NCBI RefSeq assembly: GCF_014836775.1
Contig: NZ_JACSQD010000001.1
Coordinates: 478,185 to 542,184, forward strand
Direction: 5' to 3'
From: Arthrobacter gallicola
GTDB lineage: Bacteria > Actinomycetota > Actinomycetes > Actinomycetales > Micrococcaceae
DNA: 64,000 nucleotides
Shown here: piece by piece, positions 1-64,000 of the stretch
Layout of the letters: the number at the start of each line of letters is the position of its first letter
Numbering within the stretch: the first letter of the stretch is position 1
Notes under the pieces: generated by a model
Seen by the model: only the letters and a program-made list of their open reading frames with translations
Databases searched by the model: none
What the model was told of the DNA's origin: nothing
Position numbers and translations under genes: made by a program

Positions 1-27
1 GGGGGCCCCCCCCTTCTGCATGCCCGC

Positions 28-678
28 TTAACGGCCGTCCGGGTCCCCGGTTTCCTCCGGTTCCCCGGCATCTCCGATACCGCGAGCGGCCAGCGCCTCC
101 CCGGTCTGCTGCGCATAGGCCACCGCCCGGATCACCACCGGGACAGCCTGCGCCCGCAGGTTCCGCTCCAGCCCCCGCGCCTTGGCCGATGCCCGCACAT
201 CCGCGGCTGAACCAAGCAGGTAGGGCAAACTGCGGACCATCAGTGCCAGAGCCAGGCCGAATCGTTCCGGATCCGCTCCGAACACCTTCAGAGGCCGTAC
301 CAGCGACACCACCCCGTCCAGCAGCTCGGGTACCGGCACGGTGAGGATCAGCAGCCTGGCTGCCGCGACACAGATCAGGATGTTCCCGGCTGTGAGCACT
401 GCAGCGGCCACGCCGGCACTCCAGACCTGGAATCCGGCGATCAGCACCAGGACCGGCCACATCACCGCCAGCGGAGTCAGCAGCTGGCGGAGCAGCCGTG
501 CGCCCGCATAGGCCGCAACGATCAGGACCGCTGCAGCAGCGCTCACCGGCAGGCTCGCCGCGGCCAGCGTCAGCACAGACAGCACGACGACGGCGGCCGA
601 CTTCAGCGCCAGCGGCGCCCGGTGCACGGGCGAGTCTGCTGCCACATAGGCGCCGAGCAAGGCGTCCCGGTTTCTCAT
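28..678 (-). CDS. bioN: Biotin ECF transporter T component (BioN/CbiQ-like)
   Basis: Transmembrane coupling subunit of an energy-coupling-factor transporter. It links the ATPase BioM to the substrate-binding membrane protein BioY for biotin uptake. The 216-residue product has several hydrophobic segments in its first 120 residues. Two Ala-Arg-Gly motifs follow, in AKARGLER and AARGIGD; these are the cytoplasmic coupling-helix signature of T components. I start it at the ATG at 678, because an upstream extension of the frame would run deep into bioM. It lies 16 bases after the bioM stop as the last gene of a bioY-bioM-bioN operon. Only 27 bases separate its stop from the window edge, so what follows is unknown. 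The assignment to biotin rests on the neighbouring bioY. Confidence 0.88.
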   Translation of the reverse strand: MRNRDALLGAYVAADSPVHRAPLALKSAAVVVLSVLTLAAASLPVSAAAAVLIVAAYAGARLLRQLLTPLAVMWPVLVLIAGFQVWSAGVAAAVLTAGNILICVAAARLLILTVPVPELLDGVVSLVRPLKVFGADPERFGLALALMVRSLPYLLGSAADVRASAKARGLERNLRAQAVPVVIRAVAYAQQTGEALAARGIGDAGEPEETGDPDGR

Positions 679-694
679 GCTCCTGCACCGCCCC

Positions 695-1411
695 TCATCG
701 AACGCCCAGTGCCAGGGTCCGGTAACGGGCGATGGCTTCGTCGGGACCGGCATCGCAGACAATCCGGCCGTCGTCGATAACCAGCACGCGGTCGGCATCC
801 GCCGCGAAATCCAGGTCATGGGTTGTGTAAACGACCTGCTGGGGGAGTGCGGCGAGCATCCGGCGCAGCCGGGCGGTGTTCCGCAGGTCCAGCAGGGTGC
901 TGGGTTCATCCGCCACCAGCACCGCGGGTTCCACGGCCAGGACCGTTGCCAGGGCCATCAGCTGCCGTTCACCGCCGGAGAGATCGTAGATGCTGCGGTC
1001 CGCCAGCTCCAGCAGTCCCAGTGAGGCCAGGCGTTCCTCCGCCGCCGCCCGCCGGGCCTGCGGGTCACGGATGCTGCGGCGCAGGGAGAGTTCGACGTCG
1101 TCCCGGCCCGTGGGCATCACCAGCTGGGAAAGCGGATCCGTGAAGACAAACCCCACGCGGCGGCGTACCCGGGAGCCCTGTTTCGCGGTGTCCGCGCCGT
1201 CCACGCTGACGCTTCCGCTGGAGGGGAGCAACAGGCCGTTGATCAGGCGCAGGAACGTCGATTTACCCGAACCGTTGGCACCGATCACTGCCACCCGGCG
1301 CTCGGTGAGTTCCAGGGTGAAGGGGTGCAGGATGGTGCGGACCTCAGCCTGCGTTCCGGCTGCACGGTCCTCCGCCAGAACGCAGGCACCGGTAAAAGCG
1401 AGTGTTGGCAT
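695..1411 (-). CDS. bioM: Biotin ECF transporter ATPase (BioM)
   Basis: ATP-hydrolysing subunit of the biotin ECF transporter, on the cytoplasmic face of the membrane. The 238-residue protein is a single ABC domain. It has a Walker A (GANGSGKST, near residues 44-52), the LSGGE signature, a Walker B with catalytic Glu (VLVADEPST) and the switch His in YTTHDLD. The start ATG shares one base with the bioY stop (TGATG), which suggests translational coupling. Gene order bioY-bioM-bioN matches dedicated biotin transporters. The residues themselves show only a cobalt/biotin-type ECF ATPase; biotin specificity is inferred from bioY. Confidence 0.9.
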   Translation of the reverse strand: MPTLAFTGACVLAEDRAAGTQAEVRTILHPFTLELTERRVAVIGANGSGKSTFLRLINGLLLPSSGSVSVDGADTAKQGSRVRRRVGFVFTDPLSQLVMPTGRDDVELSLRRSIRDPQARRAAAEERLASLGLLELADRSIYDLSGGERQLMALATVLAVEPAVLVADEPSTLLDLRNTARLRRMLAALPQQVVYTTHDLDFAADADRVLVIDDGRIVCDAGPDEAIARYRTLALGVR

Positions 1412-2031
1412 CAGTGTGCGGCCGGGACCGGACGGCTGGGCAGCAGCCGGGGGAACGCCGCAAACACGCTGACGGCCACGGCGGCCGCTGCCAGGTTCTT
1501 GATGATGTCGCCGGGCCAGAAAGCCATGTCAGCTGCCACCGCTGCGCCGAAGGGAAGTTTTGCATTGAGCATCATGCCGGCAATGCCGAGCGGATGGATG
1601 ACCAGAAAGCTCGTCGCCAGACCGGCACCGAACAGGGCAGCGAACCTGGCCCTGCGGACCCGGCGCAGCGCGGCGCGGGACAGCAGCCCGGCTACCAGCG
1701 CGGCCAGGGGAAAGGAGAGCAGGTATCCGGCAGAGGGACCGGCCAGCACTCCGAGGCCCCCGCTGAAGCCGCTGAAGACCGGAAGCCCTGCCAGCCCGGC
1801 CACGAGATAGAGCCCCACAGCCGCTGCTCCGCGCAGCGGTCCCAGGATCAGCCCGGCGAGCATAACCGCCAGCGTCTGGAGGGTAATGGGGACGCCTGCG
1901 GCCAGCGGAATCCCCGGCAGCAGGGAAAAAGCGGCCGTGAGCGCAGCAAAGACGGCAATGTAGGAAAGGTCAGTGGCCGTCCACGCGGTACGGCGGGGAC
2001 GCTTGACCGCGGGATCTGATACTGCGGACAT
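1411..2031 (-). CDS. bioY: Biotin transporter substrate-binding subunit BioY
   Basis: S component that captures biotin in the membrane. The 206-residue protein has about six hydrophobic helices. It carries the BioY-like stretch with ITLQTLAVMLAG, a Gly/Pro-rich loop (GPSAGYLLSFPLAA) and a C-terminal segment with FWPGDIIKN, a feature of the family. I use the ATG at 2031; an upstream extension of the frame adds 55 polar residues that do not resemble the family and would cover the regulatory region. It is the first gene of the biotin operon, and two similar palindromes lie upstream at 2043-2059 and 2129-2147. Confidence 0.92.
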   Translation of the reverse strand: MSAVSDPAVKRPRRTAWTATDLSYIAVFAALTAAFSLLPGIPLAAGVPITLQTLAVMLAGLILGPLRGAAAVGLYLVAGLAGLPVFSGFSGGLGVLAGPSAGYLLSFPLAALVAGLLSRAALRRVRRARFAALFGAGLATSFLVIHPLGIAGMMLNAKLPFGAAVAADMAFWPGDIIKNLAAAAVAVSVFAAFPRLLPSRPVPAAH

Positions 2032-2042
2032 ATTGGCTCGTT

Positions 2043-2059
2043 TCGTTGGGGTCCTACAA
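2043..2059. promoter_or_regulatory. Candidate biotin operator, copy 1
   Basis: Imperfect palindrome TCGTTGGGGTCCTACAA, 12 bases upstream of the bioY start. It fits TNGTNGG-N3-CCNACNA and matches the second copy at 2129-2147. It could bind a biotin-responsive repressor. It does not match the BioQ or BirA consensus sequences as I remember them, so the regulator is unknown. Confidence 0.45.
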
Positions 2060-2128
2060 GATGTGATGTCAGCCGATACGCAAGAGCGTTGACATTTCCG
2101 AGCGTAGCGGCGCGCGGCCGCCATTTCG

Positions 2129-2147
2129 TTTGTCGGGTTCCTACAAA
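2129..2147. promoter_or_regulatory. Candidate biotin operator, copy 2
   Basis: Palindrome TTTGTCGGGTTCCTACAAA, with arms TTTGTnGG and CCnACAAA. It shares the GTNGG-N3-CCNAC core with the copy at 2043-2059, centre to centre about 87 bases. It lies in the spacer between bioY and the divergent ABC-F gene, just upstream of that gene's -10 box, so it could affect both. Confidence 0.45.
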
Positions 2148-2161
2148 CCGTCTGAGACCGG

Positions 2162-2167
2162 TAGACT
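2162..2167 (+). promoter_or_regulatory. -10 element of the ABC-F gene
   Basis: TAGACT fits the actinobacterial TANNNT -10. It predicts a start of transcription near 2174 and a leader of about 50 bases. No good -35 is visible; the region where one would sit overlaps palindrome copy 2. Confidence 0.4.
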
Positions 2168-2226
2168 TGAAAGGCTGCCCGGGCAGCTTTCTTCACAACC
2201 CCACCCCCTTCGAAAGGTCCTCCTTA

Positions 2227-3825
2227 GTGATTGCCGTATCTGATCTCGAGCTTCGTGCCGGTGCACGCCTGCTCATGGAAGCGGTCTCATTCCGTGTGGA
2301 CAAGGGAGACAAAATCGGGCTCGTCGGGCGCAACGGCGCCGGCAAGACCACCCTGACCAAGGTCCTCGCCGGCGAAGCGCTTCCCGCCAACGGACACATC
2401 AAGCGCACCGGAGACATCGGCTACCTTCCGCAGGACCCGCGGACGCCGGACATGGAACAGCTCGGCCGGGACCGTATCCTCTCGGCCCGCGGCCTGGACA
2501 AGGTCGTGGCACAGCTCAAGAAGTGCCAGGACGAAATGGCCAGCGATGATCCGAAGATTTCGCAGAAGGCCATGAACCGCTACGACCGGCTCGAGGCTGA
2601 GTTCCTCGCGGCCGGCGGGTACTCCGCAGAGTCAGAAGCCGCGACCATCTGCGCGAATCTGGCTCTTCCGGACCGGCTGCTGAACCAGCCGCTCAAGACT
2701 CTTTCCGGCGGCCAGCGCCGCCGAGTGGAGCTCGCCCGGATCCTGTACTCCGACGCCGAGACCATGCTTCTTGACGAACCGACCAACCACCTCGACGCGG
2801 ACTCCATCGCCTGGCTGCGCGAGTTCCTGAAGAACCACACCGGCGGCCTGATCGTCATCAGCCACGACACCGAACTGCTGGAAGCAACGGTGAACAAGGT
2901 CTTCAGCCTGGACGCCAACCGGGCCACCATCGATATCTACAACATGGACTGGAAGCGGTACAAGGTCCAGCGCGAGACCGACGAGCGGGCCCGCAAGCGT
3001 GAACGTGCCAATACCGAGAAGAAGGCCGGCGTCCTGCTGGCCCAGGCAAACAAGATGAAGGCCCGCGCATCGGGTGCCTCTGCCGCGCAGAGCATGCTCA
3101 AGCGCGTGGACCGGCTGATGAGCGGGCTGGACGCCGTCCGCGCCTCGGACCGTGTTGCCGCACTCCGGTTCCCGGATCCCGCGCCCTGCGGAAAAACGCC
3201 CATGATGGCCGAGGGACTCAGCAAGAGCTACGGGTCGCTGGAGATCTTCACCGATGTGGACCTCGCCATCGACCGCGGTTCCAAGGTGGTTATCCTGGGC
3301 TTGAACGGTGCCGGCAAGACCACTTTGCTGCGGATGCTCGCGGGGGTGGACAAGCCGGATACGGGCCGGATCATTCCGGGCCACGGACTCAAGGTCGGTT
3401 ACTACGCCCAGGAGCACGAAACCCTGGATACCGAACGCACAGTCCTGGAAAACATGCGCTCATCGGCACCGGATATGGATGACGCCGAGGTCCGCAGCGT
3501 GCTGGGTTCCTTCATGTTCAGCGGTGACGATGTGAACAAGCCTGCCGGCGTCCTCTCCGGTGGCGAAAAGACCCGTCTGGCGCTGGCTACCATTGTGGCG
3601 TCCTCCGCCAATGTCCTGCTCCTGGATGAGCCGACGAACAACCTGGACCCGGCCTCCCGCGCGGAGATCCTGGGCGCACTGAGCAACTATTCCGGCGCCG
3701 TGGTCATGGTCAGCCACGATGAAGGTGCCGTGTCGGCACTGAACCCGGAGCGCGTGGTGCTGTTGCCGGACGGCGACGAGGATCACTGGAACGAGGACTA
3801 CCTGGACCTGGTCACCCTGGCCTAA
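2227..3825 (+). CDS. ABC-F family ATPase (ribosome-associated translation factor)
   Basis: Soluble protein with two ABC domains in tandem and no membrane segment. ABC-F proteins act at the ribosomal E site, either in translation or in protection against antibiotics; which applies here cannot be read from sequence. The product has 532 residues. Domain 1 has GRNGAGKT, LSGGQRRR and LLDEPTNHLD. A Lys/Arg-rich linker (about residues 240-300) follows. Domain 2 has GLNGAGKT, LSGGEKTR and LLDEPTNNLD. The GTG at 2227 gives the sequence that opens directly into domain 1, with AAAGG upstream. The frame is open further 5' but those residues do not belong to the family. Confidence 0.9.
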   Translation: MIAVSDLELRAGARLLMEAVSFRVDKGDKIGLVGRNGAGKTTLTKVLAGEALPANGHIKRTGDIGYLPQDPRTPDMEQLGRDRILSARGLDKVVAQLKKCQDEMASDDPKISQKAMNRYDRLEAEFLAAGGYSAESEAATICANLALPDRLLNQPLKTLSGGQRRRVELARILYSDAETMLLDEPTNHLDADSIAWLREFLKNHTGGLIVISHDTELLEATVNKVFSLDANRATIDIYNMDWKRYKVQRETDERARKRERANTEKKAGVLLAQANKMKARASGASAAQSMLKRVDRLMSGLDAVRASDRVAALRFPDPAPCGKTPMMAEGLSKSYGSLEIFTDVDLAIDRGSKVVILGLNGAGKTTLLRMLAGVDKPDTGRIIPGHGLKVGYYAQEHETLDTERTVLENMRSSAPDMDDAEVRSVLGSFMFSGDDVNKPAGVLSGGEKTRLALATIVASSANVLLLDEPTNNLDPASRAEILGALSNYSGAVVMVSHDEGAVSALNPERVVLLPDGDEDHWNEDYLDLVTLA

Positions 3826-3841
3826 CTTCGGACCGATAGAC

Positions 3842-3881
3842 GGAAGGCCGCCGGGTTCCCTTGGGAATCCGGCGGCCTTCC
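3842..3881. terminator. Strong hairpin terminator between convergent genes
   Basis: Two 18-19 base arms, nearly perfect, around a loop of a few bases. There is no T-run, as is common in actinobacteria. It separates the ABC-F gene from the converging SURF1 operon. Confidence 0.75.
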
Positions 3882-3946
3882 GCGTTGTCCGGGCAAGCCT
3901 GGAGGTGGAGCGTGGCCGGATCCTGGACCCGGCCTGGGAGACCCGC

Positions 3947-4840
3947 CTAGAACCCCTGGGCGTCGAGGATCGCGTCTTCCTCTTCCTCGCCGGTGGGGTT
4001 CCTGCGCTTCCGGACCGGCCGGGTACGCCTGGGGACGCGCGCGGCGGAGTGGACGGGCTCGCCGTCGTCGTCCCAGTCCTCTTCGTCATCCCAGTCTTCG
4101 TCCTCACCGGATTCGATCCGGTTCCAGGCTTCCTGGCGGGCCGCATAGCCCAGCCCCACGAAAAAGAGCAGCCCGAACGCATACCACTGCATGGCATAGG
4201 AGAGATGCGGGCCTTCGTCCACGGAGGGTTTCGGTGCTGCCTGCGGACGTGTCTGCGGCTCTGGGTCCTCCGTGTCCATCAGACCGTACGCTGCCGTCTG
4301 GAGCGGATAGCCGGTCTGGCGTTCATATTCAGTGAGATCGATGGAAGCCAGCTGCCCTTCGGGCGCCCCGCGGAGCAGGGCGGGCTCGGCGGGCTTCAGC
4401 CGGGCGGTCACCGTGACTTCCCCGGCCGGGGCCTCGGGAACTTCATCCGGCCAGCCGGCTTCATTGTCGCCGATCGGCAGCCACCCGCGGTTGATGACGA
4501 CGGCGGTTCCGTCCTGGAGCTTCAGCGGCACCAGGACCTCGTATCCGGGCCGGCCGTTCAGGGGCCGGTTGCGGACAATCCGCTGGTTCGCGGTGTCGTA
4601 GGACCCGGTCAGCTCCACGGGCAGCCACTCGGCTGAGGGATCAAACTCCTGGAAGTAGCCGGCGGCTTCCTCGAACGGCACCGGTTCGGCCGAATAGTTG
4701 GCTTCGACCCATCCAATGTCCTCGCGGATGGCGTCGCGGCGCTCCAGCTGCCAGGTGCCAAGGTAGGCGCAGACCGCAGCCAGCGCACAGACGAGGGCGA
4801 ACCAGCCGAGCCAGCGGCTGGACAGGAGGAACTTATACAT
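3947..4840 (-). CDS. SURF1 family cytochrome oxidase biogenesis protein
   Basis: SURF1 proteins assist assembly of the haem-copper cytochrome c oxidase in the membrane. The 297-residue product has the expected topology: an N-terminal membrane helix (about residues 10-28) followed by GTWQLERR, a periplasmic domain with VINRGWLP, and a second helix near residues 218-238 preceded by GPHLSYAMQWYAFG. The C-terminal tail of about 55 residues is very acidic and then Arg-rich, which is not conserved in the family. Its ATG directly abuts the stop codon of the upstream small gene, so it is the last gene of a three-gene operon. Confidence 0.88.
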   Translation of the reverse strand: MYKFLLSSRWLGWFALVCALAAVCAYLGTWQLERRDAIREDIGWVEANYSAEPVPFEEAAGYFQEFDPSAEWLPVELTGSYDTANQRIVRNRPLNGRPGYEVLVPLKLQDGTAVVINRGWLPIGDNEAGWPDEVPEAPAGEVTVTARLKPAEPALLRGAPEGQLASIDLTEYERQTGYPLQTAAYGLMDTEDPEPQTRPQAAPKPSVDEGPHLSYAMQWYAFGLLFFVGLGYAARQEAWNRIESGEDEDWDDEEDWDDDGEPVHSAARVPRRTRPVRKRRNPTGEEEEDAILDAQGF

Positions 4841-5092
4841 TTATCGCGTGTCGCTTTCGGTAGCCGTGCCCATGGGAAGCGTCTCTTTCCAGAGGGACCG
4901 GACCTGCAGGTACTCTTCGAGCCAGGCGCGGTGTTCCCCACAGGCAAGCCAGATCTTCCTGCGCTCGGGAGTGTGGATCCGGGGATTGTTCCACAGCAGC
5001 TGCCAGGCGGCGTCCGCGCGGCAGCCTTTACGGGAACAGCGGGCACGGTCCTCGGAGGCGGCACCGCCGGATAACTGGTCAAGCAGGTTCAT
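4841..5092 (-). CDS. Small conserved actinobacterial protein, possible zinc site
   Basis: An 83-residue protein of unknown function between DUF3099 and SURF1. Visible features are CSRKGC near residues 19-24 and CGEH in the middle, so two Cys and a Cys-x-x-His could form a metal site. Trp-rich stretches (AAWQLLWNNPRIH, EHRAWLEEYL) occupy the rest. There is no signal peptide or membrane segment. The start overlaps the DUF3099 stop by four bases (ATGA) and its stop touches the SURF1 start, so the three are almost certainly cotranscribed. Homologues in this neighbourhood are sometimes labelled acetone carboxylase; nothing in the sequence supports that name. Confidence 0.75.
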   Translation of the reverse strand: MNLLDQLSGGAASEDRARCSRKGCRADAAWQLLWNNPRIHTPERRKIWLACGEHRAWLEEYLQVRSLWKETLPMGTATESDTR

Positions 5093-5481
5093 GCGTCCGG
5101 TTCTGCCTTGCCCCGGCCGATCTGGCCGTCGTCGTCGATAATTTCCCCGTGGAGGACCGTAGTTTCGGCGGAGTCCTGCGCCGGCCGCGCCTCAAGCTGA
5201 GGCCGGGGCGCTTCCTGGTAGGCGGAATCGGAGCCCTCCAGGTTCCGGGTATCACTGCCGCCGTTGGCAATGACGACGGCGAACCATGGCAGGACGACGG
5301 CCCCGGCAATCAACACCCACATCATCCAGCCGTGGACGAAAAAGAGCAGGAAAAGACACACGAGGCGGATGCTCATGGACACGGTGTACTTGACCATGCG
5401 CGCATGCATCTCGTCAGTGTGGGCCGTGGGGGCATCCGTAATCCGCGGGATGTGGCCGCCGCGGCGGGTAGCCTTTTTCAT
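5089..5481 (-). CDS. DUF3099 family membrane protein
   Basis: A 130-residue protein with a basic N-terminus (MKKATRRGGH), a motif HIPRITDAP typical of DUF3099, and two closely spaced membrane helices (about residues 42-60 and 62-80). An acidic, probably cytoplasmic tail follows. The function is unknown. The ATG at 5481 has TTTGGAGAA as ribosome binding site; the longer frame adds residues upstream of it without support. It heads the operon with the 83-residue protein and SURF1, so a role around the membrane or respiratory chain is a reasonable guess only. Confidence 0.82.
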   Translation of the reverse strand: MKKATRRGGHIPRITDAPTAHTDEMHARMVKYTVSMSIRLVCLFLLFFVHGWMMWVLIAGAVVLPWFAVVIANGGSDTRNLEGSDSAYQEAPRPQLEARPAQDSAETTVLHGEIIDDDGQIGRGKAEPDA

Positions 5482-5503
5482 GATTCTCCAAACAGGTTCT
5501 CTC

Positions 5504-5555
5504 ATTATCTCACTGCCCGCGGTGTTCTTGAAGTTGACCCGGGCGCCGATAGGAT
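5504..5555. promoter_or_regulatory. Divergent promoters of DUF3099 operon and fabG
   Basis: On the minus strand, -35 TTCAAG (5527-5532) and -10 GATAAT (5504-5509) are 17 bases apart. On the plus strand, TAGGAT (5550-5555) could be the -10 for fabG with a weak TTGAAG at 5529-5534. The two -35 regions overlap, so the promoters may compete. Confidence 0.45.
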
Positions 5556-5594
5556 CGGAACTTACCCACCTCACTCCAGCGTAAGGAATTTTGC

Positions 5595-6323
5595 GTGCAG
5601 AACGATCCCCAGACACCAGCCGGCCGAAGCGTCCTTGTGACGGGCGGCAACCGCGGCATTGGCCTGGCCATTGCCAAGGCCTTCCTGGAAGCGGGGGACC
5701 GGGTAGCCATCACCTACCGCAGCGGAGACGTTCCCGAGGGCATGCTCGGGGTCAAGGCAGACGTTACGGACATGGCTTCCGTCGATGCCGCCTTTACCGA
5801 GGTCGAAGCCACCCACGGTCCAGTGGAAGTCCTGGTCGCCAACGCCGGCATCACCCGCGACACCCTTCTGCTGCGCATGAGTGAAGACGATTTCACCGAT
5901 GTGGTGGATACGAACCTGACCGGCGCCTTCCGGGTGGTCAAGCGGGCCTCCAAGGGGATGCTGAAGCTCCGGCGTGGGCGGGTCGTGCTGATTTCCTCCG
6001 TTGTGGGCCTTTACGGTTCCCCGGGCCAGGTCAACTACGCCGCGTCCAAGGCAGGCCTGATCGGCATCGCCCGGTCCCTGACGCGTGAGCTTGGGTCACG
6101 GAACATCACGGCGAACGTGGTGGCGCCGGGCTTCATCGACACGGATATGACGCAGGCCCTGCCGGAAGACACCCGCAAGAGCTACCTGTCCTCGATCCCC
6201 GCCGGGCGGTTCGCCGATCCGGAGGAAGTCGCCGGGGTTGTCCGGTGGATCGCCGGCCCGGAGGCCGGTTACATTTCCGGTGCCGTCATCCCGGTCGACG
6301 GCGGCCTCGGGATGGGCCACTAG
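5595..6323 (+). CDS. fabG: 3-oxoacyl-ACP reductase (FabG-type SDR)
   Basis: NADPH-dependent reduction of 3-oxoacyl thioesters in fatty acid synthesis; cytoplasmic tetramer in the family. The 242-residue product is a classical SDR. It shows TGGNRGIG (residues 16-23), NAG (83-85), the catalytic Ser135, Tyr148 in NYAASK and Lys152, and the PGFIDTDM and VDGG motifs of FabG. It starts with GTG at 5595 preceded by AAGGA. In actinobacteria this gene is often paired with an enoyl-ACP reductase; here the next gene is a different SDR. Another thioester or quinone substrate cannot be excluded. Confidence 0.85.
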   Translation: MQNDPQTPAGRSVLVTGGNRGIGLAIAKAFLEAGDRVAITYRSGDVPEGMLGVKADVTDMASVDAAFTEVEATHGPVEVLVANAGITRDTLLLRMSEDDFTDVVDTNLTGAFRVVKRASKGMLKLRRGRVVLISSVVGLYGSPGQVNYAASKAGLIGIARSLTRELGSRNITANVVAPGFIDTDMTQALPEDTRKSYLSSIPAGRFADPEEVAGVVRWIAGPEAGYISGAVIPVDGGLGMGH

Positions 6324-6343
6324 CTCTGCACCCTGGCGCGGAG

Positions 6344-6393
6344 GGATTCCTTGGAGGAATCCACTAACGCTGCCTGCCAGTCCGGCTGGCAGG
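6344..6393 (+). terminator. Two consecutive hairpins after fabG
   Basis: GGATTCC/GGAATCC (6344-6362) and CCTGCCAG/CTGGCAGG (6373-6393) lie between fabG and the next SDR, a likely terminator or attenuator. Downstream a 10-base direct repeat AGCTACTTT(T/C) occupies 6418-6437 just before the next gene's ribosome binding site. Confidence 0.5.
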
Positions 6394-6454
6394 ATGGTTT
6401 GCAGAGTCACATTTCTCAGCTACTTTTAGCTACTTTCCACAAAGAGGAGTTTTC

Positions 6455-7198
6455 ATGGGCCAGCTTGATGGCAAAGCCGCGATTGTTACCGGTTCTTCCC
6501 GCGGTATCGGAGCCGAGGTAGCGAAGCTGCTTGCCGGCGCCGGAGCCGCCGTCGTCGTGAACTACCGGCAGAAGGCTCCCCGGGCCAACAAGGTGGTGGC
6601 GGGCATCGAGGCCGCCGGCGGCCGGGCCGTCGCGGTTGGCGCCGATCTCACCTCCCCGGAGGGTCCGGCAGCCCTGGTGGACGCGGCCCGTGAGGCCTTC
6701 GGCGGAGTGGACATCCTGGTCCTGAATGCCTCAGGCGGCATGGAAACCGGACTGGGTGAGGACTACGCACTGAAACTGAACCGTGACGCGCAGGTGAATA
6801 TGCTCACAGCCGCCGCGGAAGCCATGAAGCCCGGATCCCGCGTGGTGTTCGTCACCAGCCACCAGGCACACTTCATCAACACCGTGCCGACCATGCCCGA
6901 ATACGAGCCGGTGGCCCGCAGCAAGCGCGCCGGGGAAGACGCCCTGCGGGCCATGGTTCCCGCGCTGGAAGAGAAGGGCATTTCCCTGGTGGTGGTTTCC
7001 GGCGACATGATCGAAGGAACCGTCACCGCAACCCTGCTGGACCGTGCCAATCCGGGAGCCATCGAAGCACGCCGGGAAGAAGCCGGGCGGCTTTACTCCG
7101 TTGAAGAGTTCGCCGCCGAAGTGGCCCGCATGGTCATGGCAGACGTCCCCACCGGCCACACCGAGTACATCGGCGGCCAGGATTACCTCAGCGCCTGA
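6455..7198 (+). CDS. SDR family oxidoreductase lacking the canonical active-site Tyr
   Basis: A 247-residue Rossmann protein of the short-chain dehydrogenase superfamily. The cofactor site is intact (TGSSRGIG, residues 12-19) and Ser135 stands at the catalytic Ser position. The usual Tyr-x-x-x-Lys is VARSK here, with Val153 where Tyr should be; Lys157 is present and the nearest Tyr is 150. From memory, close relatives in other actinobacteria have the same stretch, so this is a subfamily trait and not damage. It has its own ribosome binding site (AAAGAGGAG). The reaction is unknown; it may use a different acid or bind rather than reduce. Context with fabG hints at acyl metabolism. Confidence 0.85.
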   Translation: MGQLDGKAAIVTGSSRGIGAEVAKLLAGAGAAVVVNYRQKAPRANKVVAGIEAAGGRAVAVGADLTSPEGPAALVDAAREAFGGVDILVLNASGGMETGLGEDYALKLNRDAQVNMLTAAAEAMKPGSRVVFVTSHQAHFINTVPTMPEYEPVARSKRAGEDALRAMVPALEEKGISLVVVSGDMIEGTVTATLLDRANPGAIEARREEAGRLYSVEEFAAEVARMVMADVPTGHTEYIGGQDYLSA

Positions 7199-7206
7199 TA
7201 TACAGC

Positions 7207-7254
7207 CCCGGCCAGTCTCCCGGTGGCTTGAACGCCGCCGGGGGGCTGGCCGGG
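7207..7254. terminator. Bidirectional hairpin terminator
   Basis: Nine-base perfect outer arms CCCGGCCAG and CTGGCCGGG, with further pairing inside, between the converging SDR and serB. Confidence 0.65.
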
Positions 7255-7276
7255 TGCCGGCGGGACAGGAACTTCC

Positions 7277-9104
<1,828 letters not shown>

Positions 9105-9118
9105 GACCACCGGGCCCC

Positions 9119-9919
9119 ATGATCATGTCCTCCGCTGGGCTGCTCCACGATGCCCTGATCTTCTTCGCCGGGCTCTGGGCCGGGACCATCAACGCCATTG
9201 TCGGATCCGGCACGCTGGTTACCTTTCCCGTGCTCGTCGCGCTGGGCTACGCGCCGGTCACCGCAACCATCAGCAACGCCATGGGTCTTGTGGCCGGAAA
9301 CATGGCCGGCTCGTGGGGCTACCGGCGCGAGCTGGCAGGCCTCAAAGGCACGCTGCTCCGTCTGCTGCCGGCGTCGATCCTCGGCGGAATCACGGGGGCC
9401 TGGCTGCTGCTTCACCTGCCCGAAGCAGTGTTCGGCACGGTGGCACCGTATCTGATTGTCCTGGCCCTGTGCTTCGTCATTTTCCAGCCGAAGCTGCAGT
9501 CCTGGGTCCGGGCCCGCGCCGCCCGGGCGCAGGAAGCGGAGGATGAGCCCGCACGTTCAGGCCATTCCTGGGTCCTGATTGCCCTGGTCTACCTGGCCGG
9601 AGTTTACGGCGGCTATTTCGTGGCAGCGCAGGGGATTCTGCTGGTCGGCATCCTGGGCATCTTCCTGCACGGCACTATGCAGAACGCCAACGCCATGAAG
9701 AACATCCTGGTGCTGGGCGTGAATATCGTGGCAGCGACGTCCTACGTCATCTTTGCCTTCGACCGCATCGTCTGGCCCGTGGTTGCCCTCATCGCCGTCA
9801 GCTCCCTGATCGGCGGATTCGTGGGTGCGGCAGTCGGACGCCGTCTCTCCCCGGTGGTGCTGCGGACAGTCATCGTTCTCCTGGGCCTCGTGGCTCTTTG
9901 GGTCATGGTGTTCGGATGA
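9119..9919 (+). CDS. TauE/SafE (TSUP) family membrane permease
   Basis: Predicted secondary transporter for organosulfonates, sulfite or related anions; the substrate is not fixed by sequence. The 266-residue protein has eight or so membrane helices in two repeated halves, with the family's AGTINAIVGSGTLVTFPVL near the N-terminus and a mirrored GYFVAAQGILLVGIL in the second half. It follows the ABC ATPase by 14 bases and overlaps the next gene by four (ATGA), so the three are likely cotranscribed. Confidence 0.88.
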   Translation: MIMSSAGLLHDALIFFAGLWAGTINAIVGSGTLVTFPVLVALGYAPVTATISNAMGLVAGNMAGSWGYRRELAGLKGTLLRLLPASILGGITGAWLLLHLPEAVFGTVAPYLIVLALCFVIFQPKLQSWVRARAARAQEAEDEPARSGHSWVLIALVYLAGVYGGYFVAAQGILLVGILGIFLHGTMQNANAMKNILVLGVNIVAATSYVIFAFDRIVWPVVALIAVSSLIGGFVGAAVGRRLSPVVLRTVIVLLGLVALWVMVFG

Positions 9920-10722
9920 GTCTCCACCGCCTGGAGTCCGCCGACGATCCCCGCGTCTCCGATTACACCCGGCTGACCGATACGTCTCTGCGCCGGCTCC
10001 GGGAGCCCGCCGAGGGTATGTATATCGCGGAGTCTTCCAAGGTGCTGCGGCGCGCGATTGAAGCCGGCCATGTGCCACGTTCCTTCTTCCTGGCGGATAA
10101 GTGGCTTCCGGACCTGCAGGACGTCCTGGATGCGTTCCCCGACGTACCGGCCTACGTAGGATCGCCGGCTGTCCTCGAAGCAATCACCGGATTCCATCTG
10201 CACCGCGGAGCACTTGCCGCCATGCACCGGCCCGCACCGCTGGAGCTGGGGCCCGTCCTGGCAGCTGCCCGCCGGGTTGCCGTGTTGGAGGACATCGTGG
10301 ACCACACCAACATCGGTGCGATCTTCCGGTCAGCCGCAGCGTTGGGTGTTGACGCGGTCCTGGTGAGCCCGCAGTGCGCCGATCCGCTGTACCGCCGCGC
10401 CATCCGGGTGAGCATGGGAACCGTGTTCCAGGTGCCCTGGCTGCGGCTGCGGGACTGGCCCGGTGCACTTACCGATCTGCGCCAGGCAGGGTTCACCACC
10501 GCTGCGCTGGCGCTGGAAGAGGATTCACTGACGCTCCAGGAGCTGGGGGCGCAGCGCCATGACCGGCTGGCGCTGGTACTGGGAACCGAGGGGGACGGCC
10601 TTTCCCGCAGCACGCTGGCCGAGGTTGACCTCACGGTCCGCATCCCGATGCAGGGGGGAGTGGACTCCCTGAACGTCGCGGCGGCAAGTGCTGTCGCCTT
10701 CTGGGAGTGCCGCGTTTTCTAG
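9916..10722 (+). CDS. SpoU/TrmH family RNA 2'-O-methyltransferase
   Basis: Transfers a methyl group from SAM to a ribose in tRNA or 23S rRNA. The 268-residue product has an N-terminal RNA-binding part (about residues 1-100) and a SPOUT knot domain. Motifs are HTNIGAIFRSAAALGVD (motif 1), LVLGTEGDGL (motif 2) and IPMQGGVDSLNVAAA (motif 3). The start ATG at 9916 overlaps the upstream stop (ATGA). Which nucleotide it modifies is not deducible. Confidence 0.9.
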   Translation: MSLHRLESADDPRVSDYTRLTDTSLRRLREPAEGMYIAESSKVLRRAIEAGHVPRSFFLADKWLPDLQDVLDAFPDVPAYVGSPAVLEAITGFHLHRGALAAMHRPAPLELGPVLAAARRVAVLEDIVDHTNIGAIFRSAAALGVDAVLVSPQCADPLYRRAIRVSMGTVFQVPWLRLRDWPGALTDLRQAGFTTAALALEEDSLTLQELGAQRHDRLALVLGTEGDGLSRSTLAEVDLTVRIPMQGGVDSLNVAAASAVAFWECRVF

Positions 10723-10807
10723 CTCGGGAATACCCTTCTGTTCCTGGCGGCCCGGTGCGACACTGTCGGTGCACGAAGCACCTTCCACTGACTCCCGGGG
10801 TCGTTTC

Positions 10808-11665
10808 ATGGCCAGACGCGTCCACCCGTTCCAGCGCCAGCGGATAGCTGCGCTGTGCCTGGCGGCGGTGCTGCTGCCGGCGGCGGCGGCCTGCGGACCG
10901 ACAGCAGAGCAGTTCGAAGCCCGCCAGGCCACGCAGGACGCGTCGGCCTCAGCGTCTGCTCCCGCTGTTCCTGGCAGGGTGCACGTGCGGACCGCGGAAC
11001 CGGAACCGAAATCCGCGCCGTCGTCCCCGCCGCTGCAGGTGGGTGTCAGCGGAGCGCAGGCAGGCATGGCAGCCGACGTTCAAGCGGCCTGTCAGTGGCT
11101 GCTTCGCGGGGACACCGCTCCGTTTCCGGACGCAGGGTCATGCGTCTCAGCCGCCATGGTGGCCGGGGGCGGCGCCCGGCAGAAACTGACGACGACGGCG
11201 AGCTGGCTCCCGCCGGGTACCTACAGTATGGAATTTCAGACCGCTCCCGCCTTCAGCATGGAGCTGGGCAGTCAGGACGGGAATCTGGAAATCTCCGTAG
11301 ACGGGACGTCCCGTACCCTGCGTACCAAAGACGCAGCCGTGGAAGCCGACGCTGACGGCGGGGCCGAGGAAGCCTACGCGGCTGTCCTGGTAGACGCAGC
11401 GGAACTCACAGCAAATCCGGACCGCCTGCGGAACCTGCTGGATACAGCCCGGCCGGCCCTGCCCGAATACGGTGCGGAGCACAACGGGGTGCCGGTCACC
11501 AAACTGACGGCCGTTATCGAAGCATCCGAACCAGGTGGATTCGCCGGGTCCCTGGTGCTGCTGCTGGACGACCTCTACCGCCCGCTGTTCATCGAATACA
11601 CGGGTACAACGCGCGGCATCCACTCTTCGGTCCGCGCTTCCGTGACCGGCTGGGAGGATGGTTAA
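10808..11665 (+). CDS. Putative secreted lipoprotein, function unknown
   Basis: A 285-residue protein with a basic N-terminus ([12 protein letters not shown]), a hydrophobic stretch and a lipobox ending at Cys29 (PAAAAC), so lipid anchoring to the outer face of the membrane is likely. A low-complexity Ala/Ser/Pro linker spans about residues 35-70. The rest is a globular region with no motif I recognise. I use the ATG at 10808 because it places the signal peptide at the N-terminus; the frame is open upstream. It stands alone between the methyltransferase and rpmE2. Confidence 0.72.
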
Positions 11666-11790
11666 CGGCTGGAAGCCCGTTTACGCTAAGATTGAGTGTT
11701 GGCCAGCAGGCCATCAGAGCTTGTGAAGTCTTTTATTTTTTGACACCCATTGTGCCTGGCAAAATCCAGTCACCTAAAGAAGGTATTACT

Positions 11791-12048
11791 GTGAAGTCTG
11801 ATATCCACCCCAAGTACGCCCCGGTAGTCTTCCGCGACCTCGCTTCGGACACCGCGTTCCTGACCAACTCCACGGCCTCCTCCTCCAAGACCATTGAGTG
11901 GGAAGACGGCAACACCTACCCGCTGATCGAGGTGGAAATCTCCTCCGCATCGCACCCGTTCTACACGGGCAAGCAGCGCATCATGGACTCCGCAGGCCGC
12001 GTCGAGCGCTTCAACGCACGCTTCAAGGGCTTCGGCGGCAAGAAGTAG
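11791..12048 (+). CDS. rpmE2: 50S ribosomal protein L31 type B
   Basis: Small protein of the large ribosomal subunit. The 85-residue sequence starts [15 protein letters not shown] and contains HPFYTGKQR and VERFNARF, typical of type B L31. No Cys is present, so this is the zinc-free (C-) paralogue that can replace the zinc-binding form under zinc shortage. The GTG at 11791 has GAAGG seven bases upstream. A possible -10 TAAGAT (11687-11692) would give a leader of about 90 bases. I found no clear Zur box. Confidence 0.93.
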
Positions 12049-12082
12049 CATTTCACTTCCAAGGCATCAGCCTAAAATTGAG

Positions 12083-12112
12083 AGGTCCGTCCGGCATGTT
12101 CCGGGCGGGCCT
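12083..12112 (+). terminator. Rho-independent terminator after rpmE2
   Basis: Twelve-base arms (12083-12094 and 12101-12112, two G-T pairs) followed by a T-rich tail with TTTT. Confidence 0.8.
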
Positions 12113-12186
12113 TTCGTTTTCGTCAGCAGCTTCCGGGAAACCAGCCCGGACTGCCGGCTAAGAGAGCATTTCTAAGAGGGGTCAGA

Positions 12187-13257
12187 ATGAACGAAGAACG
12201 CGACAGCCGCCACGGGGAATACAAGGTACCGGGCGGCAAGCTCGTTGTGGTGGACCTTGAGGTACGCGATGGGATCCTGGACTCCGTTTCCCTCAGCGGA
12301 GACTTCTTCCTGGAACCCGATGACGCCCTCGAAGACATCAACGCGGCGTTGAACGGACTGCCGGCGGACAGCACCGCCGAGCAGATCAGCACTGCAGTCC
12401 GGGCACGGCTGAGCCCGGACGCCGTCCTGTTCGGGTTCTCCCCGGAGGCAGTGGCCATTACCGTCCGCCGGGCGCTGGCGAAGGCCACCAGCTGGACCGA
12501 CCACGAGTGGGAAATCATCCCGCCCACCCCGCTTCCCACGCACATGCACGTCGCAATGGATGAGGTTCTGGCCGAAGAGGTTGGCGCCGGACGGCGTCAT
12601 CCGACCCTTCGTTTCTGGGAGTGGGAGTCCCCGTCCGTGGTGATTGGCAGTTTCCAGTCCCTGCGCAACGAAGTGGACCCGGAGGGCGCGGAGCGGCACG
12701 GCGTGACCGTGGTGCGGCGGATCAGCGGCGGCGGGGCCATGTTCATGGAACACGGCAACGCGATCACCTACTCCCTCTATATCCCGCAGTCCCTTGTGGA
12801 CGGACTCAGCTTCGCTGATTCCTACCCGTTCCTGGATGCCTGGGTGATGGAATCGCTCGAACGCCTCGGTATCAAGGCCTGGTACCAGCCGCTTAACGAC
12901 ATCGCCACCGACCAGGGGAAGATCGGAGGGGCGGCGCAGAAACGGCTCAGCTCCGGAGGCATGCTGCATCACGTCACCATGTCCTATGACATCGATGCGG
13001 ACAAGATGGTGGATGTCCTGCGCATCGGCAAGGAGAAACTCTCGGACAAGGGAACCAGGAGTGCCAAGAAGCGCGTCGATCCGCTGCGGCGGCAGACCGG
13101 CCTGAGCCGCGAAGAGATCATCAGCACGATGATGGAGACGTTCGCGGCCCGCTACGGTGCCAAGCAGACCGGCATCACGGAGACCGAGATGGAACTCGCG
13201 CGGCGGAAGGTTGCCGAGAAGTTTGACACTTCGGAGTGGATCAACCGCGTGCCGTAG
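12187..13257 (+). CDS. lplA: Lipoate-protein ligase with accessory domain at the N-terminus
   Basis: Attaches lipoate to E2 or H proteins via lipoyl-AMP. The 356-residue protein has two parts. Residues 1-100 resemble the accessory domain (KVPGGKLVVVD, LSGDFFLEP), which in E. coli LplA sits at the C-terminus. Residues 115-350 are the catalytic BPL/LplA domain, with RRISGGG (177-183), NAITYS and the active-site Lys245 in GKIGG. The order is therefore swapped relative to E. coli. The ATG at 12187 follows AGAGGGG. The C-terminal tail is rich in Lys/Glu. A role in octanoyl transfer instead of ligation is possible. Confidence 0.82.
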   Translation: MNEERDSRHGEYKVPGGKLVVVDLEVRDGILDSVSLSGDFFLEPDDALEDINAALNGLPADSTAEQISTAVRARLSPDAVLFGFSPEAVAITVRRALAKATSWTDHEWEIIPPTPLPTHMHVAMDEVLAEEVGAGRRHPTLRFWEWESPSVVIGSFQSLRNEVDPEGAERHGVTVVRRISGGGAMFMEHGNAITYSLYIPQSLVDGLSFADSYPFLDAWVMESLERLGIKAWYQPLNDIATDQGKIGGAAQKRLSSGGMLHHVTMSYDIDADKMVDVLRIGKEKLSDKGTRSAKKRVDPLRRQTGLSREEIISTMMETFAARYGAKQTGITETEMELARRKVAEKFDTSEWINRVP

Positions 13258-13287
13258 GCACGTCTACCGCCTGCCGGGACCGGCCCA

Positions 13288-13293
13288 TAGACT
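13288..13293 (+). promoter_or_regulatory. -10 box for a leaderless cupin transcript
   Basis: TAGACT ends seven bases before the ATG at 13301. Confidence 0.5.
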
Positions 13294-13300
13294 TCGCTGC

Positions 13301-13633
13301 ATGGAAAAGAAGTCGCTGACGGCGCTGGTCAGGAATCACTTGGAAACGGCCCGGCAGGCTTCCTCCGGCCGCAGCTCAGCCACGGTGTACGGCGGACACG
13401 AACACGTCCTGCGCCAAACGGTTATTGCTTTGGCGGCGGGTTTTGTCCTGGACGAACACGATAATCCAGGCGAAGCCACGGTGATGGTCCTCAAGGGCCG
13501 CGTGAGCCTGTCCTCGGAGGGAACCTCCTGGGAAGGCTCTGCCGGTGACCTGCTGATTGTGCCGCAGGCCCGGCATTCCGTCACCGCCCTTGAGGACTCC
13601 GCCTTCCTGCTGAGTGTCGCAAAACGGCCGTAG
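13301..13633 (+). CDS. Small cupin-domain protein
   Basis: A 110-residue single cupin barrel. The stretch with VMVLKGRVSLSSEG and GDLLIVPQARHSVTALED gives the second cupin motif, including a His that can bind metal; the first motif is weak, with only a few of the usual His/Glu. Its function is unknown, and small cupins may be sensors, isomerases or storage folds. The start at 13301 fits the -10 box spacing. It converges on pepN with two bases between stop codons. Confidence 0.75.
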   Translation: MEKKSLTALVRNHLETARQASSGRSSATVYGGHEHVLRQTVIALAAGFVLDEHDNPGEATVMVLKGRVSLSSEGTSWEGSAGDLLIVPQARHSVTALEDSAFLLSVAKRP

Positions 13634-13635
13634 CC

Positions 13636-16260
13636 CTAGCGCGCGGCTGCCTGCGCGCGAAGCGACCTCAGCAGCTGGTCCTGTTGTTCAAGAATGATCC
13701 TGCGCAGCGCCGCCGGTGCCTGCGGGTTCGTCTCCAGCCATTGCTGGCTCAGTTCCACGACAGGGTGGTCGGCGGGGACCATATGCGGCGGAAGGTCCTG
13801 CCCGTCCGGATAGAGACCTGCTACAACCCGGGATGCCAGCTCGATGCTGCGGCTGCCCCACACTCCGGTCAAAGACGCAAAATAGTCCTCAATGAAAGGA
13901 TCCAGCAGGTCGTGTCCGCCAATGCTGAAGCCCTCAATGGTGGCTGACAGGAGTTCGTTGGAAAGCTCATTCGAGTGAACTGCCGCTTCCCAGGCGTCTG
14001 CCTTAACGGCCGGGTCGGGCCGCGACGCAGCTGCCACCGTGTAACCCACCCGCCCAGCAGCGGTGTTGTCCCTGCTCAGTTCGGCGGTAAGCTCCTCAGC
14101 TGCCGCTGACCCGGACGCAGCCAGGGCCTGCCACAGCTTCCACCGCAGATCGGCATCAACAGTGAGGCCCGGGTAGGACACCTGGCCGGAGAGCAGGCCG
14201 CGGAGCAGCGCCTCATGACTTGTGGTGCGCCGTCCCAGGGCCGCGGCGGCCCGCGCCCAGATGAGCTGGAGATCGCTGCCCTCGGCGGCCTCTGCCAGCT
14301 GGGCGGCGACGGCGGTAAACAGCTGCTCGCGCAGCTCCGCACGGATCTCCTGCGGTGCATAGCGCTCCACTGCAAAGCGGGCGTTTTCGAGGAGCGCCTG
14401 GAGCACCCCTGCTCCGGTTTCGGTGGGCGCGGTGCGGACAACAAGACGGACGTAGTCATGCGCAGAGAGCACCCCGTCCCGAACGTTGTTCCACAGTGCT
14501 GAGAGACAGATGGCCCGCGCGAGGGGATCCCGAAGCCGGGGCAGGCCGTCAAGCAGCACAGCCAGCGACGCCGGATCGAACCTGATCTTGGCGTAGGTGA
14601 GGTCGCCGTCGTTCGGCAGCAGAAGAGCGGGGCGCTTGGTGCCCTCCAGCTCCGGGACCGCCGTGCGCCGCCCCTGGACGTCAACCTCAACGAAGCCGGT
14701 GCGTTCCAGCCATCCCTCGGCGGTGAAATCATACAGGCCAAGCCTGACGCGGTGGGGGCGCGGAACCTGTTCCCCGCTCACCGGATCCGGGGCGTCCTGG
14801 CGGACCGTAACGGCCCGGAATGTGCCGTCCTCCGCGGTCTCGGCGTCCACTTCCAGCACCGGCACACCGGCGGTCTGCAGCCACAGCTGCGCCCACTTTC
14901 CCATGTCCCGCCCAGAGGCTTCACCCAGCACATCCAGCAGGTCGGTGAGCGTTGTGTTGCCGTAGGCATGCCGCGCAAAGTAGGCCCGGGAAGCTTTGAT
15001 AAACGGTTCAAATCCCACGTAAGCGACCAGCTGTTTCAGGACGGAAGCGCCCTTGGCATAGGTGATGCCGTCAAAGTTCTGCTTGGCAGCTTCGAGGTCC
15101 GGAATATCGGCCACGATCGGGTGCGTGGTGGGCAGCTGATCCTGAACATACGCCCAGGCCTTGCGCCGGTTGGCGAAGCTGACCCAGGAGTTGGTCCAGT
15201 CTGTCGCCTCGTCCACCGCCAGGGCGCCCATGTAATCGGCAAAGGACTCCTTCAGCCACAGGTCATCCCACCACTGCATCGTCACCAGGTCACCGAACCA
15301 CATGTGGGCCATCTCGTGCAGGATGGTGTTGGCGCGGGCCTCGTACTGAGCCTCGGTTGCCCTGGTCCGGAACACGTAGGCCTCGGTGAAGGTCACCAGT
15401 CCCGGATTTTCCATGGCCCCGAGGTTGTATTCGGGCACGAAAGCCTGGTCGTATTTGCCGAAGGGATACGGGTAGTTGAAGAGCTGGTGGAAGTAGTCCA
15501 GGCCCCGCTTGGTGGTGTCGAAGATGCTCTCCGGATCAAAGAACTCCGCCAGCGACGCCCTGCAGTACGCTCCCAGCGGGACAACCAGCTGCGCACCGTT
15601 GTCCAGCTCCATGGACCAGGTATCAGCAGCCTTGAAGTACGGGCCCGCCAGCACGGTGGTGATGTAGGTGGAGATCCGTTGAGTGGGGGAGAAGTCCCAG
15701 CGGCTCCACGCTCCGTCCTCCAGCGGTGTGCGCGCGGTTTCCACCCCGTTAGAGGCAACCTCCCAGCCCGAGGGAGCGCTCACATGGAAGGTAAAGGAGG
15801 CCTTCAGGTCCGGCTGTTCGAAGTTTGCGAAAACGCGGCGGGCGTCCGCAGGTTCGTACTGCGTGTAGAGGTAGGTCTGTCCGTCTGCCGGATCGGTAAA
15901 CCGGTGCAGGCCTTCACCGCTGCGGCTGTAAAGCGCGGTGCCCTGCACTGTCACCGTATTCTCTCCGGCCTGCAGGTTATGCAGTTCAATCCGGGACCCC
16001 GTGACTGTTTCCGCCGGGTCATAGGCCCTGCCGTTGACGACGACGGCGTCCACACCGCCGTGGATGAAGTCAAGGAACGTTGAGGCACCGGCTTCAGTGC
16101 AGGAGAACCGGATGGTGCTCCGGGACCGGAAGCCGGCGGCTTCCGGGTCCGCGGCGTTGCCGAGGTCCAGATCAACGTCGTAGGAATCGACGGTCAGCAG
16201 GCGGGAACGTTCAGCGGCTTCTTCGCGGCTCAGGTTTTGGTTCGACACCCGTTCATTCAA
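13636..16260 (-). CDS. pepN: Aminopeptidase N (M1 family metallopeptidase)
   Basis: Zinc aminopeptidase that removes N-terminal residues from peptides, probably in the cytoplasm because no signal peptide is present. The 874-residue length suits the actinobacterial PepN group. Visible motifs are GAMEN (near residue 282, exopeptidase site) and HEMAHMWFGD with a following WLKESFADY (zinc-binding His/His/Glu and catalytic Glu, about residues 315-340). An ERAP1-like helical C-terminal half follows. The start is uncertain: TTG at 16260 or GTG at 16248; both lie near AAGGTGA. Confidence 0.92.
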   Translation of the reverse strand: MNERVSNQNLSREEAAERSRLLTVDSYDVDLDLGNAADPEAAGFRSRSTIRFSCTEAGASTFLDFIHGGVDAVVVNGRAYDPAETVTGSRIELHNLQAGENTVTVQGTALYSRSGEGLHRFTDPADGQTYLYTQYEPADARRVFANFEQPDLKASFTFHVSAPSGWEVASNGVETARTPLEDGAWSRWDFSPTQRISTYITTVLAGPYFKAADTWSMELDNGAQLVVPLGAYCRASLAEFFDPESIFDTTKRGLDYFHQLFNYPYPFGKYDQAFVPEYNLGAMENPGLVTFTEAYVFRTRATEAQYEARANTILHEMAHMWFGDLVTMQWWDDLWLKESFADYMGALAVDEATDWTNSWVSFANRRKAWAYVQDQLPTTHPIVADIPDLEAAKQNFDGITYAKGASVLKQLVAYVGFEPFIKASRAYFARHAYGNTTLTDLLDVLGEASGRDMGKWAQLWLQTAGVPVLEVDAETAEDGTFRAVTVRQDAPDPVSGEQVPRPHRVRLGLYDFTAEGWLERTGFVEVDVQGRRTAVPELEGTKRPALLLPNDGDLTYAKIRFDPASLAVLLDGLPRLRDPLARAICLSALWNNVRDGVLSAHDYVRLVVRTAPTETGAGVLQALLENARFAVERYAPQEIRAELREQLFTAVAAQLAEAAEGSDLQLIWARAAAALGRRTTSHEALLRGLLSGQVSYPGLTVDADLRWKLWQALAASGSAAAEELTAELSRDNTAAGRVGYTVAAASRPDPAVKADAWEAAVHSNELSNELLSATIEGFSIGGHDLLDPFIEDYFASLTGVWGSRSIELASRVVAGLYPDGQDLPPHMVPADHPVVELSQQWLETNPQAPAALRRIILEQQDQLLRSLRAQAAAR

Positions 16261-16346
16261 TCACCTTGGCCCCAGGTTCCACAGGCTGGCTCCTGCGCCG
16301 TGTGTCCCCGCCCTGCCGCGCGCACCGGGAGGAACGGCCCCGGGCC

Positions 16347-17354
16347 TCAGGACACGGGGACCAGCAGCAGAGCAAGCGCGAGGGAGGCCCCCACGATGAT
16401 CGTCCAGGACACCAGCGAGGCAGCTGCCGCCGGGCCGCCGGAGCGGACCAGACGGCGGACATTTACAGAGGTTCCGAGTCCAAAGAGGGCAGCCGCAAAC
16501 AGGAGGTCCTGCACCGTGGCTGCCGCACTCAGGGCGTCAGCCGGCAGGAACCCCAGGGTTCGCAGCACCACGGCCCCCAGGAATCCGGCCACGAACAGCG
16601 GAACGAGCGGGGGCAGCTTGCCCTCGCTGCCGGACCGGCGGCGGTGGTGGAGGCCGGCCAGCGCGCTGACCGGAGCCAGCATCAGCACGCGGACCAGTTT
16701 GACGACGACGGCGAGGGCGAGGGCCGCCGTTCCGGCGGTCTGCGCCGTGGCCACCACCTGCCCCACATCGTGGACGGCGGCGCCGGACAGGAAGCCGAAG
16801 ACTTCAGCCGGCAGGCCCAGCAGGGCGGAGAGCAGCGGCAGTACCCCGATGGCAAAGGTTCCGAACATCGTGACCATCGCCACCGGAACCGCGGTCTGCT
16901 CAGGCCGGAGGCGCCGGGCCGCGGCCACGGCGCCGATCGCTGAGACGCCGCAGATGGAGAATCCGGAAGCTATCAGCACCGGTTCCTCACCCGGCAGCCG
17001 GAAGGCACGGCAGACCAGATACGTCACCCCGAAGGAAAATCCCACGAGCAGAACGATGAGCACTATGCTCAGCCAGCCCAGTCCGGCGATGTCCAGCAGG
17101 GAAACCTTCAGGCCCAGCAGCACAATCCCCAGGCGCAGGAACTTCTTGGCCGCCAGCGTCAGGCCGGGCTTCCAGGAACCAGCCACCGCAGCCGCCGTCC
17201 CGGGCAGGTTCCCCGCCAGCAGGCCCAGCACAACAGCAGCCGTGAGGACGGGAATGCCGGGCAGCAGCCGGTGCAGCGCCAGGCAGACAACCACGGCCCC
17301 CGCCGCAGCAGCAAGCCCGGGGAGCAGTTTGGGAACGGAAAAATTCGAAGGCAT
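16347..17354 (-). CDS. YeiH family putative sulfate exporter
   Basis: A 335-residue integral membrane protein with about ten hydrophobic helices. It carries the family features GLLAGNLPG, LRLGIVLLGLKVSL, SGFSICGVSAIGAVAA and GAAVHDVGQVVA. The family (UPF0324) is named a sulfate exporter on limited evidence. I use the ATG at 17354, since the frame upstream is only 12 residues longer from TTG. It is divergent from the cation ATPase and may be a stand-alone gene. Confidence 0.85.
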   Translation of the reverse strand: MPSNFSVPKLLPGLAAAAGAVVVCLALHRLLPGIPVLTAAVVLGLLAGNLPGTAAAVAGSWKPGLTLAAKKFLRLGIVLLGLKVSLLDIAGLGWLSIVLIVLLVGFSFGVTYLVCRAFRLPGEEPVLIASGFSICGVSAIGAVAAARRLRPEQTAVPVAMVTMFGTFAIGVLPLLSALLGLPAEVFGFLSGAAVHDVGQVVATAQTAGTAALALAVVVKLVRVLMLAPVSALAGLHHRRRSGSEGKLPPLVPLFVAGFLGAVVLRTLGFLPADALSAAATVQDLLFAAALFGLGTSVNVRRLVRSGGPAAAASLVSWTIIVGASLALALLLVPVS

Positions 17355-17471
17355 TGCTCCACGATCCCTGACCTGGGCGGGGCCAACCAACTCTGCGTCC
17401 GGCCGTTACCGGCCCGCCGGGCCGTTGCTAGACTGGCCGGACCATCCGACGAGCCGGCACAGGGGCAGCCC

Positions 17472-20279
17472 ATGCAGCATGGCAGTAATCCGGATTCCGG
17501 GCGCTCCGGCGCGGACGCCCCCTCATCCACATCACCATCCGTCGCACAGGCACAGCTCCCGCCGCCCTGGACCGTGTCCGGTCCGGCTGCCGCCAAGGCC
17601 CTGGAGACCAGCACTGAAACCGGGCTGAGCGAACAGCAGGCCGCCGAACGCCTGTCCAGGTACGGGCCAAACCAGCTTGCCGGTGCGCCTGCCGTACCGG
17701 CCTGGCGCAAGATCCTTGCCCTGCTGTCCGACCGGCTGATCCTGGTCCTCTTGGCGGCGGCTGTGCTCAGCGCGGTCGTTTCCCGCGACCTGGAGACGCC
17801 GATTGTGATTCTTGCGGTTGTCATCCTGAACACCATCCTCAACTACGTCCAGGAACGCCGGGCGGAAAACAGTCTGGAAGCGCTGCGCCGCACAGATGTC
17901 GGGACGGCGCGCGTGAGGCGGGGTGGCAGCGCGGCCAGGGTTCCGCGCACTGACCTTGTACCGGGGGACATAGTCCTGCTGGAAGCTGGGGATTCGGTCC
18001 CGGCCGACGGCAGGCTCCTCGAGGCGGTGCGGCTTCAGGCGGCCGAAGCTGCCCTCACCGGCGAATCCCAGCCGGTGAACAAGGACGCAGCGGCTGTTCA
18101 GGCGGAAGACGTTCCCGTCGCGGACCGCCGCGGCATGCTGTACATGGGCACCGACATCAGCCGAGGGCGTGCCGTACTGGTGGTGACCAGCACCGGCATG
18201 GACACCCAGATGGGCCGGATCGCCCACCTCCTGGGCAGCACCGCCGATGAGAAAACCACGCTTCAGCGCAGCATCGACCAGCTCGCGGCGCTGCTGACCT
18301 GGATCGCCCTGGGCGTGGTGGCGCTGGTCTTTGTTCTCGGCCTGCTCCGCGGTGAAGACCTCGACACGCTGCTGCTGACCTCCGTTTCGCTGGCCGTAGC
18401 CACGATCCCAGAGGGGCTCACCGCCGTCGTCGCCTTTACCCTGGCGATGGGCGCCTCCCGGCTGGCGGCCCGCGGCGCCATCATCAAACAGCTCTCCGCG
18501 GTGGAAACCCTTGGCGGAACATCCCAAATCTGCACGGACAAAACCGGAACGCTCACGCTGAATGAAATGACTGCCCGGCAGATCATCAGTGCCAGCGGGC
18601 GGCAGTTCCGGGTGACCGGGACAGGCTACGGAATCGACGGCAGGATCCTGAGCCCGGACGGGCTGCCGGTTCCCGCCCTCACCGAGGCCTATCTGGTGAT
18701 GGTTCTGTGCAACGACGCCGCAGTGACGGACGGAGTGCTCACCGGAGACCCCACAGAAGGAGCCCTGGTGGTGCTGGCCGAAAAGGGCGGCCTTGATCCC
18801 GCAGGAGCGCGGAGCGAGCATCCCCGTGCCGCGGAGATTCCGTTCGACTCCGACTACAAGTACATGGCAACGTTCAATGACAACATCCATAACCCCGGTG
18901 CGGTGTACTGCAACGTGAAAGGCGCCCCGGGCGTCGTGTTGGATCTGTGCTCCTCAATGTCCGGGCCTGAAGGCGTGCAGCCGATCACCGCCCGGGACCG
19001 CGAACGGCTGCAGGCCGGCGTCACCGCCCTGGCAGATCAGGGCCTGCGGACCCTGGCCGTGGCCGGACGCCCGCTAAACGCACCGCTCCCGGACACACCG
19101 GCAGGGCTCAAGGACGCGGCCAGGGACCTGGTGCTGTTCGCCGTCGTTGGCATCATGGACCCGCCCCGTGCCGAAGCCCGCGAGGCCATCGCCACAGCGC
19201 ATGCCGCCGGCATCAGGGTGCATATGATCACCGGGGACCATCTGGTCACGGCATCCGCGATCGCCAAGGACCTGGGCATCTCCGGGAACGCAGTAGCCGG
19301 AGCCGAGCTGGACCGCTTCACGGAACAGGAGCTTCGGGAGCGGGTGGCCGGCTACGGTGTGCTGGCGCGGGTCTCACCGGAGCATAAGCTGCGGGTTGTT
19401 GAAGCGCTCCAGGCCAATGGTGATGTGGTCGCGATGACCGGCGACGGCGTGAATGACGCTCCGGCGCTCAAACGCGCGGACATCGGCATTGCCATGGGCA
19501 TCACCGGAACCGACGTCTCCAAGGGTGCCGCGCGGATGATCCTCACGGACGACAACTTCGCCACGATCGTCGCGGCAGTCGAGGAAGGACGCGGGATCTA
19601 CGCCAACATCCTCAAGTTCGTCCGGTTCCAGCTCACCACCGCGTGGGGTTTTGTGCTGATTTTCCTGGCCGCTGCCACGTTTGGCTTCGCCGGGGGAGCG
19701 CCGTTCACCGCGATCCAGATCCTGTGGGTCAACATCATCATGGACGGCCCGCCGGCGCTGGCTCTGGGCGTTGATGCCACCGATCCGAAGGTGATGCAGC
19801 AGCCGCCGCGGAAACCCCGCGAACCGCTGCTGACCGGGCGGCGGCTGGCATCCCTCATGGTCTCGGGCCTGGTGATGGCTGCGGGTACCTGCGCGGTGCT
19901 GCTGAGCGCACCGGAATTGTTCCCCGGCAGTGCGGCGGCGAGCAGTAATTTCGCAACCACCATGGCGTTCACCACGTTCGTTTTTTTCCAGGTCTTTAAC
20001 CTGCTCAACGTCCGCAGCGAAACGTCATCCCTGTTCTCCCTGCAGACCTTCACAAACCGCACCATCTGGCTGGCACTGGGCGCCGTCGTCGTGCTGCAGA
20101 TCCTGGTGGTCCAGGTGGGCGTGTTCGGGACGCTCTTTGATACGGTCCCGCTCACCGCCGATCAGTGGCTGCTCTGCATCGGCGTGGCGGCGGTGATCGT
20201 GGTGGTCTCGGAACTGAGCAAGGCCGCCGGCGCCCTGCGCCGGCGGCGTGCTACCAGGGTGAGGGCCGGTAATCCTTGA
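17472..20279 (+). CDS. P2-type cation-transporting ATPase
   Basis: ATP-driven ion pump in the cytoplasmic membrane, most like Ca2+ or Na+/K+-type (P2) ATPases. The 935-residue protein has the usual layout: N-terminal actuator with TGES (near residue 196), membrane motif PEGL in helix 4 (ATIPEGLTA), phosphorylation site DKTGTLT (Asp356), and hinge TGDGVNDAPA (near 656). A C-terminal block of about six helices follows. PEGL is typical of Ca2+/Na+ pumps rather than heavy-metal P1B pumps, and no metal-binding N-domain is visible. The ATG at 17472 has AGGGGC upstream. The last 29 bases overlap the converging SDR gene. Confidence 0.9.
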   Translation: MQHGSNPDSGRSGADAPSSTSPSVAQAQLPPPWTVSGPAAAKALETSTETGLSEQQAAERLSRYGPNQLAGAPAVPAWRKILALLSDRLILVLLAAAVLSAVVSRDLETPIVILAVVILNTILNYVQERRAENSLEALRRTDVGTARVRRGGSAARVPRTDLVPGDIVLLEAGDSVPADGRLLEAVRLQAAEAALTGESQPVNKDAAAVQAEDVPVADRRGMLYMGTDISRGRAVLVVTSTGMDTQMGRIAHLLGSTADEKTTLQRSIDQLAALLTWIALGVVALVFVLGLLRGEDLDTLLLTSVSLAVATIPEGLTAVVAFTLAMGASRLAARGAIIKQLSAVETLGGTSQICTDKTGTLTLNEMTARQIISASGRQFRVTGTGYGIDGRILSPDGLPVPALTEAYLVMVLCNDAAVTDGVLTGDPTEGALVVLAEKGGLDPAGARSEHPRAAEIPFDSDYKYMATFNDNIHNPGAVYCNVKGAPGVVLDLCSSMSGPEGVQPITARDRERLQAGVTALADQGLRTLAVAGRPLNAPLPDTPAGLKDAARDLVLFAVVGIMDPPRAEAREAIATAHAAGIRVHMITGDHLVTASAIAKDLGISGNAVAGAELDRFTEQELRERVAGYGVLARVSPEHKLRVVEALQANGDVVAMTGDGVNDAPALKRADIGIAMGITGTDVSKGAARMILTDDNFATIVAAVEEGRGIYANILKFVRFQLTTAWGFVLIFLAAATFGFAGGAPFTAIQILWVNIIMDGPPALALGVDATDPKVMQQPPRKPREPLLTGRRLASLMVSGLVMAAGTCAVLLSAPELFPGSAAASSNFATTMAFTTFVFFQVFNLLNVRSETSSLFSLQTFTNRTIWLALGAVVVLQILVVQVGVFGTLFDTVPLTADQWLLCIGVAAVIVVVSELSKAAGALRRRRATRVRAGNP

Positions 20280-21690
20280 GGAAGACACCGTGCAGGTCCT
20301 CACCGGCTTCACCCACCACGATCGGATCGTAAACCCGCGCTGCTCCGTCCACCAGGTCCAGGGGTGCGTGGAAACCTTCCTCAGCGAGCCGCACCTTGGT
20401 GGGGTGCGGACGCTCATCCGTGATCCAGCCCGTGTCCACGGCCGTCATAAGGATCCCGTCGGTTTCCAGCATTTCGCCCGCACTGGTGCGCGTCAGCATG
20501 TTCAGCGAGGCTTTCGCCATGTTGGTGTGCGGATGGCCGGGCCCCTTGTAACGGCGGCCGAACTGGCCTTCCATCGCCGAGACGTTGACGATGTACTTCC
20601 GCCGGGCCGGTGACGCTGCCATGGATGCGCGCAACCGGTTTACCAGCAGGAACGGTGCGGTGACGTTGCACAGCTGCACCTCGAGCATCTCCAGGGGTTC
20701 CACCTGGTCCACGACCTGGGTCCAGCTGTTGATGGGCGCGGTGTCCGGGACCAGGCCGCCGGCGTCGATGGCGGTTCCCGCCTCGAGTTTGGCCAGCGAG
20801 GACGATCCCGCGGTCAGGGCCAGCGAGGTCACAGCGTCTCCGGCCAGTACCGGGTGTTCGGCAACGGACCCGGCCAGGGCCGTGGGGTGCGCGTTATACG
20901 TGTTGCCGAACGTCATCAGTTCCGGCATGGCACGCCCGGCGGGCAGCTCTTCGAGCTCGGCGTCCATCAGCGGCTGGTAGGCGTTGGAAGTGCGGCGCAC
21001 GGTCTGCGCGGCGTTGTTGATCAGGATGTCCAGCGGACCGTCAGCGGCCACAGCGTCAGCGAGCGAAATGACCTGCGCCGGGTCCCGCAGATCGATTCCC
21101 ACAATCTTCAGCCGGTGCAGCCACTGCTCTGAATCCTCCATGGCAGCGAACCGGCGGGCGGCGTCCTTGGGAAAGCGCGTGGTGATGGTGGTGTGCGCAC
21201 CGTCACGCAGCAGCCGCAGAGCGATGTACATGCCGATTTTGGCGCGCCCGCCGGTGAGCAGTGCCCGCTTTCCGGTCAGGTCCGTGCGGGCATCCCGTTT
21301 GCTGTGGCTGAAGGCGGCGCACTCCGGGCAGAGCTGGTGGTAGAACGCGTCCACGAGGGTGTAGGGCTGCTTGCAGATGTAGCAGTTGCGCGGTTTGAGC
21401 AGGGTTCCGGCCGAGGGGCCGTGAGCCGCACTTCTCAGCTGGGCGCCGCGTGTCTCGTCATCGATCCGGTCCGGCGCACCGGTGGCAGTGCGGGCGACGA
21501 CGGCGCGGTCTGCCTCAGCCACGGCCTCCCGCTTGGTGACTTTGCGGTGTTTCTTGACCGCTTTGAACATCTTGGCCGTGGCCCGGCGGACGGCCACATG
21601 GTCCGGATGTTCTTCATCAAGGACGTGGATCTGGGACAGGACCCGAAGACAGGCGTCGAGGTCTTCAGGGCTCAGGTCAGTGCTGCTCAT
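20251..21690 (-). CDS. SDR oxidoreductase fused to a Cys4 zinc knuckle
   Basis: A 479-residue protein with a rare domain mix. Residues 1-95 are helical and charged. Residues 103-124 form CxxC-x14-CxxC (Cys103, 106, 121, 124), a likely zinc ribbon. From 140 on there is a Rossmann SDR with TGGRAKIG (146-153) and NNAAQT. Ser371 is at the catalytic Ser position. Lys393 is present, but Thr389 replaces the expected Tyr (TNMAK). Similar enzymes occur in both bacteria and eukaryotes. The substrate is unknown. Convergent overlap with the ATPase is 29 bases. A -10 TAGAGT (21756-21761, minus strand) could drive it. Confidence 0.82.
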   Translation of the reverse strand: MSSTDLSPEDLDACLRVLSQIHVLDEEHPDHVAVRRATAKMFKAVKKHRKVTKREAVAEADRAVVARTATGAPDRIDDETRGAQLRSAAHGPSAGTLLKPRNCYICKQPYTLVDAFYHQLCPECAAFSHSKRDARTDLTGKRALLTGGRAKIGMYIALRLLRDGAHTTITTRFPKDAARRFAAMEDSEQWLHRLKIVGIDLRDPAQVISLADAVAADGPLDILINNAAQTVRRTSNAYQPLMDAELEELPAGRAMPELMTFGNTYNAHPTALAGSVAEHPVLAGDAVTSLALTAGSSSLAKLEAGTAIDAGGLVPDTAPINSWTQVVDQVEPLEMLEVQLCNVTAPFLLVNRLRASMAASPARRKYIVNVSAMEGQFGRRYKGPGHPHTNMAKASLNMLTRTSAGEMLETDGILMTAVDTGWITDERPHPTKVRLAEEGFHAPLDLVDGAARVYDPIVVGEAGEDLHGVFLKDYRPSPW

Positions 21691-21776
21691 GGAGTCGTTT
21701 CTGCGGTGTGGGACCGCCGGGGGTGTTCACGGCGGAGGCAATCTGATGCCCTTTGACTCTACCGCGAACCCGGGCC

Positions 21777-21798
21777 GGGCCCGGTATCGGCCGGGCCC
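21777..21798 (-). terminator. GC-rich hairpin after glgC
   Basis: Perfect 8-base arms GGGCCCGG and CCGGGCCC around a 6-base loop, 11 bases beyond the glgC stop. No T-run. Confidence 0.55.
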
Positions 21799-21808
21799 GC
21801 CGCGGATA

Positions 21809-23053
21809 CTACCCGGTCCGCACGGACTGTCCTTTGCTGAGCACCGTCAGGCCCGACGGCGTCACCGTATAGCCGCGGGCGAGGTCCAGTTCCCGGTCCA
21901 CCCCGATGGTGGCTCCGGGCGGGACCTGAACGAATTTATCGATGATGGCCCGGCGGATAATCGCCCGTTCACCCACGTGGACGCCGTCCATGATGACGCT
22001 GTCGCTGACCGTGGACATCGCATCAACATAAACGTCGTGGGCCAGCACTGAACCGCTGACGGTGCCGCCGGAAATCACGGCCCCATTGGACACAATCGAA
22101 TCCACGGCAGTACCGGGCTCGTCGTCAGCGCCCCGGACAAACTTGGCGGGCGGGGAAATGCTCTGGCGGGTATAGATGGGCCACTGCAGGTTGTAGAGGT
22201 TGAAGGCCGGCAGGGGGGAAATCAAATCCATATGCGCGTCGTAATAGGAGTCCAGCGTCCCAACATCCCGCCAGTACCGCCGGTCACGCCCGGTGGCGCC
22301 GGGGATAACGTTTTCGGTGAAGTCATACACCGCCGCTTCGCCACGCTCCACGAAGTAGGGAATGATGTCCCCGCCCATATCGTGCTTGGTGATCAGCCGC
22401 TCCGCGTCGACCCGCAGGGCTTCAACCAGCGCGTCGGTGGTGAAGACGTAGTTGCCCATGGAGGCAAGGAAACTGTCCGGGTCATCGGGCAGACCGGGAG
22501 TGGTGGAGGGTTTCTCCACGAAGGCGGCAATCCGCCCCGGAACATCCGGGCTGGTCTCAATCACGCCAAACTGGTCGGCCATGGAGAGCGGCTGCCGGAC
22601 GGCTGCGACGCTGCATTGGGCCCCGGACGCTATGTGGTCCTCCACCATCTGGGAGAAGTCCATCCGGTAGACGTGGTCGGCGCCGATCACGACGACGATG
22701 TCCGGCCGCGCATCGTCGATCAGGTTCATGGACTGGTACAGGGCGTTCGCGCTGCCCAGGAACCAGCTTTTTCCCACCCGCTGCTGGGCCGGGACAGATG
22801 CCACATAGTTCTGCAGCTGCGTCGAAAGCCGCCAGGTCTCGGAAATATGCCGGTCGAGGCTGTGGGACTTGTACTGGGTGAGCACCACGATTTGCAGATA
22901 CCCGGAATTAACCAGGTTGGACAGTGCAAAGTCGATCAACCGGTATTTGCCGGCAAACGGAACCGCGGGTTTGGCCCGGTCGGCCGTGAGCGGCATCAGC
23001 CGTTTCCCCTCGCCGCCGGCAAGAACCACGGCCAGGACCTTCTTCGGGGCCAT
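21809..23053 (-). CDS. glgC: Glucose-1-phosphate adenylyltransferase
   Basis: Makes ADP-glucose from glucose-1-phosphate and ATP, the committed step for glycogen. The 414-residue product has the nucleotidyltransferase motif [29 protein letters not shown]-type start (GGEGKRL near residues 13-19), GADHVYRMD and FVEKP, then a left-handed beta-helix C-terminal domain. The length is normal. The ATG at 23053 has AGGAG upstream. It is divergent from glgA, with about 110 bases between them. Confidence 0.95.
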
Positions 23054-23104
23054 TGTGCATACTCCTGACTTTTCCCGCAGGAAAATGTTGGGCGGTGACG
23101 TGGA

Positions 23105-23110
23105 TATATA
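23105..23110 (-). promoter_or_regulatory. Probable -10 of glgC
   Basis: TATATA on the minus strand, about 50 bases upstream of the glgC start. No convincing -35 is visible. Confidence 0.4.
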
Positions 23111-23152
23111 AGCGTGCTGCCCATCACACTAGATCACGGAAGAGACGTGCAC

Positions 23153-23158
23153 TACGTT
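23153..23158 (+). promoter_or_regulatory. -10 box for leaderless glgA
   Basis: TACGTT ends seven bases before the GTG at 23166. This supports GTG as the true start instead of the upstream TTG at 23157. Confidence 0.5.
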
Positions 23159-23165
23159 GGTCAGG

Positions 23166-24362
23166 GTGCGAATAGATATCGTTTCCAAGGAATTCCCGCC
23201 CGAGGTCTACGGGGGAGCAGGTGTACACGTCGCAGAGTTGAGCCGTGTCCTGGCCAGCCGGGTTGACCTGCGTGTTCACTGTTTCGGAGCCCCGCGTGAG
23301 CCTGACTTCCACGGCGCTCAGGTCCTGACCTACGGGGTGCCGGCCGAACTTACCCAGGCCAATCCGGCGGTTCAGACCCTCGGCACCGACCTGGACATGC
23401 TGCAGGGCTTTGCCGGCGCTGACCTCATTCATTCGCACACCTGGTACGCGAACCTGGCCGGTCATCTGGGATCCCTGCTTTACGGCGTGCCCCACGTCCT
23501 GAGCGCCCACAGCCTGGAACCCCTCCGGCCGTGGAAGGCCGAGCAGCTGGGCGGCGGCTATGCGCTGTCCTCCTGGGTCGAGAAGACTGCGTACGACGCC
23601 GCCTCCGCCATCATTGCCGTGTCCGAAGGCATGCGCAGGGACATCCTGCGGGCCTATCCGGAAGTCACTCCCGGTAAGGTCCGGGTGGTGCACAACGGCA
23701 TCGATACCGTGTCCTGGCATCCTGACGAGGACCCGGACGGGGTCCGTGCCCTTGGCATCGACCCGGATGCGCCGAGCGTGGTGTTCGTGGGCCGGAACAC
23801 CCGCCAGAAGGGCGTTCCGTTCCTGCTGCGCGCCGCGGCCCTGCTTCCTCCCGAGGTCCAGGTGGTCCTGTGCCTGGGCGCCGCCGATACCCCGGAACTG
23901 GCAGCCGAGACAGCGGCCCTGATTGAGGATCTGTCGCAGACGCGCCGCGGCGTGGTGGTCATTGAACGGATGCTCCCGCGCCACGAGCTGCTCAAGGTCC
24001 TCACCGCCGCCACCGTTTTCGCCTGTCCGTCCATTTACGAGCCGCTTGGCATCGTGAACCTGGAGGCAATGGCCTGCGGTACCGCCGTGGTGGCCAGCGC
24101 CACCGGCGGCATCCCGGAAGTCGTCGACGACGGCGTGACCGGCCTGCTGGTTCCGCTGGAACAGGTTGCCGACGGCACCGGCACACCGCTGCACCCCGAG
24201 GTCTTCGTCCGGGACTTCGCCGCCGCCCTCACCGCCGTCGTCAGCGACCCGCTGCTCGCCCGGGAGATGGGGGAGGCCGGGCGGCAGCGGGCAGCCAAGG
24301 AGTTCTCCTGGGATGCTATTGCCGAGGCTACCCTCGACGTTTACCGGTCTGTCCTGCCCTAA
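23166..24362 (+). CDS. glgA: Glycogen synthase / maltose-1-phosphate synthase (GT4, actinobacterial)
   Basis: A 398-residue GT4 glycosyltransferase using ADP-glucose. It opens with SKEFPPEVYGGAGVHVAEL, has the RNTRQKG donor-site region and the CPSIYEPLGIVNLEA E-x7-E motif. The family (glgA_Coryne) is named glycogen synthase. In mycobacteria the corresponding enzyme (GlgM) mainly makes maltose-1-phosphate for the GlgE pathway, so either role is possible. It is divergent from glgC, which provides ADP-glucose. The start at GTG 23166 fits a leaderless transcript. Confidence 0.9.
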   Translation: MRIDIVSKEFPPEVYGGAGVHVAELSRVLASRVDLRVHCFGAPREPDFHGAQVLTYGVPAELTQANPAVQTLGTDLDMLQGFAGADLIHSHTWYANLAGHLGSLLYGVPHVLSAHSLEPLRPWKAEQLGGGYALSSWVEKTAYDAASAIIAVSEGMRRDILRAYPEVTPGKVRVVHNGIDTVSWHPDEDPDGVRALGIDPDAPSVVFVGRNTRQKGVPFLLRAAALLPPEVQVVLCLGAADTPELAAETAALIEDLSQTRRGVVVIERMLPRHELLKVLTAATVFACPSIYEPLGIVNLEAMACGTAVVASATGGIPEVVDDGVTGLLVPLEQVADGTGTPLHPEVFVRDFAAALTAVVSDPLLAREMGEAGRQRAAKEFSWDAIAEATLDVYRSVLP

Positions 24363-24363
24363 G

Positions 24364-24387
24364 GGGCACCTGCCGCGGCAGGTGCCC
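24364..24387. terminator. Perfect 24-base palindrome after glgA
   Basis: Twelve-base arms meet with no separate loop, starting two bases past the glgA stop. A likely terminator, also facing the converging acyl-CoA oxidase gene. Confidence 0.65.
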
Positions 24388-24431
24388 AGGGGTGGAGCAC
24401 CGGCAGTCCTTCACTGAAAAGAGCGGATTTG

Positions 24432-26549
24432 TCAGCTCTGGGACTTAACCGGTTTCCCCGCAGCCTTAGCGTTCTGTTTCTGCCGCTGGATCACGGTCTT
24501 CTCGTCGATCGGAGCTCCGCCGCTGGCGCGCAGCAGCCGCTGGTACTCCATTGACTCGTCCTGGCGCGCCTTTTCAGCGCCGGTGGCGATGGCCGCGCGG
24601 AGGTGCTCCGGGCCGTAGCCAAAGGCATCCACCAGGTCCAGGGCGTGCGGACGGAGCCTGGCGAGCAGCCGGTTGATGTACTCGCCCAGGGTACGGGCCC
24701 GCTGGGAGGACAAACGGCCGTGCATCAGGTACCAGGCCAGATTCTTTTCGATCAGGCCCAGGCCAAAGAGATCGCGCAGCCAGGTGAGCACCTGGCGCGT
24801 TCCGGCGTCGTCAATGCCGTCCAGGCCCCGGGTGAAGGCTTCCCACTGGAGCAGTTCGGCGTGCGCGCGGGCTGCCTCGATCAGGTCATGCTGGTTCTGG
24901 TTGAACACAGCCGCGCCTTCGGCCTTGGGCAGCTTGCGCGCCTCGCGCAGGTTCGCGGCCACTTCGGCCACCATCGTTGCCACCCGGTCTGCCAGCAGGT
25001 CGTGCTGCGCCTTCGGATCCCGGAGTGCAATAGCCGACTTCTTCTCCGAGCCGGTGTCCGCGACAGTCTGGACAATCCGGCGCAGGCCGGAACGGTTGAA
25101 GGTGCGCTCGGTTGCCTGCCCCACCACATAGCGGGCCAGCACGCCGAAGTCGGCTCCCTGAAAATCCTTGGCATAGTCAGCCAGCAGCCGCTTGGCCACC
25201 AGCTGGAGCAGAACCGTGTTGTCGCCTTCGAAGGTCACATAGATATCCAGGTCAGAGCGGAGCGCGGTCAGCCGGTTTTCGGCGAGGAACCCCGCACCGC
25301 CGGTCGCTTCGCGGCACTCCTGGAGGGTGTCCAGCGCGTGCCAGGTGGAGAGCGACTTCAGTGCAGCGGCGAGGGTTTCCAGGTCCTGGCGGTTCTCGTC
25401 GGTGTCATCCGCGCCGGAGAAGACGTCGTCAAACTTTGCGAGCAGTTCATCGTGTGCGAAAGACGCCGCATAGGTGGTTGCCAGCAGCGGCAGCAGCCGG
25501 CGCTGGTGCTGCTGGTAGTCCATCAGCACTTCTTCCACCGTGTCCGAGGCGCCGTTGAACTGGCGGCGCTCAGTGGCGTACTGGACGGCGATCTTCAGAG
25601 CCAGCTTTGAGACGGCGACGGCGGCGCCGTCCAGGGAAACCCGGCCCTGGACCAGGGTTCCGATCATGGTAAAGAACCGGCGGCCCGGGCTCGCGATCGT
25701 GGACGTGTAGGTGCCGTCCGCGGCCACATCGCCGTAGCGGTTCAGCAGGTTGGTCCGGGGGATCCGGACGTTATCGAAGTGCAGGCGGCCGTTGTCAATG
25801 CCGTTCAGTCCGCCCTTGACGCCGTCGTCCTCGCCGCCAACGCCCGGCAGGAAACCATCGTCGCCGCGGAGCTCCACGTAGAAGGCGTGCACCCCGTGGT
25901 CCACTCCCTTGGTGATCAGGTGCGCGAAGACCACGGCAGCCTTGCCATTGACCGCGGCGTTGCCAATGTAGTCCTTCCATGCGGCGCGGAAGGGCGTATT
26001 GATGATGAACTCTTCCGCTGCGGCGTCATACTCAGCCGTGGTGGCGATGCTGGAGACATCCGAACCGTGGCCGGTTTCCGTCATCGCAAAGCAGCCCGGA
26101 ATGTCGAGGCTCATGATCCCCGGAAGCCACTTCTCATGGTGTTCGCGCGTGCCCAGGTGCAGTACGGCGGAGCCGAAGAGACCCCACTGGACGCCGGCCT
26201 TGATCTGCAGGGAAGGGTCGGCAACCACCAGTTCCTCGAAGCCGGCAATGTTGCCGCCGTGGTTGTCCTGACCGCCCACATACTCGGGGAACGCCCGGTG
26301 GACGGCTTTGGAATCCACCAGGATCTTCAACTGCTCCATCACCCGGAGCCGGTGCTCGGTGTGGGTCAGCCCGGCAGGTGTGTGCAGTGCGTCATTGCCT
26401 GCCAGCCCGCGGGCCTGGAGCCGGATGTCATGCCACTTGCCCAGGAGGGCGCGGCCGAGCACCTCCACGTCAACGGTGGCCGAGTCGTCATCGCTGATGA
26501 CGGTGCTGGCCGGAAGCTGGCGCTGTGGGGTGGAGACTGATTGCGTCAT
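24432..26549 (-). CDS. Acyl-CoA oxidase/dehydrogenase family protein
   Basis: FAD enzyme that introduces the trans-2 double bond in acyl-CoA. The 705-residue length and the long C-terminal helical part point to the acyl-CoA oxidase subgroup rather than a 380-residue dehydrogenase. Motifs seen are CFAMTETGHGSDVSSIATTA (FAD/substrate region, near 150-170), QYATERRQF and CREATGGAGFLAENR. In bacteria such proteins may pass electrons to ETF instead of oxygen. Its ATG has TAAGGA and lies nine bases after the tetR stop, so tetR and this gene form one transcript, divergent from the thiolase operon. Confidence 0.87.
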   Translation of the reverse strand: MTQSVSTPQRQLPASTVISDDDSATVDVEVLGRALLGKWHDIRLQARGLAGNDALHTPAGLTHTEHRLRVMEQLKILVDSKAVHRAFPEYVGGQDNHGGNIAGFEELVVADPSLQIKAGVQWGLFGSAVLHLGTREHHEKWLPGIMSLDIPGCFAMTETGHGSDVSSIATTAEYDAAAEEFIINTPFRAAWKDYIGNAAVNGKAAVVFAHLITKGVDHGVHAFYVELRGDDGFLPGVGGEDDGVKGGLNGIDNGRLHFDNVRIPRTNLLNRYGDVAADGTYTSTIASPGRRFFTMIGTLVQGRVSLDGAAVAVSKLALKIAVQYATERRQFNGASDTVEEVLMDYQQHQRRLLPLLATTYAASFAHDELLAKFDDVFSGADDTDENRQDLETLAAALKSLSTWHALDTLQECREATGGAGFLAENRLTALRSDLDIYVTFEGDNTVLLQLVAKRLLADYAKDFQGADFGVLARYVVGQATERTFNRSGLRRIVQTVADTGSEKKSAIALRDPKAQHDLLADRVATMVAEVAANLREARKLPKAEGAAVFNQNQHDLIEAARAHAELLQWEAFTRGLDGIDDAGTRQVLTWLRDLFGLGLIEKNLAWYLMHGRLSSQRARTLGEYINRLLARLRPHALDLVDAFGYGPEHLRAAIATGAEKARQDESMEYQRLLRASGGAPIDEKTVIQRQKQNAKAAGKPVKSQS

Positions 26550-26558
26550 TGCATGTCC

Positions 26559-27320
26559 TTACTTGTCGGCGCCGGCCGCGGCGGAGTTTTGCCGGGTGCG
26601 GTCGTGCGGAGGGGCTGAGGAAGAAGCGGAAGCGGCTGCGGGTTGGGGACTGTCCCATCCGATGCCGTCGAACAGCCAGGCCGTCAGCTGGTCAGTCATT
26701 TCAGCTTCGGTGGGGCGGGCCGGCCCAGGAGGCGTGGCCAGCCACCGCTCACCGGCGGCCCTGACCATGCCCAGGGCCGCCGTCGGCCAGAAGCCGGCAG
26801 CCGCCTGGGCCAGCGCATCTGACTCGTGGCCTTCGAGGTAGAACCTGACGGCGTGGTCCATCATGGCGCTGATGTTGGCGAAAAAGTCTGAAAGGACGGC
26901 AGCGACGCCCGGCTCGCTGGAGCCGGCTGCTTCTCCGCCCGAGGAGCTGCCGGTGACGAATGCGTACACGGCGGGAGAGGTCTCTGCCATCTGCAGATAG
27001 GCGGAAACCATGGCCCGCAGACCGGACCGTGGAGAATCGGCGCTGCGTGCCGCAGACAGGATCTTGTCCTGCATTTGGTTGATAACTACCTCACCCATGG
27101 CCTGCTGGAGCCCGGACTTGTCACCGAAATACCGGTAATAGACGGACTTGGAGGTCCCGGACGCGGCGGCAATTTCTTCCATGGACGCCTGCGCACCGAG
27201 GGTGTGCACGGCCCGCCGGGCAGCACGGATCAGGGCGCCCCGGCGCTCAGCCCGGTGTGCCTCCCACCGGATGGAGCGGCCATCCGGCACCGTTGTGGTT
27301 TGTTTCACTGCCCTGTTCAC
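26559..27320 (-). CDS. TetR family regulator of the fatty-acid module
   Basis: A 253-residue one-domain-DNA-binding repressor type. The N-terminal helix-turn-helix is at about residues 46-75 (SMEEIAAASGTSKSVYYRYFGDKSGL). The rest is the variable ligand domain, and the C-terminal 30 residues are Ala/Ser-rich. The GTG at 27320 is seven bases from a -10 TACGCT, so the message is likely leaderless. The palindrome at 27327-27345 between it and the thiolase gene is a natural target. The ligand could be a long-chain acyl-CoA, judged only from neighbours. Confidence 0.88.
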   Translation of the reverse strand: MNRAVKQTTTVPDGRSIRWEAHRAERRGALIRAARRAVHTLGAQASMEEIAAASGTSKSVYYRYFGDKSGLQQAMGEVVINQMQDKILSAARSADSPRSGLRAMVSAYLQMAETSPAVYAFVTGSSSGGEAAGSSEPGVAAVLSDFFANISAMMDHAVRFYLEGHESDALAQAAAGFWPTAALGMVRAAGERWLATPPGPARPTEAEMTDQLTAWLFDGIGWDSPQPAAASASSSAPPHDRTRQNSAAAGADK

Positions 27321-27345
27321 GATACTCAGCGTATCAGGTACGCTG
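27316..27345. promoter_or_regulatory. Divergent promoter with embedded TetR operator
   Basis: Palindrome CAGCGTA-TCAGG-TACGCTG (27327-27345). TACGCT at 27339-27344 is the plus-strand -10, with TTCACG (27316-27321) 17 bases upstream. The mirror TACGCT on the minus strand (27328-27333) is the -10 for tetR. One bound dimer would cover both -10 boxes. Confidence 0.6.
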
Positions 27346-27392
27346 GGTTGCAGTAACCCCCGTCACACCACGCCCCCCAAGGAGATCGACGA

Positions 27393-28724
27393 ATGGCTGC
27401 TCAACCCACGTCCGCCCCCCGGCCCACCCAGCCCGCAGGTCCCGCCGTACGGAATGCCGTGGTCATTGGCGGCAACCGCATCCCGTTCGCCCGGTCCGGA
27501 GGCGCGTACGCGCACAGCTCCAACCAGGACATGCTGACCGCCGCGCTGGACGGGCTCGTTGCGCGGTTTGGCCTGCAGGACGAGCGGATCGGTGCCGTGT
27601 CCGCCGGCGCCGTCCTGAAGCACTCCCGGGACTTCAATCTGACCCGCGAATCCGTTCTGGGCTCGGCCCTGTCCCCGGAAACCCCTGCCTATGACGTCCA
27701 GCAGGCCTGTGCCACCGGACTGGAAACTGTGGTGTCCCTCGCCAACAAGATCAAGCTCGGCCAGCTGGAGTCAGGGATCGCCGGCGGCGTCGACTCCGCG
27801 TCTGATGCCCCGATTGCCGTCAGCGAAGGGCTGCGCCGCGCACTGCTTGACCTTTCCCGCGCCCGGACCACCAAGCAGAAAATCGCGGCTGTCGCCAAAA
27901 TCCGACCTAAGGACCTGGCTCCGAACGCACCCAACACCGGCGAACCACGGACCGGATTGTCCATGGGAGAGCATCAGGCGCTCACCACCGCGCAGTGGAA
28001 GATCACCCGGGAAAGCCAGGACGAGCTGGCCTACAACAGCCACCGGAATCTGGCAGCTGCCTATGACCGCGGCTTCTTTGACGATCTCATCACTCCCTAC
28101 CGGGGCCTGTCCCGGGATTCGAACCTGCGCCCGGATACCTCGCTGGAGAAACTGGCCTCCCTCAAGCCCGTTTTTGGCCGCGCGCTCGGCGACGAGGCAA
28201 CCATGACGGCGGGCAATTCCACGCCGCTGACGGACGGGGCCTCCGTGGTGCTGCTGGGCTCGGAGGACTATGCCCGGGAGCATGACCTTCCCATGCTCGC
28301 CAATATCGTCGACGCCGAAGCCGGCGCCGTCGACTTCGTTCACGGACGCGACGGGCTCCTGATGGCCCCGGCCTTCGCCGTGCCGCGCCTCCTGGCCCGG
28401 AACAACCTCAGCTTCGACGACTTCGACTTCTTCGAAATCCACGAGGCCTTCGCCGGAACGGTGCTCAGCACCCTCGCGGCCTGGGAGGACGACGAATTCT
28501 GCCGCACCCGGCTGGGGCTGGAAGGGCCGCTGGGCAGCATCGACCGCAGCAGGCTGAACGTCAACGGCTCCTCGCTGGCAGCGGGGCATCCATTCGCGGC
28601 GACGGGCGGCAGAATTGTCGCCAGCCTGGCGAAGATGCTGCATGAAAAGGGAACCGGGCGCGGGCTGATTTCGATCTGCGCCGCCGGAGGCCAGGGCCTC
28701 GTGGCCATCCTGGAGGCCCGCTGA
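27393..28724 (+). CDS. Acetyl-CoA acyltransferase (thiolase, FadA2/FadI-like)
   Basis: Thiolytic cleavage of 3-ketoacyl-CoA in beta-oxidation. The 443-residue protein has the nucleophile Cys106 in QQACATG, His in FEIHEAFAG, the AAGHPFAATGGRI loop and the second Cys in SICAAGGQG. It carries an N-terminal extension of about 20 residues rich in Pro/Ala. It resembles FadA2 of mycobacteria, which lies next to FabG4 and a MaoC dehydratase as here. First gene of a three-gene operon under the TetR operator; an AAGGAG sequence precedes the ATG. Confidence 0.9.
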   Translation: MAAQPTSAPRPTQPAGPAVRNAVVIGGNRIPFARSGGAYAHSSNQDMLTAALDGLVARFGLQDERIGAVSAGAVLKHSRDFNLTRESVLGSALSPETPAYDVQQACATGLETVVSLANKIKLGQLESGIAGGVDSASDAPIAVSEGLRRALLDLSRARTTKQKIAAVAKIRPKDLAPNAPNTGEPRTGLSMGEHQALTTAQWKITRESQDELAYNSHRNLAAAYDRGFFDDLITPYRGLSRDSNLRPDTSLEKLASLKPVFGRALGDEATMTAGNSTPLTDGASVVLLGSEDYAREHDLPMLANIVDAEAGAVDFVHGRDGLLMAPAFAVPRLLARNNLSFDDFDFFEIHEAFAGTVLSTLAAWEDDEFCRTRLGLEGPLGSIDRSRLNVNGSSLAAGHPFAATGGRIVASLAKMLHEKGTGRGLISICAAGGQGLVAILEAR

Positions 28725-28726
28725 TC

Positions 28727-30067
28727 ATGACCGATGCCTACCTCAACCTCGTCAATTCCGGTTTCACCAAGGAAATCGCCAAGAAGCTGGGTCTTCCCCG
28801 TCCGGCCGTGCTCCGTCGCTTTGACCCAGCCAAACCACTGGTTCCGGGCCCCGTTTTGGTGCTGGGCAAGGGTGAATCCGCGGACACCCTGGCCTCCACG
28901 CTGCTTTCCTGGCAGCAGGATGTGCGCCGCCATGCCACGCCCAAAGAGCGTCTGGGCGCCATCCTGATGGTCCTGGACGAAGCGCTGACACCGGAAGACC
29001 TTTCCGCCGTCGCTCTCGACGCCGGAGCCAGCCTTCGCGACCTGGCCCCGGGCGGGCGGATCATCACCGTCTCCCGTCCTGCCGCCGAAGCCCAGGATCC
29101 GGCCGCCGCGGCAGCCAGGCAGGGCATCGACGGCACCCTCCGTTCCCTGGCACATGAACTGCGCGGAGGTGCCACCGCCAACGGCATTGTGCTGGCCAAC
29201 GGCACGGACGCCACCGCGCCGTCCGTGGCCGCCGCTCTGCACTTCCTGCTCTCCGGCCGCAGCGCGTATGTCAACGGCCAGTTCATCACCATCGGTTCTG
29301 CGGCCGGTGAACTGCCCGCGGACTGGACGGCTTCGCTGGCGGGGAAAACCGCCGTCGTCACCGGTGCCGCCCGCGGGATCGGCGCCTCCCTTGCCCGGGT
29401 CCTGCACCGCGAAGGCGCCAACGTGATCGTGGTTGACGTTCCGGCGGCGGGTGAGCAGCTCGCTGCCGTTGCCAACGAAGTCCGGGGAACGGCCCTGCAG
29501 GTGGATATCACCCGGGACGACGCCGCCGAGCGGATCCTGGCGCACGCGGCGGAACGCTACGGGCACCTGGACATCGTGATCCACAACGCCGGCATCACGC
29601 GCGACAAGCTGCTGGCCAACATGGATTCATCCCGCTGGGACTCGGTGCTGGCGGTCAACCTCTCCTCCCAGCTCAGAATGAACGCAGCCTTCCTGGCGTC
29701 GGAGACCTTCAGCCGCAGCGGCCGGATCGTTTCCCTGGCCTCCACCAGCGGCATTGCCGGGAACCGCGGACAGACCAACTACGCCGCTTCAAAGGCCGGA
29801 ATTATCGGCATGGTCCGGGCAACCGCACCACTGCTGGCTCCGCGCGGCGGATCGATCAACGCGGTGGCACCGGGCTTCATCGAAACGGATATGACCGCGC
29901 GGATGCCCACCCTCACGCGCCAGGTGGCCCGGCGCCTCTCAAGCCTGCAGCAGGGCGGACTTCCCCTCGACGTCGCCGAAACCATTGCCTTCCTGGCCTC
30001 GGATGCGGCCGCGGGCATCAACGGTACTGTTCTGCGGGTCTGCGGCCAGAATATGGTGGGCGCATGA
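28727..30067 (+). CDS. High-molecular-weight 3-oxoacyl reductase (FabG4-like)
   Basis: A 446-residue SDR with an extra N-terminal domain, as in mycobacterial FabG4. Residues 1-200 form a second, degenerate Rossmann-like domain. The C-terminal half is a full SDR with TGAARGIG, NAGITRD, the catalytic Ser in LASTSG, NYAASK and the PGFIETDM loop. FabG4 relatives reduce 3-oxoacyl-CoA with NADH. It starts two bases after the thiolase stop and overlaps the next gene by four bases. Confidence 0.9.
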   Translation: MTDAYLNLVNSGFTKEIAKKLGLPRPAVLRRFDPAKPLVPGPVLVLGKGESADTLASTLLSWQQDVRRHATPKERLGAILMVLDEALTPEDLSAVALDAGASLRDLAPGGRIITVSRPAAEAQDPAAAAARQGIDGTLRSLAHELRGGATANGIVLANGTDATAPSVAAALHFLLSGRSAYVNGQFITIGSAAGELPADWTASLAGKTAVVTGAARGIGASLARVLHREGANVIVVDVPAAGEQLAAVANEVRGTALQVDITRDDAAERILAHAAERYGHLDIVIHNAGITRDKLLANMDSSRWDSVLAVNLSSQLRMNAAFLASETFSRSGRIVSLASTSGIAGNRGQTNYAASKAGIIGMVRATAPLLAPRGGSINAVAPGFIETDMTARMPTLTRQVARRLSSLQQGGLPLDVAETIAFLASDAAAGINGTVLRVCGQNMVGA

Positions 30068-30984
30068 GCGTACAGGAACTGGAGGAAATCCCTGCCCTTG
30101 GACGGCTGTACCTCGCTGCAGTCGGCAATGCGGCGCGCAGCCGGCTTTCTCCGCCGTCTTCTCCGGAGGAACTGCCTGCGGCCCGGCACTCTGTTCCGCA
30201 GGCGCGGGTGAACCTGACGAACCTCACGGACTTCCAGCGCCTGGTGATGCACAGTGCCCAGGACACCCTTCCGTCCGGGTATGTCCACACCTTCGCCTTC
30301 CCGGTAGCCATGAGCGTTATGGCACGGGAGGACTTCCCGCTGCCGCTGCTGGGAATGGTGCACCTGCGCAACGAGGTCCGGCACCTGCGGCCCATCCACT
30401 ACACGGAACCGCTGTCCGTCACGGCATGGGCGGAGAACCTGGCCGGACACCGTGCGGGAACCCAGGTTGAGCTGGTCGCGGAAGTCCGTTCCGGGGCGGA
30501 ACTGGTCTGGACCGGGCGGTCAGTGTACCTCGCCAAGGGAGTGTTCCTTCCCCGTTTTGATCGTCCGGCCCGCGGAGCCGAACGCGCCGACTTTACTCCG
30601 CCGCTGCCCACGGCACAGTGGCGGCTCGGCGCCGATGCCGGACGGAACTACGCCAGGGTTTCCGGAGACTTCAATCCGATCCACCTCAGCAGCCTCTCCG
30701 CCAAGGCCCTCGGCATGAAGCGCTCGATCGCCCATGGCATGTATCTGGCTTCCCGGGTGGTTGCGGAGGCAGTCCCGGCGGTGCAGGGGCCGTTCGAATG
30801 GGATATCGAGTTCGAGTCTCCGGTTTTCCTTCCCGCGACCGTCAGCCTGCGGATTTCCGACACCGGAGCTGTGGGGGAACGCACGGAAACAACGTTCACC
30901 GGCTGGAACCAGCGAAGCAGGCGCCGGCATTTCCACGGGTCGGTGCGCCCGCTCGGTGCGGCCGGGGGACCGGCCGGCCCGTAG
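30064..30984 (+). CDS. MaoC-family (R)-specific enoyl hydratase/dehydratase (HtdX-like)
   Basis: Hydrates or dehydrates acyl thioesters between enoyl and 3-hydroxy forms. The 306-residue length allows two hotdog folds, the second carrying the hydratase-2 motif with Asp202, Asn204 and His207 (YARVSGDFNPIH) and the following SIAHGM. The first half lacks that motif. The start overlaps the upstream stop (ATGA). Together with thiolase and FabG4 it matches a known mycobacterial set (htdX-fabG4-fadA2). Confidence 0.87.
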   Translation: MSVQELEEIPALGRLYLAAVGNAARSRLSPPSSPEELPAARHSVPQARVNLTNLTDFQRLVMHSAQDTLPSGYVHTFAFPVAMSVMAREDFPLPLLGMVHLRNEVRHLRPIHYTEPLSVTAWAENLAGHRAGTQVELVAEVRSGAELVWTGRSVYLAKGVFLPRFDRPARGAERADFTPPLPTAQWRLGADAGRNYARVSGDFNPIHLSSLSAKALGMKRSIAHGMYLASRVVAEAVPAVQGPFEWDIEFESPVFLPATVSLRISDTGAVGERTETTFTGWNQRSRRRHFHGSVRPLGAAGGPAGP

Positions 30985-30989
30985 CCTGC

Positions 30990-30995
30990 TACTGT
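30990..30995 (+). promoter_or_regulatory. -10 box for leaderless kynureninase
   Basis: TACTGT ends seven bases before the ATG at 31003. Confidence 0.5.
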
Positions 30996-31002
30996 TCGGG
31001 CC

Positions 31003-32235
31003 ATGAGCGCCTCCACTCTCGCGCACCGCGCCAAGGAACTCGACGCCGCAGATCCGCTGGCTGACCTGCGGGAGGAGTTCATCGGCCACAATGATCCCGG
31101 AGTCAGTGCCTATCTGGACGGCAACTCACTTGGCCGGCCGCTGGCGGCAACACTTGACCGGATGACGGAGTTCATTCGCGACGCGTGGGGCGGCCGGCTG
31201 ATCCGGGGCTGGGACGAGGGCTGGCTGGACCTGCCCGCGGCGATCGGCGACCAGCTGGGCGCCACGGTTTTAGGCGCTGCTCCGGGCCAGTGCATAGTGG
31301 CCGATTCAACCACCGTGCTGCTCTACAAATTGGCCCGCGCTGCCTTGGCCGCCGGAACCGGGCGCACGGAGATCGTGCTGGACCGGGACAACTTTCCCAC
31401 CGACCGGTACGTCATGGACGGTATCGCCCGGGAGTGCGGGCTGACCCTGCGCTGGGTGGACGCGGATTACGACGGCGGCGTGTCACCCGAGGCTGTCGCT
31501 GCCGCCGTCGGACCGCAGACCGCCCTGGTGGTCCTCAGCCATGTTGCGTACCGCTCGGGGTTCATTGCGGACGTTCCAGCTATCACCGCACTGGTCCATG
31601 CTGCCGGCGGGCGGGTGCTGTGGGACCTGTGCCATTCGGCCGGCTCGGTGCCGGCCGAACTGGACGCCTGGAACGTGGACTACGCGGCGGGCTGCAGCTA
31701 CAAGTATCTCAATGGGGGTCCCGGCGCGCCTGCCTGGGCCTACGTGGCCCGCCGGCATCAGGCGGACTTCGCCCAGCCGATCCAGGGGTGGCTGGGTGCC
31801 GGTGATCCGTTCGCCATGGGGGCTGACTATGTTCCGGCTGCCGGAATTGCCCGGGTGGTCTCTGGAACACCACCGATTCTGGGGATGCTTGCGATGCAGG
31901 ACATGGCCGCGCTCATCGCACGGGTTGGGATCCAGGCCGTTCGGGCAAAGTCCGTTTCCCTGACGTCCTTCGCCGTCGAAGCAGTGGACGAGGTACTGTC
32001 CGGGCACGGCGTCGTCCTCGCTTCACCGCGGGACCCGGACCGCAGGGGCAGCCACATCACCATCGACCATCCGGCGTTCAGGGACATCACCGCACGTCTG
32101 TGGAAACGCGGCATCATCCCGGACTACCGCAACCCGAACGGAATCCGGCTGGGCCTCTCACCGCTCTCGACATCCTTTGCGGAGACATGGACGGGTATCG
32201 AGGCGATCGCGGAGGAACTCGGGCGCCTGCGCTAA
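31003..32235 (+). CDS. kynU: Kynureninase
   Basis: PLP enzyme splitting kynurenine to anthranilate and alanine (or 3-hydroxykynurenine to 3-hydroxyanthranilate). The 410-residue sequence has YLDGNSLGRP, RDNFPTD, WDLCHSAG (Asp208 for the PLP ring) and the PLP Lys234 in SYKYLNGGPG. No tryptophan dioxygenase or formamidase gene is nearby. It probably has its own leaderless promoter and converges on uspA with 10 bases between. Confidence 0.92.
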   Translation: MSASTLAHRAKELDAADPLADLREEFIGHNDPGVSAYLDGNSLGRPLAATLDRMTEFIRDAWGGRLIRGWDEGWLDLPAAIGDQLGATVLGAAPGQCIVADSTTVLLYKLARAALAAGTGRTEIVLDRDNFPTDRYVMDGIARECGLTLRWVDADYDGGVSPEAVAAAVGPQTALVVLSHVAYRSGFIADVPAITALVHAAGGRVLWDLCHSAGSVPAELDAWNVDYAAGCSYKYLNGGPGAPAWAYVARRHQADFAQPIQGWLGAGDPFAMGADYVPAAGIARVVSGTPPILGMLAMQDMAALIARVGIQAVRAKSVSLTSFAVEAVDEVLSGHGVVLASPRDPDRRGSHITIDHPAFRDITARLWKRGIIPDYRNPNGIRLGLSPLSTSFAETWTGIEAIAEELGRLR

Positions 32236-32245
32236 TCCCGGCGCG

Positions 32246-32656
32246 TTACTGCCCGGCTTTGACGCTCAAAACCGGGCAGTCGGCCTCGAGCAGCACCCGC
32301 TGGGCCGTGCTTCCGAGGATGAGCTTGCCGACCGGGGTCCGGTGCCGGATGCCAACTACGATGAGCCGGCCCGCATACCGTTCCGCCGCGGCGAGGATCT
32401 CGTCGGCGGGGTCATAGTCGCCTTCCGGGTGGGCTATCTCGAACGGCTGGCCGTCGGCCTGCAGCTGCGCCGCGATCGCGTCCAAATCGTCTGCGGCGTC
32501 TTCGCCGTGGGCGTGCCCGTGCCCCAGCCCGCGCCCGGTGGTGCGGACGTTTACGATCACCAGGAGGTCCCGGGCCGCGGCAGCTTCCACGCGGGCGTGC
32601 GCCAGGGCTGCCTCGCCTTCAGGGCCGGGTACGTATCCGACGACGACGCTAGCCAT
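32246..32656 (-). CDS. Universal stress protein (UspA family)
   Basis: A 136-residue single Usp domain. The ATP-binding type signature G-2x-G-9x-G(S/T) is visible in GIRHRTPVGKLILGSTAQRVL. A His-rich loop (GLGHGHAHGED) near residue 45 is an oddity. Its first eight bases overlap the end of the APC permease gene, so the two are cotranscribed, as often found for Usp genes next to transporters. A role in modulating the transporter is plausible but unproven. Confidence 0.9.
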   Translation of the reverse strand: MASVVVGYVPGPEGEAALAHARVEAAAARDLLVIVNVRTTGRGLGHGHAHGEDAADDLDAIAAQLQADGQPFEIAHPEGDYDPADEILAAAERYAGRLIVVGIRHRTPVGKLILGSTAQRVLLEADCPVLSVKAGQ

Positions 32657-34124
32657 GGAGTTCCTCCGGGTCTGTGAAGCGTGTGCGCTTGGCCTTGACC
32701 GCGCGGTTCCACAGCCAGGTGAAGAACCACAGCACGACGCCGACGGCCAGCAGGATGCCGGCTATCCGGTATTCGATGGGGTCCTGGGCCCATGGGCCCA
32801 CGAGGAACGCGCAGCTCAGCGCTCCGAACCAGGGAGTAATCCCGGGGGAGCGGAAGGTCTTCCGCGGAGGCTGCCCTTCCGCACCGGCATCAGGCTGCGG
32901 ATCCGGCGGGTGCCGGCGCAGAACAAGACAGGCTATGTTAACCACCGTAAAGACACACAGCAGCAGCAGGGCGGTGGTCCCGCCCAGAGCGGCGACCGTT
33001 TGGGGGCCCATCACGTTGGTGACCACGATGATGAGTCCCACCGCGATAGCCGTGGTGAAGAGGATCGCGGCCCAGGGTGTGCGGCGTCCCGAAAGCACCA
33101 GGGCAAGGGGCCGGGGGAGGACCTCCTGGCGGGCCATACCGTAGAGCAGACGGCTTGCCATCAGCATGTTGATCAGTGCTGTGTTGGCGACGGCGAAAAT
33201 GGACAGGAACGGGTAAACCACATCGATCGGGAACCCGGGCGCTCCGGTCTGCACGACTTCCAGGAGCGGCGTTTGGCTCGCTGACAGCTGGCCGACCGGG
33301 ACCACGGCAACGGCGGCGATGGACACCAGGATGTAAATGAGCACGGTGATGCCGAGTCCGGTGAGCATAACCTTCGGGAAGATGCGGGCCGGGTCCCGGG
33401 TTTCCTCAGCCATGTTGACTGAATCCTCGAAGCCGACCATGGAGAAGAACGCCAGGGAGGTGGCCGCGGTCAGGGCAAGGAAGACAGATTTCCCCTCTTC
33501 GGTTTCGAACACCATCACCCGGGAGAAGTCCACGTTGCCCTGCCCCATGGCCCAGAAGCCGATGCCGATGACGATCAGCAGCCCTGTGAGTTCCACGAGG
33601 GTCAGGAAGACATTGAACTTGATGCTTTCGCCGACACCGCGCAGGTTGACCGCGGCCAGTAGCAGGACAAAGCTCACGGCCACCACAGTGACCCCGAACT
33701 GTCCCCAGCCGAGGTCGAAGCCGACCAGGAAGTTCTCCGCCAGGAACTTCGACGCGGTGGAGGCTGAGGTAATCCCCGAGCACAGGACAGCGAACGTCAC
33801 CAGGAAGGTGACGAAGTGGATGCCGAAGGCCTTGTGCGTGTAGAGGGCAGCGCCGGCGGCCTGCGGGTACTTCGTCACGAGTTCCAGATAGGACAGCGCC
33901 GTGACTGTTGCAACGATGAACGCGATCAGGATCGGAGCCCAGGCGGCGCCGCCGATTTCCCCGGCAATCTGTCCGGTGAGGGCGTAGACGCCGGTGCCCA
34001 GCACGTCACCGATGATGAACAGCAGCAGCAGTTTGCTTCCCATGACCCGTTTCAGGGCAGGCCCGGTGCTGTTCTGCTGCGCGCTGCCGGCTGCCGCTTC
34101 CTCGCCGGGGCTGGGAACACTCAT
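32649..34124 (-). CDS. APC family amino acid permease
   Basis: A 491-residue secondary transporter with about twelve to fourteen membrane helices. The N-terminal GDVLGTGVYALTGQIAGEIG is the consensus of helix 1 in APC proteins; MVGFEDSVNMAEET near residue 230 is the second landmark. The C-terminus has RRHPPDPQPDAG as a cytoplasmic loop and a final helix. I start at ATG 34124 with GGAG upstream; the longer frame is Cys/Arg-rich and unlike the family. The substrate is unknown; cationic amino acids are typical of the nearest group. It overlaps uspA. Confidence 0.87.
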   Translation of the reverse strand: MSVPSPGEEAAAGSAQQNSTGPALKRVMGSKLLLLFIIGDVLGTGVYALTGQIAGEIGGAAWAPILIAFIVATVTALSYLELVTKYPQAAGAALYTHKAFGIHFVTFLVTFAVLCSGITSASTASKFLAENFLVGFDLGWGQFGVTVVAVSFVLLLAAVNLRGVGESIKFNVFLTLVELTGLLIVIGIGFWAMGQGNVDFSRVMVFETEEGKSVFLALTAATSLAFFSMVGFEDSVNMAEETRDPARIFPKVMLTGLGITVLIYILVSIAAVAVVPVGQLSASQTPLLEVVQTGAPGFPIDVVYPFLSIFAVANTALINMLMASRLLYGMARQEVLPRPLALVLSGRRTPWAAILFTTAIAVGLIIVVTNVMGPQTVAALGGTTALLLLCVFTVVNIACLVLRRHPPDPQPDAGAEGQPPRKTFRSPGITPWFGALSCAFLVGPWAQDPIEYRIAGILLAVGVVLWFFTWLWNRAVKAKRTRFTDPEELHG

Positions 34125-34200
34125 GCCCGGTATTCTCCGGCAGCACCCGGCAGCCTGCAATGCACGCCGAGGCATTCCCACCGGCCAAGCCGCAGATCCG

Positions 34201-35523
34201 CTACTGCCCTCCGGCGTCCCGCTCAGGCGCCGCCGCGGGTTCGGGGAGCACGCGCACGGCACGAATCCGGTGGTGCTCGACGTCAAGCACCCGCAGCCGG
34301 CCGCCCGGCGCCGGCACGGTGTCCCCGGGTTCCGCCATCCGTCCCAGCCGATCAAGAATGTAGCCGGCCACTGTCTCGTACTGCCCCTCGGGAAGCTCCA
34401 TGCCGGTGAGCCGGGCGAACTCCTGAAGGATGAGGCCGCCGTCGACCACCAGCTTTCCCTCCACCATCAGGTGCCTGTCTTCCGGATCCCTGCCGGTGTC
34501 ATATTCGTCGTAGATCTCCCCAACCAGCTCCTCCACCAGGTCCTCCAGCGTGACGATGCCGTCGGTGCCGCCGTATTCGTCCATGACCACTGCGATGTGG
34601 CTGTTCCCGCGCCGCATCCGCGAGAGAGTGGGCAACACGGTGGCCGTACCGGGAAGAAACAGGATCGGCCGGACGATAGCGCCCACCAGAACATCCGCGG
34701 CGGCGTCCGGACTCCGTCCCAGGAGGTCCCGGACATGGACAAACCCCAGGACGTCGTCGGCCGACTCGCCCGTGACCGGGTAACGGGAATAGGGCAGTAC
34801 CTGCACCCTGCGGCCGGCTTCGGCCAAAGTGAGCGAGGCCGGGAGGAATTCCACCAGGGGACGCGGGCGCATTACCTCCTGCAGCAGGCGCTGGCCGGCA
34901 CCAAAAACATCCGCCAGGATGCTCCGGCTTTCATCCGCGAGCACCGGGCTCGCCTTCACCATTTCGAGCAGTTCCTGCTGCGAAACAGGCATGCTCTTCA
35001 GATTCGGGTCTGCGCCAAGCAGCCTCACCACAGCATTGGTGGAGGCCGAAAGCAGGCGGATCACCGGACGCATCAGCGTGGCGAACCCAGCCAGGGGAGG
35101 GGACAGGACGCGGGTGAAGGCCTCGGCGTTCTGCATAGCCAGCCGTTTAGGGACCAGTTCGGAAAACACCAGGGACAGGTAAGCGACCACCAGCGTCATG
35201 GCTATAAAGGCCGTGCTCTGTGCAGCAGCGGCGGGCAGCCCCCAGCTCTCCAGAACCGGCGCGAGCGCCGGTGCCAGGGCGGAGGCTCCGTAGGCCGCGG
35301 AGAAAAAACCCGAAAGGGTGACGCCAATCTGGATGGCGGACAGGAACAGGTTGGGGTTCCGGGCCAGCTGGGCAACCTTGGCACCGCGCTTTCCGGAACG
35401 CTCCATCCGGAGGATCTGCCCTTCACGCAGCGACACAAGCGCCATTTCGGCTCCCGCAAACACCCCGCCCAGGAGGACAAAGAAGAGCACCAGGATCACG
35501 TTCAGGAACCCACTGCCGTCCAT
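34201..35523 (-). CDS. CNNM/CorC-type hemolysin family protein (CBS domains)
   Basis: A 440-residue membrane protein with an N-terminal DUF21/CNNM part (helices within residues 1-145, with GAEMALVSLRE and FSELVPKR), two CBS domains (about 210-330, with DEYGGTDGIVTLEDLVEELVG) and a C-terminal CorC_HlyC domain. Members have been linked to Mg2+ or Co2+ efflux; the old name hemolysin is not a function claim. The ATG at 35523 is six bases after a -10 TACGCT, so the message is likely leaderless. Confidence 0.9.
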   Translation of the reverse strand: MDGSGFLNVILVLFFVLLGGVFAGAEMALVSLREGQILRMERSGKRGAKVAQLARNPNLFLSAIQIGVTLSGFFSAAYGASALAPALAPVLESWGLPAAAAQSTAFIAMTLVVAYLSLVFSELVPKRLAMQNAEAFTRVLSPPLAGFATLMRPVIRLLSASTNAVVRLLGADPNLKSMPVSQQELLEMVKASPVLADESRSILADVFGAGQRLLQEVMRPRPLVEFLPASLTLAEAGRRVQVLPYSRYPVTGESADDVLGFVHVRDLLGRSPDAAADVLVGAIVRPILFLPGTATVLPTLSRMRRGNSHIAVVMDEYGGTDGIVTLEDLVEELVGEIYDEYDTGRDPEDRHLMVEGKLVVDGGLILQEFARLTGMELPEGQYETVAGYILDRLGRMAEPGDTVPAPGGRLRVLDVEHHRIRAVRVLPEPAAAPERDAGGQ

Positions 35524-35529
35524 GAGGCG

Positions 35530-35535
35530 AGCGTA
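35530..35535 (-). promoter_or_regulatory. -10 box for the leaderless CNNM gene
   Basis: TACGCT on the minus strand, followed by CGCCTC and the ATG at 35523. Confidence 0.5.
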
Positions 35536-35618
35536 CCTGCTGCTTCCGGACCGGTGACAGTGGTGAGCGCCGGCACTGCTTTGAGACGAAGAACACACCG
35601 GCTTCCGAATCCCGGAAA

Positions 35619-35659
35619 CAAAAAAATCCTCCCGGCTTCCAAGAGAAAACCGGGAGGAT
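35619..35659 (-). terminator. Rho-independent terminator of tRNA-Leu
   Basis: Ten-base arms (35650-35659 and 35626-35635), followed on the minus strand by a run of seven T. One of the few classic T-tailed terminators in the window. Confidence 0.85.
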
Positions 35660-35682
35660 CTTTGCTGTGGATATCTCCACTG

Positions 35683-35766
35683 TGCGCGGAGGGGGACTTG
35701 AACCCCCACCCTCAATAAGAGGACTAGCACCTCAAGCTAGCGCGTCTGCCATTCCGCCACCCGCGC
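35683..35766 (-). tRNA. tRNA-Leu (anticodon GAG)
   Basis: 84-base tRNA. Acceptor arms GCGCGGG and TCCGCGC pair over seven positions (one G-U). The anticodon stem CTAGC/GCTAG holds loop TTGAGGT, giving GAG. The long variable arm (CCTC..GAGG) is class II, as expected for Leu. The T arm is GGGGG/CCCCC with loop TTCAAGT. Discriminator A; CCA is not encoded. Confidence 0.96.
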
Positions 35767-35959
35767 TTAGGTGTCTTCCGAAGGCCGGTTTTTATTCCGT
35801 TTCTTCGTTTGCAACGGGAAAAACTCTAACACGGTTTTACCGCGAAGGACGAATCGGCCCATTTCAGCCACCCGTCCGTGTCGCCGGGCGAACATTCCCG
35901 GGCACGCTGGACCGGCAAGTGGCTAGGCTGGCCCTAAACCCGTTCCCAAGGAGAGCTGC

Positions 35960-37261
35960 ATGAGTATCCGCGCCGAAGACGAAGTCACCCGCATCTGCCA
36001 GGACCTGATCCGCATCGATACTTCGAACTACGGTGACGGTACCGGACCAGGCGAACGCGCGGCCGCTGAGTACACTGCAGGCCTCATCTCGGAAGCCGGC
36101 CTCGAACCGGATCTCTTCGAATCCGCGCCGGGGCGCGCCTCCGTGGTGACCCGGATGAAGGGCTCCGATCCGTCGCTGCCGGCTCTGGTAGTCCACGGGC
36201 ACCTGGACGTTGTCCCGGCACAGAAGCAGGACTGGACCGTTGACCCCTTCAGCGGTGAGGAGCGTGATGGGCTGATTTGGGGCCGCGGGGCGGTTGACAT
36301 GAAGGACATGGACGCCATGATCCTGTCCGTCATGCGGGAGATGGCCAACACCGGCACCCGGCCACGGCGCGACATCATTTTTGCTTTCTTCGCAGATGAG
36401 GAAGCCGGCGGCAGCTACGGCGCCGGCTGGGCCGTCGAGAACCGGCCGGAACTTTTCGAGGGCGCCACCGAGGCGATCTCCGAGGTGGGTGGATTCTCAG
36501 CCACCATCGGCGGGCGGCGGACCTACCTGCTGCAGACCGCCGAGAAGGGCATCTCGTGGCTTCGCCTGCGGGCGCACGGCCGGGCCGGCCACGGCTCGCA
36601 GATCAATACCGACAATGCGGTGACCCGCCTGGCCGGGGCTGTGTCCCGTATCGGTGCGCATCAGTGGCCCATCGAACTCACGGACACCACCCGGGCCTTC
36701 CTGGACGGTGTCACCGAACTCACCGGGGTGGAATTTGATCCCGATAACCCGGACAAACTCCTCGCTGAACTTGGGACGGTGGCGCGTTTTGTGGGGGCCA
36801 CGCTCCAGAACACTGCCAACCCAACGCTGCTCTCGGCTGGTTACAAGCACAATGTGATCCCGGGAACGGCTGAGGCACTGATCGACGCGCGGACGCTCCC
36901 GGGCCAGGAGGAACACCTGCTCGAAGTCATCCGCGGTCTGGCGGGCGACGGCATCGACGTCAGTTACGAGCACCGCGACGTTTCCCTGGAGGTGCCTTTC
37001 ACCGGGAATCTGGTGGACAGCATGGTGAACGCGCTGCAGGCTGAAGATCCCGGGGCCCCGGTGCTGCCCTATACGCTGTCCGGCGGAACCGACAACAAGT
37101 CGCTGAGCCGGCTGGGCATTACCGGCTACGGTTTTGCCCCGCTCCGGCTGCCGGCGGACCTGGACTTCACCGGCATGTTCCACGGTGTGGATGAACGGGT
37201 CCCGGTTGAATCACTGAAATTCGGCACCCGGGTCCTTTCCCGGCTGCTGCACGGATACTAA
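35960..37261 (+). CDS. M20/M28 family dipeptidase or deacylase
   Basis: Zinc peptidase or amidohydrolase of the M20 family. The 433-residue sequence has HGHLDVV (His81, Asp83), GRGAVDMKD (bridging Asp113) and DEEAGG (catalytic Glu147, metal Glu148), plus the dimerisation domain in the middle and a final FHGVDERVP with a metal His. There is no signal peptide. AAGGAG lies upstream of the ATG; TAGGCT (35924-35929) may be the -10. Substrates in this group range from dipeptides to N-acyl amino acids. Confidence 0.9.
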   Translation: MSIRAEDEVTRICQDLIRIDTSNYGDGTGPGERAAAEYTAGLISEAGLEPDLFESAPGRASVVTRMKGSDPSLPALVVHGHLDVVPAQKQDWTVDPFSGEERDGLIWGRGAVDMKDMDAMILSVMREMANTGTRPRRDIIFAFFADEEAGGSYGAGWAVENRPELFEGATEAISEVGGFSATIGGRRTYLLQTAEKGISWLRLRAHGRAGHGSQINTDNAVTRLAGAVSRIGAHQWPIELTDTTRAFLDGVTELTGVEFDPDNPDKLLAELGTVARFVGATLQNTANPTLLSAGYKHNVIPGTAEALIDARTLPGQEEHLLEVIRGLAGDGIDVSYEHRDVSLEVPFTGNLVDSMVNALQAEDPGAPVLPYTLSGGTDNKSLSRLGITGYGFAPLRLPADLDFTGMFHGVDERVPVESLKFGTRVLSRLLHGY

Positions 37262-37315
37262 AGGGGGCTTTGCCTCCCATCTCAAAAGAACCGAACCGAA
37301 AAGGACCACAGCACC

Positions 37316-38464
37316 ATGTCTGCCGGAGATATCCTCACCCCCGAACTCCTGGAGCGGCTGCGCAGCCGGGCACCGGAGTACGACCGACGCAACGAGTTTT
37401 TCGCTGAGGACCTCGAAGACCTCCGCCGTGCCGGCTACCTGGCAATTTTCTCGGACCCGGCACACGGCGGGGCGGGGCTCGGCATCCCGGAAGCCGCCGC
37501 CTGCCAGCGGCTGCTGGCCTCCGCTGCACCGGCCACCGCGCTGGCCATCAACATGCACCTGGTCTGGTGCGGGGTGGCGCATCTGCTCTCGCTGCGCGGC
37601 GATGATTCCCTGTCGTTCATCCTAGAGGAAGCGGCCCGTGGGGAAGTCTTCGCCTTCGGCATCTCCGAGCCGGGAAACAGCGCGGTGCTGTTCGATTCCA
37701 AGACGGAGGCAGAACCCCGCAGCGGCGGCTACGCCTTCACCGGCCGCAAGATTTTCACAAGCCTGTCTCCGGCCTGGACCCGGCTCGGCATTTTCGGTAA
37801 GGACAGCACCGATCCCGACAACCCGCAGCTCGTGTTCGGTTTCGCGGACCGGGATACCGACGGCATCACCACACTTGATGACTGGGACACCCTGGGAATG
37901 CGGGCCTCCCAGTCCTGCACCACAGTGCTGGACGGTGCGGTTGTTCCGGCGGAACGCATTGTCCGGCACACCCCGGTAGGCCCGCACACAGACACCTTCG
38001 TGTTCGGAATCTTCAGCCTTTTCGAAACGCTGCTTTCCGCGGTTTACACCGGGATCGGCGACCGCGCCGTTACCCTCGCGGCGGAAGCCGCAGCCCAACG
38101 GAAGCCTGGGGGAGTGCCGGCCACCCAGGACCCCCAGACCCGGTGGCGCATCGCTGACGCGGCCATCCGCATGGACGGCGCCGTGCTGGAACTGGAAACC
38201 GTGGCCCAGGACCTGGAATCCGGAGCGGATCACGGCGGGTTCTGGTTCGCGCGGCTTTCAGGGCTCAAGCTGCGCACCACTGACACTGTCCGCGGCGTCG
38301 TGGAAACCGCCATGAAAACAGCCGGCGGGCGGAGCTACTTCCGCGGCCAGGAACTTGAGCGCCTCTACCGCGACGTCCTCGCCGGTATGTTCCACCCCTC
38401 CAGCGAGGACTCAGCCCACAACACCATGGCTAACTCGCTGCTCGGCCCGGTGGATCCCCAGTAG
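37316..38464 (+). CDS. Acyl-CoA dehydrogenase family protein
   Basis: A 382-residue FAD enzyme of the acyl-CoA dehydrogenase fold. It has the N-terminal helical domain, the middle FAD domain (FAFGISEPGNSAVLF and TGRKIFTSLSP) and a C-terminal helical domain ending in a YFRGQELERLYRDVLAG. The catalytic Glu seen in short-chain enzymes is not obvious to me, so it may be a dehydrogenase, an oxidase or a flavin monooxygenase relative. It follows the M20 gene after 54 bases with AAAAGGA upstream and may be cotranscribed with it. Confidence 0.83.
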   Translation: MSAGDILTPELLERLRSRAPEYDRRNEFFAEDLEDLRRAGYLAIFSDPAHGGAGLGIPEAAACQRLLASAAPATALAINMHLVWCGVAHLLSLRGDDSLSFILEEAARGEVFAFGISEPGNSAVLFDSKTEAEPRSGGYAFTGRKIFTSLSPAWTRLGIFGKDSTDPDNPQLVFGFADRDTDGITTLDDWDTLGMRASQSCTTVLDGAVVPAERIVRHTPVGPHTDTFVFGIFSLFETLLSAVYTGIGDRAVTLAAEAAAQRKPGGVPATQDPQTRWRIADAAIRMDGAVLELETVAQDLESGADHGGFWFARLSGLKLRTTDTVRGVVETAMKTAGGRSYFRGQELERLYRDVLAGMFHPSSEDSAHNTMANSLLGPVDPQ

Positions 38465-38487
38465 CTCCCCCTGCTGCGCCGGGGGAG
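38465..38487 (+). terminator. Hairpin directly after the acyl-CoA dehydrogenase
   Basis: Seven-base arms CTCCCCC and GGGGGAG. A nine-G run follows at 38496-38504. Confidence 0.6.
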
Positions 38488-38513
38488 AGCCGGGTGGGGG
38501 GGGGACGCGCGGG

Positions 38514-38753
38514 CTAGAACGTGCGCTCAACCCGCATGATCTTCCGGCGCAGCCAGTAACGGTGCTGGCCGCCGCGGTAGATTCTGGTCCGTTCAAGTTC
38601 CCACTTGCCATACTCGGCATGGTCCGTGAGGGCCCTGCGGGCTTCCGGGAGAGACTCTGACGGGCCTACAGAGAGGACCAGATACTCATAGCCTTTGGCG
38701 GGACCGGCGCTGAGGGACCGGTCCGGTCTAAGAATTTGTTCTCGCATTTGCAT
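38514..38753 (-). CDS. DUF5703 family protein
   Basis: A 79-residue basic protein. It contains EYLVLSVGPSESLPEARRALTDHAEYGKWELERTR-like features: a Gly-Pro-x-Glu loop, a conserved GKWEL and RIYRGGQHRYWLRRKI. These recur in actinobacterial DUF5703. The C-terminus is rich in Arg/Lys. No function is known. A second ATG two codons downstream (38747) is possible. It is divergent from the acidic protein gene at 38789. Confidence 0.8.
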   Translation of the reverse strand: MQMREQILRPDRSLSAGPAKGYEYLVLSVGPSESLPEARRALTDHAEYGKWELERTRIYRGGQHRYWLRRKIMRVERTF

Positions 38754-38775
38754 CCCATTTTGCCTGCTTTACCGA

Positions 38776-38781
38776 TAACGT
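38776..38781 (+). promoter_or_regulatory. -10 box for the leaderless acidic protein gene
   Basis: TAACGT ends seven bases before the ATG at 38789. Confidence 0.5.
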
Positions 38782-38788
38782 CTAGTCC

Positions 38789-39148
38789 ATGAGCATAGAT
38801 CCGCGCGTTGCGCTCCAGTCCCTGGTCGCTGCTTTCGAAGAGCACCTGGCTGCCGCTGCTGCACGCCGCGGAGAGAAGGACCCAGCGGTGGAGGGGGCGT
38901 ACCTGGCCATCGCGGACGCGTTCGAAGTGTATGAGGAAGTCCTCTATGACGCGTACGGCGAAGTGACCCCCCTGGAGATCTACGACGATGAGGACGGCGA
39001 CGAGGACCTGCTCGAGGACGAAGAGCTGCTTCGCCGCTCCGGCTTCGGTGAGCCGGCATCCTTCGGCGGGGACGAGGAGACCGAAGACGTCTCATCACCG
39101 TCCCTGGACCAGGATGAGTACCGCCGGCAGTCAGGCAGCGACCGGTAG
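38789..39148 (+). CDS. Small acidic conserved protein, function unknown
   Basis: A 119-residue protein that begins with a helical, Ala-rich stretch (about residues 1-60, LVAAFEEHLAAAAARRGE) and ends in a strongly acidic low-complexity tail (YDDEDGDEDLLEDEELL). Homologues in related genomes have been labelled primosomal protein without evidence that I can see. It lies upstream of uppP and may be read from its own leaderless promoter. Confidence 0.78.
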   Translation: MSIDPRVALQSLVAAFEEHLAAAAARRGEKDPAVEGAYLAIADAFEVYEEVLYDAYGEVTPLEIYDDEDGDEDLLEDEELLRRSGFGEPASFGGDEETEDVSSPSLDQDEYRRQSGSDR

Positions 39149-39186
39149 CACGGGCCAGCCTGGCGGGTGGAGGCTGCACTGTGCCC

Positions 39187-39192
39187 TAGAGT
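39187..39192 (+). promoter_or_regulatory. -10 box for leaderless uppP
   Basis: TAGAGT ends six bases before the GTG at 39199. Confidence 0.5.
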
Positions 39193-39198
39193 CGTAGG

Positions 39199-40023
39199 GT
39201 GAATTGGTTTGAAGCGATATTCCTCGGTTTCCTTCAGGGCCTGACCGAGTTCCTGCCCATTTCTTCCAGCGCCCATCTGCGGATTGCCGGAGAGCTGCTC
39301 CCAGGTGCCCAGGATCCCGGTGCTGCGTTCACCGCTATCACCCAGCTGGGCACTGAGACGGCTGTTGCGGTGTACTTCTGGAAGGACATCGTCCGGATCG
39401 TCAAGGCATGGTTCGGGTCCCTGACCGGCCGGGTACCGCGTTCGGACCCCGATGCGCGCATGGGCTGGCTGATCATCGTCGGCACCATCCCCATCGTCGT
39501 CCTCGGACTGCTGTTCCAGGACCAGATCGAAAGCACGTTCCGGAGCCTCTGGATCGTGGCGACCATGCTGATCGTCTTCGGCATTTTCCTCGCAATCGCC
39601 GACATCATTGGCAAACAGCAGCGGACCCTGGACCAGCTCACCTATAAGCACGGCATCCTCTACGGTTTCGCCCAGGCACTGGCACTGATTCCCGGTGTCT
39701 CGCGTTCCGGCGGCACCATTACCGCCGGGCTGCTCATGGGCTACACCCGCGAAGCGGCGGCCCGGTATGCCTTCCTCCTGGCCATCCCCGCCGTTTTCGG
39801 CAGCGGCCTCTACCAGCTGGCCAAGTCCTGGGGCGAGACCGGCCCCTACGGCGGAGCGGAAACCGCGCTGGCCACCGTGGTGGCTTTTGTCGTGGGATTC
39901 ATCATTATTGGCTGGTTCCTGCGCTACGTCTCCACCCGCAGCTACCAGCTGTTCGTCTGGTACCGCATCGGCCTTGGCGTGGCCATTTACCTCGCGCTTG
40001 GCTTCGGCGTGCTGTCGGCCTGA
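39199..40023 (+). CDS. uppP: Undecaprenyl-diphosphatase
   Basis: Membrane phosphatase that recycles undecaprenyl diphosphate for peptidoglycan synthesis. The 274-residue sequence has about eight helices and both active-site motifs: [14 protein letters not shown] near the N-terminus and [15 protein letters not shown] in the middle. It starts at a GTG that a -10 box precedes by six bases. mshC follows after 59 bases with its own promoter. Confidence 0.94.
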
Positions 40024-40069
40024 GATTCCACCGCTGCTGACGCAGAATGAGAACCGCCGGCGGAGTCAG

Positions 40070-40075
40070 TAGAGT
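40070..40075 (+). promoter_or_regulatory. -10 box for leaderless mshC
   Basis: TAGAGT ends seven bases before the GTG at 40083, which supports that start over the upstream ATG at 40047. Confidence 0.5.
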
Positions 40076-40082
40076 TGAGCCT

Positions 40083-41378
40083 GTGATCGCTTGGAAATCC
40101 CGCCCCCTGCCAGTTCTGCCCGGAAAGTCTCCAGGCCTTGTCCTCTTCGATTCGGCGCTGCGAAGGGCAGTGCCTGTCCGTCCGGAGGGTGAAGCCGGAC
40201 TCTATGTCTGCGGGATCACCCCGTACGATGCGACCCACATGGGCCACGCGGCCACCTATGTTGCGTTCGACCTGCTGAACCGGCAGTGGCGGGACGCCGG
40301 CCACACAGTGAACTACGTCCAGAACGTCACTGACATCGACGATCCGCTGCTTGAGCGCGCTGCCGCGACCGGGGTTGACTGGACCGTCCTGGCCAAGGAG
40401 CAGACCCAGCTCTTCCGCGAAGATATGGAAGCGCTGAACGTCCTCGCCCCGCAAAGCTACATTGGCGCCGTGGAATCCATTGAATGGATTGTCCCCGTAG
40501 TCGAGGCGCTGTTGGAGAAGGGGATCGCGTACCGTGTGCCCGGGACTGGGACAGAGCCCGACGGCGACGTCTACTTTTCCGTCGACGCCGCGCAGGAACT
40601 TGAAAAGCAGGGTCCAGACGCGTGGTGGCCGGGCCAGATTTCCGGCCTCACTCCTGAGCAGATGCTGCCCGTCTTCGCAGAACGCGGCGGCGATCCTGAA
40701 CGGGCGGGGAAGCGAAACCCGCTTGACGCGCTGCTGTGGCGGGCCGCGCGGCCGGGAGAGCCCGTGTGGTCCGGCGGCAAGCTTGGCGACGGGCGCCCGG
40801 GCTGGCACATCGAGTGCGCTGTCATTGCGCGCCGTTTCCTGCCCGCGCCCTTCACAGTCCAGGCCGGCGGTTCGGACCTGTTGTTCCCGCACCATGAAAT
40901 GAGCGCCGCGCATGCCTATGCATGCTCAGGGGAGCCGTTGGCAAAGCACTATGCGCACGCCGGTATGGTGGGCCTCGACGGCGAGAAGATGAGCAAGTCC
41001 CTGGGGAACCTCGTTCTGGTTTCCCGCCTGCGGGCGGAAGGCGTGGAACCGGCAGCGGTGCGCATCACTCTTGCCGGCCACCACTACCGGTCAGACTGGT
41101 TCTGGACCGCGGAGGACCTGGGCCGTGCCCAGGACCGGCTGCGGCGTTACCGTCTGGCCCTGCCGCTGACCGGGGAGCAGGAGGCCCAGGAGCTGCTGCA
41201 GAGTTTCCGGATGGCACTGGCCGATGACCTCAACGCTCCGGCGGCTCTGGCTGCCGCAGATGCGTGGGCTGCGGCGCTGCTGGACGAACGGGAGACCCCG
41301 CTTGACGGATCCCCGGCGGGCGCAGAACTGGTGGAAGCTGCCTTCGATGCCCTGCTGGGTATCCAGCTGGCTGCATGA
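40083..41378 (+). CDS. mshC: L-cysteine:1D-myo-inosityl glucosamine ligase MshC
   Basis: ATP-dependent ligation of cysteine to GlcN-Ins in mycothiol synthesis. The 431-residue protein is like cysteinyl-tRNA synthetase but shorter: it has the HIGH-like THMGHA preceded by CGITPYD (the Cys ligating zinc), a HHEM zinc region, and KMSKS in [10 protein letters not shown]. The gene confirms a mycothiol-producing actinobacterium. A full cysteinyl-tRNA synthetase is less likely because of the MshC-like N-terminus ([14 protein letters not shown]). Confidence 0.93.
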
Positions 41379-41407
41379 CGCGGCGGCGCTAAACGCACCC
41401 GGTGTGT

Positions 41408-41440
41408 CCAGGGACCGTGGATTTTGTCCGCGGTCCCTGG
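41408..41440. terminator. Bidirectional terminator between mshC and PAC2
   Basis: Perfect 10-base arms CCAGGGACCG and CGGTCCCTGG around a 13-base loop. The two genes converge here. Confidence 0.75.
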
Positions 41441-41455
41441 GCCGTTAACCGCCGG

Positions 41456-42337
41456 CTATTCGCGGCGCCGCCGCTTGAGATAACGCTCAAACTCGCGGGC
41501 AATCGATTCACCGGTCGCCTCGGGGAGTTCCGCGGTGTCCTTGGCTTCCTCGAGCTGACGCACATATGCGGCAATTTCGGGGTCCTCCGTGGCAAGTTCA
41601 TCCACTCCGCGTTCCCAGGCTTCGGCTTCCTCGGTCAGAACAGCGGTGTCGATGGGTGTCTGCAGCAGCTCTTCCAACCGGTGAAGCAAAGCCAGCTGTG
41701 CCTTGGGCGAGGGGGATTGCCCGACGTAGTGCGGCACCGCCGCCCAGAGAGACAGGGTGGGAATGTCGGCCAGGCTGGCCACCTCCGCCAGGACACCCAC
41801 AATGCCGATGGGGCCCTCATACTGCGAAGATTCCACGCCCAGGTGTTCCCTGAGGTCTTCTTCCTCGCAGGTGGCAGTCACGGGAATGGGCCTGGTATGG
41901 GGAACATCGGCCAGCAGGGCTCCGGCAAGCACTATGCAGTCCACCTCGAGTTCCTTGGCCAGCCCAATGACCTCCGCCGTGTAGGCGCGCCACTTGTAGG
42001 AGGGTTCAACTCCGGATACCAGGATCAGGTCCAGATTGGTCCCCGGAACCTCGGCCCGGGATATCCGCGTGGTGGGCCACTTAATCCGGCGTTTTCCTGC
42101 CCCGTTCCGTTCGATCGCGGGCCGGGTGAATTGGAAGTCGTAGTACTCGTCGGCATCGATCCCGGCGATTTTTTCGCTGTCCCAGTACAGGGAGAGGAAG
42201 TTCAAGGCATCACTGGCGGCTTCTCCGGCGTCGTTCCAGCCTTCGAAGGCAGCCAGCATCACGGTGACCCGCTCTCCAGAGCCGCCGCCAAAGAAATCCT
42301 GCAGGCCGGCGGCTGGGGTCTTGTCGGTATAACTCAC
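41456..42337 (-). CDS. PAC2 family protein
   Basis: A 293-residue protein of the PAC2 (proteasome assembly chaperone) family, recognisable from AFEGWNDAGEAASDAL near the N-terminus, GSGERVTVML and a central GALLADVPHTRPIPVTA. In archaea and eukaryotes PAC2 relatives help assemble proteasomes; in bacteria the role is not known. It lies within 2.6 kb of the Pup-proteasome genes, which makes a link worth testing but not proven. It begins with GTG at 42337. Confidence 0.85.
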   Translation of the reverse strand: MSYTDKTPAAGLQDFFGGGSGERVTVMLAAFEGWNDAGEAASDALNFLSLYWDSEKIAGIDADEYYDFQFTRPAIERNGAGKRRIKWPTTRISRAEVPGTNLDLILVSGVEPSYKWRAYTAEVIGLAKELEVDCIVLAGALLADVPHTRPIPVTATCEEEDLREHLGVESSQYEGPIGIVGVLAEVASLADIPTLSLWAAVPHYVGQSPSPKAQLALLHRLEELLQTPIDTAVLTEEAEAWERGVDELATEDPEIAAYVRQLEEAKDTAELPEATGESIAREFERYLKRRRRE

Positions 42338-42343
42338 AGATTC

Positions 42344-42349
42344 ACCTTA
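42344..42349 (-). promoter_or_regulatory. -10 box for the leaderless PAC2 gene
   Basis: TAAGGT on the minus strand, six bases before GTG at 42337. Confidence 0.45.
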
Positions 42350-42428
42350 TGCTCCCGGCACCGCAGTGTCAGGCCCGCCCGCTGTCCGGGTCGCCCGGCC
42401 GGGACAAGGAACACGGCCCGAAGCCACG

Positions 42429-42434
42429 TAGACT
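42429..42434 (+). promoter_or_regulatory. -10 box for the site-2 protease leader
   Basis: TAGACT ends six bases before the ATG of a 14-codon mini-ORF at 42441, so that ATG would be at the 5' end of the message. Confidence 0.5.
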
Positions 42435-42440
42435 TGGGGT

Positions 42441-42485
42441 ATGTCCTTCCCTGGAACCTTCCTCCCGTCCGGAGGCCACAAGTGA
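42441..42485 (+). CDS. Leaderless 14-codon mini-ORF upstream of the site-2 protease
   Basis: ATG to TGA, encoding MSFPGTFLPSGGHK. It would be translated from the first codon of a leaderless message. Its last codons carry GGAGG (42471-42475), the likely ribosome binding site for the protease, and its stop overlaps the protease start (GTGA, 42482-42485). This arrangement suggests translational coupling. It could instead be only a leader without a meaningful peptide. Confidence 0.45.
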   Translation: MSFPGTFLPSGGHK

Positions 42486-43651
42486 CGCAGGGCCCGGACA
42501 GCGGACCGGCTGCGCCTGAACGCAGCGAAGGCATACCGCTGGGAAGGATCGGGGGAGTGCCGGTCACTCTTGCCTGGTCCTGGTTTGTGATTGCCGCGGC
42601 GATCGTCCTGCTCTTCGGACCGCAGGTAGCCCGCGCGCTCCCTGAGCTGGGCAGCCCCGGCGCCTACGCCGTCGCGCTGGGCTATGCGGTGCTCCTGCTG
42701 CTCTCAGTCCTGGCCCACGAACTTGCCCACGCCCTGACCGCCCAGGCCTGGAAATGGCCGACGCCGAAAATCGTCCTGACCCTGTGGGGCGGGCACACCC
42801 AGTTCGGCGACGTTCACGCCACGCCAGGCAGGTCACTGGTCGTTGCCCTGGCCGGACCGGCCGCGAACTTCCTCCTCGCACTGGCCGGACGCCTGATCCT
42901 GCCGTTCTTCGAACCCGGCACCGTGGGCTGGCTCCTGACGGACATCTTTGTCTGGGCCAACGTCCTGGTGGCCATCTTCAACGTTCTGCCCGGCCTTCCC
43001 CTGGACGGCGGACGCATTGTGGAGTCCGCTGTCTGGAAAGCCACCGGGGTACAGGAGAAGGGCACAGTTGCCGCCGGCTGGGCCGGCCGCATCATCGCCG
43101 CGGCACTGGTGGCCGCCGTCCTCATTCCCCCCTACCTGCAGGGCCGGACACCGGGCCTCAGTCTGGTGATAATCACCGCCCTGGTCTCCGGCTTTCTGTG
43201 GATGGGCGCCTCAGCATCCATCAGCAACGCACGCCTGCGCCTTCGGCTGCCGGCTGTCTCCGCAGCGTCCCTGATGGAACCGGCCCGCCAGGTAACTTCA
43301 GGGACGCCGGTTTCCGACGCCCAGCGCCTCGCAGCTGGCATCCATTCCGGCACTGCACTTGTGGTCACGGGACCCACCGGCCGGCCCGAAGCCGTGGTCG
43401 ACCCCGGCGCACTCTTCTCCGTACCCGCGCACCTGGCAGCCCAGACTCCGGTGAACGCCGTGGCACGCGCCCTGGCAGCAGGCGCCTACGTGCCTGATGC
43501 CGCAACCGGTCAGGAACTCATCCAGTACCTGTCGCAGCTGACCGGCAGCGAGTATGCCGTTATCAACCGCGATGGCACGGTGGTCGGCCTGCTCCGTCAG
43601 GACGCCGTCGTCGCCGCCGTTACCGGCCGCCGGCCGAAAACCCGCAGCTGA
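42482..43651 (+). CDS. Site-2 protease (M50 family) with C-terminal CBS-like region
   Basis: Intramembrane zinc metalloprotease. The 389-residue protein has HELAHALTA (zinc His/Glu) in an early helix and NVLPGLPLDGGRI, the third zinc ligand motif, with about six hydrophobic segments in residues 20-230. Residues 260-385 look like a CBS pair (VVTGPTGRPEAVV, YAVINRDGTVVGLL). That gives a Rip3-like arrangement. The GTG at 42482 is chosen from the coupling with the mini-ORF; the frame is open far upstream, but that part is antisense to PAC2. A substrate anti-sigma factor is not nearby. Confidence 0.87.
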   Translation: MTQGPDSGPAAPERSEGIPLGRIGGVPVTLAWSWFVIAAAIVLLFGPQVARALPELGSPGAYAVALGYAVLLLLSVLAHELAHALTAQAWKWPTPKIVLTLWGGHTQFGDVHATPGRSLVVALAGPAANFLLALAGRLILPFFEPGTVGWLLTDIFVWANVLVAIFNVLPGLPLDGGRIVESAVWKATGVQEKGTVAAGWAGRIIAAALVAAVLIPPYLQGRTPGLSLVIITALVSGFLWMGASASISNARLRLRLPAVSAASLMEPARQVTSGTPVSDAQRLAAGIHSGTALVVTGPTGRPEAVVDPGALFSVPAHLAAQTPVNAVARALAAGAYVPDAATGQELIQYLSQLTGSEYAVINRDGTVVGLLRQDAVVAAVTGRRPKTRS

Positions 43652-43677
43652 GAAAGCCAGCCGCTAACCAGCCACCA

Positions 43678-43700
43678 GCGGAGCAGTTATCCGGCTCCGC
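43678..43700 (+). terminator. Hairpin between the protease and trmI
   Basis: Seven-base arms GCGGAGC and GCTCCGC around nine bases, 27 bases after the stop. Confidence 0.5.
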
Positions 43701-43739
43701 ATCCGATTTGAACCGCCTGAAACCGAAGGACAGCCACAT

Positions 43740-44789
43740 ATGAACAACCCGGGTACTTCCTCTGCTCCCGCTGCCCACGGCGCGGACATGCGCCGTGGGC
43801 CCCTGCGTCCCGGGGAGCGCGTCCAGCTCACCGATGAAAAGGGGCGCCGGAACACCATTACGCTCACCGAAGGCGGAGCCTTCCACACCCACCGCGGCTA
43901 CCTCCCGCACGAGAGCATTATCGGCGTCTCCGAAGGAACCATTGTCACGAACACCACCGGCCACCAATACCAGGTGCTGCGGCCGCTGCTCTCGGACTTT
44001 GTGCTCTCCATGCCGCGCGGGGCAGCCGTGGTTTACCCGAAGGATGCCGGCCAGATTGTCACCATGGCGGACATCTTCCCGGGCGCCCGCGTCGTCGAAG
44101 CCGGCGTCGGCTCCGGCGCTCTCAGCATCTCCCTCCTCCGGGCGGTGGGGGACAACGGCTCGCTGCACTCTTATGAGCGCCGCGAGGAGTTCGCCGACAT
44201 CGCCCGCGGCAACGTGGAAACGTTCTTCGGCGGACCGCACCCGGCCTGGGACATCACGCTCGGTGACTTCCAGGACCAGGTGGTAAAGAACCAGGAGCCG
44301 GGCAGCGTGGACCGTGTTGTCCTGGACATGCTCGCTCCCTGGGAATGCACCGACGCAGTGGCCACCGTCCTGGCCCCGGGCGGCGTCTGGATCTCCTACG
44401 TCGCCACCGTCACCCAGCTTTCGCGGACAGCGGAAGCCATCCGCGCTGACGGCCGGTTCACCGAGCCTGAGGGCTGGGAGTCCATGGTCCGCGGGTGGCA
44501 CCTGGAGGGACTGGCAGTACGCCCGGACCACCGGATGGTGGCCCACACCGGTTTCCTGCTTTCGGCCCGCCGCCTCGCCGAGGGCGCCACCGGCCTGGTA
44601 GCCAAGCGCCGCGCCTCCAAAACGGACTTCAGCCAGGAGGACCTCAACGCCTGGACCCCCGCCGCCGTCGGGGAGCGTCAGGTCTCGGACAAGAAGCTCC
44701 GGCGGGCAGCGAAGGATGCCAGCTCCACCGTCCAGCGCGGGGCCCTGGCCAAAGCCGAGCGGTTCCAGGACGGGGAAGGCACCGAGTAG
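43740..44789 (+). CDS. trmI: tRNA (adenine-58-N1) methyltransferase TrmI
   Basis: Makes m1A58 in the T loop of tRNA with SAM. The 349-residue protein has a short N-terminal beta domain (residues 20-80) and a Rossmann methyltransferase with VVEAGVGSGALSISLLRA (SAM motif I). The VDRVVLDMLAPWE segment is the family's active-site strand. The C-terminus is extended by about 60 residues rich in Lys/Ala. AAGGA lies ahead of the ATG. The neighbour is arc, as in mycobacteria. Confidence 0.92.
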   Translation: MNNPGTSSAPAAHGADMRRGPLRPGERVQLTDEKGRRNTITLTEGGAFHTHRGYLPHESIIGVSEGTIVTNTTGHQYQVLRPLLSDFVLSMPRGAAVVYPKDAGQIVTMADIFPGARVVEAGVGSGALSISLLRAVGDNGSLHSYERREEFADIARGNVETFFGGPHPAWDITLGDFQDQVVKNQEPGSVDRVVLDMLAPWECTDAVATVLAPGGVWISYVATVTQLSRTAEAIRADGRFTEPEGWESMVRGWHLEGLAVRPDHRMVAHTGFLLSARRLAEGATGLVAKRRASKTDFSQEDLNAWTPAAVGERQVSDKKLRRAAKDASSTVQRGALAKAERFQDGEGTE

Positions 44790-44902
44790 ATCTGCCATAG
44801 CCCGAAAGCTGGAAAACACAAGACTCCGGGCACGGTGCATTGCGTGCGTCACTGCGTTATTGTCAGACGAGGGGACCCTGGAGCGATGAAGGCGGTCGGA
44901 CA

Positions 44903-46666
44903 ATGGTTGAAGCGGAAAACACCAGCGGAGCCGGGGTTGAAGGTACACGTACCGACGCCCCGTACGGAACTGCGGCCGGTGCGGAATCCCGGCAGCTCAA
45001 CATCCTGCGGGATAAGCTGCGCAACGTGGACCGTCAGCTGGCGGCACTGACACACAACAATGCACGGCTGGTGGCAATGCTGGAAACCGCCAAGGCGGAG
45101 ATCATCCGGTTGAAGGACGCGCTGGAGAAGGAGGGCGCCACGCCCTTCAGCTTCGGCACGGTTATTGCGGTCAATGAACGGCAGGAGCCCGAGCCCGGAG
45201 TAAGCACCACGGCCACGGTCCAGGAGAGTGTGGACATCATCCAGTCCGGGCGGAAGCTCCGGGTGGCGGTGAGCCCGCTCCTAGACCTGGGGCAGATTGT
45301 CCCGGGCCAGGAAGTCCTGCTGAACGAATCACTGACAGTGGTCGCCGGGCTCGGGTTCGAGAAGGCCGGCGAACTCTTTACGGTGCAGGAACTTCTGGAA
45401 GGGGACCGTGCCCTGGTGGTGGGCCGGGCCGACGACGAGCGCGTGGTCCGGCTCAACGGGCCGCTGATCGAGGAGAAAATCCGGGTCGGCGACGCCCTGA
45501 CCGTGGACACCAGGATTGGCTACGCGCTGGAGAAAATTCCGCGCAGCGAAGTCGAAAACCTGGTCCTGGAGGAAGTCCCGGATATTTCCTACTCCGACAT
45601 CGGCGGGCTTGGTCCGCAGATCGAGGCGATCCGGGACGCCGTCGAACTGCCCTTTATGCATCCGGACCTCTACCGCGAACACGGGCTGAAGGCACCCAAG
45701 GGGATTCTGCTCTACGGTCCTCCCGGCTGCGGTAAGACCCTGATTGCCAAGGCTGTTGCGCATTCCCTGGCGGCCAGGGTGATGGAACAGACCGGTTCGC
45801 TCGGAACCCGCAGCTACTTCCTGAACATCAAGGGACCCGAGCTGCTGGACAAGTACGTCGGCGAAACGGAACGCCATATCCGGCTTATTTTTGCCCGTGC
45901 CCGGGAGAAGGCATCCGACGGCAGCCCGGTGGTGGTGTTCTTCGATGAGATGGATTCGCTTTTCCGGACCCGCGGAACCGGTGTCTCCTCCGACGTCGAA
46001 ACGACAATCGTTCCCCAGCTGCTCAGCGAGATCGACGGCGTGGAGAAGCTGGAAAACGTGATCGTCATCGGTGCCTCGAACCGGGAAGACATGATCGATC
46101 CGGCCATCCTGCGCCCCGGACGGCTCGACGTGAAGATCAAAATCATGCGCCCCGATTCTGAGGGCGCGGGGGAGATCTTCGCCAAATACCTCACCCCGGA
46201 CCTTCCCCTGCACCGGGACGACCTCGCGGAGCACGGCTACGATCCCGTGGCCACCGTGCGGGAAATGATCCGGCGGACAGTCGAGAAGATGTACGCCGAG
46301 GACAAGTCCAATGAATACCTTGAGGTAACGTACGCCAACGGCGACACGGAAATGCTCTATTTCAAGGACTTCAACTCCGGAGCCGTGATTCAGAACGTTG
46401 TGGACCGGGCGAAGAAGTACGCGATCAAGGACTTCCTGACGCTGCGCCAGCGCGGACTGCGGATCGAGCACCTGATGCGCGCCGTCGTTGACGAGTTCCG
46501 TGAGCACGAAGACATGCCGAACACGACCAATCCCGATGACTGGGCACGCATCTCCGGCAAGAAGGGCGAACGCATCACCTACATCCGGACGATCATTCAG
46601 GGCAAGGCCGGCCAGGAGCCCGGCCGGACCATCGAGACGACAGCCAATCCGGGACAGTATCTGTGA
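44903..46666 (+). CDS. arc: Proteasomal AAA+ ATPase ARC (Mpa)
   Basis: Hexameric unfoldase that recognises pupylated proteins and feeds them to the 20S proteasome. The 587-residue product has a coiled coil (about residues 28-80, the Pup-binding part), two OB domains, then AAA+: Walker A GPPGCGKT (near 272), Walker [10 protein letters not shown] (near 344), and an arginine-finger region. It ends in GQYL, the penultimate-Tyr tail needed to dock to the proteasome. I use the ATG at 44903 (VEAENTSG), since the open frame upstream adds 21 unrelated residues. It overlaps dop by four bases. Confidence 0.95.
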
Positions 46667-48273
46667 CGGTCCGCAGGGTGATGGGGACGGAGACCGAGTA
46701 CGGCGTACTCGCTCCGGCCCTGCCAAACGCCAACGCCACCGTGCTCTCCAGTCAGATCGTCAACGCCTACGCCGCCACGGTGCGCTCCGGCATGGGCAAC
46801 CTCACCGGTACCCGCTGGGACTACACGGACGAGGCACCCCTGAACGATGCCCGCGGCTACACGGTCCCGCGGACCGCAGCCGACCCGTCCCAGCTCACCG
46901 ACGCGCCCCCGGTGATGGACGCCGAACAGATTGCCATGGAAGGCGGGGGGCCGTCGGCGCTGTACGGCGACACCGAGGACAACGCGGTGCTGATGAACAT
47001 GGTCCTGGGCAACGGGGCACGCCTCTACGTCGACCATGCCCATCCGGAGTATTCCTCGCCCGAGGTAACCAACCCCAGGGACGCTGTCCTGTGGGACAAG
47101 GCGGGCGACGCCGTCGTGCTGGCAGCGATGCGCCACATCGCGGCGACGCCCGGGTTCGCGCCGGTCCACCTGTACAAAAACAACACCGACAACAAGGGCG
47201 TTTCCTACGGCGCCCATGAGAACTACCTGGTCCCGCGCAGCGTGCCCTTCACCCGCCTGGTCGCCGGACTGCTGCCGTTCTTTGTCTCCCGCCAGGTGAT
47301 CTGCGGCTCCGGCCGCGTGGGGATAGGAACCAGCAATCAGCGGCAGGGTTACCAGCTGAGCCAGCGCGCCGACTTCTTCGAAACCGAGGTGGGCCTGGAA
47401 ACCACCATCCGGCGGCCCATCATCAATACCCGGGACGAGCCGCACGCCGTCGCTGAGAAGTACCGGCGGCTGCACGTGATCATCGGCGACGCCAACCTGA
47501 GCGAAGTATCGGCCTTTCTGAAAATGGGCACGGCTTCCGCCGTCCTCTCCATGATCGAGGACGGTACGGCTCCGGCGCTGGAACTGCGCGATCCCGTCGG
47601 CGCGCTCCAGGCCATCAGCCACGACCCGTCCCTGGGCCAGCTGGTCGAGCTCAAGGACGGCCGGATGGTCACCGGGCTGGACCTGCAGGAGATCTACCTT
47701 GAGGCCGCTGCCGCCCACGCGCGGGGACGCGGGGGAGCGGACGCCGCCACCGAGGATCTCCTGACCCGCTGGACGTCAGTGGTGGGAACGCTGAAACGGG
47801 ACCCGATGGCCGCCGCCGCCCAGGTTGACTGGGTAGCCAAACTAAAACTCCTGCAGGCCTACCGGGACCGTGACGGGCTGGCGTGGAATGACGCCCGCCT
47901 GAACCTGATCGACCTGCAGTACTCGGACATGCGGCCGGAGAAGGGTCTGTACTACCGGCTGGCGGCCCGCGGCCAGATGGAACGCATCCTCACGGATTCG
48001 GAAATTGCCGCGGCAGTGACCCACCCGCCCGAAGATACCCGCGCCTATTTCCGGGGACAGTGCGTTACCCGGTTCCCGGATGAGGTGATCGGTGCGAGCT
48101 GGGACTCGATCATCTTCGAGCTGCCGTCCCGACGCCGGCTGCAGCGGGTGCCAACGCGTGAACCGCTGCGCGGAACAAAGGAGCTCACCGGCAAACTCTT
48201 TGAGGATTCTGCAGATGCAGAGGATTTTGTGACCCGACTCCTGACCGGTCCGGAACCTACCGTGGCACCATAG
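46663..48273 (+). CDS. dop: Depupylase/deamidase Dop
   Basis: Converts the C-terminal Gln of Pup to Glu and removes Pup from substrates. The 536-residue carboxylate-amine ligase fold starts [12 protein letters not shown] with the Glu-x-Glu for Mg-ATP. It has the Asp loop region [17 protein letters not shown], which separates Dop from PafA, and an ENYLVPR stretch shared with PafA. The start GTG overlaps the arc stop (GTGA). Pup follows at 40 bases. It is the paralogue of PafA 3.4 kb downstream. Confidence 0.94.
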
Positions 48274-48312
48274 GACGTAGGACACATCGGCTCAGCAAGA
48301 AAGGGCACCAGC

Positions 48313-48522
48313 ATGGCAACCCAGGATCGCAGGAACACCGGATCACGTCCGCAGGAGGTCGAAGAAACCGACGAGGTTACTCCGCCCCCAGCCGCAGAAC
48401 CCACCGAGCAGTCCACAGCTCAAACCGAGGGGGTGGACGATCTCCTGGATGAGATCGACGGTGTGCTGGAAAACAACGCCGAGGAATTCGTGAGGGGTTT
48501 CATCCAGAAGGGTGGTCAGTAG
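48313..48522 (+). CDS. pup: Prokaryotic ubiquitin-like protein Pup (GGQ form)
   Basis: A 69-residue protein attached to lysines as a degradation tag. It has the disordered polar N-terminus, the ARC-binding helix (GVDDLLDEIDGVLENNAEEFV) and ends in GGQ, so Dop must deamidate it before PafA can use it. AGAAAGGG precedes the ATG. prcB begins three bases after the stop, so both are read from one message. Confidence 0.97.
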   Translation: MATQDRRNTGSRPQEVEETDEVTPPPAAEPTEQSTAQTEGVDDLLDEIDGVLENNAEEFVRGFIQKGGQ

Positions 48523-48525
48523 CGG

Positions 48526-49350
48526 ATGACGCACACAGATCCTGCCCGGGCCGTGGCCGCCGCTGCGGGCTCGTCCTTTACCGAGCACCTCAGCCGCCAC
48601 CACCCGGAGCTGCTGCCCTCGGCACGCAGCCTCGGAACGGCTCCGGCAGGATCGGCCGCCGCGGCCGCGCCGCAGGCCACCACCATCGTCTCCCTCACGT
48701 ATGCGGGGGGTGTGCTCGTTGCCGGTGACCGGCGCGCGACGATGGGCAACATGATCGCCAGCCGCCATATCCGCAAGGTTTTCCCGGCGGACACCTACTC
48801 GGTCCTCGGCATCGCCGGAACGGCTGGCCTTGCCCTGGACATGATCCGGCTGTTCCAGGTGGAGCTTGAGCACTACGAGAAAATCGAAGGCACGGCGATG
48901 AGCCTGGACGGCAAGTCCAACCGTCTCGCTGCCATGGTGCGGCAAAACCTTCCGCTGGCACTCCAGGGACTCGCCGTCATACCGCTGTTCGCCGGTTATG
49001 ACACCCAGAAGCACGTGGGCCGCCTGTTCTCCTTCGACGTCACCGGCGGCCGGTACGAAGAGTACGAACATCACAGTGTCGGTTCCGGCTCGGTTTTCGC
49101 CCGCGGTGCGCTGAAGAAGCTGTGGCGTCCCGGGCTGGATGAGGACGAAGCAGTCCGCGTAGCCGTTGAGTCCCTGTACGACGCGGCCGACGACGATTCC
49201 GCCACGGGCGGGCCGGACCTGGTCCGCCAGCTGTGGCCGGTGGTCTACGTGGTTAATTCCGCCGGGATGCGCGAAATCCCGGAGCGTGAACTGCACCAGC
49301 TCGCCCTGGAACTCGTGGAGCGCCGTACCGCCGCCGGACTGGAGGCATAG
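48526..49350 (+). CDS. prcB: Proteasome beta subunit PrcB
   Basis: Catalytic subunit of the 20S core. The 274-residue precursor has a propeptide of about 51 residues; cleavage before Thr52 in [11 protein letters not shown] frees the nucleophile Thr. The [10 protein letters not shown] and [12 protein letters not shown] stretches are those of actinobacterial PrcB. It is followed three bases later by prcA. Confidence 0.96.
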
Positions 49351-49353
49351 GAG

Positions 49354-50109
49354 ATGACGCAGCAGTTCTACGTATCCCCTGAACAGCTCATGAAGGACCG
49401 GGCAGATTTTGCCCGGAAAGGAATCGCCCGCGGCCGGTCCGTCGTCGTCCTGACATGCCGTGACGGAATCGCCCTGGTCGCGGAAAACCCCTCGCCGTCG
49501 CTGTACAAGCTGGGGGAAATCTACGACCGCATCGGCTTCGCCGCAGTGGGCAAATACAACGAGTTCGAAAGCCTGCGGCAGGCCGGAGTCCGGTACGCCG
49601 ACGTCCGCGGTTATTCTTACGCCCGGGAAGACGTCTCCGCCCGGGGACTGGCAAGCGTCTACGCGCAGAGTCTCGGCTCGGTATTCACCACGGAGGGCAA
49701 ACCCTTCGAAGTGGAGCTGGCCGTCGCCGAAGTCGGCACTGAACCGTTCAGCGACCACCTGTACCGGCTGACGTTCGACGGATCCATCGCCGACGAAAGC
49801 AACTACGTGGTGATGGGCGGCCAGGCCGACATCGTCAACGATTCACTCGCCCGGTCCTGGTCACCGGACACATCCTTCAGCGAGGCCATCCTGGTGGCCG
49901 TAAGGGCGCTTTCCTCAACCCGGCGGGCCCCGGACGGCGCTTCCAACGGGGAACCCGCGGAGCAGGGGACCGAACTCCTCGGCGCTGGCCTGCTGGAGGT
50001 CGCCGTGCTGGACCGCGATCCGCAGTCCGCCCGGGGAAGCGTCCGGGCATTCCGCCGGATCGGCACCGTGGAGCTGGACCGCTTTCTGGCCAGCCCGGAG
50101 GGAGACTGA
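49354..50109 (+). CDS. prcA: Proteasome alpha subunit PrcA
   Basis: Structural outer-ring subunit that gates the chamber and docks ARC. The 251-residue protein starts with [24 protein letters not shown], the alpha-type N-terminal region, and has no Thr nucleophile. The Ala/Pro/Glu-rich insertion near residue 190-210 ([16 protein letters not shown]) is variable. Its stop shares a base with the pafA start (TGATG). Confidence 0.96.
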
Positions 50110-51470
50110 TGGACCGCAGGATCTACGGGATCGAAACAGAATTCGGGATTGCTTACTCCGGGCCCGATTCCCGGCCGCTCTCTCCGGAGGAGGTTGCCCG
50201 CTACCTGTTCCGCAAGGTGGTCAGCTGGGGACGGTCCTCCAACGTTTTCCTGACGAACGGCTCACGGCTGTATCTGGACGTCGGCTCCCATCCGGAGTAC
50301 GCCACGGCGGAATGCGACGACCTGGCTCAGCTCATCGCCCACGACCGCGCCGGTGAACTCATCCTCGAGGACCTGGTGGAAGAGGCGGAGGAGCGGCTTA
50401 AGGCAGAGGGCTTTAACGGCAGCGTCTACCTTTTCAAGAACAACACCGACTCGGCCGGCAACTCCTACGGCAGCCATGAGAACTACCTGATTCCGCGCCG
50501 GCTGGAGTTTTCCCGGCTCGCAGACATCCTGATTCCCTTCCTGGTCACGCGGCAGCTGCTGGTCGGCGCGGGCAAGGTCCTGCGCACCCAGTCCGGCGCC
50601 CTGTATGCCTTCTCACAGCGGGCGGACCACATTTGGGAGGGTGTCTCCTCAGCCACCACGCGTTCCCGGCCCATCATCAACACCCGGGACGAGCCGCACG
50701 CGGATGCCGAACATTACCGGCGGCTCCACGTCATCGCCGGCGACTCCAACATGTCCGAGACCACGTCCATGCTCAAGGTCGGGTCCGTGGACCTGATGCT
50801 GCGGATGATCGAAGCCGGCGTGATCATGCGCGATCTGCGGTTGGAGAATCCGATCCGCAGCATCCGCGAAATCTCCCACGACCTCACCGGATCAGCCCCC
50901 CTGAAGCTGGCGAACGGGTCCACGATGACAGCCCTTGAACTCCAGCACATCTATCTGGAGCGGGTGCAGGAGTTCGTTGCGGCGAACGGCCCCCACAACC
51001 GGCACGTGCCGCGCGTCCTCGATCTGTGGGAACGGACCCTGGACGCCGTGGAGTCAGGAAATACCTCCGGCATCGACACGGAGATCGACTGGGCCATCAA
51101 GAAGAAGCTCGTGGACCGCTATGCGGAACGCTCCGGGCTCGATATCGGCTCTCCCCGCCTCGCCCAGATCGACCTCACCTACCATGACATCTCACGCCGC
51201 CGGGGGCTCTTCTACCTCCTGCAGTCCAGGGGCGAGACCGCCCGGGTGGTGGATGACAGCCAGATCAAGGAAGCGGTTGACGTCCCGCCGCAGAGCACCC
51301 GTGCCAAGCTGCGGGGGGACTTCGTGCGCCGCGCCAAGGCCGCCAACCGGGACTTCACCGTGGACTGGGTTCATCTCAAACTCAACGACCGGGCCCAGCA
51401 GACCGTGCTGTGCAAGGATCCTTTCGCTGCCGTGGATGAGCGGGTCGAGGCCCTGCTGTCCACCCTGTAG
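50109..51470 (+). CDS. pafA: Pup-protein ligase PafA
   Basis: Links the C-terminal Glu of Pup to substrate lysines using ATP. The 453-residue protein starts [14 protein letters not shown] (Glu-x-Glu Mg site) and has [32 protein letters not shown] and [18 protein letters not shown], all of PafA. It lacks the Dop loop. It is translationally coupled to prcA. Confidence 0.96.
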
Positions 51471-51607
51471 GGTCGTCAGCGGGCCCCTGATCTAGGCTCC
51501 TCTCAGGTCCACGCGTTAGGGTGGGTCTTGCTGCCCTGGGGCCGGCGGGGCCTGTGGCCGTGCTGATCCCGGTGGCCGTGTCATTGCCCACCACTGAAAG
51601 AAGTACG

Positions 51608-52489
51608 GTGCGAAAAGTACTAGCTCTGCTCCTGCCCGCCCTTTTGCTGCTCACCGCCTGTTCCGGCAGCAGCAGCTCCGAGCCGCTGTCCTCCGTAAAG
51701 GTCAGTTCCAACGGCGACAACACGGTCCCGACCGTGGAGTTCGACACACCGCTGAGCCTGGATGAGCCCACCCTGGTGCGGGTGAACGACGGCGACGGCG
51801 AAGAACTTACGGACGGGCAAACCGCCTCGATCCGCCTCGTGGTGCTCGATCCGGAAAGCGGAGAGGCCGGCCAGGAGACGTACACCGCCGACACCGCTGA
51901 GGACATTGCTGTTGACGAGACCCTCAAGCAGGGCAACGAGCAGATGTACAGTGCACTGGTCGGAGCGCCCGTCGGCTCTGACTTCGCCTACTACGTTCCT
52001 GGTAACGACACCGCCGGAACCTCACCCAATTTCATTGTCTTCACCCTGGCCGGGGCCCGTGATGTGCCCACCCGCGCCTGGGGAACCGACGTCGCACCGG
52101 TCGACGGCCTGCCGACCGTCACGCTGGCTGAGGACGGCAAGCCGACCATCACCATTCCCGAGGGCGAAGCTCCCACGGAGCTGGTGGCCCAGGAACTCAA
52201 GACCGGCGACGGCGCCGTCGTTGAAGCCGACGACACCGTGACTGTGCAGTACCACGGAGTGAAGTACTCCGACGGTTCAGTCTTCGACTCCAGCTGGGAG
52301 CGCGGAAGTTCCACCTCCTTCGGCCTGAACCAGGTGATTTCCGCTTGGACCGACGGTCTCGCGGGCAAGAAGGTCGGCTCGCAGGTACTGATCGTCGCTC
52401 CGCCTGCAACTGCCTACGGTGCCTCCGAGGGCAACGAACTCCAGAACGAAACCCTGGTGTTCGTGGTCGACATCCTCGAAGCCAAGTAG
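51608..52489 (+). CDS. FKBP-type peptidyl-prolyl isomerase lipoprotein
   Basis: A 293-residue exported protein with a lipobox (LLTAC, Cys18) and two FKBP-like halves. The first half (about residues 40-150) is degenerate. The second (about 185-293) has the canonical features DTVTVQYHGVKYSDGSVFDSSWERG and VGSQVLIVAPPATAYG. The GTG at 51608 puts the signal peptide at the N-terminus; the frame upstream is longer by 29 residues from a GTG at 51521. It probably acts outside the membrane on proline bonds of exported proteins. It follows pafA after 137 bases and precedes another FKBP. Confidence 0.85.
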   Translation: MRKVLALLLPALLLLTACSGSSSSEPLSSVKVSSNGDNTVPTVEFDTPLSLDEPTLVRVNDGDGEELTDGQTASIRLVVLDPESGEAGQETYTADTAEDIAVDETLKQGNEQMYSALVGAPVGSDFAYYVPGNDTAGTSPNFIVFTLAGARDVPTRAWGTDVAPVDGLPTVTLAEDGKPTITIPEGEAPTELVAQELKTGDGAVVEADDTVTVQYHGVKYSDGSVFDSSWERGSSTSFGLNQVISAWTDGLAGKKVGSQVLIVAPPATAYGASEGNELQNETLVFVVDILEAK

Positions 52490-52554
52490 AGCCACGCCAG
52501 GCAGCCGGTTAGATCCGGATAAGATGGCAGGCAGTCCCACAACGAAGGAGCAAC

Positions 52555-52950
52555 ATGTCATTCGGAAAGCGCGAATACGACCGCCAGAAGCCGGAAATTG
52601 ATTTCCCGGAGCACGATGCTCCGACCGAACTCGTCATCGAAGACATTGTTGTCGGTGACGGGGCAGAGGCGAAGGCCGGAGACACCGTCTCCACCCACTA
52701 CGTCGGTGTGGCGTTCTCCACCGGAGAAGAGTTCGACGCTTCCTGGAACCGTGGCGCCCCGCTGGACTTCACCGTGGGAATCGGCCAGGTCATCGAGGGC
52801 TGGGACCAGGGTCTGCTTGGTATGAAGGTAGGCGGCCGCCGCCGCCTCGAGATTCCCTCCCACCTTGCCTACGGTGACCGCGGCGCAGGTTCAGCAATCG
52901 CTCCGGGCGAGTCCCTGATTTTCGTGGTTGACCTGCTCGGCGTCCGCTAG
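52555..52950 (+). CDS. FKBP-type peptidyl-prolyl isomerase, cytoplasmic
   Basis: A 131-residue single FKBP domain without signal peptide. It shows GDTVSTHYVGVAFSTGEEFDASW, IEGWDQGLLGMKVGGRR and PSHLAYGDRGAG, all consensus for active FKBP12-like isomerases. AAGGAG precedes the ATG. It probably forms an operon with the lipoprotein FKBP, and a strong terminator follows it. Confidence 0.92.
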   Translation: MSFGKREYDRQKPEIDFPEHDAPTELVIEDIVVGDGAEAKAGDTVSTHYVGVAFSTGEEFDASWNRGAPLDFTVGIGQVIEGWDQGLLGMKVGGRRRLEIPSHLAYGDRGAGSAIAPGESLIFVVDLLGVR

Positions 52951-52967
52951 GACGTTCTCCCGCCGCC

Positions 52968-53014
52968 GCAAAGGGCGGACAGCCAGCCGTTTGCGCCGGC
53001 TGTCCGCCCTTTGC
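52968..53014. terminator. Very strong hairpin terminator before pafBC
   Basis: A 17-base perfect stem (52968-52984 with 52998-53014) around a 13-base loop. It isolates pafBC from the proteasome and FKBP genes. Confidence 0.85.
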
Positions 53015-53036
53015 ACGTTTGCCCGCACACGGGCGG

Positions 53037-53042
53037 TAGATT
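53037..53042 (+). promoter_or_regulatory. -10 box for leaderless pafBC
   Basis: TAGATT ends six bases before the GTG at 53049. Confidence 0.5.
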
Positions 53043-53048
53043 AGCCGT

Positions 53049-55046
53049 GTGAGCCCGCAACCTGCCGAGAAGCGAACCGAACGCCTGCTGAATCTGGTGA
53101 TAGCCCTGCTCTCCAGCCGGCGCGGTTTTACCAAACACGAACTCTTCGAGGAGATTGAGCTCTATTCCGAGGCCGCAACCCCTGAGGCCCGGGAGAAGCT
53201 CTTCGACCGGGACAAGGCCTTCCTGCGCGAACAGGGCATCCCCGTGGAGTCCTACAGCGATGACGCGCTCTATGAGCAGGACAACTCCGCGCAGCGCTAC
53301 CGCATCCGCAGCGAGGAGTACCGGCTTCCCGAGGTCTCCTTCACCGCCGCTGAGTCCGCCGTACTGTCCCTCGCCGCACAGATGTGGGAACAGGCGGCAC
53401 TGGGGTCCGCCGCCGCCAGGGCGCTGCGCAAACTCCGCGCCCGCGGAGTCATTGCCGAGGACGCCTCCGCCAGCCCTGTCCAGCCCGGCATCCGCACCAC
53501 CGATCCGAATTTCACGGCAGTGTTCCGGGCAGCCTCGGACCGGCTGCCCATCAGCTTCGGCTACCGTGCCTCCGGGGGAGCCGACAGCACCCGGCACCTT
53601 CAGCCCTGGGGCATGGGCTCGCGGTACGGACACTGGTACGTAGTGGGGTGGGACCTGGACCGCCAGGCCGAGCGGTTTTTCCGGCTCTCCCGCATGACCA
53701 CCCCGGTCAAAACGGGTAAGGCCACCTTCACCGTTCCGTCCGGCTTTGACATTCACACCTCCCTGGCAACACTGGACAGTGTCTTCGCTCCGCAAACCGC
53801 GGTTGTAGACGTAAGCCGCGGAGCAGGAGCCGAACTGCGCCTGCGCGCAGCCGGTCCGGAATCAGCGCCCGCCGGCCTTCCCGAACCGGCAGCCGGACGG
53901 GACCGGCTCTGCTTCTCCGTCACGGACCTTGACGCGCTGGCCGCGGACACCGCTGCCCTGGGACCGGCGGCCGAGGCAATCCATCCTGCCGATCTGCGCA
54001 GCGCCGTCCGCAGTGCCCTGACCCGCGCACTGGCAGCTCAGCAGGAGGCTGTGCCGAAGTACCGGGCACCGGCTGCGCCGCGGCCCCGGTCCCCAAAGGC
54101 TGCCGGGGCGCAGGAACACCTGAGCCGCCTCCTGGACCTGGTGCCGTACATTCTGGCCAACCAGGGGGCCGATATGGGCGAAACCGCCCGGAAGTTCGGC
54201 ATCAGCCGTGACCAGCTGGCAGCTGACCTGAACCTCCTGTTCGTCAGCGGCCCCCGCTACTATCCCAACGGGCTGATGGACGTGAACTTCGAAACCGGCG
54301 AGATCTTCATCGACAACGCGGAGAACCTGGCGCAGCCGGTGCGTCTGGCCATGGATGAGGCGGCGGCCCTGATAGTCGGACTGGACACACTGGCGGCGCT
54401 GCCGGGTATCGCCCCGCCGGACGCCGTTTCCAGCGCCCACGCGAAGCTGAGCGAGGCCGCTGGAACCGCCGGTGCCGCTGGAAACACCCTCGCCGCCACC
54501 CTGCTCCCGGCGGGTGCAGCTCCCTCCATCCTTGAAGATCTGCGCCGCAGCGTAGGCCGCAGGCGCCTGGCAATCCGCTACGTGGTTCCCAGCCGGGACG
54601 AAGTCTCAGAACGCGTCATCGATCCGCGCCGGATCTTCTCCGAAAACGACACCTGGTACCTGGACGCCTGGTGCCACCGCGCCGAAGCCACCCGTTTCTT
54701 CCGGGTGGACCGGATAGTGAGCTGGGAGGATGCCGGCCCGTTTCCGAAGGACGTGCCGGAAGCCGATCAGCACTTTCCCGCCAGCCTCTTCACCCCCGGG
54801 GAAAGCGATGAATCCGTCACAATCCGCCTTGAACCCGCCGCGGCCTGGGTGGCCGACGCCTACCACACGGAACTGCGTGCGGGCCTGCCCGGCGGCGGGC
54901 AGGCGGTGGTCCTCCGCACCCCCTCAACGGGCTGGATCCCCGGTTTTATCGCACGGTTGGGCGGTTTGGGTGCGGTGATGCAGCCCGCTGAGCTGCGCAC
55001 TGAAACCACCGCTTGGCTGGCTTCAGCCCTGCGGAACTACGAATGA
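53049..55046 (+). CDS. DNA-damage transcription activator PafBC (fused PafB-PafC)
   Basis: A 665-residue fusion of the two proteins that in mycobacteria are encoded by pafB and pafC. The first HTH (about residues 5-60, KRTERLLNLVIALLSSRRGFTKHELF) and its WYL module (HWYVVGWD near 195) form the PafB half. A second HTH (near 355-400) and WYL (TWYLDAWC near 535) form the PafC half. Known members activate RecA-independent DNA-repair genes; WYL domains are thought to bind a single-stranded nucleic acid signal. The fusion is known for Arthrobacter. Confidence 0.92.
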   Translation: MSPQPAEKRTERLLNLVIALLSSRRGFTKHELFEEIELYSEAATPEAREKLFDRDKAFLREQGIPVESYSDDALYEQDNSAQRYRIRSEEYRLPEVSFTAAESAVLSLAAQMWEQAALGSAAARALRKLRARGVIAEDASASPVQPGIRTTDPNFTAVFRAASDRLPISFGYRASGGADSTRHLQPWGMGSRYGHWYVVGWDLDRQAERFFRLSRMTTPVKTGKATFTVPSGFDIHTSLATLDSVFAPQTAVVDVSRGAGAELRLRAAGPESAPAGLPEPAAGRDRLCFSVTDLDALAADTAALGPAAEAIHPADLRSAVRSALTRALAAQQEAVPKYRAPAAPRPRSPKAAGAQEHLSRLLDLVPYILANQGADMGETARKFGISRDQLAADLNLLFVSGPRYYPNGLMDVNFETGEIFIDNAENLAQPVRLAMDEAAALIVGLDTLAALPGIAPPDAVSSAHAKLSEAAGTAGAAGNTLAATLLPAGAAPSILEDLRRSVGRRRLAIRYVVPSRDEVSERVIDPRRIFSENDTWYLDAWCHRAEATRFFRVDRIVSWEDAGPFPKDVPEADQHFPASLFTPGESDESVTIRLEPAAAWVADAYHTELRAGLPGGGQAVVLRTPSTGWIPGFIARLGGLGAVMQPAELRTETTAWLASALRNYE

Positions 55047-55106
55047 ACAGCCGGTGAATCCTTCTCCCTGCCGGACGGCACCGGCCGCAGGCTTGCTTAC
55101 CTCATC

Positions 55107-55112
55107 TATGCT
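55107..55112 (+). promoter_or_regulatory. -10 box for the leaderless membrane protein gene
   Basis: TATGCT ends six bases before the ATG at 55119. Confidence 0.45.
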
Positions 55113-55118
55113 GGAAAC

Positions 55119-55457
55119 ATGCCTTGGTGGTCGTGGATAGTGATTTGGGTTGCGCTGATAGCGGTGGCCCTGCTTTTCTATGCCCTGATCGGCTATCGGA
55201 TCTTCCGTCAGTTCATGGCAGTGCTCAGCGAAGTCCAGTCTGCCGGATCCCGGCTGTCCTTTACGCCCGCCGCAGTCCCGGCAGCCCCGGAGGACGCAGG
55301 CACCCGCGGGCCGGCCATCTTCGAGGACCCGGAGGCAGCACGCCGCCGGTATGAAGACGGCAAGGCAGCGCGGAAGGATGCCCGGCGCGAACGCCGGGTG
55401 GAACGCAGGCGCCTGCGGGGACAACCGCGCGCGTGGCGCGACATCCCCGGGCTCTGA
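55119..55457 (+). CDS. Small membrane-anchored protein, function unknown
   Basis: A 112-residue protein with one N-terminal membrane helix (about residues 3-28), a helical connector, and a basic, Arg/Lys-rich C-terminal tail (KAARKDARRERRVERRRLRG). It lies between pafBC and tatA and ends 32 bases before tatA. The layout of one helix plus charged tail is like many TatB-type proteins but lacks the TatB Gly-Pro and sequence motifs, so a role in the Tat system is only a guess. Confidence 0.72.
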   Translation: MPWWSWIVIWVALIAVALLFYALIGYRIFRQFMAVLSEVQSAGSRLSFTPAAVPAAPEDAGTRGPAIFEDPEAARRRYEDGKAARKDARRERRVERRRLRGQPRAWRDIPGL

Positions 55458-55489
55458 CATAAAATGACGTCAAACGAAAGGACACCGGC

Positions 55490-55786
55490 ATGCGCTTAGA
55501 AGGCTGGCACATTGTCATCATCATTGTTATCGCGATCCTGCTCTTTGGTGCGCCGAAGCTGCCCGGACTCGCACGCAGCGTCGGACAGTCCCTCCGGATT
55601 TTCAAGTCCGAGGTACGCCAGATGAAGGACGAAAACACGTCCGGCACCACTGACGGAGAACCCGTCGAAGGCCGCGTTGTGAACAACCCGGCAGCTGCCC
55701 CCACCCGGAACCAGGGACCCGCGGCCGGACCGACCCCGCCGTCAGGAACCAGTTCCGGCACCGGTAATCCCCCCACCACCCCGTAG
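55490..55786 (+). CDS. tatA: Sec-independent translocase subunit TatA
   Basis: Forms the pore of the twin-arginine pathway. The 98-residue protein has a single N-terminal membrane helix, LLFGAPKLPGLARSVGQS hinge and amphipathic helix, then a disordered Thr/Pro/Gly tail. A Tat-type FG-x-x-x-LP motif is present. The ATG follows AAAGGA. TAAAAT at 55460-55465 may be its -10. Its stop shares one base with the tatC GTG. Confidence 0.95.
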   Translation: MRLEGWHIVIIIVIAILLFGAPKLPGLARSVGQSLRIFKSEVRQMKDENTSGTTDGEPVEGRVVNNPAAAPTRNQGPAAGPTPPSGTSSGTGNPPTTP

Positions 55787-56619
55787 TGGCAGTGGCGCTG
55801 ACAAGAGGGCGCAAATCCAACCCTGAAGGGCGGATGGCCCTCAAGGATCATCTGAGGGAATTCCGCAACCGGCTCTTCAAAGCGGCCATCGCCGTCGTCC
55901 TTGGCACTGTTGGCGGGTTTTTCCTCTACATGCCTGTCTTCAACGAACTGACCCGTCCGGTCCTGGAGTTGTCGAAGCAGGAGGGGCGCCTCGCCACCAT
56001 CAACTTCGACGGCGTGGCGACATCCTTTGACCAGATGATCCAGGTCTCGGTCTTCATCGGCCTCCTGATCTCCAGTCCGTTCTGGCTCTACCAGCTCTGG
56101 GCGTTCATCACCCCGGGGCTGAAGACCAAGGAACGCCGGGCCGCCCTGGGCTTCCTCGCCGCGGCCGTCCCGCTCTTCCTTGCTGGAGTTGCGCTGGCCT
56201 GGCTGATTCTGCCCAATGCCGTTCGTGTCCTCACCGACTTCACCCCCGAAGGCGCCGCGAACGTCATCACGGCCTCCGTGTATCTGGCCTTCGTCCTGCG
56301 GCTGCTGCTGGCGTTCGGCATCGCGTTCCTGATCCCGGTGGTTATGGTGGGCCTGAATCTTCTGGGGCTCCTGCCCGGAAAGATCATCCTGAAGTACTGG
56401 CGCATCACCGTCTTCATCATCTGCCTTTTCGCGGCCATGGCGGCGCCTGGCGGAGATGCGTTGAGCATGTTCTACCTCGCGGCTCCGCTGCTGGTGCTCT
56501 TTGCCGTGGCCGTGGGGCTGTGCTTCCTCAATGACAAACGGCGTGCCCGCCGGAACGCTGCCCGGGAAGCCGCCGTGGAGGCGCAGGCGGACAAGGCCTC
56601 AAGCCTGGAGGATCTGTAG
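55786..56619 (+). CDS. tatC: Sec-independent translocase subunit TatC
   Basis: Receptor for twin-arginine signal peptides. The 277-residue protein has about six membrane helices. The N-terminal HLREFRNRLFKAA and the FQMIQVSVF-like loop (SFDQMIQVSVFIGLLISSPFWLYQLWAFITPGL) match TatC. It begins with GTG at 55786. No tatB is visible in the window, which is common because TatA or an unlinked TatB can serve. Confidence 0.94.
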   Translation: MAVALTRGRKSNPEGRMALKDHLREFRNRLFKAAIAVVLGTVGGFFLYMPVFNELTRPVLELSKQEGRLATINFDGVATSFDQMIQVSVFIGLLISSPFWLYQLWAFITPGLKTKERRAALGFLAAAVPLFLAGVALAWLILPNAVRVLTDFTPEGAANVITASVYLAFVLRLLLAFGIAFLIPVVMVGLNLLGLLPGKIILKYWRITVFIICLFAAMAAPGGDALSMFYLAAPLLVLFAVAVGLCFLNDKRRARRNAAREAAVEAQADKASSLEDL

Positions 56620-56623
56620 GCTT

Positions 56624-56659
56624 CCTCCCGTCTCCGGCAGGCCTGCGGATGGCGGGAGG
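56624..56659 (+). terminator. Hairpin terminator after tatC
   Basis: Arms CCTCCCG and CGGGAGG with further pairing inside (CAGG/CCTG), four bases after the stop. Confidence 0.6.
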
Positions 56660-56698
56660 CCTGCAGCAGCCGAGGCGGTTCATCGGCCCTGAACCGTT

Positions 56699-56704
56699 TA
56701 GGCT
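56699..56704 (+). promoter_or_regulatory. -10 box for leaderless helY
   Basis: TAGGCT ends six bases before the ATG at 56711. Confidence 0.5.
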
Positions 56705-56710
56705 GGATAT

Positions 56711-59560
56711 ATGACTTCCCCGTCTGAGCGGTACCTTGCCGCCAAAGAACGAACCGGCCACGCGCGGACCCGACTGGGAGTCTTTGAACAGTCCCTCGGG
56801 TTCGACCTCGACCCCTTCCAGCTCGAAGCCTGCCGCTCCGTGGAAGCGGGCCGCGGCGTCCTGGTCGCCGCACCTACCGGCGCCGGCAAGACCGTTGTCG
56901 GTGAGTTCGCCGTCTACATGGCCCTGGAGCGCGGCCTCAAAGCCTTCTACACCACTCCCATCAAAGCCCTCAGCAACCAGAAGTTCGTGGAGCTCTCCGC
57001 CTCCTACGGTTCGGAAAACGTGGGTCTGCTGACAGGGGATACCAGCATCAACCCGGACGCCCCGGTGGTGGTCATGACCACCGAAGTCCTGCGGAACATG
57101 CTGTACTCAAACTCTGAAACCCTCGATGACCTCGGTTACGTGGTGATGGATGAGGTCCACTATCTCGCGGACCGGTTCCGCGGAGCGGTCTGGGAAGAAG
57201 TCATCATCCACCTGCGCTCAGACGTGCAGCTGGTTTCCCTCAGCGCGACAGTCTCCAACGCCGAGGAATTCGGCGCCTGGCTGGACACCGTCCGCGGCGA
57301 CACCGACGTCGTCGTCACCGAACACCGGCCGGTGCCCCTCTGGCAGCACGTGATGGTGGGCCGCGAAATCCTCGACCTCTTCGCCACCGACGTCTCCTTC
57401 GACGAAGCAGCCGAAGAATCGAACGGGTCCGCCGGGATCAATGACCGGTTCAAGGTCAATCCCGAGCTGCAGGAGCTCGCACGCGCCGAGTCCCGCCTGA
57501 ACCAGCGCGGCCGGTGGGGCGGCGGGCGCCCCGGCTCCGGCGGCCGCAATCAGTCACGCAGCCGCGGCGGGGCGCCTGCGGGCGGAACCCTGACCCGCAC
57601 GCCGCGGGCCTCCCGGCCTCAGGTGATTTCACAGCTGAACAAACGCGGGCTGCTGCCCGCCATCACGTTCATCTTCTCCCGCAACGGCTGCGACGCCGCG
57701 GTACGGCAGTGCGTCGACGCCGGCCTGACGCTGACCAGCGAGTCAGAGCGCAGCGTCATCGCCCGGATGGTGGACGAAGCCAGCCAGGACATTCCCGAGG
57801 ACGATCTGGAAGTGCTGGGGTTTTGGACCTGGCGGGAAGGCCTGATCCGCGGTTTCGCCGCACACCACGCCGGCATGCTTCCCACGTTCAAGGAAGTGGT
57901 GGAAAGGCTCTTCGCCGCCGGACTGGTCCGTGCCGTGTTCGCCACCGAAACCCTCGCTCTGGGTGTGAACATGCCGGCGCGGTCGGTGGTGCTGGAAAAG
58001 CTGGACAAGTTCAACGGCGAAGCCCACGTGGATGTGACAGCGGGGGAGTACACCCAGCTGACCGGCCGTGCCGGACGGCGCGGGATCGACGTCGAAGGCC
58101 ATGCCGTGGTCCTCTGGCAGCCGGGGACCGATCCGGCTGCAGTTGCGGGACTGGCGTCACGGCGGACCTACCCGCTGAACTCCTCCTTCCGGCCCACCTA
58201 CAACATGAGCATCAACCTCATAGCCCAGTTCGGGCGCAGCCGTGCCCGGGAGATCCTGGAATCCTCCTTCGCCCAGTTCCAGGCAGACCGCTCTGTCGTC
58301 GGGCTGGCCCGCCAGGTCCGCTCGCGCGAAGAGTCGCTGGCCGGATATGAAGAAGCCATGACGTGCCACCTCGGCGACTTCAGTGAGTACGCCGCGCTCC
58401 GCCGACAGCTGTCCGACCTGGAGCACACCGCCTCCCGGTCCAAGGCACGCAACCGGCGCAGTGCCGCCGCCGCGTCGCTGGAGACGCTGCGGCCGGGCGA
58501 CGTCGTTGATGTTCCCGGAGGCCGCAGCCCGGGTTATGCCGTAGTGCTCAGCACCGACACCAATGGCCGCGAACCCGCCCCGTCCATCCTGACCGAGGAC
58601 AAGCAGATCCGCCGCCTGTTTGTGCAGGACCTGGACGGCCCCGTGAACGTTGTCTCCCAGATCCGCATCCCCAAATCCTTCAACGCCCGCACTCCCAAGG
58701 ACCGCCGGGACCTCACGTCCTCCCTGCGCAACGCACTCCGCGAGCACCGCCCGCCCCGGCCTGCCGGCGGCCGCGGCGCGTCGCTGCATGCGGCCGGCAG
58801 CGAGGCCCAGGAGCAGGCCATCGCCGACCTCCGGCGCCGTCTGCGGTCCCATCCCTGCCATGGCTGCAGCGACCGTGAGGACCACGCCCGCTGGGCCGAG
58901 CGCTGGTGGAAGCTGCGGCGCGAGACCGACAACCTCTCTGCCCAGATCCGCGGACGCACCAACACCATCGCTAAGACGTTCGACCGGGTGAGCAGCGTCC
59001 TGTCCCACTACGGCTACGTCGCCGCAGATGCCGACGGCGTTCCCCGGGTTACCCCGGCGGGAACCAAGCTGCGCCGGATCTACGGCGAAAAGGACCTGCT
59101 GACGGCCCTCGGACTGGAGCGTGGCGCCTTTGACGACGTCGACGCCGTCGAGCTTGCCTGCCTTGCCACCGCACTGGTCTACCAGCCCAAGCGGGAAGAA
59201 CGCGGCCTCCGACCGCGGATGCCGAGCGCAGTGCTGGACGGCGCCGTCGACATCCTCATCCGCCAGTGGTCCGAGCTCACGGACCTCGAGGAGGCAGAAA
59301 AGCTGCCGCTGACCGGTGAGCCGGAGCTCGGTCTTGTCTGGCCGATGTACAAATGGGTCAACGGCAAGCACCTCCAGGTGGCCCTCAACGGCACCGAGCT
59401 GGCGGCCGGAGATTTCGTCCGCTGGTCCAAGCAGGTCATTGACCTGATCGACCAGCTGGCGAAGGTGCCGGATATTTCTGATGCACTGCGCCGGCGCTGC
59501 CGTGAGGCCATCGAGCTGATCCGGCGCGGCGTCGTCGCGTACTCCGCCGTCAGTGAATGA
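56711..59560 (+). CDS. helY: DEVH-box RNA helicase (Ski2-like, HelY)
   Basis: ATP-dependent helicase of the Ski2/Mtr4 type, probably in RNA processing. The 949-residue protein has Walker A APTGAGKT (about residues 53-60), DEVH (147-150), LSATVSN motif III, helicase C-terminal motifs (ETLALGVNMPARSVV, QLTGRAGRRG), and a DSHCT-like C-terminal domain ending near the stop. A low-complexity Gly/Arg stretch (RGRWGGGRPGSGGRNQSRSRGG) near 265-290 is typical of actinobacterial HelY. The 3' end is duplicated in frame, see the repeat at 59543. Confidence 0.92.
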   Translation: MTSPSERYLAAKERTGHARTRLGVFEQSLGFDLDPFQLEACRSVEAGRGVLVAAPTGAGKTVVGEFAVYMALERGLKAFYTTPIKALSNQKFVELSASYGSENVGLLTGDTSINPDAPVVVMTTEVLRNMLYSNSETLDDLGYVVMDEVHYLADRFRGAVWEEVIIHLRSDVQLVSLSATVSNAEEFGAWLDTVRGDTDVVVTEHRPVPLWQHVMVGREILDLFATDVSFDEAAEESNGSAGINDRFKVNPELQELARAESRLNQRGRWGGGRPGSGGRNQSRSRGGAPAGGTLTRTPRASRPQVISQLNKRGLLPAITFIFSRNGCDAAVRQCVDAGLTLTSESERSVIARMVDEASQDIPEDDLEVLGFWTWREGLIRGFAAHHAGMLPTFKEVVERLFAAGLVRAVFATETLALGVNMPARSVVLEKLDKFNGEAHVDVTAGEYTQLTGRAGRRGIDVEGHAVVLWQPGTDPAAVAGLASRRTYPLNSSFRPTYNMSINLIAQFGRSRAREILESSFAQFQADRSVVGLARQVRSREESLAGYEEAMTCHLGDFSEYAALRRQLSDLEHTASRSKARNRRSAAAASLETLRPGDVVDVPGGRSPGYAVVLSTDTNGREPAPSILTEDKQIRRLFVQDLDGPVNVVSQIRIPKSFNARTPKDRRDLTSSLRNALREHRPPRPAGGRGASLHAAGSEAQEQAIADLRRRLRSHPCHGCSDREDHARWAERWWKLRRETDNLSAQIRGRTNTIAKTFDRVSSVLSHYGYVAADADGVPRVTPAGTKLRRIYGEKDLLTALGLERGAFDDVDAVELACLATALVYQPKREERGLRPRMPSAVLDGAVDILIRQWSELTDLEEAEKLPLTGEPELGLVWPMYKWVNGKHLQVALNGTELAAGDFVRWSKQVIDLIDQLAKVPDISDALRRRCREAIELIRRGVVAYSAVSE

Positions 59561-59578
59561 TCGGCCGTCAGTGAATAG
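59543..59578 (+). repeat. 18-base in-frame tandem duplication of the helY stop region
   Basis: Two 18-base units: TCCGCCGTCAGTGAATGA and TCGGCCGTCAGTGAATAG. The first holds the final codons and stop of helY; the second repeats them in the same frame, with TAG in place of TGA. Read-through would add SAVSE and end. Confidence 0.85.
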
Positions 59579-59598
59579 CCCCACCGGCGCATAATCCC

Positions 59599-59614
59599 GC
59601 CAGCACCTGCTGGC
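59599..59614 (+). terminator. Terminator after helY
   Basis: GCCAGC-ACCT-GCTGGC hairpin followed by CTTTT, 20 bases beyond the second stop. Confidence 0.65.
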
Positions 59615-59675
59615 CTTTTCCGGTTCCGTCCATGAGGGCGGTTCCAACTGCACGAATTGAAGAACAGGTGAGTCC

Positions 59676-61316
59676 TTGAACACCACGGCCCCGGCGAAAA
59701 GCCTGACCCTTTACCGCAACGGTTCTGTCTACAGCGCCGCCGATCCCTTCGCGACCGCCATGCTGGTGGACGGTGACACCATCGCCTGGGTGGGATCGGA
59801 GCACGCCGCCACCTCCATCCAGGACTCCAGCATGCGCGTGGTGGACCTGCAGGGCGCACTGGCCGCACCGGGTTTCGTGGATTCCCACGTCCACCTGACG
59901 GAAGCCGGCCTTGCCGAATCCTCCCTGGATCTCTCCGGGGCGCGGTCGCTCGCGGAACTGCTCGACGCCGTCGCTGCCGCAGCCCGCGATACAGCCGGCC
60001 TGATTACCGGCCATGGCTGGGATGAGACGGGCTGGCCCGAGGGCCGGGTGCCGACCGCCGCGGAGCTCGACGCCGCGTCCGGACAGCGCCGTGTTTATCT
60101 GGCACGTGCGGATGTGCACTGTGCGGTGGTCTCCGCGACGCTGGCGGCGGAGCTGCATCTGGCCGGGATGGACGGCTGGGACAACGGTTTTGTGATCCGG
60201 GCCGCCCACGATGCCGCCCGCACCGTCTCCCGGAATCTGAGCCTTTCCGAACGGGCCAGTTACCAGCGGGCAGCCCTGGACCTGGCGGCCTCCCGCGGAA
60301 TCGTTGCCGTGGCGGAAATGGCAGCACCTCACATCGTCCCGCCGGAGGACCTGCGGCAGCTGCTGGGCCTGGAAGGCAGCCTCGGAGCGGGGCCGGTGCC
60401 GCAGGTGCTTCCCTACTGGGGACAGCTGGTGCGCAGTGAAGCTGAGCTCTCCGAGGTGACCGATATGTTTAGCGGCCGGCTGCTTGGCCTGGGCGGAGAC
60501 CTGAACATCGACGGCTCCATCGGCGCCAGGACCGCGGCGCTCCGCGAACCGTATACCGATGCTCCCGAGACTTCCGGCAGCCTGTACCTCGGTGTGGAGG
60601 AAGCGGGGCGGCATATCGAACTGGCCACACGGGCCGGCCTGCAGGCCGGTTTCCACGTGATCGGAGACGCCGGACTGGATGCAGCCATCCGTGCCCTGCA
60701 GTTGGCAGCGGACGCCGTGGGGGAGTCCGCCGTACGCGCTGCCCACCACCGTCTGGAGCACGTGGAGCTGAGCGACGACGCAGCTATCTCCGAGTTGGTC
60801 CGTTTCGGTGTTACGGCCAGCATGCAGCCTGTCTTCGACGCGGTGTGGGGAGGCCCCGGCCGGATGTACTCCCAGCGCCTGGGATCCCGCAGCACCGGCA
60901 TGAACCGTTACGCTGCCCTGCTCTCGGCGGGTGTTCCGGTCGTCTTCGGCTCTGATGCTCCTGTAACGTCGCTGGACCCCTGGCGTACGGTGCAGGCCGC
61001 CGTGATGCATTCCTCTGCGCACGAACGGATTTCCGCCCGTGCGGCGTTCATAGCGCACACGCGGGCCGGATGGCGGGCTGCGGGGACAGGCAACCCGATG
61101 CTGGGCCAGCTGGCGCCGGGCACACCCGCGTCCTTCGCCGTGTGGGAGGCCGACGAGTTGATGGTCCAGACCCCCGATGCCTCCGTGGCGTCCTGGAGCA
61201 CGGATCCCCGGGCCGGAACACCCCTGCTTCCGGCGCTGGATACAGACAGCCTCCCACGGTGCCTGCAGACGGTGCACCACGGCGCCGAACTCTACCGTGC
61301 GCCCGATTTTAGTTAG
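59676..61316 (+). CDS. Amidohydrolase (YtcJ-like, amidohydrolase_3)
   Basis: A 546-residue metal-dependent hydrolase with a TIM-barrel. DSHVHLTEAG (near residue 68) gives the two N-terminal metal His, and GFHVIGDAG, HRLEHVELS and GSDAPV (near 430) the others. The substrate in the group is unknown; formamides, imines and long-chain amides have been proposed. It starts with a TTG at 59676 preceded by AGGTGAG. No signal peptide. The final codons and stop are duplicated in tandem (see 61299). In related genomes a lipoprotein N-acyltransferase gene may follow; here a non-coding stretch does. Confidence 0.85.
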   Translation: MNTTAPAKSLTLYRNGSVYSAADPFATAMLVDGDTIAWVGSEHAATSIQDSSMRVVDLQGALAAPGFVDSHVHLTEAGLAESSLDLSGARSLAELLDAVAAAARDTAGLITGHGWDETGWPEGRVPTAAELDAASGQRRVYLARADVHCAVVSATLAAELHLAGMDGWDNGFVIRAAHDAARTVSRNLSLSERASYQRAALDLAASRGIVAVAEMAAPHIVPPEDLRQLLGLEGSLGAGPVPQVLPYWGQLVRSEAELSEVTDMFSGRLLGLGGDLNIDGSIGARTAALREPYTDAPETSGSLYLGVEEAGRHIELATRAGLQAGFHVIGDAGLDAAIRALQLAADAVGESAVRAAHHRLEHVELSDDAAISELVRFGVTASMQPVFDAVWGGPGRMYSQRLGSRSTGMNRYAALLSAGVPVVFGSDAPVTSLDPWRTVQAAVMHSSAHERISARAAFIAHTRAGWRAAGTGNPMLGQLAPGTPASFAVWEADELMVQTPDASVASWSTDPRAGTPLLPALDTDSLPRCLQTVHHGAELYRAPDFS

Positions 61317-61360
61317 GCGCCGGATTTTAGTTAGGTACCCGATTTCGGTTAGGCACCCGA
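61299..61360 (+). repeat. 18-base tandem repeat with three in-frame stop codons
   Basis: Three 18-base units (61299-61316, 61317-61334, 61335-61352) plus eight bases. Each unit encodes APDFS or a variant and a TAG in the gene's frame. The first TAG ends the amidohydrolase; two more follow at 61332-61334 and 61350-61352. Later copies carry more changes. Confidence 0.85.
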
Positions 61361-61437
61361 AAAAGATTTCTCCGGTCCGGGACAGTCAATTGTGCCGCTG
61401 ACCTGCGGCAATGCAGTTTTGCCTAGTCAGCACCGTG

Positions 61438-61465
61438 TTGACACTTACCGCTCAGCACGTAGTCT
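61438..61465 (+). promoter_or_regulatory. Consensus-like promoter in the non-coding gap
   Basis: TTGACA (61438-61443), 16-base spacer, TAGTCT (61460-61465). This is the best -35/-10 pair that I see in the window. It predicts an RNA start near 61472, 335 bases before the next gene. Confidence 0.65.
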
Positions 61466-61471
61466 AGGTGA

Positions 61472-61603
61472 ACCGCAGCACGAACCGGCCTAGGCCGGAA
61501 TCGAGCTGCCACGGCCCGAGCACGTGTGTGTGGGGGGTTGATGGGCCTTCCGTCCATTTAAGGTGCGGGGTCATCAGTTGCAGCACATTGGGGTGGGTTC
61601 ATC
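61472..61603 (+). ncRNA. Candidate structured RNA upstream of the mannosyltransferase
   Basis: This part of the 490-base gap (61317-61806) has no convincing coding potential. Helices that can form: GGTGAACC/GGTTCATC (61467-61474 with 61596-61603), GCAGC/GCTGC (61475-61479 with 61505-61509) enclosing CCGGC/GCCGG, GGCCC/GGGCC (61513-61517 with 61543-61547) and GTGC/GCAC (61563-61566 with 61583-61586). Together they make a multi-branch junction closed by the first helix. The predicted RNA start falls inside that closing helix, so it may be shortened or the transcript may start earlier. It could be a leader or an sRNA. Confidence 0.35.
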
Positions 61604-61725
61604 CGTCAGTAGAAAACAGGCCTGGGACTCCCGGGACTGGCCCGAAGGCGGCGGAACCCGCCCCTTTGCCTGCCTGTGCCCACTCCGCTCCCGGAGATCA
61701 GGGCGCCCAGCGGTGCGGGGTCCAA

Positions 61726-61779
61726 TATACTGGTAATTCTGCCGCCGACACGGCAGTCCTCCGAGCCGCGAGCAGCGCG
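61726..61779 (+). promoter_or_regulatory. -10 box and two hairpins in the mannosyltransferase leader
   Basis: TATACT (61726-61731) would start an RNA near 61738. Then CTGCCG/CGGCAG and a nine-base stem CGAGCCGCG/CGCGGCTCG lie before the GAAAGG ribosome binding site. The hairpins may also act as attenuator for RNA from the upstream promoter. Confidence 0.4.
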
Positions 61780-61806
61780 GCTCGTGTTCGTTGAAAGGCC
61801 CTTTGC

Positions 61807-62535
61807 GTGCGCGTCCTGACCATCATCCCCACTTACAACGAGATCGAGTCGCTGCCCAAGACCCTCCAGCGGCTGCGGGCCGCCGTCCCGGATTCCGACG
61901 TCCTGATTGCGGACGACAACAGCCCGGACGGCACCGGCGCCTACGCCGACGAGCAGGCAGCGCGGGACCCTCAGGTCCATGTACTGCACCGCAAGGGCAA
62001 GGAAGGCCTGGGCGCAGCATATATCGCTGGATTCCGCTGGGGCCTGGAGAACGGGTATGACATTCTCGTGGAAATGGATGCGGACGGTTCGCATAAGCCG
62101 GAGCAGCTGCCGCTGCTGCTCGAAGCATCCAAGGCGGGAGCGGATCTGGTCATCGGTTCCCGGTGGGTCCCGGGCGGTTCGGTGGTCAACTGGCCCCTCC
62201 ACCGCAAACTTCTCTCCCGCGCCGGCAGCACCTATTCCAGACTGATGCTGGGAATCCGCACCCGTGACATTACTGCCGGCTACCGTGCCTTCCGCCGGAG
62301 CACGCTGGAACGGCTGGACCTGTCAGCTGTCGAATCCGTTGGCTACGGCTTCCAGGTCGATATGACTTTCCGGGTCGCCCGCATGGGCATGACCATTCAG
62401 GAAGTCCCCATCACCTTCGTTGAACGGGAGCTAGGCGCTTCCAAGATGAGCGGCAACATCGTCTTCGAAGCGATCGCCAATGTCACCAAGTGGGGCCTCT
62501 CCGCCCGGTGGCAGAAACTGACCGGCCGCGGGTAA
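61807..62535 (+). CDS. Polyprenol-phosphate mannosyltransferase (DPM1-type, GT2)
   Basis: Transfers mannose from GDP-mannose to polyprenol phosphate, donor for cell-wall and protein mannosylation. The 242-residue catalytic domain has [24 protein letters not shown], the DxD-like [14 protein letters not shown] (metal site) and the [18 protein letters not shown] loop. No C-terminal membrane helices are present. In mycobacteria the homologue Ppm1 is fused to an Lnt domain; here there is no Lnt part in the protein. It starts with GTG at 61807 after GAAAGG. Confidence 0.93.
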
Positions 62536-62542
62536 CCCGCAT

Positions 62543-62588
62543 AACAAAAGAACCGGCTGCCAAAAGATTGGCAGCCGGTTCTTTTGTT
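62543..62588. terminator. Bidirectional terminator between mannosyltransferase and rbpA
   Basis: A 19-base perfect stem (arms 62543-62561 and 62570-62588) whose A/T-rich base gives a T-run on both strands. The best terminator in the window. Confidence 0.92.
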
Positions 62589-62679
62589 GTTTTAGTTCAG
62601 TTCAGGGCGTCCGCGCCGGAACCGCTCACCAGTCCTGCAGCACAACCAGGGCGGCAGGGCACCAGCGCGCGGTTTCGCG

Positions 62680-63027
62680 CTAGGAGGCGGTACGCTCGCC
62701 CCGGCGCTCCCGCAGCTTGTCCAGGCGGTCCTGAAGAATCACTTCGAGTTCTTCGATGCTGCGGCGTTCCAGGAGCATGTCCCAGTGGGTGCGGACAGGC
62801 TTGTCATTGCTTGTGTCAGGCTTTTCGCCGTCCACCAGCAGCGCTTCCTTGCCGGTCTTGGACACCCAGACCGGGGGCACCTCTGCCTCCGCAGCAAAGG
62901 TCACAAACACGCGTTCGCCGTCTTCACAGCGGTACTCAACACGCTGGCGGGGAGCCGGCTCCACACCGGATTCCGTCTCCATGCTCTGCGCACCCAGACG
63001 CATACCCCGCAGGCTACGATCGCTCAT
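62680..63027 (-). CDS. rbpA: RNA polymerase-binding protein RbpA
   Basis: Actinobacterial protein that binds the sigma factor and RNA polymerase and stabilises open complexes. The 115-residue protein has the N-terminal tail with SLRGMRLGAQSMET, a beta-barrel (EYRCEDGERVFVTFAAEAEVP) with a single Cys, and the sigma-interaction helices (THWDMLLERRSIEELEVIL). AGGGAG lies ahead of the ATG. A SigR-like promoter at 63140-63165 reads toward it. It converges on the mannosyltransferase. Confidence 0.96.
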   Translation of the reverse strand: MSDRSLRGMRLGAQSMETESGVEPAPRQRVEYRCEDGERVFVTFAAEAEVPPVWVSKTGKEALLVDGEKPDTSNDKPVRTHWDMLLERRSIEELEVILQDRLDKLRERRGERTAS

Positions 63028-63139
63028 TTTTTCTCCCTAAATCAGTTTCGAAGGACCGGTGAAGGTCCATCCATAGTGCCCGCTGCGCGTCAGCACAGCT
63101 GCTAAAGTCTCTTGCCGCACAATCAGGCCCGTCAGGTAC

Positions 63140-63165
63140 AACGCCTTCGCCGCAGATCCTGTTCC
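63140..63165 (-). promoter_or_regulatory. SigR/SigH-like promoter upstream of rbpA
   Basis: On the minus strand, GGAAC (63161-63165), an 18-base spacer and GTT (63140-63142). The pattern fits the GGAA(T/C)-N18-GTT consensus of oxidative-stress ECF sigma factors. rbpA is a known SigR target in Streptomyces. Confidence 0.55.
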
Positions 63166-63205
63166 CGGCACAGCGGATCAACCGCCCGTTCCCGGCAAAC
63201 AGTCA

Positions 63206-63211
63206 ATTATA
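63206..63211 (-). promoter_or_regulatory. TATAAT -10 box, possible second rbpA promoter
   Basis: Perfect TATAAT on the minus strand. The -35 region is not clear. It would give an rbpA leader of about 170 bases or drive a small RNA. Confidence 0.45.
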
Positions 63212-63291
63212 CCGGGAGCGGACGCGGTCGGTGACCGCCGCACCCTGCCCGGCTGCGCCCGGTTATCACCGGACCCGTTGCCGGGCTGCGC

Positions 63292-64000
63292 TTACGGGGC
63301 AGCCGTACCGCTTCCGCCCTGCTCTCCGGAGACCGGAGAGACGGTTCCGGCCGTGGGGACAGCAGTCTGCGTGCCTTGCACCGGACCGGAAGCGGGGCGT
63401 TCTTCACTGCCCCTGGCATCGGGCAGGAAGTCGCCAAGAGCCGAGCCCACGCCGCGCAGCGCCTCACCGAGCTCGCTCGGAATGATCCACACCTTGTTGG
63501 ATGTGCCTTCCGCGAGCTTCGGGAGTGTCTGGAGGTACTGGTAAGCGAGGAGCTTCTGGTCCGGGTTGCCCTTGTGAATGGCTTCGAAGACTTTCTGGAT
63601 CGCCTGGGATTCACCGTCAGCACGCAGGATTGCTGCCTTGGCATCGCCTTCGGCGGCCAGGATGGCGGCCTGCCGGCGGCCTTCTGCCGTGAGGATCTGA
63701 GATTGCTTGGTTCCTTCGGCCGTCAGGATGGTGGCGCGGCGTTCACGCTCGGCCCGCATCTGCTTCTCCATCGAATCCTGGATGGACAGGGGCGGCTCGA
63801 TTGCTTTCAGCTCCACCCGCGAGACCCGGATGCCCCATCGGCCCGTTGCCTCGTCCAGGACACCGCGGAGCTGGCCGTTGATCCGGTCACGCGAGGTGAG
63901 GGCCTCTTCGAGGTTCAACCCGCCGACGACGTTGCGCAGCGTGGTTGTGGTGAGCTGTTCAACGGCGTGGATGTAATTGGCGATCTCATAGGTCGCCGCC
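63292..64000 (-). CDS. SPFH/Band 7 (stomatin-like) protein, 5' end outside window
   Basis: The frame is open to the right edge, so this is the C-terminal portion (about 235 residues). It shows EIANYIHAVEQLTTTTLRN, GRWGIRVSRVELKAIEPP and the helical repeat EKQMRAERERRATILTAEG with further AEG repeats, all typical of stomatin/prohibitin family proteins that scaffold membrane proteases. The C-terminus is a Pro/Gly/Ser-rich tail. A TTG at 63918 inside the frame is not the true start, because the family sequence continues upstream. Confidence 0.9.
   Translation of the reverse strand, partial: AATYEIANYIHAVEQLTTTTLRNVVGGLNLEEALTSRDRINGQLRGVLDEATGRWGIRVSRVELKAIEPPLSIQDSMEKQMRAERERRATILTAEGTKQSQILTAEGRRQAAILAAEGDAKAAILRADGESQAIQKVFEAIHKGNPDQKLLAYQYLQTLPKLAEGTSNKVWIIPSELGEALRGVGSALGDFLPDARGSEERPASGPVQGTQTAVPTAGTVSPVSGEQGGSGTAAP

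What the first reader, a model, noticed from the sequence alone, without database searches (positions are those of the whole stretch)
61317..61806. Strong promoter and branched RNA fold in a 490-base non-coding gap
The gap between the amidohydrolase and the mannosyltransferase holds TTGACA-N16-TAGTCT, the most consensus-like promoter in the window. It is followed by sequence that can fold into a junction with helices at 61467/61596, 61475/61505, 61513/61543 and 61563/61583. No good protein frame is there. An abundant sRNA, or a long regulated leader, is possible. Weak point: the predicted RNA start (about 61472) is inside the first helix.
Basis: partly seen in the sequence, partly recalled or inferred. 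Interest (0 to 1): 0.6.

Follow-up and report, generated by a model that had tools for sequence, protein, structure and literature searches.

The report
Widespread unlisted small RNA of actinobacteria
The gap holds the gene of a small structured RNA, absent from the RNA family library searched, that recurs with the same fold, promoter, control site and neighbouring genes in many distantly related actinobacteria; its job is still unknown.

Summary
The gap is an RNA gene, not spacer. The promoter TTGACA-N16-TAGTCT (61438-61465) is real. The RNA behind it (about 61471-61668, ends predicted) finishes in a long hairpin (61590-61664) with near-invariant internal loop strands (AGUAGANAAC / GGNCCGAAG). 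Covariance models built outward from this locus find it in 149 of 394 genomes of the class, in Streptomyces, Micromonospora, Nonomuraea, Kribbella and Nocardiopsis contigs, and in another class. Over 68 divergent members 93% of cells pair (shuffles 61%); covariation 0.783 against 0.218. No Rfam 15 family matches. A paralogue faces its neighbours. Best reading: a stand-alone, regulated sRNA working through its folded core, probably by binding a protein (inferred). Transcription was not observed.

The parts
61399..61429 (+). Palindromic element upstream of the -35: TGACCTGC (61399-61406), N15, CCTAGTCA (61422-61429); a diverged copy (3 of 16 mismatches, all in the right arm) of TGACCTGC-N16/17-GCAGGTCA. 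Probable binding site of an unidentified regulator
   Evidence: 100 of 139 non-redundant promoters carry it with <=4/16 mismatches (0.35 expected), 8 or 9 nt before the -35 in 97 of the 100; exact pattern searched without the RNA in 246 genomes (the window's own diverged copy is not matched by it)
61438..61443 (+). -35 hexamer TTGACA of the RNA gene
   Evidence: sequence; promoter match at 160 of 216 loci with enough upstream DNA, 3.7 expected
61460..61465 (+). -10 hexamer TAGTCT (TAGGCT/TAGGTT common in relatives)
61471..61668 (+). predicted RNA; start inferred from the -10, end inferred from the hairpin plus TTT; neither mapped
   Evidence: inference for the ends
61475..61509 (+). 5' hairpin (GCAGC 61475-61479 / GCTGC 61505-61509), the one first-reader helix that holds; lineage-specific domain
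61590..61664 (+). conserved core hairpin: P1 61590-61600/61654-61664, P2 61603-61607/61647-61651, P3 61617-61619/61637-61639, P4 61621-61626/61630-61635
   Evidence: covariation: 30 loci; 32 loci; 68 loci
61608..61617 (+). 5' strand of the conserved internal loop, AGUAGAAAAC
   Evidence: [UC]AGANAAC in 68 of 68 aligned members
61639..61647 (+). 3' strand of the conserved internal loop, GGCCCGAAG
   Evidence: GGNCCGAAG in 46 of 68, GGN(1-2)CCAA in 15 of 68
61726..61731 (+). TATACT, likely own -10 of ppm, behind the RNA hairpin
   Evidence: kept in the genus alignment; TAnnnT >=5/6 between hairpin and ppm start in 74 of 132 loci, 7.9 expected
59676..61316 (+). amidohydrolase (PF07969), upstream neighbour
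61807..62535 (+). GT2 glycosyltransferase, polyprenol-phosphate mannosyltransferase (ppm) type, downstream neighbour
   Evidence: PF00535; the name ppm is recalled
62680..63027 (-). rbpA, RNA polymerase-binding protein, convergent with ppm
   Evidence: PF13397

Best explanation
61438-61668 is the gene of a stand-alone small structured RNA, one member of a family spread over Actinomycetota that Rfam 15 does not list. SHOWN by comparison: a strong sigma-A-type promoter; a palindromic site just upstream of it at fixed distance; a long hairpin kept by compensatory changes around an internal loop of near-invariant sequence; a lasting place upstream of lnt/ppm; and a separate promoter for the downstream gene in many loci. 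INFERRED: a dedicated regulator, more likely an activator (site centred near -58), binds the palindrome and sets the RNA level; the hairpin ends the transcript (U tract clear in some members, weak here); the invariant loop forms a fixed non-canonical fold (AGUA/GAA resembles a bulged-G motif, recalled) that a protein binds; the RNA acts in trans through that protein.
For: Covariation: 68 members, 93.0% of cells paired against 60.6% in shuffles, score 0.783 against 0.218, slid copies at most 0.154. Strand: 145 G-U against 28 A-C cells. Promoter 160 of 216 loci, 3.7 expected. Palindrome 100 of 139, 0.35 expected, spacing fixed. The palindrome pattern searched on its own hit 47 of 246 genomes, the backward-read control 9; of the 30 loci returned, 24 lie upstream of this RNA (21 by motif; L284, L310, L311 by the coordinates). 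Separate units: in lnt-led loci TAnnnT 5-8 nt before an in-frame start in 22 of 73, control windows 2-7; in ppm-led loci a peak at 30-33 nt, 42 of 132, the six other control windows 3-9, the 5-8 nt window 13. Paralogue: 4HBT thioesterase on the upstream side (L063, L276, L281) and a facing ABC-transporter or ANTAR-regulator gene behind it; in L276 TTTTTT follows the hairpin. L179: RNA followed directly by convergent rbpA, no lnt or ppm found (a metagenome bin, start of a 4.5-kb contig). No Rfam family.
Against: No transcript was seen. 56 of 216 loci lack the promoter match and 39 of 139 promoters lack the palindrome. A downstream promoter was not found everywhere: 58 of 132 ppm-led and 31 of 34 scored lnt-led loci lack a -10 of >=5/6 (32 of the former have TATGGT, 4/6), L026/L077-type loci show none by eye, and 51 of 73 lnt-led loci do not look leaderless. 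The near-fixed downstream neighbour is also what a cis-acting element would show. In the window only TTT follows the hairpin. No partner protein, regulator or phenotype is known.
Confidence: 0.68

Rival explanations
1. Cis-acting leader or attenuator of the lnt-ppm unit: transcription from 61472 ends at the hairpin or reads through into lnt/ppm, depending on a ligand or protein bound at the internal loop.
For: lnt or ppm is the next known same-strand gene in 109 of 116 and 96 of 105 loci, whichever of the two comes first, while the upstream gene varies more (amidohydrolase, helicase, or neither found). Hairpin plus U-rich tail looks like a terminator in some members. Some loci (L026, L077) show no promoter behind the hairpin.
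Against: Own, at times leaderless, promoters behind the hairpin in many loci; a paralogue whose next gene faces it; L179 keeps the RNA without lnt/ppm. The neighbourhood (helicase, amidohydrolase, lnt, ppm, rbpA) is itself conserved, which weakens the argument from linkage.
Confidence: 0.22
2. RNA polymerase-binding RNA of the 6S/Ms1 kind: a long hairpin with an internal bubble that binds core or holoenzyme.
For: Apparently stand-alone, strong promoter, hairpin with bubble. 6S is described as missing from Actinobacteria (PMC9130861, abstract).
Against: No 6S match in Rfam at E<=10. RIP-seq in S. coelicolor reports two RNAP-bound RNAs, scr3559 and scr0792 (PMC11077062, passages); whether S. coelicolor has this RNA was not checked. 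The bubble is short and looks structured rather than open. Ms1 lies beside a HAD hydrolase.
Confidence: 0.06
3. Base-pairing sRNA acting on mRNAs in trans.
For: Apparently stand-alone unit; the variable 5' domain could hold lineage-specific seeds.
Against: The conserved residues are the two strands of an internal loop inside a helix, not a free seed; the 5' domain varies strongly in sequence and length between lineages.
Confidence: 0.04

Closest known systems
Ms1 RNA / scr3559 (Actinobacteria)
   Same: structured RNA in an intergenic region of actinobacteria with lasting gene order
   Different: different neighbours (HAD hydrolase / oxidoreductase, PMC9130861, passages); no Ms1 sequence was compared here; protein partner of ours unknown
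6S RNA (Rfam RF00013, number recalled)
   Same: stand-alone hairpin with internal bubble
   Different: no cmscan match at E<=10; short near-invariant loop
Lnt motif RF01711 (Weinberg 2010)
   Same: an RNA motif named for the lnt gene
   Different: listed for Chlorobi (PMC2864571, passages); no match to our loci at gathering scores
livJ motif, Streptomyces (PMC11109978)
   Same: actinobacterial motif next to branched-chain amino acid transport genes, as our paralogue is near ABC-transporter genes in L277 and L279
   Different: described as a leader with the ribosome site in a bulge of P1 (passages); our paralogue faces those genes; the motif's alignment was not available here

Membership tests
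6S RNA | match to the covariance model | tested here: not met
   cmscan of 61300-61830 against all 4227 families at E<=10: three chance-level hits, none 6S
6S RNA | binds sigma-A holoenzyme, templates pRNA | not testable with these tools
   needs pull-down
Ms1 RNA | beside HAD hydrolase / oxidoreductase genes | tested here: not met
   neighbours are amidohydrolase and ppm; Ms1 gene order from passages of PMC9130861
Ms1 RNA | sequence or structure similarity to Ms1 | not tested
   no Ms1 sequence fetched
Any Rfam 15 family | score at or above gathering cut-off | tested here: not met
   window and 33 loci (20, 13): three tRNAs, nothing else
Stand-alone sRNA | own promoter | tested here: met
   160 of 216 loci, 3.7 expected; promoter-like sequence, not activity
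Stand-alone sRNA | own 3' end before the next gene | tested here: inconclusive
   T 49% and 46% in the first two columns after the hairpin, 10-46% in the next twelve; strong U tract only in some members
Stand-alone sRNA | next gene transcribed separately | tested here: inconclusive
   signal in a part of the loci: 74 of 132 ppm-led with a >=5/6 -10 behind the hairpin (7.9 expected), 3 of 34 lnt-led (0.9 expected), 22 of 73 lnt-led leaderless-type (controls 2-7)
Riboswitch / cis leader | always in the 5' UTR of one set of genes | tested here: not met
   holds by position for 205 of 221 loci, but the paralogue's next gene faces it
Transcribed RNA at all | detected transcript | not testable with these tools
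   no RNA-seq at hand

The most novel reading that the evidence does not exclude
A phylum-wide housekeeping ribonucleoprotein RNA of Actinomycetota, previously uncatalogued, with its own dedicated transcription factor (a 32-bp palindrome found mostly at this gene) and a partner protein recognising the invariant loop; it ties lipoprotein acylation and protein mannosylation (lnt/ppm) or transcription (rbpA) to a signal not yet known.
Probability: 0.3. Interest if true: 0.92.

Novelty: new variant of a known kind. Interest (0 to 1): 0.78.

Why it matters
Rfam 15 has no family matching this RNA although it occurs in Streptomyces and many other much-sequenced genera. The finding supplies a covariance model, a promoter, a probable regulator site and an invariant loop that can be tested at once in laboratory Streptomyces or Arthrobacter strains. 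If it binds a protein, the near-invariant loop makes a pull-down straightforward; if it acts in cis, it would be a new controller of lipoprotein and mannosylation genes.

Tried and rejected
Known family (6S, Ms1 or other): rejected by cmscan and, for Ms1, by gene order alone. Small protein: frame not kept, no Pfam. Palindrome as an RNA hairpin or upstream terminator: among the 25 commonest deviations from the consensus only one kind (2 cases) is the same in both arms, so a protein site fits better. Strict coupling of hairpin to the ppm promoter: the distance varies by eye from about 12 to over 60 nt. A second copy in the window's own genome: only an E = 5.55 match, taken as chance. Genus g102 (my guess: Mycobacterium, unnamed in the output): 0 of 31 genomes at E<=1; this shows absence only at this model's sensitivity. 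Regulator gene through second palindrome sites (7 loci viewed): no candidate by eye, no family search run on them. Literature: nine searches brought up no description of this RNA; supplementary tables were not open to me, so an unnamed entry in a Streptomyces sRNA list is possible.

Rows dropped before counts: repeat fetches and near-identical loci L017, L019, L020, L031-L033, L068-L070, L076, L078. One search gave 80 matches for 54 loci, 26 of them on the opposite strand of close relatives (a hairpin resembles its own complement); alignment A3 was therefore not used, and A4 and A5 were made from chosen loci and cut-offs (32 and 68 loci) so that one match a locus remained. One search scored only loci whose spacer was 25-450 nt (132 ppm-led, 34 lnt-led). 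Shuffles keep single-base composition only.

Full report
WHAT IS THERE. The gap 61317-61806 lies between an amidohydrolase (PF07969) and a GT2 mannosyltransferase-type gene (PF00535, ppm), with rbpA (PF13397) convergent further on. Rfam finds nothing in the gap, even at E<=10, beyond chance hits.

CONSERVATION. A DNA search hit 31 of 59 genomes, the own included, 28 of 29 in the genus. All 30 loci returned (28 of the genus, two of other genera) have an amidohydrolase and a ppm match around the gap. Aligned gaps show islands: an upstream element, the -35, the -10, a hairpin near 61590-61664 and, further on, ATATACTGG, the likely -10 of ppm. Between the islands sequence and length vary freely.

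THE HAIRPIN. P1 (61590-61600/61654-61664), P2, an internal loop, P3 and P4 form one long irregular hairpin. On the 30 loci 96.7% of cells pair, and the covariation score (0.305) exceeds all 500 shuffles (mean 0.157) and all slid copies (at most 0.097). A covariance model from these found 32 of 297 genomes of the order. Members added from other families raised the score: 94.7% paired, 0.736 against 0.217. With 68 members, including another class, it is 93.0% and 0.783 against 0.218. One measure does not separate there: the number of pairs with any double change (23) is reached by 192 of 500 shuffles. The alignments were fitted to the models, so they lean towards the structure; the first (used) was not. 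E-values of these models are rough (short calibration). The loop strands are near-invariant: [UC]AGANAAC in 68 of 68, GGNCCGAAG in 46 and GGN(1-2)CCAA in 15 of 68. AGUA facing GAA resembles a bulged-G (loop E) motif; this is recalled, not tested.

SPREAD. R2: 10 of 396 genomes of the phylum (strict filters, 10 candidates a genome scored), 61 of 120 of the family and 19 of 32 genera, 13 of 39 in the genus of G670 (E<=0.05), 9 of 27 in another class (E<=0.05). R3: 149 of 394 of the class, 62 of 138 genera, where about 4 would be expected by chance at E<=0.01. One large genus (g102, name not given) had 0 of 31.

GENE CONTEXT. In 109 of 116 loci and 96 of 105 further loci lnt or ppm follows on the same strand. 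Of the 9 others, six end 36-843 bases behind the RNA, L215 is at a contig end, L137 is the paralogue described below, and L179 has rbpA directly behind the RNA. The seven exceptions come from outside the class, where four other loci (L062, L064, L065, L106) do have lnt; one of the seven, L107, ends 185 bases behind the RNA.

SEPARATE UNITS. Behind the hairpin many loci carry a second -10: TAnnnT of >=5/6 to TATAAT in 74 of 132 ppm-led loci where 7.9 are expected, but in only 3 of 34 scored lnt-led loci (0.9 expected). For lnt the signal is instead TAnnnT 6-7 nt before an in-frame start, the leaderless arrangement: 22 of 73 loci at 5-8 nt, control windows 2-7. For ppm there is a peak at 30-33 nt (42 of 132; other windows 3-9, 5-8 nt 13). 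So the next gene is often transcribed on its own. This is not shown for every locus, and in L026- and L077-type loci no such promoter is visible.

PARALOGUE. Several genomes hold a related second RNA, or this form alone (L063, L102-L105, L273, L276, L277, L279, L281; L137 is the same site as L281). In L063, L276 and L281 a 4HBT thioesterase is on the upstream side; a gene behind the RNA and facing it is a transporter gene (L063 binding protein; L102, L105, L277, L279) or an ANTAR response regulator (L273, L276); positions. For L103, L104 and L281 no facing gene was named. Four of the ten have TTGACC-N17/18-TAnnnT (L273, L276, L277, L279) placed so that the RNA would begin near the hairpin; L276 has TTTTTT behind it. 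A leader of those facing genes cannot work there. No such second copy stands out in the window's own genome.

REGULATOR SITE. Upstream of the -35 lies TGACCTGC-N16/17-GCAGGTCA: 100 of 139 non-redundant promoters with at most 4 of 16 mismatches, 0.35 expected; distance to the -35 is 8 or 9 nt in 97 of these, spacer 16 or 17 in 96. Arms deviate singly, as in a protein site. Searched alone as an exact pattern it hit 47 of 246 genomes, the backward-read control 9. Of the 30 loci returned, 21 have the RNA core within 520 nt and L284, L310 and L311 coincide with R3 matches; the other six do not lead to this RNA. The window's copy (61399-61429) has an exact left half and a diverged right half. The centre near -58 suggests an activator (inference). 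No regulator was identified.

MECHANISM. Shown by comparison: promoter sequence, palindrome, fold, loop, place, frequent own promoter of the next gene. Inferred: transcript ends, trans action, protein partner, activator. The strongest rival is a cis attenuator of lnt/ppm. It explains the fixed neighbour well but not the own promoters, the paralogue or L179.

KNOWN WORK. PMC9130861 (outline, abstract, passages), PMC11077062 (passages, section 27), PMC2864571, PMC11109978, PMC3765725, PMC8388888 and PMC11678152 (passages found by term only) and PMC2422843 (terms without occurrence) do not describe it in what I saw. PMC5737381 was not held. Sequence-word and topic searches brought up nothing on it (listings and abstract beginnings seen). 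Supplementary tables were not open, so 'not described' is limited to this.

CHECK.

Noticed in passing
61302-61360: 3.3 tandem copies of an 18-nt unit (CCCGATTTTAGTTAGGCA) run over the end of the amidohydrolase gene into the gap; the copies behind the stop codon are absent from the gaps of the relatives aligned.
   Followed up: partly
61762-61784: A strong hairpin (CGAGCCGCGAGCAGCGCGGCTCG) in the presumed ppm 5' UTR just before the ribosome site, kept in the nearest relatives; could be a control element of ppm.
   Followed up: no
62543-62594: Long inverted repeat with flanking A and T runs between ppm and rbpA, probably a two-way terminator (seen by eye).
   Followed up: no
L273:1343-1981 and L276:1492-2097: The paralogous RNA sits next to an ANTAR response regulator (Pfam), a family that binds RNA (recalled; PMC8164766 abstract beginning); a possible partner, untested.
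   Followed up: partly
L100:1344-1750: About 400 nt between RNA and ppm in this Streptomyces-like locus, with long inverted repeats, looks like a small mobile insert (by eye).
   Followed up: no
L314:2001-2032: A second exact palindrome lies upstream of a gene for a proline-rich protein with a leaderless-type -10 (by eye); perhaps another gene under the same regulator.
   Followed up: partly
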